In this document: positions 1 through 37,189 of the stretch, piece by piece
How positions within the stretch are numbered: the stretch's first letter is position 1
Layout: every line of letters starts with the position of its first letter
Virus record (IMG/VR): IMGVR_UViG_3300020401_000037
Coordinates: 1-37,189 of that record
Direction: 5' to 3' (one strand)
From: a virus
Length of the DNA stretch: 37,189 nt
Translations under genes and position numbers: made by a program
The notes under the pieces: model-generated
The model's database searches: none
Seen by the model: only the letters and a program-made list of their open reading frames with translations
What the model was told of the DNA's origin: nothing

Positions 1-2
1 AG

Positions 3-1361
3 TTAATTCGTGATCCTAAGTTTTTTCTACACAGTGGTTCAAACCGTTTTCCTGTAAAAGCTTTGCGATTTTATAACAGAGAAGGTGTGTGTTATGCGGA
101 AGAGGATGCAGCTAGTACACACTTAGCCTCAGATCGGGGGCATAGGGTTGAGTCTGCTTTTCCAAAAGATTCAATCGTTAGCATGACAAACTTCAAGGGA
201 AAGGTGCATATCTTTTCTGAGAATACACGTATGTATCGGTACGATGGTTTTCAATTCGACACAGCAACATCCTCTATCACACCTTCGTTTGGCGTTCCGA
301 TTCAGAGGCGACTAGCGGTTGCTGGATTTAAAGATCGACCAACTGTTATAGAATTTAGTAGGGTTGATAACCCTGACATCTTCCTAGCAGAAGAGGCGAT
401 TACCGAAGAGGTAACAAGAGCAGCTTTTATAGACATCTCTAATCTAATCGGTACTGCTGATGAGATTACAGGACTCGGTACTTTCGAAGCTAACCGTTTG
501 GCAGTTTTTACTAAAGACCAGACACTTGTTTATATCATAGACCCTGACTTCGAAGAGTGGCAGTTAGATTCTCGTGCGAACCTTCGGATCGGCTGCATTA
601 GTCACAACTCAGTCGTAAACGCTGGATCAGACTTGTTGTTCTGCTCACGCCGAGGAATCCACAGTATTATGAGGTCGGAGCAAAACGGTATCACTATCGC
701 GGAAGCTTCTCTCTCTGATGAAGTCGAGCCGCTATATCAGGAGTTGGTTAAGACAACACCAGACCCACGAATGATAAGTGCTGTCTACGATCCTGACACA
801 CAAACCTATCACGTATTTTTCCCAAGACCAGGTGGTACTCAAACCAAGCGTTTATCTATGAACTTTCGATCTGGTTACGAGATGGTAAATTTTCAGCTTG
901 GAGATACTTTGCTGCCACGATGCGGAGCTTTTCTAGGTGGCAGATTGATGTTTGGTACAGCCGATGGAGTTTACGAGGCGACTGATCGGGTGATAACACA
1001 AGATACTGGATTATCTGACCTTCGCCGTTCCCCTATGATTGGCGAAACACCTGTTCTTTGGTTAGGTGATTTTCTTAATAATAAAAGAACTCACTCAATT
1101 ATTATTCAAGCATCAGGCAAAGGCAGATTTTATGTTGATGCTCTTGATGATGCAGAAAGACCTATGACTACTATAGAGGTCAACCTAGATCGGATCGAAG
1201 GTGATCCACATTGGGGCGACAGCCCCCTTAAAAATGACTACACTTTCCCATTCAACCACATTTTCAGAGGTGTAAGATTACGATTCCGCACTGATGAAAA
1301 GGATGTCGATACTGATGTGACAATCATTAGTTTTGCGTTCTTGATGCACAAAAACAAGTAA
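3..1361 (+). CDS. Beta-propeller tail/portal-vertex protein (5' end outside window)
   Basis: The reading frame is open to the left edge, so the true start lies upstream; in-frame TTG or ATG codons inside are probably not the start. The visible part (about 450 residues) is rich in short beta strands with recurrent blade-like phrases such as RMYRYDG, NRLAVFTKD, LVYIIDPD, GSDLLFCSRRGIHSI and GGRLMFGTADGVYEATD. This pattern is typical of the phage propeller proteins that close the head-tail channel (P22 gp10-type stabilisation protein, T7 gp12-type nozzle). The assignment to a propeller is by pattern, not by a computed match. It sits 11 bp before a tail-fibre-like gene, in the same transcriptional direction as the internal virion genes, which fits a tail hub or nozzle role. 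Confidence 0.6.
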   Translation, partial: LIRDPKFFLHSGSNRFPVKALRFYNREGVCYAEEDAASTHLASDRGHRVESAFPKDSIVSMTNFKGKVHIFSENTRMYRYDGFQFDTATSSITPSFGVPIQRRLAVAGFKDRPTVIEFSRVDNPDIFLAEEAITEEVTRAAFIDISNLIGTADEITGLGTFEANRLAVFTKDQTLVYIIDPDFEEWQLDSRANLRIGCISHNSVVNAGSDLLFCSRRGIHSIMRSEQNGITIAEASLSDEVEPLYQELVKTTPDPRMISAVYDPDTQTYHVFFPRPGGTQTKRLSMNFRSGYEMVNFQLGDTLLPRCGAFLGGRLMFGTADGVYEATDRVITQDTGLSDLRRSPMIGETPVLWLGDFLNNKRTHSIIIQASGKGRFYVDALDDAERPMTTIEVNLDRIEGDPHWGDSPLKNDYTFPFNHIFRGVRLRFRTDEKDVDTDVTIISFAFLMHKNK

Positions 1362-1372
1362 GGAGAAAATAA

Positions 1373-2941
1373 ATGGCCCGATTAAAGGTCTTGTACCCAG
1401 GAAATCATACCTCATCGGGTAATATCGGTGCGGATATTGAAAACATAGTTCGTTATCTAAACTCTTCGGAGCTTGGGGATCAGACTCTATCAGAGCTTTT
1501 AAAGAAGCTGTTCGATGGAGATGGTATTCTTAAAGCACCAGTAGAGTTGCGTAATGACAACATTCAAGGACTTCAGTACCGAGTTGGTGAATATACTGAA
1601 GCTGAAACAGGGTGGCAGCAACTAGCTACTGTTGCTGATATTCGAGGGGCTTCGGGTTCTGATGTAGGAACTATTGGTGCTCCGCTATTTTCAGCTAGAA
1701 CCGACTTTGTAATTAACGAAGCTGACAGTAATGGCAACATTCAATATCCGACTGGCAGCACAATATTTAATTACATACACGAGGATGCTGACGCTATTGT
1801 TGTGTATGTCAACGGCGCACTAGAGGCGACTGCAAACTTCTCTAGTTCTGCATCGGCTAATACGGTGACACTTGTAAACGCGACACAAGCAAGTGACTTA
1901 ATAACAATATACAAAGTTCAGTCAGCAAATGACTCAGGATTTACTCGTGAAGATGTTATAGCTGGTACATCTCAGGCGGTGTTTCCATTTGTGCATAGTG
2001 AAGACCAGCGTGTACTCGTATATCGAAACGGTGTGCTGCAAAGATCAGGCGGTACAAACGATTATACGCAACAGCCAGCAAACTCTACCATCACCTTTAC
2101 GTCTGCTTTGACTGCTGGCGATTTAGTTACATTTATAATCGTAGAAGACACCTCACAGGTTCGAGTCTCAGGCTTAATGACCGAGGATAAGTTTACCAAT
2201 ACAGATGGTCTTATTCCTTTTGGAAAGCTTGCAATTGCAGACGCAGACATACCAAGAGCAAAAGTTGAGGGTGTTACAGAACTTCTAGCAAACCGAGGAC
2301 GAGTTTATGTGTCACCATCGGAGCCGCAAAATCCTAACGCTGGCGATCTATGGGTTGATACAGCAGCCTCACCAAACGTACTAAAATTTTATAATGGTAC
2401 AGGTTGGTTGCTTACCAGCCCCGATACAGGGATTCCAGCTTTCGGCACAACCAATGCTCTACAATTTCTTCGAGTCAACTCAACTGGTGGTGGATTAGAA
2501 TTTGCTAACGTAGATTTTACTGCTCTTGTTCCCAAGACTTTTATCGGGGCTGCTGATGGTGTTGCTGGTTTGGATGCAACTGGAAGACTGCCTATAGCTC
2601 AACTTCCAGACACCTTCGCAACACGTTCATTTTTCTTTCAACAATCAGGTTCAATAAGTAACGGTGATTACGTTGTCACTCGTGCCTTTAAACAAAATGT
2701 TCGCATAGATGCGATAGCAGTTAAGGCATCAAGCGGATCAGGTAACGTTCAGTTAAAGATAAATGGTATCAACGCTGGTGATGTTATTGCAGCATCATCA
2801 TCACTTACCGAACAAAACCTCTCAGCAAGTATCGCTATTGATGCCGTAACAACTTCGAAAGAAATTGCGTTCACTGTTTCAAGCGCGAACTCACTAACTG
2901 ATATTGAAGTAACATTGGCGGCGGTTATTACGAATGTATGA
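1373..2941 (+). CDS. Tail-fibre-like structural protein
   Basis: A 522-residue protein with a clear AAGGAG ribosome binding site before the ATG. The N-terminal 80 residues (MARLKVLYPG start) may be an anchor. Two similar beta modules follow, around residues 110-185 and 190-265, each with a (Y/F)xxxE-D...(V/L)xVYxNGxL pattern and a DL(I/V)T ending, so they look like a duplicated fibre domain. Around residues 318-345 is the P-x-NPNAGDLWVDT...FYNGTGW phrase, and near residue 400 the GLDATGRLPIAQLP phrase; both are common in phage tail fibres. The C-terminus is low-charge beta-rich sequence without a visible enzyme motif. It is probably a receptor-binding or fibre subunit attached to the tail; no chaperone domain or catalytic site is visible. 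Its 3' end overlaps the next gene by 8 bp. Confidence 0.65.
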   Translation: MARLKVLYPGNHTSSGNIGADIENIVRYLNSSELGDQTLSELLKKLFDGDGILKAPVELRNDNIQGLQYRVGEYTEAETGWQQLATVADIRGASGSDVGTIGAPLFSARTDFVINEADSNGNIQYPTGSTIFNYIHEDADAIVVYVNGALEATANFSSSASANTVTLVNATQASDLITIYKVQSANDSGFTREDVIAGTSQAVFPFVHSEDQRVLVYRNGVLQRSGGTNDYTQQPANSTITFTSALTAGDLVTFIIVEDTSQVRVSGLMTEDKFTNTDGLIPFGKLAIADADIPRAKVEGVTELLANRGRVYVSPSEPQNPNAGDLWVDTAASPNVLKFYNGTGWLLTSPDTGIPAFGTTNALQFLRVNSTGGGLEFANVDFTALVPKTFIGAADGVAGLDATGRLPIAQLPDTFATRSFFFQQSGSISNGDYVVTRAFKQNVRIDAIAVKASSGSGNVQLKINGINAGDVIAASSSLTEQNLSASIAIDAVTTSKEIAFTVSSANSLTDIEVTLAAVITNV

Positions 2942-4469
2942 TGATTTAACACCAGAGCAAATGCGTAGAATTGCAGCGTCCCTATCTGATATGGGGCGCA
3001 AGGGTGATACGCAGCTTGTTCACGTAAATAAAAAAGAAGTAGAACTTTTAAAAACGCTAGGGTCTGGTACTAAAAATCCTAACACCGGATTGCTTGAGTT
3101 CTATCAAGAGGACGATGAGGACAACGGCGGTGGATATACAAGCTTCGCTGATATGTTCGATGGTGGTGGTCCAGGACAAAGCGGTGATACTTACGATAAT
3201 GATAACGACCCCAATAACGAAGTAACAGGCATAGCTCGTGTTTCTAATCGAATGGCTGGGGCTGGTCATGCTAACAACGGTCTTAATGACGATGATAGCA
3301 GAAATGATGATAAAGATTATACCTATGACTCATTTGCCGATATGTTCGATGGTGGCGGTATTGGTATGTCTGGTGACACGTATGGGCATGGTGACTTTTC
3401 AAATTTAGACAAAGATGGTGATGGTCACATTTCAAGGGCTGAAAGCGGTAAAGGATTACCAGGTGGTATTGATGGAGACAATGATAGTCCCTTCAAAATG
3501 GTTGCTAATGTAGTCGGCCTTGTTGCAAGTCCTGTTGCTTATCTTGGGGCTAAAGCAGCTAACAGTTACTTCGATAAAGATGGTGACGGTTCGATGTTTA
3601 CCACTGGTGGTAAGTTTACATTGTTTGGTGATGGTACAAACACAACTACTGGTAAAGCCAAAGCAATAACAACAACAGGAAGTAGTAACCGAAATAACAA
3701 TGAATCAACTCAATCAACTAGTGACGGCGAAGTAGATCAGACTGGTGCAGAGGGCGAAGAGTCCACTTACTCTCAAATAAGTGACTCAGTTCAATACAGA
3801 CCCACAGCATTTTCCTCTAGGCCAGAAAGACGCAAGTTTATAAACTACGACTATTCTGATGGTACAGGAAAACCAGTCGGCACTTACAACGGAAACGCCA
3901 AGCCTTTCCATGTAGCTACAAGCCAAGATAGTATTGATGCTTATTATGTTTCCGAGACAACATCTAACGCAATCGACAGTATGATTTCTGCAATGCCAAC
4001 AGAGATTCAAGATCAGTTAAGTGGTGAAATTTCAGTACAGCTTACAGCAGATAATAAACTGGCTCTTTTTGTCGGAAACGATGATAGTGGATATATCGAA
4101 GCTACATATGCCGCCGATGATGCTGGTATGGAAACGGCAATGAAAGACGTTGCCAATATGCTTTCATACGGCGAGGCTAGTGGCGACTTGAAAATAGACG
4201 CTGGATATACAGGTCGCGTTAGGTCTGCTCAACGTTTCCAAGGCTATAGCGATCAAGACTTATCCAATCAATTAGCATTATTAAAAAATGAAGGGGCGAC
4301 TTACCAAAAAGACGACCCTTTGTATCTTTTATATCTTGAGCGATTACAAGAGTTGGAAGACGAGATTGCAAGGCGCATGGGTGATGCAAAAACCACCACC
4401 GCGCAGTATTCAGTCGATGGAGTAACTCGCTCAGTACAAGAAAACGCTCAACAAATGTTTCAAGTTTAA
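2934..4469 (+). CDS. Virion-associated protein with GDT box and EF-hand loop
   Basis: A 511-residue acidic, Asp/Gly/Asn-rich protein of unknown function. Residues 24-57 carry a box of the form GDTxxxHxxxxxxxLLxxLG...NPNTGLLEFY, also present in the next small protein. A FADMFDGGG...GQSGDTY unit occurs near residues 71-87 and again near 134-150. Residues 159-170 (DKDGDGHISRAE) fit a canonical EF-hand calcium loop, with acidic ligands at positions 1, 3, 5 and 12 and Gly at 6. A second DKDGDG at 214-219 lacks the closing Glu. Residues 187-212 are hydrophobic (ANVVGLVASPVAYLGAKAA) and could contact membrane. The C-terminal part (residues 330-475) looks folded, with a helical end. The position between fibre and internal-core genes suggests a virion or ejected protein; this is inference. 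Confidence 0.5.
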   Translation: MYDDLTPEQMRRIAASLSDMGRKGDTQLVHVNKKEVELLKTLGSGTKNPNTGLLEFYQEDDEDNGGGYTSFADMFDGGGPGQSGDTYDNDNDPNNEVTGIARVSNRMAGAGHANNGLNDDDSRNDDKDYTYDSFADMFDGGGIGMSGDTYGHGDFSNLDKDGDGHISRAESGKGLPGGIDGDNDSPFKMVANVVGLVASPVAYLGAKAANSYFDKDGDGSMFTTGGKFTLFGDGTNTTTGKAKAITTTGSSNRNNNESTQSTSDGEVDQTGAEGEESTYSQISDSVQYRPTAFSSRPERRKFINYDYSDGTGKPVGTYNGNAKPFHVATSQDSIDAYYVSETTSNAIDSMISAMPTEIQDQLSGEISVQLTADNKLALFVGNDDSGYIEATYAADDAGMETAMKDVANMLSYGEASGDLKIDAGYTGRVRSAQRFQGYSDQDLSNQLALLKNEGATYQKDDPLYLLYLERLQELEDEIARRMGDAKTTTAQYSVDGVTRSVQENAQQMFQV

Positions 4470-4529
4470 TAAGGGACGACTTGCACTTTGATAAAAGGTT
4501 AAAGTCTTACAACAAATAGGAGAAATAAT

Positions 4530-4796
4530 ATGCCATTTTCAGCAGCAATTTTAGGTTCTAGTGATGTTTTTGGCCCGAATACTGGAACAAGCATTGCCAG
4601 TAGAAAAGCGGCCTCGGCTGCTGGCGAGAAAATCGCAGATCAAGGACGGTACGGAGACACTATGGTTATCCATGCGTCACCTTTTACCATGAAGCTTTTG
4701 CAAGACATCGGCGGTGCAAGTTCGTTCAATCCCAAAACAGGTATGCTCGAATTTTATAATGTCGATGATATGATGAAAAAGAAATTAGGGTACTAA
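4530..4796 (+). CDS. Small GDT-box protein
   Basis: An 88-residue protein starting after an AGGAG ribosome binding site. Residues 42-76 repeat the box found at the N-terminus of the preceding protein (GDTMVIH...LLQDIGG...FNPKTGMLEFY), so the two genes share a module. The N-terminal 40 residues are Ala/Ser/Gly-rich. No transmembrane segment or enzyme motif is visible. The 60-bp gap before it contains the octamer GGGACGAC (4473-4480), which recurs in other intergenic gaps of this phage. It is likely a minor virion or assembly protein, judged only from position and the shared box. Confidence 0.5.
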   Translation: MPFSAAILGSSDVFGPNTGTSIASRKAASAAGEKIADQGRYGDTMVIHASPFTMKLLQDIGGASSFNPKTGMLEFYNVDDMMKKKLGY

Positions 4797-4797
4797 C

Positions 4798-5235
4798 TTG
4801 TCTAGGGAAGAAACTCGATTAACTGAAATAGGTGAAATAGTAGAGTGCTTCGCTCAAAGCCCATACTACTTGGATAGAAGTATATTTCTTCTAAAGAACT
4901 CAGTTATTCCAGCCATAAACAATGGCAAGTATCTTCCTTGGTTCGGTAAAGGAAAAAAATTGTTGGGTGTAGTTACCTACGCATTTCTAACAGACAAAGA
5001 GAAAGAGAATAATGAATTTGACGGTGATGAAGTATTTGCCAGGGATAGCGGTGATAACCTTCATTTTTGTCAGTTTGTTTGCAATGGAAGCAAAAGGGAT
5101 GTTTTGCAGTTTGTAAGGTTCATACAAAAAAGCCTTTCACACCAGTACCCAGACATTCCAATTGCAACAGGAACTAGAAAGAAGAATGGCTCAAGTAGAC
5201 CGGAGCTTTGGTTTAGAAAGGAAGTGGCATTATGA
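4798..5235 (+). CDS. HlyC-like (RTX lysine-acyltransferase fold) phage protein, catalytic residues missing
   Basis: A 145-residue protein with a TTG start one base after the preceding stop. It lines up by eye with the toxin-activating acyltransferase HlyC almost without gaps: SP at 21-22, VIPAINNGKY at 36-45 against VLPAIRANQY, and SGD at 84-86 against the same tripeptide. HlyC needs His23 and Asp92; the aligned residues here are Tyr24 and Gln92, so ordinary acyl transfer is doubtful. The HlyC sequence is recalled from memory. The gene sits where T7-like phages carry the small core-assembly gene 13, and it overlaps the following LysM/Gly-Asp-repeat gene by 4 bp (ATGA), which suggests coupled synthesis and a role in maturing or assembling that protein. 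It could also be an unrelated GNAT-like fold. Confidence 0.5.
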   Translation: MSREETRLTEIGEIVECFAQSPYYLDRSIFLLKNSVIPAINNGKYLPWFGKGKKLLGVVTYAFLTDKEKENNEFDGDEVFARDSGDNLHFCQFVCNGSKRDVLQFVRFIQKSLSHQYPDIPIATGTRKKNGSSRPELWFRKEVAL

Positions 5236-6905
5236 GCCGTTATCAATTGTGGAATCCATTATTAACTAACGTTGGTATCAAACAGCAAGTCGTGTGGGAT
5301 AACGATGGTGGCGGTAGTAGCAACAAAAGTAGTGGCGGTAGTTCAAACAAAAACAAAAACACCACAACTGTCCAGTCGGGCCAAACTCTTTCTGAAATAG
5401 CGGAAGATAATAATATGTCTGTTGCTGAACTAGCAGCAGCAAACAACATTACAGATGTTGATAATATCCAAGCTGGTCAGACTCTAAACATATCGGGGGC
5501 TAACTCAGGTAGCTCAACTTATGCTGGCGGTGTTGGTTTAGGCGGTTCTGGTTCTGGCGGTAACAATAATAACAATAATAATTCATATTCTGCATTTGAC
5601 GATGATGATGAGGATTACACGCCAACAGCAGATGAATTGAACGCAGCAATCCAGGCGTCTGGTGGCACGAATATGACCAGCGACACTTCGGATGTGGATT
5701 TTAGCGTCACAGGTTCTAACCAAAATTACAACACTGCTGCTTCGGCTGATGATGATAGTGACAAGATAACGTCAAGCGATGGTCCATCACTGACTGGTAT
5801 TCAGACAAGCATGGTCGATGGTACTAATATCGCTGATAACAGTTCGATAGGTCCATCAGGTTACACGAGTTTAGATGCAATTGCTGGGACTAGTTTGGAC
5901 AATAATACTTCTACAGGAAGTAGTACACCGTCAACTGGCACTAATACTACTGGCATTACCTCTAGTGGACAAGTAAGTGATGCTATTACTGGCGAACCGG
6001 TGGACATTAATACCGGTGCTGTTGAGGGTGATCCTCAAGGAATTGCAAGTGATGGTTCGGTTTCGGGTGCGATAACAGGCGAACCAAATTATGCGTCTGG
6101 TGTCGAAAAAATTCTTGTCGAACAATACGGCTGGACCCTTAACCCTTATGGCAATGCAGTTCCACCTGGCGGTGATGGTGGCGGTGACGATGGTGGCGGT
6201 GACGATGGTGGCGATAATACTGGCCCAGCAACAAATAACACACCTGGCGGCGGTGGAAATAATACAGGTGGCGGCAACAATACAGGTGGTGGAAATAATA
6301 CAGGTGGAGATGATACAGGCGGTGATGATACTGGCGGTGATGATACTGGTGGTGACGACACAGGGGGGGATGACACTGGTGGAGATGATACTGGTGGTGA
6401 CGATACTGGTGGCGATGATACTGGTGGCGATGACACAGGTGGAGATGATACAGGCGGTACGCCAGTCGAAGTAGGCGATGAAGACGATGAGTTTGCAGAT
6501 ACCAACAATGATGGATACATCTCAGAGTTAGAAGCGGAAATTGCTAACTTACGTCAGCAGCTTGCTTTGCTTACTAACAGTTCTACCTCTGAAACCGACA
6601 GCCTGTCACGAGAAGAAATCTTACGTTTAATTGCGGAAGCGATGCGTAATCAAAATGCTGGTGGTTATAACCCACTAGCGTTTATGAACGCCTTTGGTTT
6701 TGCAGCACAACCAAATTACTTTGGGCAACCGATCCCAACCTTTATGTCACAGGACGGTGTATATACTCGCCGCGCAGTGAGAGATAGAGACACAGGAGAA
6801 ATTCGTTATGTGAATGTACCAATCGGCAACGCTTCTCTCGCTGGCACTGGTGGTTTCCAACGTAGGCGGCGCGAAGGATTTGGTGGCAACTTCCAAACAT
6901 TTTAA
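5232..6905 (+). CDS. LysM, Gly/Asp-repeat and EF-hand virion protein
   Basis: A 557-residue mosaic. Residues about 44-88 form a LysM domain (VQSGQTLSEIAEDNNMSVAE followed by IQAGQTLNI), which binds N-acetylglucosamine-containing wall polymers. Residues 90-290 are low-complexity Ser/Gly/Asn/Thr/Asp with a repeated S-x-AITGEP unit. Residues about 340-410 are GGGNNT then ten GGDDT pentapeptides. Residues 423-434 (DTNNDGYISELE) fit an EF-hand calcium loop and lead into a helix. The C-terminal 100 residues contain aromatic and basic segments (residues 480-557). The ATG overlaps the stop of the HlyC-like gene. A wall-binding, flexible, calcium-sensitive virion protein is a reasonable inference; its exact place in the particle is unknown. 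Confidence 0.55.
   Translation: MSRYQLWNPLLTNVGIKQQVVWDNDGGGSSNKSSGGSSNKNKNTTTVQSGQTLSEIAEDNNMSVAELAAANNITDVDNIQAGQTLNISGANSGSSTYAGGVGLGGSGSGGNNNNNNNSYSAFDDDDEDYTPTADELNAAIQASGGTNMTSDTSDVDFSVTGSNQNYNTAASADDDSDKITSSDGPSLTGIQTSMVDGTNIADNSSIGPSGYTSLDAIAGTSLDNNTSTGSSTPSTGTNTTGITSSGQVSDAITGEPVDINTGAVEGDPQGIASDGSVSGAITGEPNYASGVEKILVEQYGWTLNPYGNAVPPGGDGGGDDGGGDDGGDNTGPATNNTPGGGGNNTGGGNNTGGGNNTGGDDTGGDDTGGDDTGGDDTGGDDTGGDDTGGDDTGGDDTGGDDTGGDDTGGTPVEVGDEDDEFADTNNDGYISELEAEIANLRQQLALLTNSSTSETDSLSREEILRLIAEAMRNQNAGGYNPLAFMNAFGFAAQPNYFGQPIPTFMSQDGVYTRRAVRDRDTGEIRYVNVPIGNASLAGTGGFQRRRREGFGGNFQTF
6246..6452 (+). repeat. Tandem GGGNNT / GGDDT coding repeats
   Basis: Within the LysM protein gene, a few GGGNNT units (18 bp) pass into ten in-frame GGDDT units (15 bp each, 6303-6452). 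Copies differ at third codon positions (GGT, GGC, GGG and GGA; GAT and GAC; ACA and ACT) while every amino acid is kept. There are no spacers, so this is a protein repeat and not a CRISPR array. Confidence 0.9.
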
Positions 6906-6917
6906 AGGATTAAATTA

Positions 6918-8093
6918 ATGGCGTGGACCGATATTCTTGGTGATTTGGGAAATGTGATAGATGTAGGATTAGGAGTTGCTAATCTTGGGTCGGCAATCCG
7001 TTCTGGTCGTGAAGCAAGTAGACTTAATGATTTAACCGAAGCGCAAGTTATGGCAGATATAAACCGCAACCAAGAGGTTGCGGATTTATACGCTGAAGGT
7101 TCATCGGTTATGTCTGATAACCTTAATAGGTTATTAGAATTATATGGTGACTTTGGGCAAGTAACACCAGCAGTAGTAAATCAGTTTACTGATTTTGTTT
7201 CTAAAAATCGTGCAGCAGAGGAAGCAGCTAATAGAAGAGAGGTTGATAATCTTACGGCCTATGATCGCGCACGACTTCGCGGCATGGAAGATATGTTTAG
7301 AGAGTTTGCTGATGTTAAACTCGAAGAGGGTAAAGATGAAGTCTACTATCAAGACGCTGCTGCAAAACTAACTGCTCCCGACACATTTAAGTATGCTCAA
7401 ATGCAAGATATGTTGTCTGCTCAATTTATGCAGATGAGAAACAGAAACACAGAAAGAGCACTGAACAATCAATATTCGAAAGCACTGGCAAATATTCCAG
7501 AGGGCATGGAAAATTCCACACTTCGAGTCCAGATGGAACGTGCATCATCCGATGCTGCTCGTGAGGCATATAACAATGATATGCTTGCGTCTATTGGTGA
7601 CGCTCAACAGTACATTGCTGGTTTACAGCAAGCGGCATCTAACCAACAGAACATGACTAATGCCGAGCGTAATATGGCACGTAACTTGGTTTCTGATAGT
7701 TTACAGTACGGCACGACTACATTGAACAATGATTTGCGTGGCGGTCAATACGGTCAAGATTTCTACGGTAATGAGAAAGCAATGCGTGGACGCAATATTG
7801 ACGAGATAAGCGCATTGCAAGGCATGAGAAATAATACAGCACTTTCTGACTATTCAAACGCATTAAGCCTAGTAAGTTCCGAAAATGCTTTAGCCAATGA
7901 CTATATCAATCAGACTCTTGGCCTTTCTACTGCTCCTTTCTCATATTCAGCAGATGGGCAAGCTGGTATATCTAATGCAAATTCTATTAGTGCTCTTGGC
8001 ACTATGGCTGCTAACCAAGCGACACTGGCTAATTCTCAAGCTGCTGGTCTAGGTGGATGGTGGTCAAATTTTAGATCGAACAACAATTTTTAG
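6918..8093 (+). CDS. Putative internal virion protein (T7 gp14-like position)
   Basis: A 391-residue protein. The N-terminus (residues 1-28, DILGDLGNVIDVGLGVANLGSA region) is hydrophobic/glycine-rich and could insert in membrane. The middle, residues 30-250, is largely helical with many Gln, Asn, Ala and charged residues, including IRSGREASRLNDL and NRNTERALNNQYSKAL. The C-terminus is Ser/Asn/Ala-rich and ends NFRSNNNF. This make-up and the place directly before two long helical proteins match the first of the three ejected core proteins in short-tailed phages (T7 gp14-gp15-gp16), although it is about twice as long as T7 gp14. The assignment rests on composition and order, not on a recognised sequence signature. 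Confidence 0.45.
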   Translation: MAWTDILGDLGNVIDVGLGVANLGSAIRSGREASRLNDLTEAQVMADINRNQEVADLYAEGSSVMSDNLNRLLELYGDFGQVTPAVVNQFTDFVSKNRAAEEAANRREVDNLTAYDRARLRGMEDMFREFADVKLEEGKDEVYYQDAAAKLTAPDTFKYAQMQDMLSAQFMQMRNRNTERALNNQYSKALANIPEGMENSTLRVQMERASSDAAREAYNNDMLASIGDAQQYIAGLQQAASNQQNMTNAERNMARNLVSDSLQYGTTTLNNDLRGGQYGQDFYGNEKAMRGRNIDEISALQGMRNNTALSDYSNALSLVSSENALANDYINQTLGLSTAPFSYSADGQAGISNANSISALGTMAANQATLANSQAAGLGGWWSNFRSNNNF

Positions 8094-8105
8094 GATGTTT
8101 CTTAG

Positions 8106-10604
8106 ATGCTTAACTTCGGTGCTTTCCAGCAAGGTTATAACGAAAATGAAAAAATTCTTGCGGCTAGACGTAAAGAAAATGCTGCCCTTTATTCGGACTT
8201 TGTTAGAGCCAATCCTGGGGCTAGTGCAGATGATCGGGAAAAATTTGCGGAATCGTTAGCTGGTCGCAATAAATCTTTTAGAGCCGTTCTACCATCTCGC
8301 TCCATGATGGAAGCGAATGTTGCTGCATATAATAAAGAGAAAGAACGAGTCGAAGCGGAACGTGCTCGTAAGTTACAATTGCAACAGATAGATATAGTAA
8401 ACAAAGCGTCTGATTTTATGGCAGATGTTTTGCAGACATCTAGTGATACAGACGCATTGTCAGCAGTAAAGTCAACGTTTGGAACGTTACTACCCGACAA
8501 CTTAATTGGGGCTGTGCAATCGCAAGCGGAAAGAAAAGGCTGGGCTGAGTTTCAAAGAAGTGCCGCACCTCTTGTAGATAACTTTCTTAACACACCAAAC
8601 GATAGTAATTTTAAGAGTCTAAACCGCGAGGGGTATAGCCCACGTTGGAATAAGATGTTGATGGATCAGCATCAAGGAAAATTAGATACTGCTAAAGATC
8701 AAGCGAAAGCTGCTTACGTGGCGACAATGAGTGAGTTGGCTACAACGTCTGATTTAGATGATAATACTGTGTTCGATGCTAAGTCGGAAGCTGCTCAATC
8801 AAAAGTTAGAGGTCTTTTAGATCAAGAGACAATAGATAAAGCTACTGCAAACGCTATTGAAATTAGAAAGCAAGCAAGAATCCAAAGATCGGAAACAGCA
8901 GTTAGTGATTTTAACAAAATATCACAACAAGTAGCACAAAATGTTAGAGATGGTGTCGATGGGTATCAAAGCATGGGTGCTATCAAGCAAAGAGTAAATG
9001 AATTATTTTCTGCAAATGAAAACTTTAAATACATTCCGAAACAAAACGGCATTGATATGCAGACTACATTTATTAAGGAATTAGAAAAAGAACTTGAAGA
9101 TACAAGAACAGATACTTTAAGAGCGTTAGATGTTGCTGAACAAGCTGCTGAAAAGCAGCAGCTACAAGAACTCATAAGTAATCGTGACCTTGATTACAAT
9201 GGCGCACTCGAAACAGTTAAAGAAATTGTAAAAGGTTCCATTGGTCTTGATCCAGAGCTAGATAAAAATGCCACTGCTCAAAGAAACGTAGATGTCGATG
9301 CCACAACAAACCAAATCGTAGGGCTTATAAGTCAGCTTGGTAACTATGGGCTGAACCTTGGAAATGGAGACTTAGTTGCTGGTTTGGCTAATCAAATATT
9401 AGAAGAGCAAGCGCAGTTACAGGGAGCTATGGAAGGAGAGGTTGTACCCTTTTCGATAGAAATGGCACTCGAAGCATACGACCAGCTTTTACAAAGCGGC
9501 AACGGACTTGCGCCTCTTGAACTAAGAGCAGTCAACATGGCATTGACTGAGTTAGGTATGTCCGGTGTGGCTGACTTATCAAAACTACCAGACTTGGATT
9601 TATCTGGTGAGATAAGTGCCGCGTTTGGTGAAATAGCCGAAGCACAAAACGATTTGTATGATCCAACTGAAGTAAGCATTTCAAACGTCACCGATAATGT
9701 AAATAACGAAATATCTGAAATCGAAGGTGAAATTAGCCAGCTTAATATTAATGATACATTAACTGCTGTTTCTGAGTTACTTGATGTTGATATAGCAGAC
9801 AGAGATATAGATGCTCTAAATGAGTGGGCAACAGAAGGTCAGAAAAACGCTAGATCATTAGTCATTGCTTCTACTGAAATTGAGTTAAAAGCTAACCGTT
9901 TAGAAAAACTTGCAACTGATCCTTTCTATGTAAAAGGAAATCGTGAACTTGCTAACCAAGCATTAGCTAGAGCCACTAAGTTAAAAGAACTTTCTCAGGC
10001 ATATCAAAACCAAGCCAACGCAATTGCTGAAAAAGGTATGGAAATTAGAAAAGCAACTACCGTTGCGCCAGCAACCATACCGATTGAGGAAGCAGATAAA
10101 TCGACTGCACTAGTACAAGGCGTAAATACGATAGCAGCATCGGTAGCGGCTAACGCTCAAAATATGAGCGAAGAGCAGATATTCCAAATGGTTGTTGACC
10201 AAGTAAGAAAAGCTGCCCACTTAGCACCAACCAAAACATATACTGGTGGAATAGCTGAAAGAGAGAGCACAGGTTTTATAGATAGTGTTGGGCAAACTTT
10301 GGCGGCTCCATTTCGATCCCTTATCGGTGGTGGAGAAAGCAACAATGATGTTTATCTAGGCGCAGATGAGGGCCAATTGCCGTACACAGGTCCAATTTCA
10401 AGGTTTATGGCTGGTGAAGAAACACAAGTTCCAGACTTGTTACCAATGATCGAAATGATCTACGAGCAATTGGCTGAAAAATACAACCTTGCACCTATGC
10501 CGACTGAGGAAATGGGCAGACAGTATTTAGGCATGGATCAAGGTATGCTGAATTTAAATTTTGGGCTAGGTGATCGCTATAATTATGCGACTGGCAACCA
10601 ATAA
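8106..10604 (+). CDS. Putative internal virion protein (T7 gp15-like position)
   Basis: An 832-residue, mostly helical, strongly charged protein with long stretches suited to coiled coils (for example residues 68-110, 310-360 and 590-660). No transmembrane segment or enzyme motif is visible. Length is close to that of T7 gp15 (about 750 residues), the tube-forming ejected core protein, and it lies between a gp14-like gene and a giant gp16-position gene. A C-terminal segment near residues 705-750 is Gly/Ser-rich (TYTGGIAERESTG, SLIGGGES), followed by a Pro-containing acidic stretch. No operon-breaking signal is seen before it; the start ATG is 12 bp after the previous stop. The role in DNA ejection is inferred from order and length. 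Confidence 0.5.
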   Translation: MLNFGAFQQGYNENEKILAARRKENAALYSDFVRANPGASADDREKFAESLAGRNKSFRAVLPSRSMMEANVAAYNKEKERVEAERARKLQLQQIDIVNKASDFMADVLQTSSDTDALSAVKSTFGTLLPDNLIGAVQSQAERKGWAEFQRSAAPLVDNFLNTPNDSNFKSLNREGYSPRWNKMLMDQHQGKLDTAKDQAKAAYVATMSELATTSDLDDNTVFDAKSEAAQSKVRGLLDQETIDKATANAIEIRKQARIQRSETAVSDFNKISQQVAQNVRDGVDGYQSMGAIKQRVNELFSANENFKYIPKQNGIDMQTTFIKELEKELEDTRTDTLRALDVAEQAAEKQQLQELISNRDLDYNGALETVKEIVKGSIGLDPELDKNATAQRNVDVDATTNQIVGLISQLGNYGLNLGNGDLVAGLANQILEEQAQLQGAMEGEVVPFSIEMALEAYDQLLQSGNGLAPLELRAVNMALTELGMSGVADLSKLPDLDLSGEISAAFGEIAEAQNDLYDPTEVSISNVTDNVNNEISEIEGEISQLNINDTLTAVSELLDVDIADRDIDALNEWATEGQKNARSLVIASTEIELKANRLEKLATDPFYVKGNRELANQALARATKLKELSQAYQNQANAIAEKGMEIRKATTVAPATIPIEEADKSTALVQGVNTIAASVAANAQNMSEEQIFQMVVDQVRKAAHLAPTKTYTGGIAERESTGFIDSVGQTLAAPFRSLIGGGESNNDVYLGADEGQLPYTGPISRFMAGEETQVPDLLPMIEMIYEQLAEKYNLAPMPTEEMGRQYLGMDQGMLNLNFGLGDRYNYATGNQ

Positions 10605-10621
10605 TCGGGACGATTGAAGGG

Positions 10622-10661
10622 GGAACTTCATTTAATCTAACCAAAAGTTAGATGGAGTTCC
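10622..10661 (+). promoter_or_regulatory. Hairpin burying the ribosome binding site of the giant virion gene
   Basis: GGAACTTCAT (10622-10631) can pair with ATGGAGTTCC (10652-10661) over ten positions with one G-T wobble. Inside it, CTAAC (10637-10641) pairs with GTTAG (10647-10651) around a CAAAA loop, leaving a five-base bulge. The GGAG ribosome binding site (10654-10657) for the ATG at 10666 lies in the 3' arm. There is no T-run, so it is not a typical terminator. It most likely limits translation initiation or is a processing site in the mRNA. Confidence 0.6.
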
Positions 10662-10665
10662 TAAC

Positions 10666-13600
10666 ATGACCGATCCTTTAAAGGACTTTTTAAGTACAGA
10701 TTTTTCTAATTCTGGTATCGACAACAACAAAGAAGACTACTCGTATGTAAATCTTTCTGGTGTTGATCTTCTCACAAACAATGATGCAATCAAAGATGTA
10801 CGCGATTACTACGCTGCCCAAGGCGAGACATTTAGTAATTACTCTGAGATGTGGGACAAGTTCTACTCTGATCGGAGATGGGCAGACGTAAACACAGTAG
10901 GGGCTGGGTCTGCATTAGTTGAAAGCACAATGGCTGGTGATGATCGGGATCGGCTTGCTCGACTATCAAGAATTTGGGCAAATGCGCCTATGCGCGGAAC
11001 AACCTTAGATCGGGTTTGGGAGTACGGTAAAGCTGCTGTTCTTGACCCAACCAACCTTATCCCTGTTGCTGGTCAAGCCGCCAAAGCAAAGGCGGTTTAT
11101 ACTACTGCTCGTGCTGCTGGCAAAACACTACAGCAATCTAAAAATGCTGCTCGTATTGCTGGTGCAAAACAAGCTGGTAAACAAGAAGCGATTATCGGTG
11201 GAGCAGTCGGTGGTGGTCAAGACTTAATGAAGCAAGCCACAGAAGTTCAGCAAGGCTTATCAGAGGGAGTAGATGCTGGCAGAGTATTTACATCAGCCGC
11301 GCTTGATGCCGGACTTTCTGGTGCTGCTGGCTTTGGTTTGGATTTGGGTGGGACTAGTCAGATCGGTCAAGCGATACCTGGCATTAATAAAGTTCTTGGT
11401 GGTGACTATGCCGAAAACCTACCTGACTGGAATAAATCAACAACGCTGGGACAGAACTTATTACAGCGTCAACAAGTTACAGATCGGGAGCTAGAACGCC
11501 TCAGAGTCAAAAGAGATGAGGAAGGTATTGATGAAGTAGACAAGCAAGACCTTGATGAAATCATTGCTGCTAAAGAAGCCGAGATTGATTCAATCGAAGC
11601 AACTCGTCAACAGGTCGATGATATCAATTCCGAAATGGATGATCTGGCAAAGCAGATACAAGACGGTCAAAAAGCTGGTACAGATGTCAGCAAAATGCGT
11701 AAGCAGTTTAACCGCAAAAGCGCAGAGTTTAACAGGATTACTAGCAAGACTCGTATCCGCACTCGCAAACCTGTTGAGGCAGAGGCAGAAGAGCCGTTAG
11801 TTCTTACTGACGATATGCGTCAGAAAATGATAACAAAACAAGAAACACCACTGCTCGAAGGTGAAAGACAAAGAACGGTGGCTGATGATGAGGTAATTCA
11901 ATTACCAGGGGAAACATCAGGCAAAGGGACAGAAGGAAACCCAGCCGATGAAAATACCAATGTTGATGCTGCACCAGAACCAGCCCCAGAAGTGCAACTG
12001 TCAACTCCACGACTACAGGCAAGATTAGATAAAATACTCGCAAGCAATCCAGATACTTTGGACATGGCTAGAGTTAATCAGCTTGCCGCCGATGGTAAAC
12101 TGAAACTAACTTCTAAACAAAAGCTAGGAGCCGATGCACTATCAGATTTAGAAAAGATTGTAGCAACAGAACGTGCTGCTGATCCTGTAGCTGAGACTGT
12201 AAAAGAAACAGGAGAGGATGTAGTAGAGGCAACCGAGACTGTAGCCGAAGCAACTAAAGCCGAGGTGGATGATGAAGCGATAGCTGAATCAGTAGAATAC
12301 GCTCCATCAGTTACACCCGATCTTGAAGATGAAGCTGATGTTCTAGTTCCACAGATGATGAAAGAAGTCGCTGGTCTTTCTGGTGATAGGATTGTCAATG
12401 CTCGAACAAAAGTATTGCCAGCCCTTGAAGCCTCACCAGCAGTCAAACGTATTATCAGACAGAGACTTAATAATTTAGAACTCAGTCAAGCAAAGAAAGC
12501 TGGTGCGGTAAAGCCAGAGGAAGCTGCATCAGGTCGTAGCATCAAGCGTTCATCAGATCGAACTCAAGTATCTATGGATAGAATGGAAGATGTGCCACCA
12601 TACATCCCTGATCCAGACACAGGACGTTTAATTAAAAACCCTGAGTTTACAGAGTCAGATACGCCTGTATCAAGTGCGATAAGAATGGGTCAAAGATCAG
12701 GCGATCAGGTAGTTACAAACAAAGCTGGATTGCGGAAACAGGAGTTTGCCAAAACAACTGCTATTCGCATGGCAGAAGTAGACGCTAAAAAAGGCGTAGG
12801 AAAATTATTTTACCCATATGTTTCTTATCGTGGTGATGTACTTTCAGACGGTAAATCATCAGATGGTCTTACCGCTTACTATGTACCCCACATCGGCAAG
12901 TCTTTCAAAGACATCGACACTGTGCTCAAGGCGATGGAAACACAGGGCATAAAAGTAAACGAAGAGTTTGTCGTTTATGATGATGATATGGTTCCGATCT
13001 TTACTGATGCTCAGTATGCAGCAGAAAAAAATAAGATATTAGAAAGCTTCAAGGCGAAGAAAATCACGGCTGATGAAAAGAAAGCCAAGCTTGCACAGCT
13101 AGATGAACGAGCCGGAGCAGCTATGGATGAGCCACAGAAGAAAGAAGTTATAGGCCGTGACGGTAAAATAATTAAACGTTTAAGGGCTGGTATTCCGCAA
13201 CAACGCAACGGCAAGATTATTGCTGCTATTCCGCGCAAGAAGTTTGATGAAAATGGTGAGTTAATTCCAGCGCGAATGTTGACGCCTGGTCAAATTAAAA
13301 GAGGTTCATCAGCAGAGAAATTACTAGGCGGTTCGCAAGACGCTAATAATTGGTATATCGGTTACGTTCCTAAAAATATGCGTGACCAAACCTCTGACAT
13401 CGAAGCTATGATTGAAGACTTCGACCCTCTTGATGCAAGTAACAAGGTAGGAGATATTGATACTCAGAATCCTACTATGCCACCAGCCCCAAAAGATTTA
13501 GAGTCACAGGGCGACAGGCTTGTTATAGACACCAACAGTTTAAAAGAATCCGAAGTAAATACTCTATACATGGCGTATTCACTAGCTCGTAATCGGAACA

Positions 13601-16600
13601 TAAATCTTATTGGTGACTTGAAAGTACCAGCCGATATACATCAGCACCAAGTAACGTTGAGAGATTTAACACGCTTGGAGCAAATGATTGATCTAGCACC
13701 TTGGGAAGTGTCGTACAACATAGGCGGTAAAACAATACCGATGTCAAATGGCACACGGTTAAAAATGCTAGATACAATTCATGGTCTAGTAGACAGCATT
13801 GCTCCTAATGGTATTCGCAAACCAACTGTAGATATTGAAACCAGTTTGCAGCAGCTTGATACAATCTATCAAGGTGCTTCCCCAACCACTCGTAATAATA
13901 TGGAGAAACTTATACGTCTGGTTGCACCTGATGAAGTTGCTCCAATATTCGAGACAGCAGATATGGATGCTGATGTCCTTGGTCGATTTGTTAATGACAG
14001 GAATGATGCACTTAATCGTGTGCAAATAAATGCTGACATGATCGGCAAGACAGCCGATACTGTAGGTCTGTCTGAAACACACATTGTCGCGCATGAACTT
14101 GGTCATTGGGTGTACTCGAACCTTATGACTAACGCTGACAAAAAACAGTTTTGGAGAGCTATATCCGGCTATTATGATGGTGATGGTCGGTTATTTAAAG
14201 GCGGCGAACAGGATGCAATGATGCGTATCCGAACTCGCTCACCCTATTTCAAAGGTGCAGACGGTAGAGAAGTTGGATTCAAGAACGCACTAGATAACCC
14301 AGCAGAGTATTTTGCCAATCAATTCTCTTTATACATGGGTCAAAAATATGACTTGATGATGTGGCCTAATCAAACTTTTTGGAACAAGTTTATGGCACTT
14401 ACCAAAAAGCTTTGGTTCTTGATGTCCAATAAAACGGTAGTTGATCCTGACCTAGAGCCTATCTTTGACACAATAATTAAGCGCAAAGATTTACAGCTAC
14501 AGAAACAATTTATGCGTCCAAAAGAGCCGACAAACAAATACGCAAATGTATTGTTTGCGAACTATGACAACCTTCGAGTGTCGATGAATGAAATTGCTAG
14601 GGCTTTGCAGAGTGCTGACTACGCTACATTTATCGAAGCAATCAAGAAACCTGATAGTGGACTCGAAGCAACTTTAAAACGCTTGACCACACGAGAAGGT
14701 GAAGCGAAAAAATTTGCAGCTAAAAGAGGTGAAGATTTCCGAGGCTATACTGGTATGCTTCAAGTTATCAAAGAATACGGTACAGGTAACAAGTTGCGCG
14801 GTGCTCTTACTTATCTCGAAGGTATTGGTGAAAATACAACTGATAAAATTTCTAAAATTAAACCTAAGTTACAAGGTGCTGGGACTGACATTGAGATAGT
14901 TCCATTGCAAGACTTCCAAGATATATACAATGCGTATGAAAGTAAAATCGTACCAGCCCTCACTGATGCAATGGATCAGATCAATAGGGCTTATGAGAGA
15001 CTAACTGGTGGAGATATTCCGACACGAGTATTACATCCTCTCGAAGTTGAGCAGCGCAGCCGAACAGGTATGCAAAAGATAGAGCAAAGTCAGACTCTAA
15101 AGCAAAATACAAAAGAGGCTTCTAGGCGCAGAAATCTAAACCAATCATACATTGACCAAGCGGTGAAGCTGGTTAAGTCTAAAAAGACACCTGATGTTGA
15201 GGAAGACTTTGCTGGTTTTGCATCAAGCGAATTTCCTGACATAGCACCTTTGATGGTTGAGTTTGGTGTGGAAGCAAGAAAAGCGGGTAAGAAAGGCGAA
15301 GCTTTTACTGGCAAGACTAAAAAACTAGCAATGGCAATTGCCTCTAAATACGCCACTAAATTAAAAGTAACTAAGCCAGCTACCGTTGTGAAAGAGGGTA
15401 AGGGTGGTTATATCGAAGGTCCATATCAAAATGCTACAGGAGCACAGCTAGGAGTCTTGCTCCGAGAAGCTTTGATTGGAACAGGTGACAAGAAGAAACT
15501 TCAAGATGTCGCCTGGGAATTTTCAAGACCGAGAGGTAAGGCCAAACAAGCTATCATTCCTGATAGCCAAGCCGTTATCAATGCACTAAAAGTTGAGAGT
15601 GCATTTGAACTAGGTGGTGAAAGATTAGTTGGTATAGGTGAAAATACACCAATTGTTATTGATGACTTCTTAGAAAAGATAACTGCTCGAACACCAGAAA
15701 AATCTCATGCTGCTCGTAAGGTAGCAATGCGAGTTCTAGCATTAGGCCATAAGATAGCACCATCTACTAAGACAGAAGAGTTTACAGAGTTCCGCAACTT
15801 CGCAAGGAAAATGTCGGCTAATTTAGGTACAAATGATATAACCCAAACCGTAAGAGAGATAACCAAGCTTCTCTATTCTACAAAAGTTCTAAGTGATTCA
15901 ACTCGTAACCTACTAGAGAAGACAGCTATTAGATTTGGTTATGATGCGGATAGCATACTTCAAGAACTTGTCATTGAAGATGTAGATATGACCGCCAATA
16001 GAACATTGATGCAAGACATCAAGGAAACGCTTGGTGACGTTGACAATAATGACATCGAAGATGCAATCAATGAAGCTCGTAATGATATGAGAGATGCCGT
16101 TGCATACACAGTCAACGGTTTGATTTCTGATGAAGGTGCAAGAGAACGGTTCTTACCCCTGGCATTATATGGGGATATGAAGTCCGGTGAGGCTTCGATA
16201 AGCAGAGGATCACCAGCTAGTTATTATTCAAAGGATGTCCCAGCCGAATTTGCTGTTGAGTATGCAAATGAAACTATGGGTAGATTTTCACAAGCAAGTG
16301 TGGATGCGATTAAAGATTACACTGGTGGTAACACTGACATCTTTTTTCTTACCCCAAATAAGAGAGGTATTCTGGGTGACACACCAACAATCACAGATCG
16401 GCCTGTTAATAATCTAAGAAGCACTGGCGAACAAATTATTGAAAGCGCACCACTCGCAAGGCGTACTGTTGTCGCTGATCTTGTGGATCAATCTCGTGCA
16501 ATGCGTGAGTCAGTAAATAATATGAGGCAAGACGGTTCCAATAATGATATGCTAGATCACTATACATTTGTCGATGTAGTAGGAGAAAGATTAGAGCAGT

Positions 16601-19600
16601 TTGGTGCAACTGACTTTAGCAAGGTGACACCTGTATTTATCAAAGATTCAAAGCCAGCAATCTTTCCACAGAAAATGACATTCAAAGAAGGTGTCGTCAG
16701 AGGTATATCAGAAGCGATTAAAAGAAATGCTAAGAGTGCTGACATTGCTGCTCAAGTTGATAAGCTCGTGAGTCAGAAAGGTGTGTTCACAGGTAGGGAA
16801 GTATTCAATAACTTAACTAGTCTAGCTGGTGGTACTGACAAAATGAAACGACTTCTAAGACAGTATGGGTACTCAACCCTTACTGTCGATGGTCAACAGT
16901 CTGTGTTGTCTGATAAGTTCTATAAACAAATCAATAGTCCTGATCTTGTTAAGGCTAGACCTTTGCTTGGTGAGGCTCACGCTCCATCAGGTGTAAATAA
17001 CTACATCATTTCTGAGGCTAGAATTGCCAGTGATGGTGGTGAGCAAGCAACAAAGATAGCTGCTGCTGAACTTGAAAAAGCTGGCGTTAGTAAGAAAGCT
17101 TTAAAAGGTATTACCAATCTTCGTAATAAGACTTCGAAGAAAGGTGAAGGGCGACCTGTAAAAGAAAAAGATATTGAAGAAATAAGAGAGGCTATTCATG
17201 TAACCACTCGAACACAGTCAGATACTATTCGCCGTTCTGGTATGAATGAACTAGCTGAGTTCGCTGAACCGTCTGATGGTTCTGGTGGTCATTATGAAAG
17301 AGTCCATGCGAGAATGGCTAAAGTTCTACAGCCTATGACAAGATTGTTGAATGAATTGCCCGACTCAAAGAACTCTTTGTCGCGTTGGTTCGATGCTGGT
17401 TTACGCCAGATGTACGACACTACAGCCGAAGCTGCTGCTCGACTAATGGGTGATACAGATGGATCGAAGTTTGCGTTCAATCCTGTACGCCGTGAACAAC
17501 AACCTGAGTCACACCGTAGAATTGGACAAGCACTTCGCTACGAAAATGATGCAAGGTTTCTTAAACCATCAGAACGCAAAGTTTATAATCTCATAAGAGG
17601 TTACTTAGATGATATTCGTGGTAGGCTATCATCATCGGGTATGATGGTTGGAAACATTGCTGAGAACTATTTCCCTCAAGTATGGCGAACCGATCTTATA
17701 CAAGCTCGTAGAACAGAGTTCGAGTCTATCCTAACAGATTACCTAATGACAGAGGAAGCTGCTCGTACTGGATCACGACCAGCAAACAAAGAAGACTTTG
17801 CTAAACGTGCCAGAAGAATTACAACTCAGATGGTAGATGATGATGCTGGTGTAAACCTACCTGATAGCCAAGTGTTCAATGGCGATACTAAAAACGGTTT
17901 TCTAAAACAGCGTATGCTCAGACTAGATATGTTTCCAGAGTTTCGTGATGCAACAAATCCAAAAAGAGATTTATCAAAATTTTTGGAAAATGATCTGATG
18001 ATGGTAATGTCGAAGTACAGTGAGGGTGTTGAAAGAAAGCTAGATATTGTCGAAAAATTTGGCCCCAATGCTCATGGCTACAGGGACTACCTATCTATGA
18101 TTAGTGGTCGCACAGATGCGATGGTCAGACTTCTAACTGGTAATAAAATATTAAAGTCTGATTACCATATTCTTGCTGATCCAAATGATTCTGATTTGCC
18201 AGGTGCAGCAGTATATCAAGCTACTGCTAACTCATCTTTGTTCAAAGCTCCGTTTAGTTCTCGAAGAAAAGCTTTGTTGTTTACCGAGCAGCTAGTTCGT
18301 AAAGCTCAAGGTGGAGTAAAGAAGGATGAATTAACTCAAGACATCATGGCAAAGCTGGCTCCTACAGAAGATAGTGATGAGTTCTCTGACCAGATGAGAG
18401 CTAACTTTCTTAAAAGAGCACAAGCTATGGGCGCAGCATTAGAAGACACACGAGGGTTTACCAAGTTCCCAAGTCGTGAAAATGTGAGACACGCCGAAGG
18501 TTTCCTTGATCTTCTTATGAACAAAGCACAGGGTAGTGAGTCATGGCGTAAGACGACATCCACACTAAGAATGATAAATGGTGTAACACTATTGTCGTTT
18601 ACAACTCTAACAAGTTTAGGAGATTTAGTCCTACCACTTATTAGATCAGGAGACTTCAAAGCTTGGAGTACAGCACTCGCAAATTTCACTCGTGATCCGG
18701 TATCAGGCTCCGCATATCGTGACATGATCCGCAACGTGGGTGTTGCTGTTGAGAACACTGTTCATCAGCGTATGACAAACAGCTATGGTGTCGATGCAAA
18801 TAGGTTTACCACTGGTTTCTTTACAGCCACAGGATTAACACCCTGGACAGACATGATGAGAGAAATCGCTGGTGCTACAGCATACGAACATTTCAAAGCT
18901 CAAGCTCGTATTGCAATCGAAGCACCTAATACAAAGCAAGGCCGACTTGCCAAGAGAGCACTCGAAACATATGGTCTTCAACAGTTCGGAGAGAAGGGTG
19001 CTCCATCTATTGACATCATAATGAGAAGCGGCGGCACTCAAGCTGAACACGCCTTATATGAGAATGTTCAAACAGCAATGATTAAGTTTGCTAATGAAAC
19101 AATATTCGCACCGAATAAGAACGACCTACCACAGTGGGCAACCACACCAACAGGCCAACTTGTATTTCAACTTAAATCTTTTCCATTAAAGATGTTAAGG
19201 CTTGGTAGGTATGCTATCAATGAGGCTAAGAAATCACCAGATGGTGACAGGAACCTAGCACCACTTCTTTACTATATGACTGCTGGTCCAGCGATGGGAT
19301 TCACAGCAGCCAATGTAAAAGACGTTGTGCAAATGAGAGGTGGTGAAGACAATAGAGAGGCCGAGAGAAGGGAACGCCGACTAAGTAAAACCATCACCTC
19401 ACTCGAAGGTAAGCTTGGAGAAAATGCCGACAAAGCTTTGGGCTGGTACTTCGATGGGTTTATGACAATGGGCGGCTTGGGGATCATTGGTGAAATGCTT
19501 TACGACACTGTAGCGCAAGCTGATAATGGTGCTTATGGACAAGTTCGAGTAGGTGAAACTTTCTTTGGACCTTCGTTTGGATTAGGCATGGACGCATTAA

Positions 19601-19779
19601 CAATTACAGGTGGTGGGTTCTCCGCGATTGGTGATGCTATTTCTGGCGAAGGTACGAATGGTAAAGAACGTGCAGCAATGCGTGAGATTATCAGTCGTAT
19701 TCCTGTCGCTGGACAGATGGGCGGTGTTCGAGAAAGCGTTGTTGACCTTATCGCTGGAGAAAAGGGCGCACGTAAATAA
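10666..19779 (+). CDS. Giant 3037-residue internal virion/ejection protein with zinc-peptidase motif
   Basis: One uninterrupted frame fills about a quarter of the window. The N-terminus has a hydrophobic/Ala-Gly-rich region (residues 120-230), then helical charged linkers (to about 680). At 1143-1147 is HELGH, with H1143, E1144 and H1147, and 67 residues later E1214 in NPAEYFANQF, a plausible third zinc ligand; this is a complete gluzincin-like site. Around 1847-1866 the R-G-S-P...S-x-D-x-x-x-x-FAVEYA pattern faintly resembles ADP-ribosyltransferase-like domains seen in polyvalent phage proteins. The region around NYFPQVWR (about 2340) and the QLVFQLKSFPLKMLRLGRY phrase (about 2831) followed by hydrophobic Gly-rich segments are features I associate with large ejected proteins at the T7 gp16 position (gp16 itself is 1318 residues). 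It is probably injected with the DNA; the enzymatic targets are unknown. Confidence 0.6.
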   Translation: MTDPLKDFLSTDFSNSGIDNNKEDYSYVNLSGVDLLTNNDAIKDVRDYYAAQGETFSNYSEMWDKFYSDRRWADVNTVGAGSALVESTMAGDDRDRLARLSRIWANAPMRGTTLDRVWEYGKAAVLDPTNLIPVAGQAAKAKAVYTTARAAGKTLQQSKNAARIAGAKQAGKQEAIIGGAVGGGQDLMKQATEVQQGLSEGVDAGRVFTSAALDAGLSGAAGFGLDLGGTSQIGQAIPGINKVLGGDYAENLPDWNKSTTLGQNLLQRQQVTDRELERLRVKRDEEGIDEVDKQDLDEIIAAKEAEIDSIEATRQQVDDINSEMDDLAKQIQDGQKAGTDVSKMRKQFNRKSAEFNRITSKTRIRTRKPVEAEAEEPLVLTDDMRQKMITKQETPLLEGERQRTVADDEVIQLPGETSGKGTEGNPADENTNVDAAPEPAPEVQLSTPRLQARLDKILASNPDTLDMARVNQLAADGKLKLTSKQKLGADALSDLEKIVATERAADPVAETVKETGEDVVEATETVAEATKAEVDDEAIAESVEYAPSVTPDLEDEADVLVPQMMKEVAGLSGDRIVNARTKVLPALEASPAVKRIIRQRLNNLELSQAKKAGAVKPEEAASGRSIKRSSDRTQVSMDRMEDVPPYIPDPDTGRLIKNPEFTESDTPVSSAIRMGQRSGDQVVTNKAGLRKQEFAKTTAIRMAEVDAKKGVGKLFYPYVSYRGDVLSDGKSSDGLTAYYVPHIGKSFKDIDTVLKAMETQGIKVNEEFVVYDDDMVPIFTDAQYAAEKNKILESFKAKKITADEKKAKLAQLDERAGAAMDEPQKKEVIGRDGKIIKRLRAGIPQQRNGKIIAAIPRKKFDENGELIPARMLTPGQIKRGSSAEKLLGGSQDANNWYIGYVPKNMRDQTSDIEAMIEDFDPLDASNKVGDIDTQNPTMPPAPKDLESQGDRLVIDTNSLKESEVNTLYMAYSLARNRNINLIGDLKVPADIHQHQVTLRDLTRLEQMIDLAPWEVSYNIGGKTIPMSNGTRLKMLDTIHGLVDSIAPNGIRKPTVDIETSLQQLDTIYQGASPTTRNNMEKLIRLVAPDEVAPIFETADMDADVLGRFVNDRNDALNRVQINADMIGKTADTVGLSETHIVAHELGHWVYSNLMTNADKKQFWRAISGYYDGDGRLFKGGEQDAMMRIRTRSPYFKGADGREVGFKNALDNPAEYFANQFSLYMGQKYDLMMWPNQTFWNKFMALTKKLWFLMSNKTVVDPDLEPIFDTIIKRKDLQLQKQFMRPKEPTNKYANVLFANYDNLRVSMNEIARALQSADYATFIEAIKKPDSGLEATLKRLTTREGEAKKFAAKRGEDFRGYTGMLQVIKEYGTGNKLRGALTYLEGIGENTTDKISKIKPKLQGAGTDIEIVPLQDFQDIYNAYESKIVPALTDAMDQINRAYERLTGGDIPTRVLHPLEVEQRSRTGMQKIEQSQTLKQNTKEASRRRNLNQSYIDQAVKLVKSKKTPDVEEDFAGFASSEFPDIAPLMVEFGVEARKAGKKGEAFTGKTKKLAMAIASKYATKLKVTKPATVVKEGKGGYIEGPYQNATGAQLGVLLREALIGTGDKKKLQDVAWEFSRPRGKAKQAIIPDSQAVINALKVESAFELGGERLVGIGENTPIVIDDFLEKITARTPEKSHAARKVAMRVLALGHKIAPSTKTEEFTEFRNFARKMSANLGTNDITQTVREITKLLYSTKVLSDSTRNLLEKTAIRFGYDADSILQELVIEDVDMTANRTLMQDIKETLGDVDNNDIEDAINEARNDMRDAVAYTVNGLISDEGARERFLPLALYGDMKSGEASISRGSPASYYSKDVPAEFAVEYANETMGRFSQASVDAIKDYTGGNTDIFFLTPNKRGILGDTPTITDRPVNNLRSTGEQIIESAPLARRTVVADLVDQSRAMRESVNNMRQDGSNNDMLDHYTFVDVVGERLEQFGATDFSKVTPVFIKDSKPAIFPQKMTFKEGVVRGISEAIKRNAKSADIAAQVDKLVSQKGVFTGREVFNNLTSLAGGTDKMKRLLRQYGYSTLTVDGQQSVLSDKFYKQINSPDLVKARPLLGEAHAPSGVNNYIISEARIASDGGEQATKIAAAELEKAGVSKKALKGITNLRNKTSKKGEGRPVKEKDIEEIREAIHVTTRTQSDTIRRSGMNELAEFAEPSDGSGGHYERVHARMAKVLQPMTRLLNELPDSKNSLSRWFDAGLRQMYDTTAEAAARLMGDTDGSKFAFNPVRREQQPESHRRIGQALRYENDARFLKPSERKVYNLIRGYLDDIRGRLSSSGMMVGNIAENYFPQVWRTDLIQARRTEFESILTDYLMTEEAARTGSRPANKEDFAKRARRITTQMVDDDAGVNLPDSQVFNGDTKNGFLKQRMLRLDMFPEFRDATNPKRDLSKFLENDLMMVMSKYSEGVERKLDIVEKFGPNAHGYRDYLSMISGRTDAMVRLLTGNKILKSDYHILADPNDSDLPGAAVYQATANSSLFKAPFSSRRKALLFTEQLVRKAQGGVKKDELTQDIMAKLAPTEDSDEFSDQMRANFLKRAQAMGAALEDTRGFTKFPSRENVRHAEGFLDLLMNKAQGSESWRKTTSTLRMINGVTLLSFTTLTSLGDLVLPLIRSGDFKAWSTALANFTRDPVSGSAYRDMIRNVGVAVENTVHQRMTNSYGVDANRFTTGFFTATGLTPWTDMMREIAGATAYEHFKAQARIAIEAPNTKQGRLAKRALETYGLQQFGEKGAPSIDIIMRSGGTQAEHALYENVQTAMIKFANETIFAPNKNDLPQWATTPTGQLVFQLKSFPLKMLRLGRYAINEAKKSPDGDRNLAPLLYYMTAGPAMGFTAANVKDVVQMRGGEDNREAERRERRLSKTITSLEGKLGENADKALGWYFDGFMTMGGLGIIGEMLYDTVAQADNGAYGQVRVGETFFGPSFGLGMDALTITGGGFSAIGDAISGEGTNGKERAAMREIISRIPVAGQMGGVRESVVDLIAGEKGARK

Positions 19780-19889
19780 CAATTCGAGAAGTAAATCGAA
19801 GGTGGGTCGTTACGGATGGTAATACAATTGTCATTATCACTCGTGAAAAGAATATCGCCATTCATTTTTCAAAGTATCAGTATAAAAAA

Positions 19890-19930
19890 CCCCCCGATAA
19901 ATTTTGAAAGGTATGGACCTTATCGGGGGG
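19890..19930 (-). terminator. Rho-independent terminator of the leftward recombination operon
   Basis: CCCCCCGATAA (19890-19900) and TTATCGGGGGG (19920-19930) form a perfect 11-bp stem with a 19-nt loop. Read leftward, the stem is followed at once by six T (plus-strand A-run 19884-19889), so it ends minus-strand transcription from the genes starting at 23112. On the plus strand there is no T-run after the stem, though it may still slow transcription leaving the giant gene. The remainder of the 19780-19998 gap holds a second small dyad (19937-19943 with 19952-19958) and no gene I can support. Confidence 0.85.
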
Positions 19931-19998
19931 CAGTTCAACCACAGGGAGGAATGTGGTTGTATGGAGAGCAAAAATGAAAAAACATTTCTATATAAATG

Positions 19999-20325
19999 CT
20001 ACGAATCTTTTTCGTCTTGTCGTCCTTTAATTGCACATTCATAGGCTAGGCCAGCGTAACCAACCTTGTCTGTATAGCTGTCCATCTTGTCTGGTGATCT
20101 ACACGCTCGACAGGTCTTGAGCCAATCCATCATAAGGCAAACGTGAAAAGGCATTAGCTTTCCGTATGTACTCATGGCTATGGTTACAATCACATTCCAA
20201 CCAGCAACTATGTCACTCATATTTTGGATTGCTTCGCCATACTCTTCATGGCGATCACCAGAGATAAGTTCTTGACCTTCTTGTATTGGCTTATCAGCCA
20301 GTCTACTAGACATCAGGTAAACCAT
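19999..20325 (-). CDS. DUF6378-like small protein
   Basis: A 108-residue protein at the end of the leftward operon. The core from about residue 15 reads ELISGDRHEEYGEAIQNM, then CLMMDWLKTCRACRSPDKMDSYTDKVGYAGLA; this H-EYG...KxDSYxDxxGYAGLA pattern is that of the widespread phage family DUF6378, of unknown biochemical function, often placed near nucleotide or DNA metabolism genes. The first ATG (20325) and an in-frame ATG four codons later are both possible starts; neither has a clear ribosome binding site, and the start overlaps the upstream gene by 20 bp, so coupling is likely. Confidence 0.6.
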   Translation of the reverse strand: MVYLMSSRLADKPIQEGQELISGDRHEEYGEAIQNMSDIVAGWNVIVTIAMSTYGKLMPFHVCLMMDWLKTCRACRSPDKMDSYTDKVGYAGLAYECAIKGRQDEKDS

Positions 20326-20563
20326 TTGTGATGTTCATCTTTAACAAGAGAACATCTTGCTCACATCTTTGAGTCTCTAATCCTACAAGCATTTCTTTTG
20401 TATGCTTTAATTTCATACGTGCTTTATGAAGGTCGTCATGGTTTGACGTTTCTTTTTCTAATTGTTCTATGCGATCTTCAATGGACTCAATCTCAGCACG
20501 TTTCTTGATAATGCCTATGCGAGTCTCTTTGATTTCGCTCCAAGGTATTTCCATAATATTCAC
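20306..20563 (-). CDS. Small coiled-coil protein
   Basis: An 85-residue protein, almost wholly predicted helix with heptad-like spacing (residues 18-75, including RIEQLEKETSNHDDLHKARMKLKHT). The start is taken as the GTG that overlaps the upstream nuclease stop by four bases (GTGA). No family is recognised. It could be a structural partner of the nuclease or a small DNA-transaction accessory factor; this is inferred only from its place between them. Confidence 0.55.
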   Translation of the reverse strand: MNIMEIPWSEIKETRIGIIKKRAEIESIEDRIEQLEKETSNHDDLHKARMKLKHTKEMLVGLETQRCEQDVLLLKMNITNGLPDV

Positions 20564-21393
20564 TTTGGTTCCATCTCATATTGTTCGAACTTATCGCAAG
20601 GGTTTGGTTCTTGTCGTCCGGTTAATTTACAAGTGAAGCCCCCATCAGAGTCGGGGCGTGACTGCTTACAAAATTGGCAAGCTGGCGTGAGTGGTGGGTT
20701 CTCCCAACAAGCGGTTCGTTTAAAACAAAACTTACACCGCCAGTCCTCAGGATATTCTGCAACTCTGCCAGCTTGCCCATCCAGCGCACATTGGATATTA
20801 GCATAGATTTCGTCCCATGATTGTTGATCGAAGTGGACGATTTCACTGTGATAGTTACTGTCATTTTTATTGTAACTAATAAAAAATGAGCGCGAGATTT
20901 TAAACATAGCCATCATCATTTGCATTTGGCTGTAGTAGCTTCGATGCGATACCTTCACTCCATAGGTCTTGAATTTTTTGAATGAGGCATCATTCATACT
21001 TTTTATTTCGAGAATGAGTTGTCCCGACCCATCTTCAAAATCTACCAAACCATCAGCATGACAAACTATATGTCCACCTAGCCAATGCTTGCTCCATTGT
21101 TTTCCAGTAATTCCATTCTTCTCATAGATTCTGAGGTTAGCCATTTTCTTTAGATCATTAACAACTTGATCTTCGAGTCTGTGACCTTCTCTAAATATAC
21201 GTTGGGTTCTTGGACTTACTGGATCATTGGGAAATCCACGTAACGATAGTTGTAGTTTTGCAATACAATCGTGTCCTGTACTGGCTCCAATATAACATCG
21301 TGCTACTTCGTTACGTTCTTTCAAGTAAGTATCGAAGCCAATATCAATGGCTTCGATTACGTCCTTTGCTTTCTGGTGGACAGGATGATTCAC
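20560..21393 (-). CDS. Cas4/AddB-like Fe-S PD-(D/E)XK exonuclease
   Basis: A 277-residue protein. The nuclease core is visible as D114 in CHADGLVD and E129-x-K131 in LILEIKS, with a downstream helix containing Y154-Q156 (RSYYSQMQ). A Cys at 43 and a C220-x2-C223-x5-C229 cluster match the four-cysteine iron-sulphur arrangement of AddB/Cas4 nucleases, where the first Cys precedes and three follow the active site. After it comes an extra Cys group, C239-x2-C242-x12-C255-x10-C266, not part of the usual fold and possibly a zinc site. In phages such nucleases resect DNA ends for single-strand annealing; the neighbours upstream (ssDNA-binding and Sak4-like proteins) support that job. The ATG overlaps the upstream stop by four bases. 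Confidence 0.75.
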   Translation of the reverse strand: MNHPVHQKAKDVIEAIDIGFDTYLKERNEVARCYIGASTGHDCIAKLQLSLRGFPNDPVSPRTQRIFREGHRLEDQVVNDLKKMANLRIYEKNGITGKQWSKHWLGGHIVCHADGLVDFEDGSGQLILEIKSMNDASFKKFKTYGVKVSHRSYYSQMQMMMAMFKISRSFFISYNKNDSNYHSEIVHFDQQSWDEIYANIQCALDGQAGRVAEYPEDWRCKFCFKRTACWENPPLTPACQFCKQSRPDSDGGFTCKLTGRQEPNPCDKFEQYEMEPK

Positions 21394-21884
21394 GGCTGTC
21401 CAGAAAAGTCCGGAATCTCATCGTTTAAGTTACCCATTGCAGTCGCCCCATTATTAAAAGTTGCAGCATCTACAGGGGCTTGTGTATTAATATTACTTGC
21501 GTAGACCGCAGTAACGCCTGGTCTATCCCTTCCTTTTATTTCTTTGACATTTATTCTGCATCTCTTTCCCATCCACCATTCTGTTGTTGGTGGGTTTGAT
21601 TGTGTCCATCCACAGGCCATGCAAACTTTCTTTAAATCTTCTCTACCAATTCTAGTATTCTCTGCTGCCTTTTCTGCTGTGCCATTATTATTGTAGATAA
21701 TCCAATACTTTGCATAATGATTATCATTCTCGAAGCTGAACTCTACTTGGTTGTGACCGCCGCTTGACAGTCCTACTTGGAAGTCACTTATCCTTGCTTC
21801 GTGAATACCCACTGGAAACGGTGATCGTACTGTACGTTCCTCAACATGAATATCGTTCAAGTCTATCTCTAAATAATTAACCAT
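21390..21884 (-). CDS. DUF669-like single-stranded-DNA-binding protein
   Basis: A 164-residue protein with the beta-rich look of phage DUF669/ssDNA-binding proteins: GIHEARISDF, then VEFSFEN and YWIIYNNNGTAEKAAENTRIGREDLKKVCMACGW, and CRINVKEIKGRDRPG. The end is disordered and finishes with an acidic-hydrophobic tail (NDEIPDFSGQP), comparable with the protein-docking tip of bacterial SSB. An AAAGGAG ribosome binding site precedes the ATG, which overlaps the upstream stop (TAATG). Being directly downstream of a Sak4-like gene fits the common pairing of Sak4 recombinases with their own SSB. Confidence 0.6.
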   Translation of the reverse strand: MVNYLEIDLNDIHVEERTVRSPFPVGIHEARISDFQVGLSSGGHNQVEFSFENDNHYAKYWIIYNNNGTAEKAAENTRIGREDLKKVCMACGWTQSNPPTTEWWMGKRCRINVKEIKGRDRPGVTAVYASNINTQAPVDAATFNNGATAMGNLNDEIPDFSGQP

Positions 21885-22675
21885 TATGCTGCTCCTTTGG
21901 TTTTATATTTTTCAAATTCTTCATCACTCATAAGGATGCGCTTTACTTTCTCAGCTACATTCCCATCGTTTTCTATGGACGCAATTCTATTTTTTGGATC
22001 ACGCCGTTTGCCTTGCCACCCTTGCACTTTGTCAAAGATAGTGAAGCGTTGAAGCTGGGTAATTTCTTTCCCTTGGCTATTTTTTCCTGTGACTGGCGCA
22101 ACTGTAATACAGCCTACCAAGTCAGCAGTTCCGCAATACTGCTGCTCTTTTGATTTTTGATGCAGCATAGGCCAGTAAACAGTTTGACCGTCTGCCTCTC
22201 GAACAGCAGCTAACGCCACCAGTATTGTGTGAATTGGTAAGTCTCTAAGATCATTAACAATTGGATCAAGAATAGCATCGTATGTAGTATAGACTTGTCT
22301 ATTATCTTTAACTGCCTCTCTTGCCTCTGCGAAAGCGCGGCGGCTCAACTCTGTCAAGCTATCAACTGCTATCCAGTTATAACCCATCTCTCGAAACTGA
22401 GGTGTTTGAATCCACTCCAATATCTCTTTGAAGCTATATCCATTCGGATGTTTGCTTTTATCGACTGGCTTCATTACTGAATAAAATTCTACTGCATCTA
22501 TATTTTTTGGCATGATCGTTTCGAGTCCAGCTTCACCAGAAATCACCAGACCTTTACCAAATATATCTTGGAAGTCTCCGAGTGCATGAGTCTTTCCTGA
22601 CCCAGCGTGTCCATATATCAAGACGTTGAGGGAACGTTTCTTAACGTCACCTGTATTAAATGGTTTAATGTTCAT
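21884..22675 (-). CDS. Sak4-like RecA-fold ATPase (AAA_24)
   Basis: A 263-residue ATPase. Walker A is GHAGSGKT (residues 22-29); Walker B is WIAVDS with Asp105; a sensor-like strand HTILVALAAVRE follows near residue 145. The short N-terminus, single RecA core and length fit the AAA_24/Sak4 group of phage annealing/recombination ATPases that act with an SSB. Downstream genes encode a ssDNA-binding protein and an exonuclease, making a compact recombination set. An in-frame role as a packaging or replication ATPase cannot be excluded. The ATG overlaps the upstream gene by four bases. Confidence 0.7.
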   Translation of the reverse strand: MNIKPFNTGDVKKRSLNVLIYGHAGSGKTHALGDFQDIFGKGLVISGEAGLETIMPKNIDAVEFYSVMKPVDKSKHPNGYSFKEILEWIQTPQFREMGYNWIAVDSLTELSRRAFAEAREAVKDNRQVYTTYDAILDPIVNDLRDLPIHTILVALAAVREADGQTVYWPMLHQKSKEQQYCGTADLVGCITVAPVTGKNSQGKEITQLQRFTIFDKVQGWQGKRRDPKNRIASIENDGNVAEKVKRILMSDEEFEKYKTKGAA

Positions 22676-23112
22676 GTTTTTAAAACCTTGATTGTTGATG
22701 TCCCTCTTTTAATCGTAAGTGCTTTACGCAATTGTGCTTTAGTGTCGTAGTCCGAGGAATCGTAAAGACGTTTGCTGACACTAAACTTGTTGCTCACACA
22801 ATCAGGTTTCTCCCGATTATCTGAAAACATTTCTTCAAGCATACGAGTATCCCATTCATACTTGGCTGATGATGTAATTTTTAATCTCCCACCTGTATCA
22901 AGGTGGATGTCGAACTCGCCATGCTCTTCGGGAAACTCAGCAAGCATTTGTTCCTTCAAGTAATCTAATCTGTCCTTAATACCGACAAGGACATCATACT
23001 TTTCCTTGTACTCTTTAGCCCAATTTTGAAGTCTCTCTTCTTTTGTTGTTTCGGGGAGTACAAGGTTGTCTCCATAGATTACTTCATCGGACATAATAAT
23101 TATATTTACCAT
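22672..23112 (-). CDS. First gene of the leftward recombination operon, function unknown
   Basis: A 146-residue protein with a helical N-terminal half (residues 22-60, ERLQNWAKEYKEKYDVLVGI region) and a beta-containing second half (DIHLDTGGRLKITSSAKYEWD). The general shape recalls small phage proteins next to Sak4 genes, some compared with Gam-like nuclease inhibitors, but no firm family call is possible. Two starts are possible: ATG at 23112 and ATG at 23094 (MSDEVIYG); neither has a good ribosome binding site. The operon start faces the Cro-like regulator gene across a short region holding an operator palindrome, so this operon is likely repressed from there. Confidence 0.5.
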   Translation of the reverse strand: MVNIIIMSDEVIYGDNLVLPETTKEERLQNWAKEYKEKYDVLVGIKDRLDYLKEQMLAEFPEEHGEFDIHLDTGGRLKITSSAKYEWDTRMLEEMFSDNREKPDCVSNKFSVSKRLYDSSDYDTKAQLRKALTIKRGTSTIKVLKT

Positions 23113-23130
23113 TGCAAGAGTTGTGTTTAG

Positions 23131-23155
23131 TGTGTAGTAACATATGCACTACACA
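23131..23155. promoter_or_regulatory. Operator palindrome between divergent operons
   Basis: TGTGTAGT (23131-23138) and ACTACACA (23148-23155) are perfect 8-bp inverted arms around a 9-nt spacer. It lies 16 bp upstream of the ATG of the Cro-like gene and 19 bp upstream of the leftward operon's first ATG, so one bound dimer could control both. Related TGTA...CTACA dyads occur in promoters at 33.1 and 35.5 kb. Confidence 0.6.
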
Positions 23156-23171
23156 AAAACAAGAGGAAGAA

Positions 23172-23396
23172 ATGCACTTCAATATTAAGAAGTTATTAGA
23201 CGACTTGGGGGGTGCGAGACAGGTAGCTAATCAATTAGGTATTTGTCGCACCATCCCTTATGGCTGGCTAAAGCGTTCTTTCATCAGTTCTAATTACCTC
23301 TCAGAAATTAAAGAAGCCAATCCCGAATTGGATGTTAATCGTTACTTTGAACCGGAAGGAAAGAATGACAGAGGAAGTTCTAAACGCAGCACTTGA
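23172..23396 (+). CDS. Cro-like helix-turn-helix regulator
   Basis: A 74-residue protein; the ATG at 23172 is chosen because of the AAGAGGAAGA ribosome binding site, rather than in-frame codons further upstream that overlap the operator. Residues 4-35 (IKKLLDDLGGARQVANQLGI...PYGWLKR) look like a lambda Cro/YdaS-type helix-turn-helix: a helix, the G-A-x-x-V-A-x-x-L turn, and a recognition helix. The tail is basic/polar. The operator palindrome directly upstream suggests autoregulation and control of the divergent recombination operon. Its 3' end overlaps the primase gene by 32 bp. Confidence 0.65.
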   Translation: MHFNIKKLLDDLGGARQVANQLGICRTIPYGWLKRSFISSNYLSEIKEANPELDVNRYFEPEGKNDRGSSKRST

Positions 23397-25248
23397 ATAC
23401 CGCGAAAGAGGCTGGTCAGTCATACCAGTGAGGAAGGGTCAAAAGACACCTCTCATAAAATGGAAAGAATATCAGGATCGACTACCAACGGAAGAGGAAA
23501 TCTACCGTTGGTTTGAGTCAACAGATAACGACATTGCTATTATTTGCGGTGAGGTTAGTGGCCTGATCGTAGTTGATACGGACGACCAAGAGGCAACTGA
23601 ACTAGCAAGAGCAAACGGTTGGGATCGGACACCGTACCGTGTCAAGACTCGAAAGGGCTACCACTTCTATTTTTCTACTGACAAGAGAATACAGAAAGGG
23701 AAGCTTACAGATAAAATAGATTTACAAGCCGAAGCATCTTATGTCCTGGCTCCACCTTCTACAGACAAAACTCTTACATTATTAGATGGGTGCGATCCAT
23801 ATGAGTTGCCACCTTATCGTGGGCCTATGGCTGGCGAACACAATGTTATACCTATCCAATCACATGAGAGATACGAAGACCTTAACTTAGACAATATCAT
23901 AATCAGAGTTCCAGTGGTTGAGGCTGCTCAAAAATTTGTTGCGGAGAATGGTCGGCTGTTACGTGCTGGTGATAACTGCCACAATCGTTTGGTTAGTTTG
24001 GTAGGTGAATTGTTTGCCGAAGGATTACAGGTTGAGGAAATACATTCGAGATGTCACCAGTTCTGCCAAGAGTTTATGGATGATCCCTTCGATGATAAAA
24101 AGATTGTCGGTGTTATCAAAGACATTGGGCGTAACGAATTAAGAAAAGCAGAGAAGAAAATTGAGGACAAACCTAAAGAGCAGCCTCTTATCTTCGAGCC
24201 TATTACTACTCATTCAATACCAGAACTTGAATCAAAGATAGGCGATCAAACTTTCTTTGTTGATCCAATCATTCCATCCAATGATGCAAGTCTTACTATG
24301 ATCTTCGGGTACTCAGGACATGGCAAGAGTATGTTCGCTCGTAATATGCTTTACGCAAGTTGCGTTGGTCAGATGAATTATGGCCCCTTTATTTTAAATG
24401 ATAGGCCAAGAGTTTTGTATCTTGATTTGGAGAATGGTCGAAGGAATGTTTTGCGTTTTCTGACTCAGGCAAAGAACACATATGGAGATGCTAAAGAAAG
24501 ATTTATGATGTTTGCTCCCTTCATGCACATGGACATGAATCTAAAAACGGAAGCTGGCGTTGGGCTGCTGCTGAATCTTATCAACCAAACAAAACCTAAC
24601 ATCGTATGTATTGATACAGTTCGTACCGCGTTTGTTGGTATGCAAGAAAACGAAGGTAAAGAGTGGTCAAACATTAACAGTCTAATACTAAAGCTTCGTA
24701 ACTCCGGTGTCTCCGTAGTGCTTGTCCATCACGCCAACAAACCTCAATCGGATGGTGCTAGTGGGTCGTATGCTGGTTCTACTAATGCTTTGACGAACCT
24801 AGAGTTCGGGATAAAGATTACTCAGGTGTTCGATGAAGAGGAACGAGCAAGAGCAAAGGCTGGTTTATTTGCTGGTAGTATTGAAAACCCACTGCTCCAC
24901 AATCTGTATCACCCATTAGCCTTGACCGATGGTGAGCGTATGGCTGTCAAGATGGAAGTTCGATTTGTAAAAAATAGGGAAGCTGATGAGAGCCTAGAAG
25001 ATTTAAGTTACGTTGGGTTTGCTAGTAATTATGATGCCGATACGTTCCGATGCGTATCAACAAAGACCGCCAAACAAAGTGCGGTAGGATTTGCAAAACC
25101 TTGGGTTGACAAGGATGGTGTTGTCAAACCGCCACTATCTGACAAAGAAATCTCCACTCATTTGAATATACATCCGTCAATAATTTCTGATTGGACATCA
25201 AAGATACGAGCAAAACAGGTGGCAAGTTTTATTGCAAATAATCAATAA
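23365..25248 (+). CDS. Primase-polymerase / RecA-type helicase replication fusion
   Basis: A 627-residue protein starting at ATG 23365 (GGAAGGA ribosome binding site). Residues 1-150 form a bifunctional primase-polymerase (Prim-Pol) domain: D71-x-D73 in VVDTDD, H100 in KGYHFYF, and D119 in KIDLQAEASYVLAPPS. Residues about 300-480 form a RecA/DnaB-like ATPase: Walker A GYSGHGKS (315-322), LYLDLEN, Walker B VCID with Asp417, and VVLVHHANKP. A helix-turn-helix-like end (SDKEISTHLNIHPSIISDW) may bind DNA. Such fusions prime and unwind phage replication origins. No DNA polymerase gene is visible in the window, so the phage may use the host polymerase or carry one outside. Confidence 0.85.
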   Translation: MTEEVLNAALEYRERGWSVIPVRKGQKTPLIKWKEYQDRLPTEEEIYRWFESTDNDIAIICGEVSGLIVVDTDDQEATELARANGWDRTPYRVKTRKGYHFYFSTDKRIQKGKLTDKIDLQAEASYVLAPPSTDKTLTLLDGCDPYELPPYRGPMAGEHNVIPIQSHERYEDLNLDNIIIRVPVVEAAQKFVAENGRLLRAGDNCHNRLVSLVGELFAEGLQVEEIHSRCHQFCQEFMDDPFDDKKIVGVIKDIGRNELRKAEKKIEDKPKEQPLIFEPITTHSIPELESKIGDQTFFVDPIIPSNDASLTMIFGYSGHGKSMFARNMLYASCVGQMNYGPFILNDRPRVLYLDLENGRRNVLRFLTQAKNTYGDAKERFMMFAPFMHMDMNLKTEAGVGLLLNLINQTKPNIVCIDTVRTAFVGMQENEGKEWSNINSLILKLRNSGVSVVLVHHANKPQSDGASGSYAGSTNALTNLEFGIKITQVFDEEERARAKAGLFAGSIENPLLHNLYHPLALTDGERMAVKMEVRFVKNREADESLEDLSYVGFASNYDADTFRCVSTKTAKQSAVGFAKPWVDKDGVVKPPLSDKEISTHLNIHPSIISDWTSKIRAKQVASFIANNQ

Positions 25249-25306
25249 AGTTTTTTCTTTAGAACTTTAAACTCGCGTTCTCGTATTCTCGATTTTCTCG
25301 AATACT

Positions 25307-25329
25307 AAGAGGCTCGTAAAGAGCCTCTT
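25307..25329 (+). terminator. Probable terminator after the replication gene
   Basis: AAGAGGCTC and GAGCCTCTT form a perfect 9-bp stem with a GTAAA loop. The following bases (CGCTTTCT) are only moderately T-rich, so termination may be partial. A weaker dyad (GTATTC with GAATAC) lies just upstream. The gap 25249-25459 holds these and the promoter below, and no gene. Confidence 0.6.
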
Positions 25330-25401
25330 CGCTTTCTAACGAAAACTCTAACAGCGAGTTTACAGGTGTTCGCTCAAATGTCAATACAAGTTGTGTAAAC
25401 A

Positions 25402-25430
25402 TTTACAAGAAAGTTGTGTTGTAGTATATA
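25402..25430 (+). promoter_or_regulatory. Candidate sigma70-type promoter for the HTH-zinc gene
   Basis: TTTACA (25402-25407), a 17-bp spacer, then TATATA (25425-25430). It is about 30 bp before the ATG at 25460. A small GTAAA-CA-TTTAC dyad overlaps the -35 side and may be a regulator site. Confidence 0.5.
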
Positions 25431-25459
25431 CAATACCGTCAACTATAATTGAGGTGGTG

Positions 25460-25855
25460 ATGGGTCAGAAGAGTCCAATCACATCCGATGTCGAGCAATT
25501 TTTAAAACTAAACCATAAGCAACATACTCATAAGGAACTAGCTCAGATCATAGGGTGTTGTATAGAAACAGTAAGAAGAGCATTAGTAAGATTAGATTTA
25601 GAAGTAATTCACGGTGCTAAATATCAACGGCGATTACCACCTAAGAAATGGTCACGCCCCTGTATAATTTGTGGCTGTAAAAAGCAGCGACCTAAGATGC
25701 AGTTTAAATGTCAATCGTGCCATGATCGTGAACGCGATCAAGACAAGCACATAGCTCACCGAAAAAGTAGAACAATAACTTTGCCACAGGTGGAACTATG
25801 TCAAAACAAAAACGTAAGGGTGATGGTTACGAAAGAGAGCTTGCCCACTGGTTAA
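25460..25855 (+). CDS. HTH and zinc-ribbon DNA-binding protein
   Basis: A 131-residue protein; the ATG at 25460 follows a GAGGTGGTG ribosome binding site, and a candidate promoter lies just upstream. Residues about 22-48 (HKELAQIIGCCIETVRRALVRLDLE) are a helix-turn-helix. Residues about 68-90 have C-x2-C...C-x2-C (PCIICGC and KCQSCH), a likely zinc ribbon. The tail is basic. This make-up fits a phage transcription regulator or a DNA-processing factor. The end overlaps the next gene by 58 bp in another frame, an unusually long overlap. Confidence 0.55.
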   Translation: MGQKSPITSDVEQFLKLNHKQHTHKELAQIIGCCIETVRRALVRLDLEVIHGAKYQRRLPPKKWSRPCIICGCKKQRPKMQFKCQSCHDRERDQDKHIAHRKSRTITLPQVELCQNKNVRVMVTKESLPTG

Positions 25856-26175
25856 ACGAAAATGTTTATGGGGAAGAGCGTTGTGAACGTGCGCCTTTAT
25901 CCGGTGGTGGAAAGCATCACATGGGCGTAGGTGGAGCAGACTTACTCGGCACTCCCCACATATTTGTAGAAGCTAAGAGAGTAGAGAAACTCGCATGGCG
26001 TGATGCACTCGACCAAGCTGAACGAAACTCAGGAGCTAAACACAATGGCAAGACTCCTCTCGTAGTGACTCGGCGTAACAGAGAGAGTACGGAAGATAGT
26101 ATCTGTATTCTCAGGTTAAAAGAGTTCAAACAATATTATCTCGCGTACCTTCGAGAGATGTCTTACGGAGATTAG
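25798..26175 (+). CDS. PD-(D/E)XK nuclease, Holliday-junction-resolvase-like
   Basis: A 125-residue protein after an AGGTGG ribosome binding site. Residues show the small resolvase pattern: E14 in GYERELAHWL, D48 in GGADLL, and E58-x-K60 in FVEAKR. Length and the basic start (MSKQKRKG) fit archaeal-Hjc-like or phage endonuclease resolvases that cut branched DNA made during recombination and replication. It follows the primase-helicase and HTH-zinc genes. A general endonuclease role is the alternative. Confidence 0.65.
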   Translation: MSKQKRKGDGYERELAHWLNENVYGEERCERAPLSGGGKHHMGVGGADLLGTPHIFVEAKRVEKLAWRDALDQAERNSGAKHNGKTPLVVTRRNRESTEDSICILRLKEFKQYYLAYLREMSYGD

Positions 26176-26180
26176 CGAGG

Positions 26181-26211
26181 ACGACAAACCTCGTAAATAA
26201 TTTATTATAAT
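26181..26211 (+). promoter_or_regulatory. Candidate promoter before the small membrane-protein genes
   Basis: A perfect TATAAT (26206-26211) is present, but the best -35 (ACGACA, 26181-26186) is poor and 19 bp away. A CGAGG/CCTCG dyad overlaps the -35 side. It lies in the 84-bp gap between the resolvase-like and membrane-protein genes. Confidence 0.35.
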
Positions 26212-26259
26212 TACTACGCTTACTCTGACTTTTACTTAACATTCTATTTGGAGTGAGCA

Positions 26260-26727
26260 TTGGCTATTCTAGAAACAATTGCAGTGGCAAACGCAAGTTT
26301 CGCCGTCATAAAAAAAGCCCTCGAAAATTCGAGGGAAGTCAAAGATATTGTGGGCCATGTGGGAAAATTTCTCACTGCTGAAGACCAACTAAAAGAACAA
26401 GTCAAAAAGAAAAAGGCTAATCCCTTGACTGCCATTACTGGTGGAGAGGAAGGTGATTGGGAGTGCTTCCAACAGCTAGAAGAAATCAAACGAAAGCGTC
26501 AAGAACTCGAAAGCTGGTGCAGACTTTACGGACCACCTGGCACTTGGGATCGCTGGAAACAGTACCAGCAAGAAGCGCGAGTAGCGCGAAGAGCTAGAGA
26601 AAAACAATTAGAAAAAGAGCGTCAAGAAATGATTGAGTCAGTCAGCATGGGGGCTGGCGTTTTGATTGCGGTAGCTGTTGTTCTTGCTGGCTTGTATTTC
26701 CTCGCTAAGTACATGGGAAAAATCTAA
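26260..26727 (+). CDS. C-terminal membrane-anchored small protein
   Basis: A 155-residue protein with a TTG start after TTGGAGTGAG. Residues 1-45 are helical (ILETIAVANASFAVIKKALE, then VKDIVGHVGKF), 50-120 strongly charged with coiled-coil character, and residues about 130-150 one transmembrane helix (GVLIAVAVVLAGLYFLAKYM). The pattern (N-terminal LETIAxANAxFAVIK, middle GxPGTWDRW) recalls a conserved family in marine short-tailed phages near the lysis genes. A holin-like or lysis-timing role is possible but unproven. Confidence 0.6.
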   Translation: MAILETIAVANASFAVIKKALENSREVKDIVGHVGKFLTAEDQLKEQVKKKKANPLTAITGGEEGDWECFQQLEEIKRKRQELESWCRLYGPPGTWDRWKQYQQEARVARRAREKQLEKERQEMIESVSMGAGVLIAVAVVLAGLYFLAKYMGKI

Positions 26728-26942
26728 TGTTCTTTGTGCTAGTGTTTTCGATATGGGGTTATAACGGAAACGACTGGCAATACATCGGCAACCAATATAT
26801 CTATGATACTCCAATGTTATTAGAGCAGTGTCAGTTTATTGCTCACCAAAGCAATTGGAGTAAACATGAGACTAACGAATACTATCGTATGTCAGTAGAG
26901 TGCGTCCCTGTCCCAATGGAAAAAATAAAAATTAGCGGTTGA
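26727..26942 (+). CDS. Small exported-looking protein
   Basis: A 71-residue protein whose ATG overlaps the previous stop by one base. The N-terminus (MFFVLVFSIWGYNGNDW) is hydrophobic and could be a short export or membrane segment; the rest has two Cys (QCQFIAHQSNW and VECVPV) that could form a disulphide. The same order, after the LETIA-type membrane protein, is familiar from marine podophages. Function unknown. The following gap carries the octamer GGGACGAT at 26972-26979. Confidence 0.5.
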   Translation: MFFVLVFSIWGYNGNDWQYIGNQYIYDTPMLLEQCQFIAHQSNWSKHETNEYYRMSVECVPVPMEKIKISG

Positions 26943-27030
26943 CGACTGCTACGCTAGGGCTTCGCAGTTAAGGGACGATTAATTCTTACAGTCAATGTTA
27001 TTTATATCTCAGCCAACAAAGGGAACAATT

Positions 27031-27303
27031 GTGGGAATTGAACACATCATAACACTTCTTATCGCACTCGCTGGCTCTGCTGGTTTCTGGTCGTTTATGA
27101 CCATGCGTGAGAAGACAAGAAGGGAAGCGGCTACAGAATATCAGAACACTTTGAAGGATCAAGTTGAGCGATTAGCCAAGAAGCTCGACACATATACCGA
27201 GGACAAAGAAGAATTACTGAGGGAGATAGCCAGTCTTAGAGAAGACTTGGCAACTGCTAAAACAACAATCAATCATTTAGAGACACTACTTCGTAACAAA
27301 TGA
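27031..27303 (+). CDS. Membrane-anchored coiled-coil protein (holin or spanin candidate)
   Basis: The GTG at 27031 is preferred because AAAGGGAAC precedes it; an in-frame ATG at 26995 has no ribosome binding site. The resulting protein has 90 residues: a transmembrane helix near residues 4-24 (HIITLLIALAGSAGFWSFM), then a charged coiled coil to the end (QVERLAKKLDTYTEDKEELL). This N-in membrane plus coiled-coil design occurs in holin-like and inner-membrane spanin proteins. It lies two genes before the amidase, so a lysis role is plausible. Confidence 0.55.
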   Translation: MGIEHIITLLIALAGSAGFWSFMTMREKTRREAATEYQNTLKDQVERLAKKLDTYTEDKEELLREIASLREDLATAKTTINHLETLLRNK

Positions 27304-27701
27304 CCAGCCAACACGCGACCTTATTAGGTCGGGCTGGTGAATTTTACTGTGCATATATTCTTGAGAAGCGCGGCATCAGGACGACCCATGTAGATATTCC
27401 ACATGATGATTTGTGGTGTACCAGACCTGATGGGCAAATGGTAAGGGTTCAAGTAAAGACTTCGAGCAAGCCAACCTTTCAAGCGAAGGGTCACAAGCTT
27501 CCAAGATATAACTTTAGATTCCATCAAACGAAACACGGCTCTCCTTCGAGAGTCGTTTTGCTTTTCGCTGATGATCGGTCACTTGTCCTGGCAATGAATA
27601 GGGACGACATAACAGGGGGAACACTTAAACTAAAGCCAGATCGTTTTACAAAAGCGGCTCAAGAGGAATCTTTAAAAAGGGTGTTTAAATTAAATGCGTA
27701 A
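27300..27701 (+). CDS. PD-(D/E)XK-family protein in the lysis region
   Basis: A 133-residue protein whose ATG overlaps the previous stop (ATGA). GRAGEFYCAYILEKRGI with E14, D36-D37 before LW, and Q51-V-K53 (RVQVKTSS) match the small group of PD-(D/E)XK proteins in which the acidic residue of ExK is Gln (PDDEXK_5 type). These are probably nucleases; a role in DNA repair or host DNA degradation is possible. Placement between membrane genes and the amidase is unusual for a nuclease. The octamer GGGACGAC occurs inside this coding region at 27601. Confidence 0.55.
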   Translation: MTSQHATLLGRAGEFYCAYILEKRGIRTTHVDIPHDDLWCTRPDGQMVRVQVKTSSKPTFQAKGHKLPRYNFRFHQTKHGSPSRVVLLFADDRSLVLAMNRDDITGGTLKLKPDRFTKAAQEESLKRVFKLNA

Positions 27702-28362
27702 AATTAATCAGATAATAGTTCACTGCACAGCGACAAGACCGGACTGGTGGGAAAACAAATCAATAAACGAACAAGTTAAGGAAGTGACTCGGTGGCATTT
27801 GGACAGAGGTTTTTCAGATTGTGGGTATCATTTTTTGGTGTCCAGAAGTGGAGAGGTAGTTCAGGGTAGGCCAGTAGAGAAGTCGGGTGCTCATGCGAAA
27901 GGGCATAATTCTGATAGTATTGGGTTGGCTATGTTTGGGGGATTTGGTTCGGATGCTGACGACTTAGCTACAGAACATTTCACACCGCTACAACTCGCAG
28001 CAACTTATGACTTGATCCGAAAACTACAGGAACAATACGGTGTAAAGAACGAGAATGTGATTGGTCACAATCGTATCTCATCTAAGAGTTGCCCAGGCTT
28101 CAGAGTTCAGAAGTGGTTATCTGGTATGAAACTCTCAGAAGCTACTGCATCAAAGCCAGAGAGAACAAAGCCAAGGCAATCGAAGACAGTCAAAGCATCA
28201 GCAGCCACAATCGCAGCATCGGCTGGTACTGCTGTCACCTCGCTCTCAGGTATGAATGAAAATGCACAGTACATCATACTAGCATTTGCTGGACTGACTG
28301 TATTGTTCGGACTTTACATAATGCGAGAACGTATCAAGGCATGGTCAGAGGGCTGGCACTAA
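27694..28362 (+). CDS. T7-lysozyme-type N-acetylmuramoyl-L-alanine amidase with C-terminal membrane segment
   Basis: A 222-residue endolysin that cuts the bond between muramic acid and the peptide stem. Residues 1-145 carry the amidase domain: zinc ligands H10 (IIVHCTA), H125 (GHNRISS) and C133 (KSCPGF), with Y45 (GYHF) and K131 as catalytic helpers; H125-x7-C133 and the Lys two before the Cys match T7 lysozyme spacing. After a basic linker (residues 152-170), residues about 190-210 form a transmembrane helix (AQYIILAFAGLTVLFGLYIM). T7 lysozyme lacks such a tail, so this enzyme may be membrane-held until lysis. It overlaps the upstream gene by 8 bp and precedes the spanins. Confidence 0.85.
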   Translation: MRKINQIIVHCTATRPDWWENKSINEQVKEVTRWHLDRGFSDCGYHFLVSRSGEVVQGRPVEKSGAHAKGHNSDSIGLAMFGGFGSDADDLATEHFTPLQLAATYDLIRKLQEQYGVKNENVIGHNRISSKSCPGFRVQKWLSGMKLSEATASKPERTKPRQSKTVKASAATIAASAGTAVTSLSGMNENAQYIILAFAGLTVLFGLYIMRERIKAWSEGWH

Positions 28363-28374
28363 AAGGTGGGTATA

Positions 28375-28611
28375 ATGTTTGGAAGCAAGCTTCAGCTTTA
28401 TTTGCTGATCGGCGCAGCCTTTATACTAGGGCTGCTCGGAATCTATTCCTCAGGTATCGCCAGAGGACAGGACAAAATTAAACGTAAACTAGATCAAAAG
28501 CTAATTGACGATATGCGATTAGCGAAAGGTGTTGATGATGAAATTAATAGCATGGATGATGATAGCCTTGCCGATGTCGCTCGTAAGTGGGTGCGCTCAG
28601 ATAAAAAGTGA
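28375..28611 (+). CDS. Inner-membrane spanin (Rz-like)
   Basis: A 78-residue protein; the ATG at 28375 follows AAGGTGG, while the GTG at 28366 overlaps that site. A transmembrane helix (residues 5-25, LQLYLLIGAAFILGLLGIYSSG) is followed by a charged helical region. Size, membrane-then-coil design, place after the endolysin and the out-of-frame overlap with a lipoprotein gene fit an i-spanin, which helps break the outer membrane in the last step of lysis. Confidence 0.65.
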   Translation: MFGSKLQLYLLIGAAFILGLLGIYSSGIARGQDKIKRKLDQKLIDDMRLAKGVDDEINSMDDDSLADVARKWVRSDKK

Positions 28612-28744
28612 TTCATATTGTGACCTAGCTTTCCCAATGTACTTTGGAGATGAAGCAGCAATGCGATCAATCGAAGAGCATGACCATGAGCTATTCATAG
28701 ATGTTATCGTACACAATGAAACATACGAAGAGTTGTGTAGTTAG
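28535..28744 (+). CDS. Outer-membrane spanin lipoprotein (Rz1-like), nested start
   Basis: A protein of about 69 residues in the +1 frame beginning inside the i-spanin gene; ATG 28535 follows AAAGGTG. A signal segment (KLIAWMMIALPMSL) ends in the lipobox VSGC. The mature part reads CDLAFPMYFGDEA...DVIVHNETYEELC, a pattern common in phage o-spanins, with two further Cys. The partial overlap with the i-spanin is the usual Rz/Rz1 arrangement. Confidence 0.7.
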   Translation: MMKLIAWMMIALPMSLVSGCAQIKSDSYCDLAFPMYFGDEAAMRSIEEHDHELFIDVIVHNETYEELCS

Positions 28745-28754
28745 TACCCCATAG

Positions 28755-28783
28755 TTGACAAGTAGTGACGTAAACGCTACAAC
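28755..28783 (+). promoter_or_regulatory. Promoter for the regulator/integrase region with operator-like dyad
   Basis: TTGACA (28755-28760), a 17-bp spacer and TACAAC (28778-28783). The spacer contains GTAGTG...CGCTAC (28762-28767 with 28775-28780), whose arms resemble the dyads in the promoters at 33.1 and 35.5 kb. It reads toward the winged-helix gene at 28831. Confidence 0.55.
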
Positions 28784-28830
28784 TCCCCATGTACCTTGTG
28801 TACTTTAACTTTAACCGTAAAGGGGGGAAG

Positions 28831-29274
28831 ATGGGAATTAACCAATTAAATCAAAGGTATGCTATTGCTTTAGCTAGACTAGAACTAGCACAAACTACTG
28901 GTGCGCTTTATGCGCCAGATGATCCACAAGAAGCCAAGATGGTTGAATACTTTATGAGCACATCTAATCGGCGCTTGTTTGGAATTAAGTGTTCGATATG
29001 CGGATTGTTACGTGAAGACTGCACACCAAGTAACATGGCAAAGGAACTTGGTATATCAATCAATGGCATCGACACAATGATTAGCGAGTGTGAAGCAGAG
29101 GCTTGGATAGAAGTTACGAGAGCAAGTAACAACTATCGTTATGTCAGGGGGTCACAAGAGCTAGTCGATCAGTATGTGAATTACGCAACCAAGGTTGCAG
29201 ATTTCTCAAGTCAACAAGACTTCTTAGGCATAAACGCTGCCAGAAGATACACCAATGCTACTGCGTACCCTTGA
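28831..29274 (+). CDS. Winged-helix DNA-binding protein
   Basis: A 147-residue protein; ATG 28831 follows GGGGGGAAG. The N-terminus (residues 1-45) is helical and polar; residues about 60-115 (LLREDCTPSNMAKELGISINGIDTMISECEAEAWIEVTR, then YRYVRGSQEL) look like a winged helix similar to MarR-type domains. The C-terminus resembles short motifs from other regulators (AARRY). With a LuxR-type gene and integrase next in line, it could govern lysogeny. No ligand-binding site is visible. Confidence 0.5.
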   Translation: MGINQLNQRYAIALARLELAQTTGALYAPDDPQEAKMVEYFMSTSNRRLFGIKCSICGLLREDCTPSNMAKELGISINGIDTMISECEAEAWIEVTRASNNYRYVRGSQELVDQYVNYATKVADFSSQQDFLGINAARRYTNATAYP

Positions 29275-29364
29275 GTAGCAAACCACCCAAACCAATGAGC
29301 ATTGATTTGATAAAATTTAGTGGCATTATTAATCTCCATCGACTGAATACATCGGGGGGAAGGT

Positions 29365-29871
29365 ATGATGTATCACAATCAAATGTATGCTCCTATCACG
29401 CATGGAGCGCAAGATATGAATGACAATTTAAGGCTCGACATAGCTAGACTAGAAGCAAAGGTCGATATGTTAGTCCAACTAGCAATGAATGGAAATACTA
29501 CTATTCCAGATAGCAAAGCGGCATCAGGTCATAGCCAGCTAAACATTGCGGAAGCATCCTTACTTCGGAGACTAACGATAAAGCAACATTGCGTTGCTCA
29601 ACTCTTAATCGAGGGTTGGAAAAATGGAGAGATTGCAGAACTAATGGGCGTATCGGACAACACAATTAAGTTGCACGTTTCGGCTATTGCAAAAAAGATG
29701 GGAGTAAAAGTTAGAACTCAGATAGCTATGTCGTTCTCTGAGATAACTCAGAAAGCATCAGACTCAGAGTACGAGCAAGCATCAGGTGGAATCCCTAAAT
29801 CTTGGGGAGCCAACGCCAGCATCGGAATGGATGATCCATTGGCTGCTCTTTACGCACCGCAAAGGAAATGA
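29365..29871 (+). CDS. LuxR/GerE-type helix-turn-helix regulator
   Basis: A 168-residue protein with a GGGGGGAAGGT ribosome binding site. Residues 22-45 are helical (LRLDIARLEAKVDMLVQLA). Residues about 68-120 form a GerE helix-turn-helix (LTIKQHCVAQLLIEGWKNGEIAELMGVSDNTIKLHVSAIAKKMGVKVRTQIA), without an autoinducer or receiver domain. Such stand-alone GerE proteins bind promoter DNA as dimers. It stops one base before the integrase start, which makes it a likely regulator of integration. The 90-bp gap upstream has a modest promoter (TTGATA, 17 bp, TAATCT). Confidence 0.75.
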   Translation: MMYHNQMYAPITHGAQDMNDNLRLDIARLEAKVDMLVQLAMNGNTTIPDSKAASGHSQLNIAEASLLRRLTIKQHCVAQLLIEGWKNGEIAELMGVSDNTIKLHVSAIAKKMGVKVRTQIAMSFSEITQKASDSEYEQASGGIPKSWGANASIGMDDPLAALYAPQRK

Positions 29872-29872
29872 A

Positions 29873-30931
29873 ATGGCTGGATTAAGATTAACTAAGAGAG
29901 CCAATTCAAAGTATTGGCAGTCGGATGGAACCATGAAGATCAATGGTATTTCTGTAAGAGTTCGAGAGCCACTTGGGACAGAGGATAAGGATGAAGCTTA
30001 TCTGAATCTCAAGACTCTTGAGTTTGAATTGCTGACCGGAAAGAAAGTAATCGGTAAGAAAAAATCTAGTGGAGATATTTTGATTGAAGAATTAATTATC
30101 AAGTTCAAACAAGATGTCACCACTGGATCAGGCCGAACAACTGAGCAATTGCTGACCAACTTCCATGACAGAATTGGTAAGCTATCAACTCGTGAGTTTA
30201 CTCAGGCTGATGCAAGTCAGTACATCTATGAGTATCACACCTCGCAAGGACACAGTGTAAACAATATCCGAAGGGTAATGACTCAGCTTCAATCACTGTT
30301 GAACTATGGATTCGAGCAAGGCTTTAGAGCAGAGAAAATAAAAATTAAAAAGCCACCCGAAGAAATAAAAGACATTGAAGTATTCACAAGAGAAGAAATC
30401 GAAAAGATATTCAAGCACCTGGACGCGCACACAAAGAGATTGTGTTCGTTCATTCTGAATACTGGTGCTCGACCTATCGAAGCTATGACTCTCAAGAAGA
30501 AAGACCTAGACCTACCTCGTAAGGAAGTCACTCTGACTTCGATCAAGGGTAAGAATAGGAAAGCAAGAAAGAGAGTTATTCCATTGAACAATAAAGCTTA
30601 CGCTGCTGCTCATGGTAATCAACTCGCAAGTGCGGATCATAACGGCGAACTTGTATTCACCTACCTCGCACATGGATTGCATCGACCCTTCCATACTGAG
30701 GCTGGTAAGAGTGTGTTTAATCATCGCTGGAATCGTGCTTGTATAGCTGCGAAAGTTGTGGGTAAGCCACCTTACACTTTAAGGCACACGTTCGGCACAC
30801 GGCTCGGTAATAACAACACACCTTTCGCCACAGTACAGTCACTAATGGGACACACCGATCCCAAAACTACAATGAGATACGTGCATCCTACTTATCAGGA
30901 TCATGTTAATGCTGTAACGTCTATCGTGTAG
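29873..30931 (+). CDS. int: Tyrosine-recombinase integrase
   Basis: A 352-residue integrase starting at ATG 29873 (AAAGGAAATG). Residues 1-60 form an arm-binding-type beta domain, 65-160 a SAM-like core-binding domain, and 170-352 the catalytic domain. Catalytic residues: R200 (NTGARPIE), K225 (SIKGK), R304 (YTLRHTFGT), H327 (LMGHTD) and Tyr336 (TTMRYVHP). The residue three before R304, usually His, is Tyr301. It inserts and, with helpers, excises the phage; the attP-like site lies 16 bp after its stop. Confidence 0.9.
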   Translation: MAGLRLTKRANSKYWQSDGTMKINGISVRVREPLGTEDKDEAYLNLKTLEFELLTGKKVIGKKKSSGDILIEELIIKFKQDVTTGSGRTTEQLLTNFHDRIGKLSTREFTQADASQYIYEYHTSQGHSVNNIRRVMTQLQSLLNYGFEQGFRAEKIKIKKPPEEIKDIEVFTREEIEKIFKHLDAHTKRLCSFILNTGARPIEAMTLKKKDLDLPRKEVTLTSIKGKNRKARKRVIPLNNKAYAAAHGNQLASADHNGELVFTYLAHGLHRPFHTEAGKSVFNHRWNRACIAAKVVGKPPYTLRHTFGTRLGNNNTPFATVQSLMGHTDPKTTMRYVHPTYQDHVNAVTSIV

Positions 30932-30947
30932 GCGTGACAGTCACATA

Positions 30948-31048
30948 ACGACTTTGGTTTAGTCCAGTTACCTTGGCTCCGTAGCTCAACTGGATAGAGC
31001 AGCCCCCTCCTAAGGGGCAGAGCTTTATAAAAACTAAACCTAAGTCGT
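30948..31048. other. attP candidate: tRNA core between inverted repeats
   Basis: The 16-mer ACGACTTTGGTTTAGT (30948-30963) returns as its inverse complement at 31033-31048 with one mismatch. Between them lies a 46-nt tRNA half that would be the sequence shared with the host. The position directly behind the integrase and presence of phage genes on both sides fit an undisturbed attP. The repeats are probable integrase or helper binding sites. Confidence 0.75.
30975..31020 (+). pseudogene. 5' half of a tRNA-Arg(CCT), probable attachment core
   Basis: GGCTCCG acceptor arm, D stem GCTC/GAGC (30984-30987 with 30997-31000), and anticodon stem GCCCC/GGGGC (31002-31006 with 31014-31018) with loop CTCCTAA, so anticodon CCT at 31009-31011. 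Sequence leaves the tRNA after AG, with no T arm and no 3' acceptor strand, so it cannot work alone. It has the orientation of the integrase gene. Confidence 0.85.
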
Positions 31049-31056
31049 GCTTAACC

Positions 31057-31075
31057 AGAGACATTAGTTGTCTCT
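31057..31075. promoter_or_regulatory. Short dyad downstream of attP
   Basis: AGAGACA and TGTCTCT form a 7-bp stem with a 5-nt loop. There is no T-run after it, so it is a weak terminator at best; it may be an operator for the small gene at 31132. Confidence 0.35.
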
Positions 31076-31131
31076 ATTAAATATTGAATATGGCCTTATT
31101 GAAGGTGAGGCCACACAAAAGAGGCACAACT

Positions 31132-31353
31132 ATGAGCAAAAATACAGGCAATATTATATCACTCAAAGACGCTAAACCACACACCGAATTGCATCTCAAG
31201 GACATACCTTTTGATGAGCTAGTGGATAGTGTTAGAGATGAATTGGTAAACGTGTTGCGTGAGGTAATGCCCCACAACTACAACACTGATGATATAGAAA
31301 TTTTAACAAAAGTTTTTAAGGAAATTTTTGTGACAGACTTACCTACCGACTAA
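31132..31353 (+). CDS. Small acidic protein next to attP, function unknown
   Basis: A 73-residue protein; the ATG at 31132 follows AAAGAGGCA, preferred to an upstream TTG without a ribosome binding site. The sequence is acidic and largely helical (LKDIPFDELVDSVRDELVNVLREVM), with no known motif. It points toward and overlaps, end to end, the leftward small-gene block by 15 bp. A small regulator or inhibitor is possible, without direct evidence. Confidence 0.5.
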   Translation: MSKNTGNIISLKDAKPHTELHLKDIPFDELVDSVRDELVNVLREVMPHNYNTDDIEILTKVFKEIFVTDLPTD

Positions 31354-31599
31354 ATCAAATGCCGTAACCATACGGCTAGTCGGTGTAGTCTTGCCAACAA
31401 ACTGTTCATCAATTTGTGTGAGCAGTTTGTTCTTGAAAGATTCGTCTTTCAAACAGAGACAAAGAGCAAGGATCAACTTGTCATTCTCTCTCATCTTTTC
31501 GGTTAGCCCACATCGGACGTAACCATCTTCATCAATGCTAAGTGCCGGAGTATCATCCAGCACTTGCAATTTTTTTCTGGTAGTTCTCAGATCAGACAC
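31339..31599 (-). CDS. Small protein, function unknown
   Basis: An 86-residue protein, the last of the leftward block. The GTG start overlaps the upstream stop by 8 bp and lacks a clear ribosome binding site, so translation is probably coupled. Residues 33-65 are helical (TEKMRENDKLILALCLCLKDESF). No family recognised. Confidence 0.5.
   Translation of the reverse strand: MSDLRTTRKKLQVLDDTPALSIDEDGYVRCGLTEKMRENDKLILALCLCLKDESFKNKLLTQIDEQFVGKTTPTSRMVTAFDLVGR
31345..31384. terminator. Hairpin at the convergent gene ends
   Basis: ACCGACTA (31345-31352) pairs with TAGTCGGT (31377-31384), and inside it GCCGTA (31361-31366) pairs with TACGGC (31371-31376). It covers the ends of genes from both strands. 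No T-run follows on either side, so it may act as a transcript-end protector or factor-dependent stop. Confidence 0.45.
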
Positions 31600-31894
31600 G
31601 CTTTAATTCTTTTGTCTTGAAGAATCCCTGGTATTCTGGATTCTGAATCATAAAGAACCTAGCATACAGAGCAATGTAATCGTTACTGATTCTGAACTTT
31701 TCACCCTTTGTCTTTAGCGCAGTCTCCCAGCGCATACGGTTGACTATCAACCAAGCACTCGACTGTTCGACACCAGCCCTGATTAGATCGAAGGTAAACC
31801 TCTCGAACATATCATAGACATGAGGATTAATTCTGTGCCACTCTCCCCATCGCTCGAAAAGAGTTGGCTTTTTATCTTGTAGTTGGGTGGTCAT
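31592..31894 (-). CDS. Conserved small phage protein (WxRxNPHVYxxF type)
   Basis: A 100-residue protein after AAAAGGAGA. The sequence ERWGEWHRINPHVYDMFERFTFDLIRAG, NRMRWETAL, ISNDYIALYARFFMIQNPEYQGFF matches a conserved phage family with NPHVY, RMRWE and N-D/N-Y-x-x-x-YARxFM-x-x-x-P-E motifs. The role is unknown to me; it is usually found in early or replication-adjacent regions. Its start overlaps the upstream gene by 4 bp. Confidence 0.65.
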   Translation of the reverse strand: MTTQLQDKKPTLFERWGEWHRINPHVYDMFERFTFDLIRAGVEQSSAWLIVNRMRWETALKTKGEKFRISNDYIALYARFFMIQNPEYQGFFKTKELKRV

Positions 31895-32292
31895 GGTATC
31901 TCCTTTTCATCTAAAAAGTCTTGAAGGATGTCAGCTTGCTCGACCTCGCCACAGTCGCGCAGCTTCGTAATTAGTGAGGATATTTCATTCCTCATCGTCT
32001 TCGTTAGGTTCGACTTCCCCATCTCCCGAACACTCTTCGCATCGCTTACGGACGCAAGAGAGATAACTTTCTGGTCCCATTCCTCGGACGATTTCGTATT
32101 CAATGAATCCTTCACCGTCACAGGCTGAACAGGTTTGCATTTTGTTTTCTCCTGAGTGTCACAAGGAAGTGGCGGTCTTAACGCCTTACCTTCCGGTGTC
32201 TTTTGCTTCGACCAGTGACGTTCCATAGTTAGGATTACCTCGCCTAACTTCTCTTCATCGTACTGATCGAAGGGCTTACTTGGTGGCTTCAT
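31891..32292 (-). CDS. Hypothetical protein that shares DNA with a zinc-motif gene
   Basis: A 133-residue frame whose ATG overlaps the stop of the upstream small gene (TGATG), which supports it being translated. The N-terminal part (residues 1-30, DQYDEEKLGEVILTMERHWSKQ) and the C-terminal part (NEISSLITKLRDCGEVEQADILQDFLDEKE) look like helical protein. Residues about 51-102 are encoded by the same bases as the zinc-motif gene at 31985-32140 in another frame, and read there as Ser/Lys/Val-rich sequence without clear structure. It may really be two small genes or a true overlap. Confidence 0.45.
   Translation of the reverse strand: MKPPSKPFDQYDEEKLGEVILTMERHWSKQKTPEGKALRPPLPCDTQEKTKCKPVQPVTVKDSLNTKSSEEWDQKVISLASVSDAKSVREMGKSNLTKTMRNEISSLITKLRDCGEVEQADILQDFLDEKEIP
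31985..32140 (-). CDS. 51-residue zinc-motif protein (two DnaJ-like CxxCxGxG units)
   Basis: The ATG at 32140 follows a strong AGGAG ribosome binding site. The protein begins MQTCSACDGEGFIEYE, has a middle Cys (LSCVRKR), and ends CEECSGDGEVE followed by an acidic tail. The two C-x2-C-x-G-x-G units are the zinc-binding motif of DnaJ and match a common small phage protein type. The frame differs from that of the surrounding 133-residue frame. It may be a nucleic-acid or protein-binding accessory factor. Confidence 0.75.
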   Translation of the reverse strand: MQTCSACDGEGFIEYEIVRGMGPESYLSCVRKRCEECSGDGEVEPNEDDEE

Positions 32293-32453
32293 CAGCTAGG
32301 CTCGAACACCGATTGCTTTAGCTTGTCGATCAAGGCTTCTAGTTCAGAGATGTGCGACCTCAGTATATTGTTAGAGGACTTGTCTACTAACCGCATAACT
32401 TCGAGCTTAGTTGATAGCCTGTCGAATAGTTTTATCTTATCTAAATTGCTCAT
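32292..32453 (-). CDS. 53-residue helical protein
   Basis: Begins ATG at 32453, after GGAAG, overlapping the SleB-like gene stop by four bases (ATGA), and ends TGA overlapping the next ATG by one base. The sequence is helical throughout (SNLDKIKLFDRLSTKLEVM, then ISELEALIDKLKQS). No family is recognised. Tight overlaps on both sides argue that it is a real gene. Confidence 0.6.
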   Translation of the reverse strand: MSNLDKIKLFDRLSTKLEVMRLVDKSSNNILRSHISELEALIDKLKQSVFEPS

Positions 32454-32887
32454 GTATTTTTCTTCCTGTAAAAAATATGGTTTCCAATTTTGGCAATGCG
32501 CTTCATGGTCTTTGCCCAGCGCGGCTTAACTTTTTCTGAGTGGTAGTGATGAACGTCATAGCCAACCAAGTAATAGGTTGTTGATTCATAGTTCTCGATT
32601 GCCATGCCAGCTACGGCTACGGCTTTCTTCCATGCGTCTGTATTTTTAGGTTTGTCTGAACGTCCATCACACCACCAACTGAATTGGCATTGGTGTCTCT
32701 TTGGATTTCCATGTGCATCCACATTTGCTTGCTTCACTACCCCACAAATATCATCGGGATAGTCGGGTGATGCCACCCTGTTTAGTGTGACTTCTGCCAC
32801 TGCGTACTGCCCTTCGAGGCTTTCACCTCTCGCCTCAAAATAAATATTAGTAGCGAGGCAAACCACTGCTGCTGTAGTTACTAACAC
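32450..32887 (-). CDS. SleB-type cell-wall hydrolase
   Basis: A hydrolase of peptidoglycan glycan strands. The GTG at 32887 is chosen because AGGAAAAG precedes it and the product starts with a short hydrophobic export-like segment (LVTTAAVVCLA); an in-frame TTG at 32929 would add 14 basic residues but has no ribosome binding site. Motifs of the SleB/Hydrolase_2 family: IYFEARGE with candidate catalytic Glu18, AVAEVTLNRV, CQFSWWCDG, and HHYHSEKVKPRWA. It lies in the small-gene block rather than with the lysis genes. Entry, regulated lysis or superinfection roles are possible. Confidence 0.8.
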   Translation of the reverse strand: MLVTTAAVVCLATNIYFEARGESLEGQYAVAEVTLNRVASPDYPDDICGVVKQANVDAHGNPKRHQCQFSWWCDGRSDKPKNTDAWKKAVAVAGMAIENYESTTYYLVGYDVHHYHSEKVKPRWAKTMKRIAKIGNHIFYRKKNT

Positions 32888-33095
32888 TGCTTCTTTTCCT
32901 CTCTTTGTAGTGGGGAAATTTCTTGTCAATCAGGTGACAGATCGTAATGATCTTGTCGTAGTTGTTATGGCGAACTCGGTTGACCTTGACGGTACAACCA
33001 ACACGCCACCAGAAAGAGCCAGGTCGCCACCCATGTAGGTGCTTCCAGTATGATTTGATCGTAGGCTTCATTCGTTTATCGAACTCTAGCTTCAT
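32847..33095 (-). CDS. Basic small protein, first gene after the 33.1-kb promoter
   Basis: An 82-residue, Lys/Arg/Trp-rich protein with ATG at 33095 after GGAAGG. The N-terminal part (MKPTIKSYWKHLHGWRPGSFWWRVGCTVKVNRVRHNN) is basic and may bind nucleic acid; the tail is Ser-rich. It follows the conserved promoter at 33109-33148 directly and overlaps the SleB-like gene. No family is recognised. Confidence 0.55.
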   Translation of the reverse strand: MKLEFDKRMKPTIKSYWKHLHGWRPGSFWWRVGCTVKVNRVRHNNYDKIITICHLIDKKFPHYKERKRSSVSNYSSSGLPRY

Positions 33096-33108
33096 GTTTA
33101 ATCCTTCC

Positions 33109-33148
33109 TGTAACGATAGTGCTACACTTTAGTTGTGTAAGTTGTCAA
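33109..33148 (-). promoter_or_regulatory. Leftward promoter/operator, copy A
   Basis: On the minus strand, TTGACA (33148-33143), a 16-bp spacer, and TGTAGC (33126-33121) with the dyad TGTA...TACA (33109-33126) over the -10 region. The whole block nearly repeats at 35497-35536, including ACTTAxACAACT in the spacer. Confidence 0.7.
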
Positions 33149-33149
33149 T

Positions 33150-33178
33150 AAAAAAAGCCTCACCATAACGGCAAGGCT
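33150..33178 (-). terminator. Terminator directly touching the promoter
   Basis: Read leftward, a 9-bp stem with two G-T pairs (33178-33170 with 33164-33156), GTTAT loop (complement at 33165-33169), then a run of T at 33155-33150. It ends the 33207-33398 gene; the next promoter's -35 starts two bases later. Confidence 0.8.
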
Positions 33179-33206
33179 CGTCCATCCAATTAATTAAAAA
33201 GCTTTG

Positions 33207-33398
33207 TTAAGCTTCGCTTACTTGTTCGAAGTCTATTAAATCTAATCCCATTATGTTCTTAGACTCGTTACTTTGTGGGCAAGTATTAAATAATTCCAAC
33301 ACTTTAGCCCTTGCCTCGTCACCAGTGTTAGCTTCGATATTATAATCTATTGTCTCAACGCGTTTAACAATAGCTTCAACTTTGACCTTCCATTTCAT
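33207..33398 (-). CDS. Small protein, function unknown
   Basis: A 63-residue protein from ATG 33398 (MKWKVKVEAIVKRVETIDYNIEANTG), preferred to an upstream frame start that overlaps the regulatory dyad. It has alternating beta and helical segments and an acidic end. A candidate leftward promoter lies at about 33456-33429 (TGGACG, 16 bp, TATATA). It is a one-gene transcription unit closed by the terminator at 33150-33178. No family is recognised. Confidence 0.55.
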   Translation of the reverse strand: MKWKVKVEAIVKRVETIDYNIEANTGDEARAKVLELFNTCPQSNESKNIMGLDLIDFEQVSEA

Positions 33399-33412
33399 AG
33401 GCGTCTGCCTTT

Positions 33413-33451
33413 CTTTGGTTGACTGTCGTATATATATTACAACAACCAAAG
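33413..33451. promoter_or_regulatory. Inverted repeat around AT-rich promoter region
   Basis: CTTTGGTTG (33413-33421) and CAACCAAAG (33443-33451) are perfect 9-bp inverted arms around a 21-nt region with TATATATATTAC. The right arm, read leftward, belongs to ACGACTTTGGTT (33454-33443), identical to 12 bases of the attP repeat at 30948. It may be an operator or accessory recombination site. Confidence 0.5.
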
Positions 33452-33468
33452 TCGTCCAGTCGTCCCTG

Positions 33469-33837
33469 TTAATGTAACGTGATTTGTTTCAACGCCCATA
33501 GGTGTTGGGGTTCTGAACAACCTTGTTTGTTATTGAAGTTCATCGGTGTGACTACCAATGAATCGCCCTTCGCGTGACAGTCATAAACCTGATCGACATC
33601 GCTGAGATCATCATCATCTTCAACGGCTCCACAGAACAATATGTCGTAGGGTTTTTTCTTATTGACTGATACAAACAAAGAGGCAAATTCCAAAGCATCA
33701 AAATATTTTAATGGCGTAGCAATTGGACTGGTTAAAGTTTTGTGCAGCATAGTCATTGCACTTGCATGGTTGCAGTCCCTTACTGTTACTGCCATTTCTG
33801 TTTCTTGATCTTGGAAAATAAAGATTGCTTCTGCCAT
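33469..33837 (-). CDS. Small protein, function unknown
   Basis: A 122-residue protein with ATG 33837 after a strong AGGAG (33844-33848); an in-frame upstream ATG lacks one. Sequence begins MAEAIFIFQDQETEMAVTVRDC and has an acidic loop (AVEDDDDLSDVDQV). It looks like a single mixed alpha/beta fold. No family is recognised. A copy of GGGACGAY lies upstream at 33884-33891, and another just after the stop at 33459-33466. Confidence 0.55.
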   Translation of the reverse strand: MAEAIFIFQDQETEMAVTVRDCNHASAMTMLHKTLTSPIATPLKYFDALEFASLFVSVNKKKPYDILFCGAVEDDDDLSDVDQVYDCHAKGDSLVVTPMNFNNKQGCSEPQHLWALKQITLH

Positions 33838-33912
33838 AATATACTCCTGTTGAGTATCTATTATCGAACAATCTCGTGGGTTCATCGTCCCAAAAGTAGG
33901 GACAAGAAAATT

Positions 33913-34122
33913 TTATTGTAAGCTTGACGCTTCTTCTACTTCTTTTAGTACGGCTCTCACCTTTGTTCGGTATGCTCTGACATCTTCATCGCAATCAAAA
34001 CATGGTGTCCCAGCAGTGACATAGTTTACCCCTTCGTAATCTCTTGTCTCGTGCCAATACTCTATGTCACCGTAGTAAGATTGAAGTAATGTTGTAACCT
34101 CTTTCATTAAACGCTTATCCAT
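33913..34122 (-). CDS. Small protein, function unknown
   Basis: A 69-residue acidic protein beginning MDKRLMKEVTTLLQSYYGD, after a GAGG site. The sequence is helical with a central PCFDCDED segment containing two Cys. It overlaps the upstream gene by 16 bp. No family is recognised. Confidence 0.5.
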   Translation of the reverse strand: MDKRLMKEVTTLLQSYYGDIEYWHETRDYEGVNYVTAGTPCFDCDEDVRAYRTKVRAVLKEVEEASSLQ

Positions 34123-34316
34123 TTATTATAATCCTCTTTATCTACTTCTACTTCGAAATCCATTGACCAATCTCCACCACCAGTATCGCCATACTCGCCA
34201 CCATCTACGTTGTCCTTGATCCATTGTCTGCGATTATCTGGTTTAACACTGTCAGGAATTTCTCCCACCCATTCTAAATACTTATACATTGTAACGTATG
34301 ATTTAACGTAAGCCAT
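34107..34316 (-). CDS. Small protein, function unknown
   Basis: A 69-residue protein; the ATG overlaps the upstream stop (TAATG). Sequence MAYVKSYVTMYKYLEWVGEIPDSV, then a Gly/Asp-rich middle and an acidic YNKWISV end. It may be a small mixed-fold protein. No family is recognised; tight overlap supports a real gene. Confidence 0.5.
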   Translation of the reverse strand: MAYVKSYVTMYKYLEWVGEIPDSVKPDNRRQWIKDNVDGGEYGDTGGGDWSMDFEVEVDKEDYNKWISV

Positions 34317-34549
34317 TATTCCAATCCTTTCGTAGCTGTTCTGATTTGTGCAGCCGAAACTTTGTATCGTCCAGCCAGTACACTTGGTCGTAAAGATGGG
34401 TGACGTTTAGCTGTTATGTCACCGTGAAATCTTTCGTGTTCGATACGTTTGTTATCTTCTATGATAGCCTCACGTATCTCTTGCTTCTGTTCGTAGGTAA
34501 GCTTGTTCTTTGGTCTAGCCCTACCTCGTGGTATTGTTTGCCAAGTCAT
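34316..34549 (-). CDS. Small basic HTH-like protein
   Basis: A 77-residue protein with ATG 34549 after AAGGAGAAAGAG; an upstream in-frame start overlaps the preceding gene and has no site. The basic N-terminus (MTWQTIPRGRARPKNKLTYEQKQEI) and the C-terminal LAGRYKVSAAQIRTATKG resemble a small helix-turn-helix. It could bind DNA and regulate the block. Confidence in the function is low. Confidence 0.5.
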   Translation of the reverse strand: MTWQTIPRGRARPKNKLTYEQKQEIREAIIEDNKRIEHERFHGDITAKRHPSLRPSVLAGRYKVSAAQIRTATKGLE

Positions 34550-34560
34550 TCTCTTTCTCC

Positions 34561-34833
34561 TTAGTCCGGTACTATATTGTGGTTTGCATCGGGAAACATT
34601 TCTTCCAACATGGCAAAGCAATCCTCTGCCTCTTGTTGAGTCTTGAACTCCCTCTCGTAAAGTATTTCTATCTGTCCTGTTTGTTCCAACCTAAGTTGAA
34701 GTTCGACATCATACTCTACTGAGTCTTCGAAATTTTCTGAAAGAGTTACGTTGCCCTCTTCATCTGGCTTTCCATACCCAGCCATTACAATTTCAAGTTC
34801 CCATTCGATAGCCTTTGGTACATCATGTTTCAT
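34561..34833 (-). CDS. Small acidic protein, function unknown
   Basis: A 90-residue, strongly acidic protein (MKHDVPKAIEWELEIVMAGYG start), with beta-like alternation at residues 38-63 and a helix at 64-80. AGGATGAAG precedes the ATG, which overlaps the upstream gene by 11 bp. No family is recognised. The acidity recalls DNA-mimic inhibitors but is not evidence by itself. Confidence 0.5.
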   Translation of the reverse strand: MKHDVPKAIEWELEIVMAGYGKPDEEGNVTLSENFEDSVEYDVELQLRLEQTGQIEILYEREFKTQQEAEDCFAMLEEMFPDANHNIVPD

Positions 34834-35221
34834 TTACTTCATCCTCCATGTCATAAATTCTGGTAACGATTGCTGCTAATGCTCCACCCAAGTATTGCCT
34901 TGGACAATTTAAAACTATGTCGCTTATGTCGTAGCGATTAAGTTCGGCTGCTGCTCGAACATCTCTGTTCGCTGAACAGCTTTGAGGGTGAAACTTTCTT
35001 TCGTGTTTTGCTAGTTCTGCTGTTCGTACATCCAGCCCAGCTTTCTTGATCTGTTCTGGAATGTTGCCAACTGTACCGCCAACACTCTTGTTGTTTAAAA
35101 ATTCTAGTAGGCTTGGCTTGTCTGTCGGTACATCTACCTCGCTCCAATCCTTGCCAAACTCTTTCCTTGCGTCAGCCTGAGTGCCAACCCAAGAACCTTT
35201 GTGATTTGTATATAGTCTCAT
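34823..35221 (-). CDS. Conserved-looking phage protein, function unknown
   Basis: A 132-residue protein after AAGGAAGG. The N-terminus (MRLYTNHKGSWVGTQADARKEFGKDWSEVDVPTDK) is typical of small phage proteins built on a beta-sheet with a GTQADARK turn; I associate this pattern with early genes of marine phages. The rest is helical with Cys at about 82 and 105. The function is unknown. It overlaps the upstream gene by four bases. Confidence 0.55.
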   Translation of the reverse strand: MRLYTNHKGSWVGTQADARKEFGKDWSEVDVPTDKPSLLEFLNNKSVGGTVGNIPEQIKKAGLDVRTAELAKHERKFHPQSCSANRDVRAAAELNRYDISDIVLNCPRQYLGGALAAIVTRIYDMEDEVNET

Positions 35222-35478
35222 TCGTACCTTCCTTCTTGCTTGATTAATGCTCTACTGTTCACTCGTTTTATTGTTGGATTTTCTCGGTGATAGGTGTCGT
35301 ACTCGTATGGATTTTTGACAGGCCAACCAAGATTATCATTGCAGTAAATGTATATTTCTGTGTTGCTCATGTGACTTGGGAACAATGCCCAATGAACAAA
35401 GTCGTCACCGTCTTCTGACTTACGGCAATACATTTCTTTGTATTCAATCCTATTTGCATAGGGGTCTAGTGTAGTCAT
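35218..35478 (-). CDS. First gene after the 35.5-kb promoter, function unknown
   Basis: An 86-residue protein with ATG 35478 after CAGGAGACTT; an upstream in-frame start would lie in the operator. Sequence MTTLDPYANRIEYKEMYCRKSEDGDDF, with many Tyr and Asp and three Cys. No family is recognised. Directly controlled by the promoter/operator block at 35495-35536. Confidence 0.55.
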   Translation of the reverse strand: MTTLDPYANRIEYKEMYCRKSEDGDDFVHWALFPSHMSNTEIYIYCNDNLGWPVKNPYEYDTYHRENPTIKRVNSRALIKQEGRYE

Positions 35479-35494
35479 AACATAAGTCTCCTGT

Positions 35495-35536
35495 TGTGTA
35501 GCGATAACACTACACATAAGTTGTTTAAGTTGTCAA
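35495..35536 (-). promoter_or_regulatory. Leftward promoter/operator, copy B
   Basis: On the minus strand, TTGACA (35536-35531), 16-bp spacer, TGTAGT (35514-35509). TGTGTAG (35495-35501) and CTACACA (35510-35516) form a perfect 7-bp dyad over the -10 region. Of 18 dyad bases TGTAxCGATAxxxCTACA, 14 equal copy A. Confidence 0.75.
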
Positions 35537-35544
35537 AGAAGTTG

Positions 35545-36156
35545 TTAAGGGTAAGCTTTACCGTCTTCGGTAAACTCGTAGTCGTTTGCCATTAGATGTT
35601 CTATCAAACATTCATCGGAAGTTAGATACTCATATTCTTTTTCTAATGCTTTGTAGAGAAGCTTTGCTAATTGCTTACAGGCTGTATCAAAGATATTTTC
35701 TAGGCTGTCTGTAACAATCGGAACGTCCTCGTTAATCTCTATAAGATTACAAAACATCGTATTCTCATGGACACATCTAGAGTCGTATCTTTGTACCATT
35801 CCAGTAAGAAGTTTTTTGTCAAGAACCTCTAACATATCTGCGACTGTTCTTAACTCACTACATTTAAAGTAAGCCGGATTAATGTGCGAATAGAACATAA
35901 TTTCTTTTGTCATTCTACTTCTAAACCAGTGACCAGTGAATGATGCACCATCTCCTTGACTAGCAAAGCCAGAGAAGCAAGGTTCATTTTCATCTAGATC
36001 AAAGCCAAGGTACTCCATGATCTGATTAAACTCATCGTAAATATCTGACCACCAGTTACTATCAGTAAGGCAATGCCGCCAATCACCACACGCTTTGGCT
36101 TTAGCTTTGTCGTTAAGTTCATCAATATTATATACTGTTATGTTTATTTTTCTCAT
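35545..36156 (-). CDS. Conserved phage protein with YNIDELNDKAK start
   Basis: A 203-residue protein. The start INITVYNIDELNDKAKAKACGDWRHC, then WWSDIYDEFNQIMEYLGFDLD and CFSGFASQGDGASFTGHW, form a pattern found in many phage and plasmid early proteins, sometimes labelled as antitoxin-like without proof. The middle and end are helical and acidic. It lies upstream of the 35.5-kb promoter and so belongs to a unit starting further right. Overlaps the upstream gene by 29 bp. Confidence 0.65.
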   Translation of the reverse strand: MRKINITVYNIDELNDKAKAKACGDWRHCLTDSNWWSDIYDEFNQIMEYLGFDLDENEPCFSGFASQGDGASFTGHWFRSRMTKEIMFYSHINPAYFKCSELRTVADMLEVLDKKLLTGMVQRYDSRCVHENTMFCNLIEINEDVPIVTDSLENIFDTACKQLAKLLYKALEKEYEYLTSDECLIEHLMANDYEFTEDGKAYP

Positions 36157-36430
36157 TTATTTTCTCCAATATTTTTTTACACTCAGCTATGTACCAAGGC
36201 TTCGGTTCTAAAAAATTGTGAGCCACCTCAGTCACCTGACAAATCTTGTCGAGTACATTTGTCCAAGGCCAGTATTCGTACTCTTCAAGAACATGATCTA
36301 AGAAAAACTTTTCCATCTTATCTTCCTCACCGTTCTCAGCCCATTCCAAATATTCTGGCGGCAAATGTTTGGTAAGAAATGTTCCAGACATATGTAAAAA
36401 TATCTGGTCGTGAGTTGATAAAACTTTCAT
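36128..36430 (-). CDS. Small protein, function unknown
   Basis: A 100-residue helical, Trp- and Glu-rich protein (MKVLSTHDQIFLHMSGTFLTKHLPP start) with an AGGAG site. It overlaps both neighbours. No family is recognised. Confidence 0.5.
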   Translation of the reverse strand: MKVLSTHDQIFLHMSGTFLTKHLPPEYLEWAENGEEDKMEKFFLDHVLEEYEYWPWTNVLDKICQVTEVAHNFLEPKPWYIAECKKILEKINEKNKHNSI

Positions 36431-36618
36431 GTGATTGCTCCTATCTCTTTCATGTAACTAGCTATGTTTTCTATCGGGTAATGTTCTGACATGAACCAAT
36501 CAAGAATATGTACCTTTGTATCCATGTCCATTTGGTCGTAGCTTAAAAACCAGTACCAAAAATCTTGCTCTGAATAATTATCAGCTTCGATTTCTTTTTT
36601 AATTTCTTCGTAAGTCAT
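36427..36618 (-). CDS. Small acidic protein, function unknown
   Basis: A 63-residue acidic protein (MTYEEIKKEIEADNYSEQDFWYWF start) after GAAGGAG, with four-base overlaps on both sides (ATGA). It is mostly helical and rich in aromatic residues. No family is recognised. Confidence 0.5.
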   Translation of the reverse strand: MTYEEIKKEIEADNYSEQDFWYWFLSYDQMDMDTKVHILDWFMSEHYPIENIASYMKEIGAIT

Positions 36619-37040
36619 GCGGCTTCTCCTTCTTTCTGTTCATCTTGCCATTCGATTAAGTCTTTGGCTCTACGTTCCATCGCTTCAATGCAATGCTTCT
36701 TGAATTTTGCAAACGAAAACGAACCGCCATTAGTAGACAGCCCAATGTGTTGTCTTATCACCTCGTTTGTCAGGCTGTTTTCACCAGTGTCTATGTTGTA
36801 GACAAGCTTGCCATAGATACTTTCAAACATTCGTATTCTAATAAGAACTTCATCTATGTTCTTGGCTGTCCAATGGTCGATACCTATGTTCATTGTTAGG
36901 TTTATCAGTGTAGATGTAACAGCTTTTAATGGTGTGTCGTGATAACTAGTACCTTCACCAACTCCATCCTCTTTAAGGGTGGGGTGATAACAGACTGTCT
37001 TATAGTCTTTGATGTTTCCTATATCCCAATGTAATGGCAT
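36615..37040 (-). CDS. Conserved-looking phage protein, function unknown
   Basis: A 141-residue protein after AGAAGGAG. MPLHWDIGNIKDYKTVCYHP, then TLINLTMNIGIDHWTAKNIDEVLIRIRMFESIYG, and a C-terminal helical basic/acidic tail. The WDIGNIKDYKTVC phrase is familiar from early phage proteins of unknown function. The ATG overlaps the upstream stop by one base. Confidence 0.6.
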   Translation of the reverse strand: MPLHWDIGNIKDYKTVCYHPTLKEDGVGEGTSYHDTPLKAVTSTLINLTMNIGIDHWTAKNIDEVLIRIRMFESIYGKLVYNIDTGENSLTNEVIRQHIGLSTNGGSFSFAKFKKHCIEAMERRAKDLIEWQDEQKEGEAA

Positions 37041-37189
37041 TAGTCTTCTCCTTCTATTGTGTATCTACCTACTTTGTTTCCGAGTGCGTCTAAGAAAACC
37101 CCTTCCCTTAACTTCAGTCCTAGAGGGTCGGAACCTTGTAGTTGTTCGAACCTCATAGCTGCATTGATTAGTAGTCTTCTTAGTTCTAG
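37040..37189 (-). CDS. Partial small gene open to the right edge
   Basis: A frame of 49 codons plus stop, open through the window edge, ending RYTIEGED. The TAA overlaps the next ATG by one base, and the AGAAGGAG near its end is the next gene's ribosome binding site. An internal ATG (AAMRFEQLQG) has no good site, so the start is probably outside. Function unknown. Confidence 0.5.
   Translation of the reverse strand, partial: LELRRLLINAAMRFEQLQGSDPLGLKLREGVFLDALGNKVGRYTIEGED

Follow-up and report, generated by a model that had tools for sequence, protein, structure and literature searches.

A tRNA-Arg(CCT) 5' half framed by inverted repeats as the probable attachment site of a temperate Rhodobacteraceae phage

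Among the genomic islands collected by Islander, those with a displaced 5' tDNA fragment number 159, against 3760 with a displaced 3' one, and attachment at the anticodon loop is among the common classes (PMC4383910). The locus described here lies in a virus record of 37,189 bases (IMG/VR IMGVR_UViG_3300020401_000037), referred to below in its full length as the window, and, as in the Islander 5'-fragment class, the 5' part of the tRNA is contributed by the element; the window differs from that class in representing a marine phage clade, known in the un-integrated form, and in the single pair of inverted repeats that encloses the half gene. The remark in the initial annotation that phages more often carry the 3' part of their target agrees with these counts, the 5' type being a minority class; the locus is unusual in that sense only, and the class itself was already known. 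Archaeal pTN3-like elements likewise restore a tRNA from its 5' half, away from the original promoter (PMC5495485, PMC8371274). Common to them and the window are the use of a tRNA 5' half as att and the expected loss of the original promoter by the rebuilt tRNA, but in pTN3 the att lies inside int, which is split by integration, whereas in the window int stays whole and upstream.

In CrimD and the cluster K1 mycobacteriophages, the core lies between putative arm-type sites in inverted orientation, whose consensus co-varies within a genome (PMC3203893). These attPs resemble that of the window in the inverted flanking sites and in a stem-loop near attP, a terminator in CrimD/K1 and possibly so in the window; CrimD, however, targets tmRNA with two sites on either side of the core, whereas the window has a tRNA-Arg 5' half with a single repeat on either side. 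Roseophage CRP-810 (OR671924, PMC11288001) is similar to the window in its Rhodobacteraceae host and in the succession of a LuxR gene, the integrase gene and att. Its Int is only distantly related to that of the window (27% identity over 72%), and, unlike the window, it has a complete tRNA-Thr gene, which lies on the opposite strand, with a 13-bp core downstream of this tRNA-Thr; on Int identity and att layout CRP-810 is thus not a close relative. Within the pelagiphage and retroregulation literature, no title or abstract mentioned a layout of int, arm, tRNA 5' half and inverted arm.

The gene content of the window is phage-like and includes a prim-pol helicase, a Cas4/YqaJ-type exonuclease, a Sak4-like annealing protein, amidases and an integrase; an ORF of 3037 aa (10666-19779) had no PHROG match. 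The int gene (29873..30931, + strand) is a full-length ORF for a tyrosine integrase of 352 aa with conserved catalytic motifs (PF00589, E 2e-25; PHROG_1), and directly 5' of it, in the same order as in CRP-810, lies a LuxR-type (GerE) HTH gene (29365..29871, + strand; PF00196, E 3.8e-12). AlphaFold2 modelled the N-terminal 55 residues of Int as three strands and a helix, the topology of arm-binding domains (b-b-b-a, residues 5-55), and the top Foldseek match of the model was full-length lambda Int, 1z1b; the model is of low confidence, with a mean pLDDT of 64. Just 3' of the int stop and before the first of the repeats described below there is a palindrome, GTGACAGTCAC (30934..30944). A resembling element, GTGTG-n5-TCACAC, occupies the same place in the related contigs L002-L009, and in this gap between int and left arm the relatives repeatedly show an element of the TGTG-n5-CACA type and the motif CACAYAAC. 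On the other side of the locus RNA folding predicts a separate hairpin, AGAGACAttagTTGTCTCT (31057..31075, + strand), which has no clear T run and is possibly the int terminator; no consensus terminator was found, and an Rfam search gave no relevant match. The adjoining ORF of 73 aa (31132..31353, + strand), kept beside attP in L002-L009 and with no Pfam or PHROG match, is a possible directionality factor.

The attP region extends from 30948 to 31048. Within it, 43 bp after the int stop, 46 nt at 30975-31020 form the 5' half of a tRNA-Arg(CCT) gene on the same (+) strand as int, comprising the 5' acceptor strand, the D arm and the entire anticodon stem-loop, with the anticodon loop CTCCTAA at 31007-31013; this bears out the earlier estimate of about 45 retained positions, anticodon loop included, in the direction of int. 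ARAGORN called no tRNA in the 37,189 bases, so that the window holds just half of one. A pattern scan of GTDB genomes for the host tRNA matched at least 118 stretches, and among the matches listed nearly all were named as Rhodobacteraceae and their relatives. The nearest host gene among the matches shown, that of the Rhodobacteraceae genome L054, is identical to the phage half at 45 of 46 bases; the tyrosine recombinase gene adjoins a tRNA-identical core, as in a tyrosine integrase/tRNA attP. The lone mismatch is at tRNA position 9, which is A in the phage and G in L054 and in all hosts among the matches listed; a pattern requiring A at this position matched no host tRNA in 385 Alphaproteobacteria genomes, and the exact core was found nowhere in IMG/VR beyond the window's own record. 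Identity to L054 amounts to 38/39 over tRNA positions 1-39 and drops to 11/38 beyond the anticodon loop; a host match through the whole tRNA, which the initial annotation had named as evidence against its reading, is not what the comparison gave.

Integrase searches of IMG/VR yielded a nearer set of contigs (L002-L011, 53-59% identical) and a distant set (L170-L199, L223 and L395). In both sets int is followed by an arm, the tRNA 5' half and the inverted arm, an arrangement seen in about 22 distinct related attPs from some 14 lineages, the half being that of tRNA-Arg or tRNA-Ser(GCT). Arg(CCT) is used by the nearer set except L004 and L010 and by a few distant contigs, and Ser(GCT) by most contigs of the distant set; in the flank examined, L176 had nothing recognisable as a tRNA half. 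In L004 (4490-4620) and L010 (7050-7180) a different core, GCCTTATGGTTTATGG...CCCTCTGGCACGGGGC, stands in place of the tRNA-Arg half, with similar arms and an integrase near-identical to that of L005; since the differences from the L005 Int lie mainly around residues 262-298, in the catalytic domain, a switch of target is possible there. In many further IMG/VR contigs (e.g. L342, L379 and L411) a host-type promoter precedes a tRNA-Ser(GCT) 5' half that lacks a related int beside it; these are probably displaced fragments from other 5'-mode integrations.

In the relatives the 5' half is host-like, the 3' side of the anticodon stem is already drifting (GGGTC, AGGGC, AGGAC, AGATG and others), and invariance extends as far as the 7-bp loop, CTCCTAA in the Arg and CTGCTAA in the Ser types. 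Identity to the host ends at the anticodon loop or a few bases past it, which, together with the carriage of the 5' half, is the pattern of 5'-fragment tDNA islands. A conserved 5' half next to a drifting 3' side is expected if the phage half, unlike the other side, has to be functional once the tRNA is rebuilt. As identity to the host tRNA stops there, we infer that the crossover lies at the anticodon loop; the loop (31007..31013, + strand) is the proposed 7-bp overlap region, and the flanking strands of the anticodon stem are the proposed core-type sites. Joined in silico at the loop, the phage 5' and host 3' sequences were recognised by ARAGORN as tRNA-Arg(CCT) with four hosts of four, and no tRNA was called in attP or at the host 5'-phage junction; in silico, integration restores an intact tRNA.

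The locus is probably the attP of a temperate Rhodobacteraceae phage, with the crossover in the anticodon loop and the repeats as arm-type sites. The integrase would recombine the phage copy of the anticodon stem-loop with the host tRNA-Arg(CCT) gene by strand exchange within the 7-bp loop; the phage 5' half and the host 3' half would then form an intact tRNA directly downstream of int, and the host 5' half would be displaced, with its native promoter, to the opposite prophage end. The 16-bp inverted repeats would be bound by the N-terminal domain of the integrase, one arm-type site on each side of the core. The attP reading itself, the 5'-half polarity and the joining of the host 3' half to the phage copy, all proposed in the initial annotation, are supported by the conservation in relatives, by the in-silico junctions and by two elements, described below, that have independently inserted into this tRNA gene in the 5' mode; the same evidence supports its suggestion that the rebuilt tRNA would stand behind phage sequence, with int and other phage DNA upstream. 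The strong fold around the tRNA half would also suit a tRNA-derived small RNA or a decoy, with the repeats as a processing hairpin and integration as a secondary matter, but such a role is highly improbable: att function is favoured by the location beside int, by the switch of other lineages to tRNA-Ser(GCT) with similar arms and by the fact that identity stops at the anticodon loop.

No prophage with this integrase family was found, at the thresholds used, in 395 Rhodobacteraceae and 385 Alphaproteobacteria genomes, sets which contained no positive-control genome. The proposed search of bacterial genomes for attL and attR thus gave nothing for this Int family, but it revealed unrelated 5'-half islands in the same tRNA gene. 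A lack of lysogens in these genomes is what a degenerate or inactive attP, left over in a now strictly lytic phage, would produce; with an integrase ORF of full length and conserved catalytic motifs, and with the tRNA half, loop and arms kept across relatives, this is very unlikely. The unrelated elements occupy tRNA-Arg(CCT) in two Rhodobacteraceae genomes, and they too use the 5'-half mode. The island in Thalassobacter stenotrophicus (L412, 3666-10822) is 7 kb long and has a different integrase (PF14659); it is delimited on one side by the displaced 5' half, near 3666, and on the other by the intact tRNA, at 10746. In Roseovarius tolerans (L439 and L433) a displaced 5' half adjoins an int-like start on one contig, and an intact tRNA-Arg lies behind AT-rich DNA on a second contig. 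The reconstructed core is flanked there by CTAAGTATCTGA and TCAGATACTTAG, which are the inverse of each other, and judging by sequence this is another element with inverted repeats round the 5' half.

The left arm in the window, ACGACTTTGGTTTAGT (30948..30963, + strand), is a proposed arm-type Int site, and the right arm, ACTAAACCTAAGTCGT (31033..31048, - strand), is complementary to it at 15 of 16 positions, exactly as first described; the 16-bp arms are separated by 69 nt. They form the sole inverted repeat of at least 15/16 with a loop of 20-139 nt in all 37,189 bases, and no further closely matching arm copies were found near attP. Because the repeats have no match in the host, they lie outside the crossover homology. 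The attP region folds at z = -4.2 as single-stranded DNA and, as RNA, at z = -5.5 in the int sense (0/200 shuffles as stable) and -4.3 on the opposite strand. An inverted repeat spans the core in all 27 related attPs scored (about 22 distinct), with at most 4 of 200 mononucleotide shuffles reaching or beating each, these sequences being not independent and representing roughly 14 arm lineages. The arms agree within each phage and differ between lineages, and loop lengths range from 63 to 127 nt.

The repeats are most likely arm-type sites of the integrase, a reading suggested by the resemblance of arms across lineages, by the predicted b-b-b-a N-terminus of Int and by the CrimD-type precedent. 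Of 91 lineage pairs whose arms were compared with shuffles, 35 reached p<=0.05, as opposed to 9 when the orientation was reversed, and arm similarity tracks integrase similarity (Mantel p 0.002). Lambda-type heterobivalent integrases combine an N-terminal arm-binding domain with arm-type sites on both sides of the core, for which the predicted b-b-b-a domain and the inverted repeat pair of the window are candidates. Some observations speak against arm-type sites: the window's own arms poorly resemble those of its closest relatives, the Int model has the low mean pLDDT given above, and arm similarity correlates almost equally with the arm-binding domain and with the remainder of Int (partial correlations of 0.23 and 0.17), so that this contrast failed as a discriminator. 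Moreover, in L004 and L005, whose arm-binding domains are near-identical, the two arms have changed in concert, which is what pairing would predict.

In phage lambda, int is subject to retroregulation by sib, an RNA structure beyond attP that is separated from int by integration; the two stem arms of the window, in contrast, lie on both sides of attP. Acting as RNA, the repeats could form a 15-bp stem across attP in the int transcript of the free phage and lower int expression in a sib-like manner, and integration would separate the arms and abolish the hairpin, so that int expression would differ in the prophage. The stronger fold in the int sense is consistent with this, as are the coordinated change in L004 and L005, the matching of arms within each phage while sequences and loop lengths vary, and mismatches apparently richer in G.U than in A.C (roughly 7 to 3 by hand count, not significant). 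We nevertheless consider it rather unlikely: arm sequences are alike across lineages, a likeness that pairing alone does not need, the excess of G.U is weak, the number of lineages is small, and the predicted arm-binding-type domain of Int would require sites somewhere. It is likewise doubtful that a hairpin existing on the int mRNA solely in the free phage lets the integration state set both int expression and the new tRNA transcript, and is kept by compensatory change across the marine phage clade. Arm-type sites and an RNA hairpin are compatible, and the repeats may serve as both.

Integration would separate the rebuilt tRNA from its own promoter. Host tRNA-Ser(GCT) genes have TTG at -36 and TA at -13 in 10 of 12 cases, and the Ser-type phage attPs have them at the same positions in 12 of 13; as this host geometry is kept though the remaining sequence differs, the Ser-type relatives appear to carry a replacement promoter. 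In the window a candidate, GTGACA-18-TTTAGT-11-tRNA, has host-like spacing but is weak and non-significant, 24% of random genomic sites scoring equally high, and no sigma-70 consensus was found. No promoter-like site was found in the clade L002-L009 either, and there the default expectation is that read-through from int would supply the rebuilt tRNA. The initial suggestion that the tRNA might come under phage transcription is thus upheld for the Ser-type relatives, with a promoter at host spacing, and not for the window itself.

The 5'-half mode is uncommon but already known, and the window phage adds to that minority; of added interest are the arm pair conserved across a marine clade and the promoter apparently carried in its Ser branch. 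A clade of marine Rhodobacteraceae phages employs this less common mode, and the same tRNA-Arg gene is also struck in the 5'-half mode by unrelated islands. Since the Ser(GCT) branch appears to carry a promoter at the exact host spacing, transcription of the host tRNA gene would rely on phage DNA after integration, and this dependence offers a simple, testable approach to the question of how the loss of a prophage becomes difficult.
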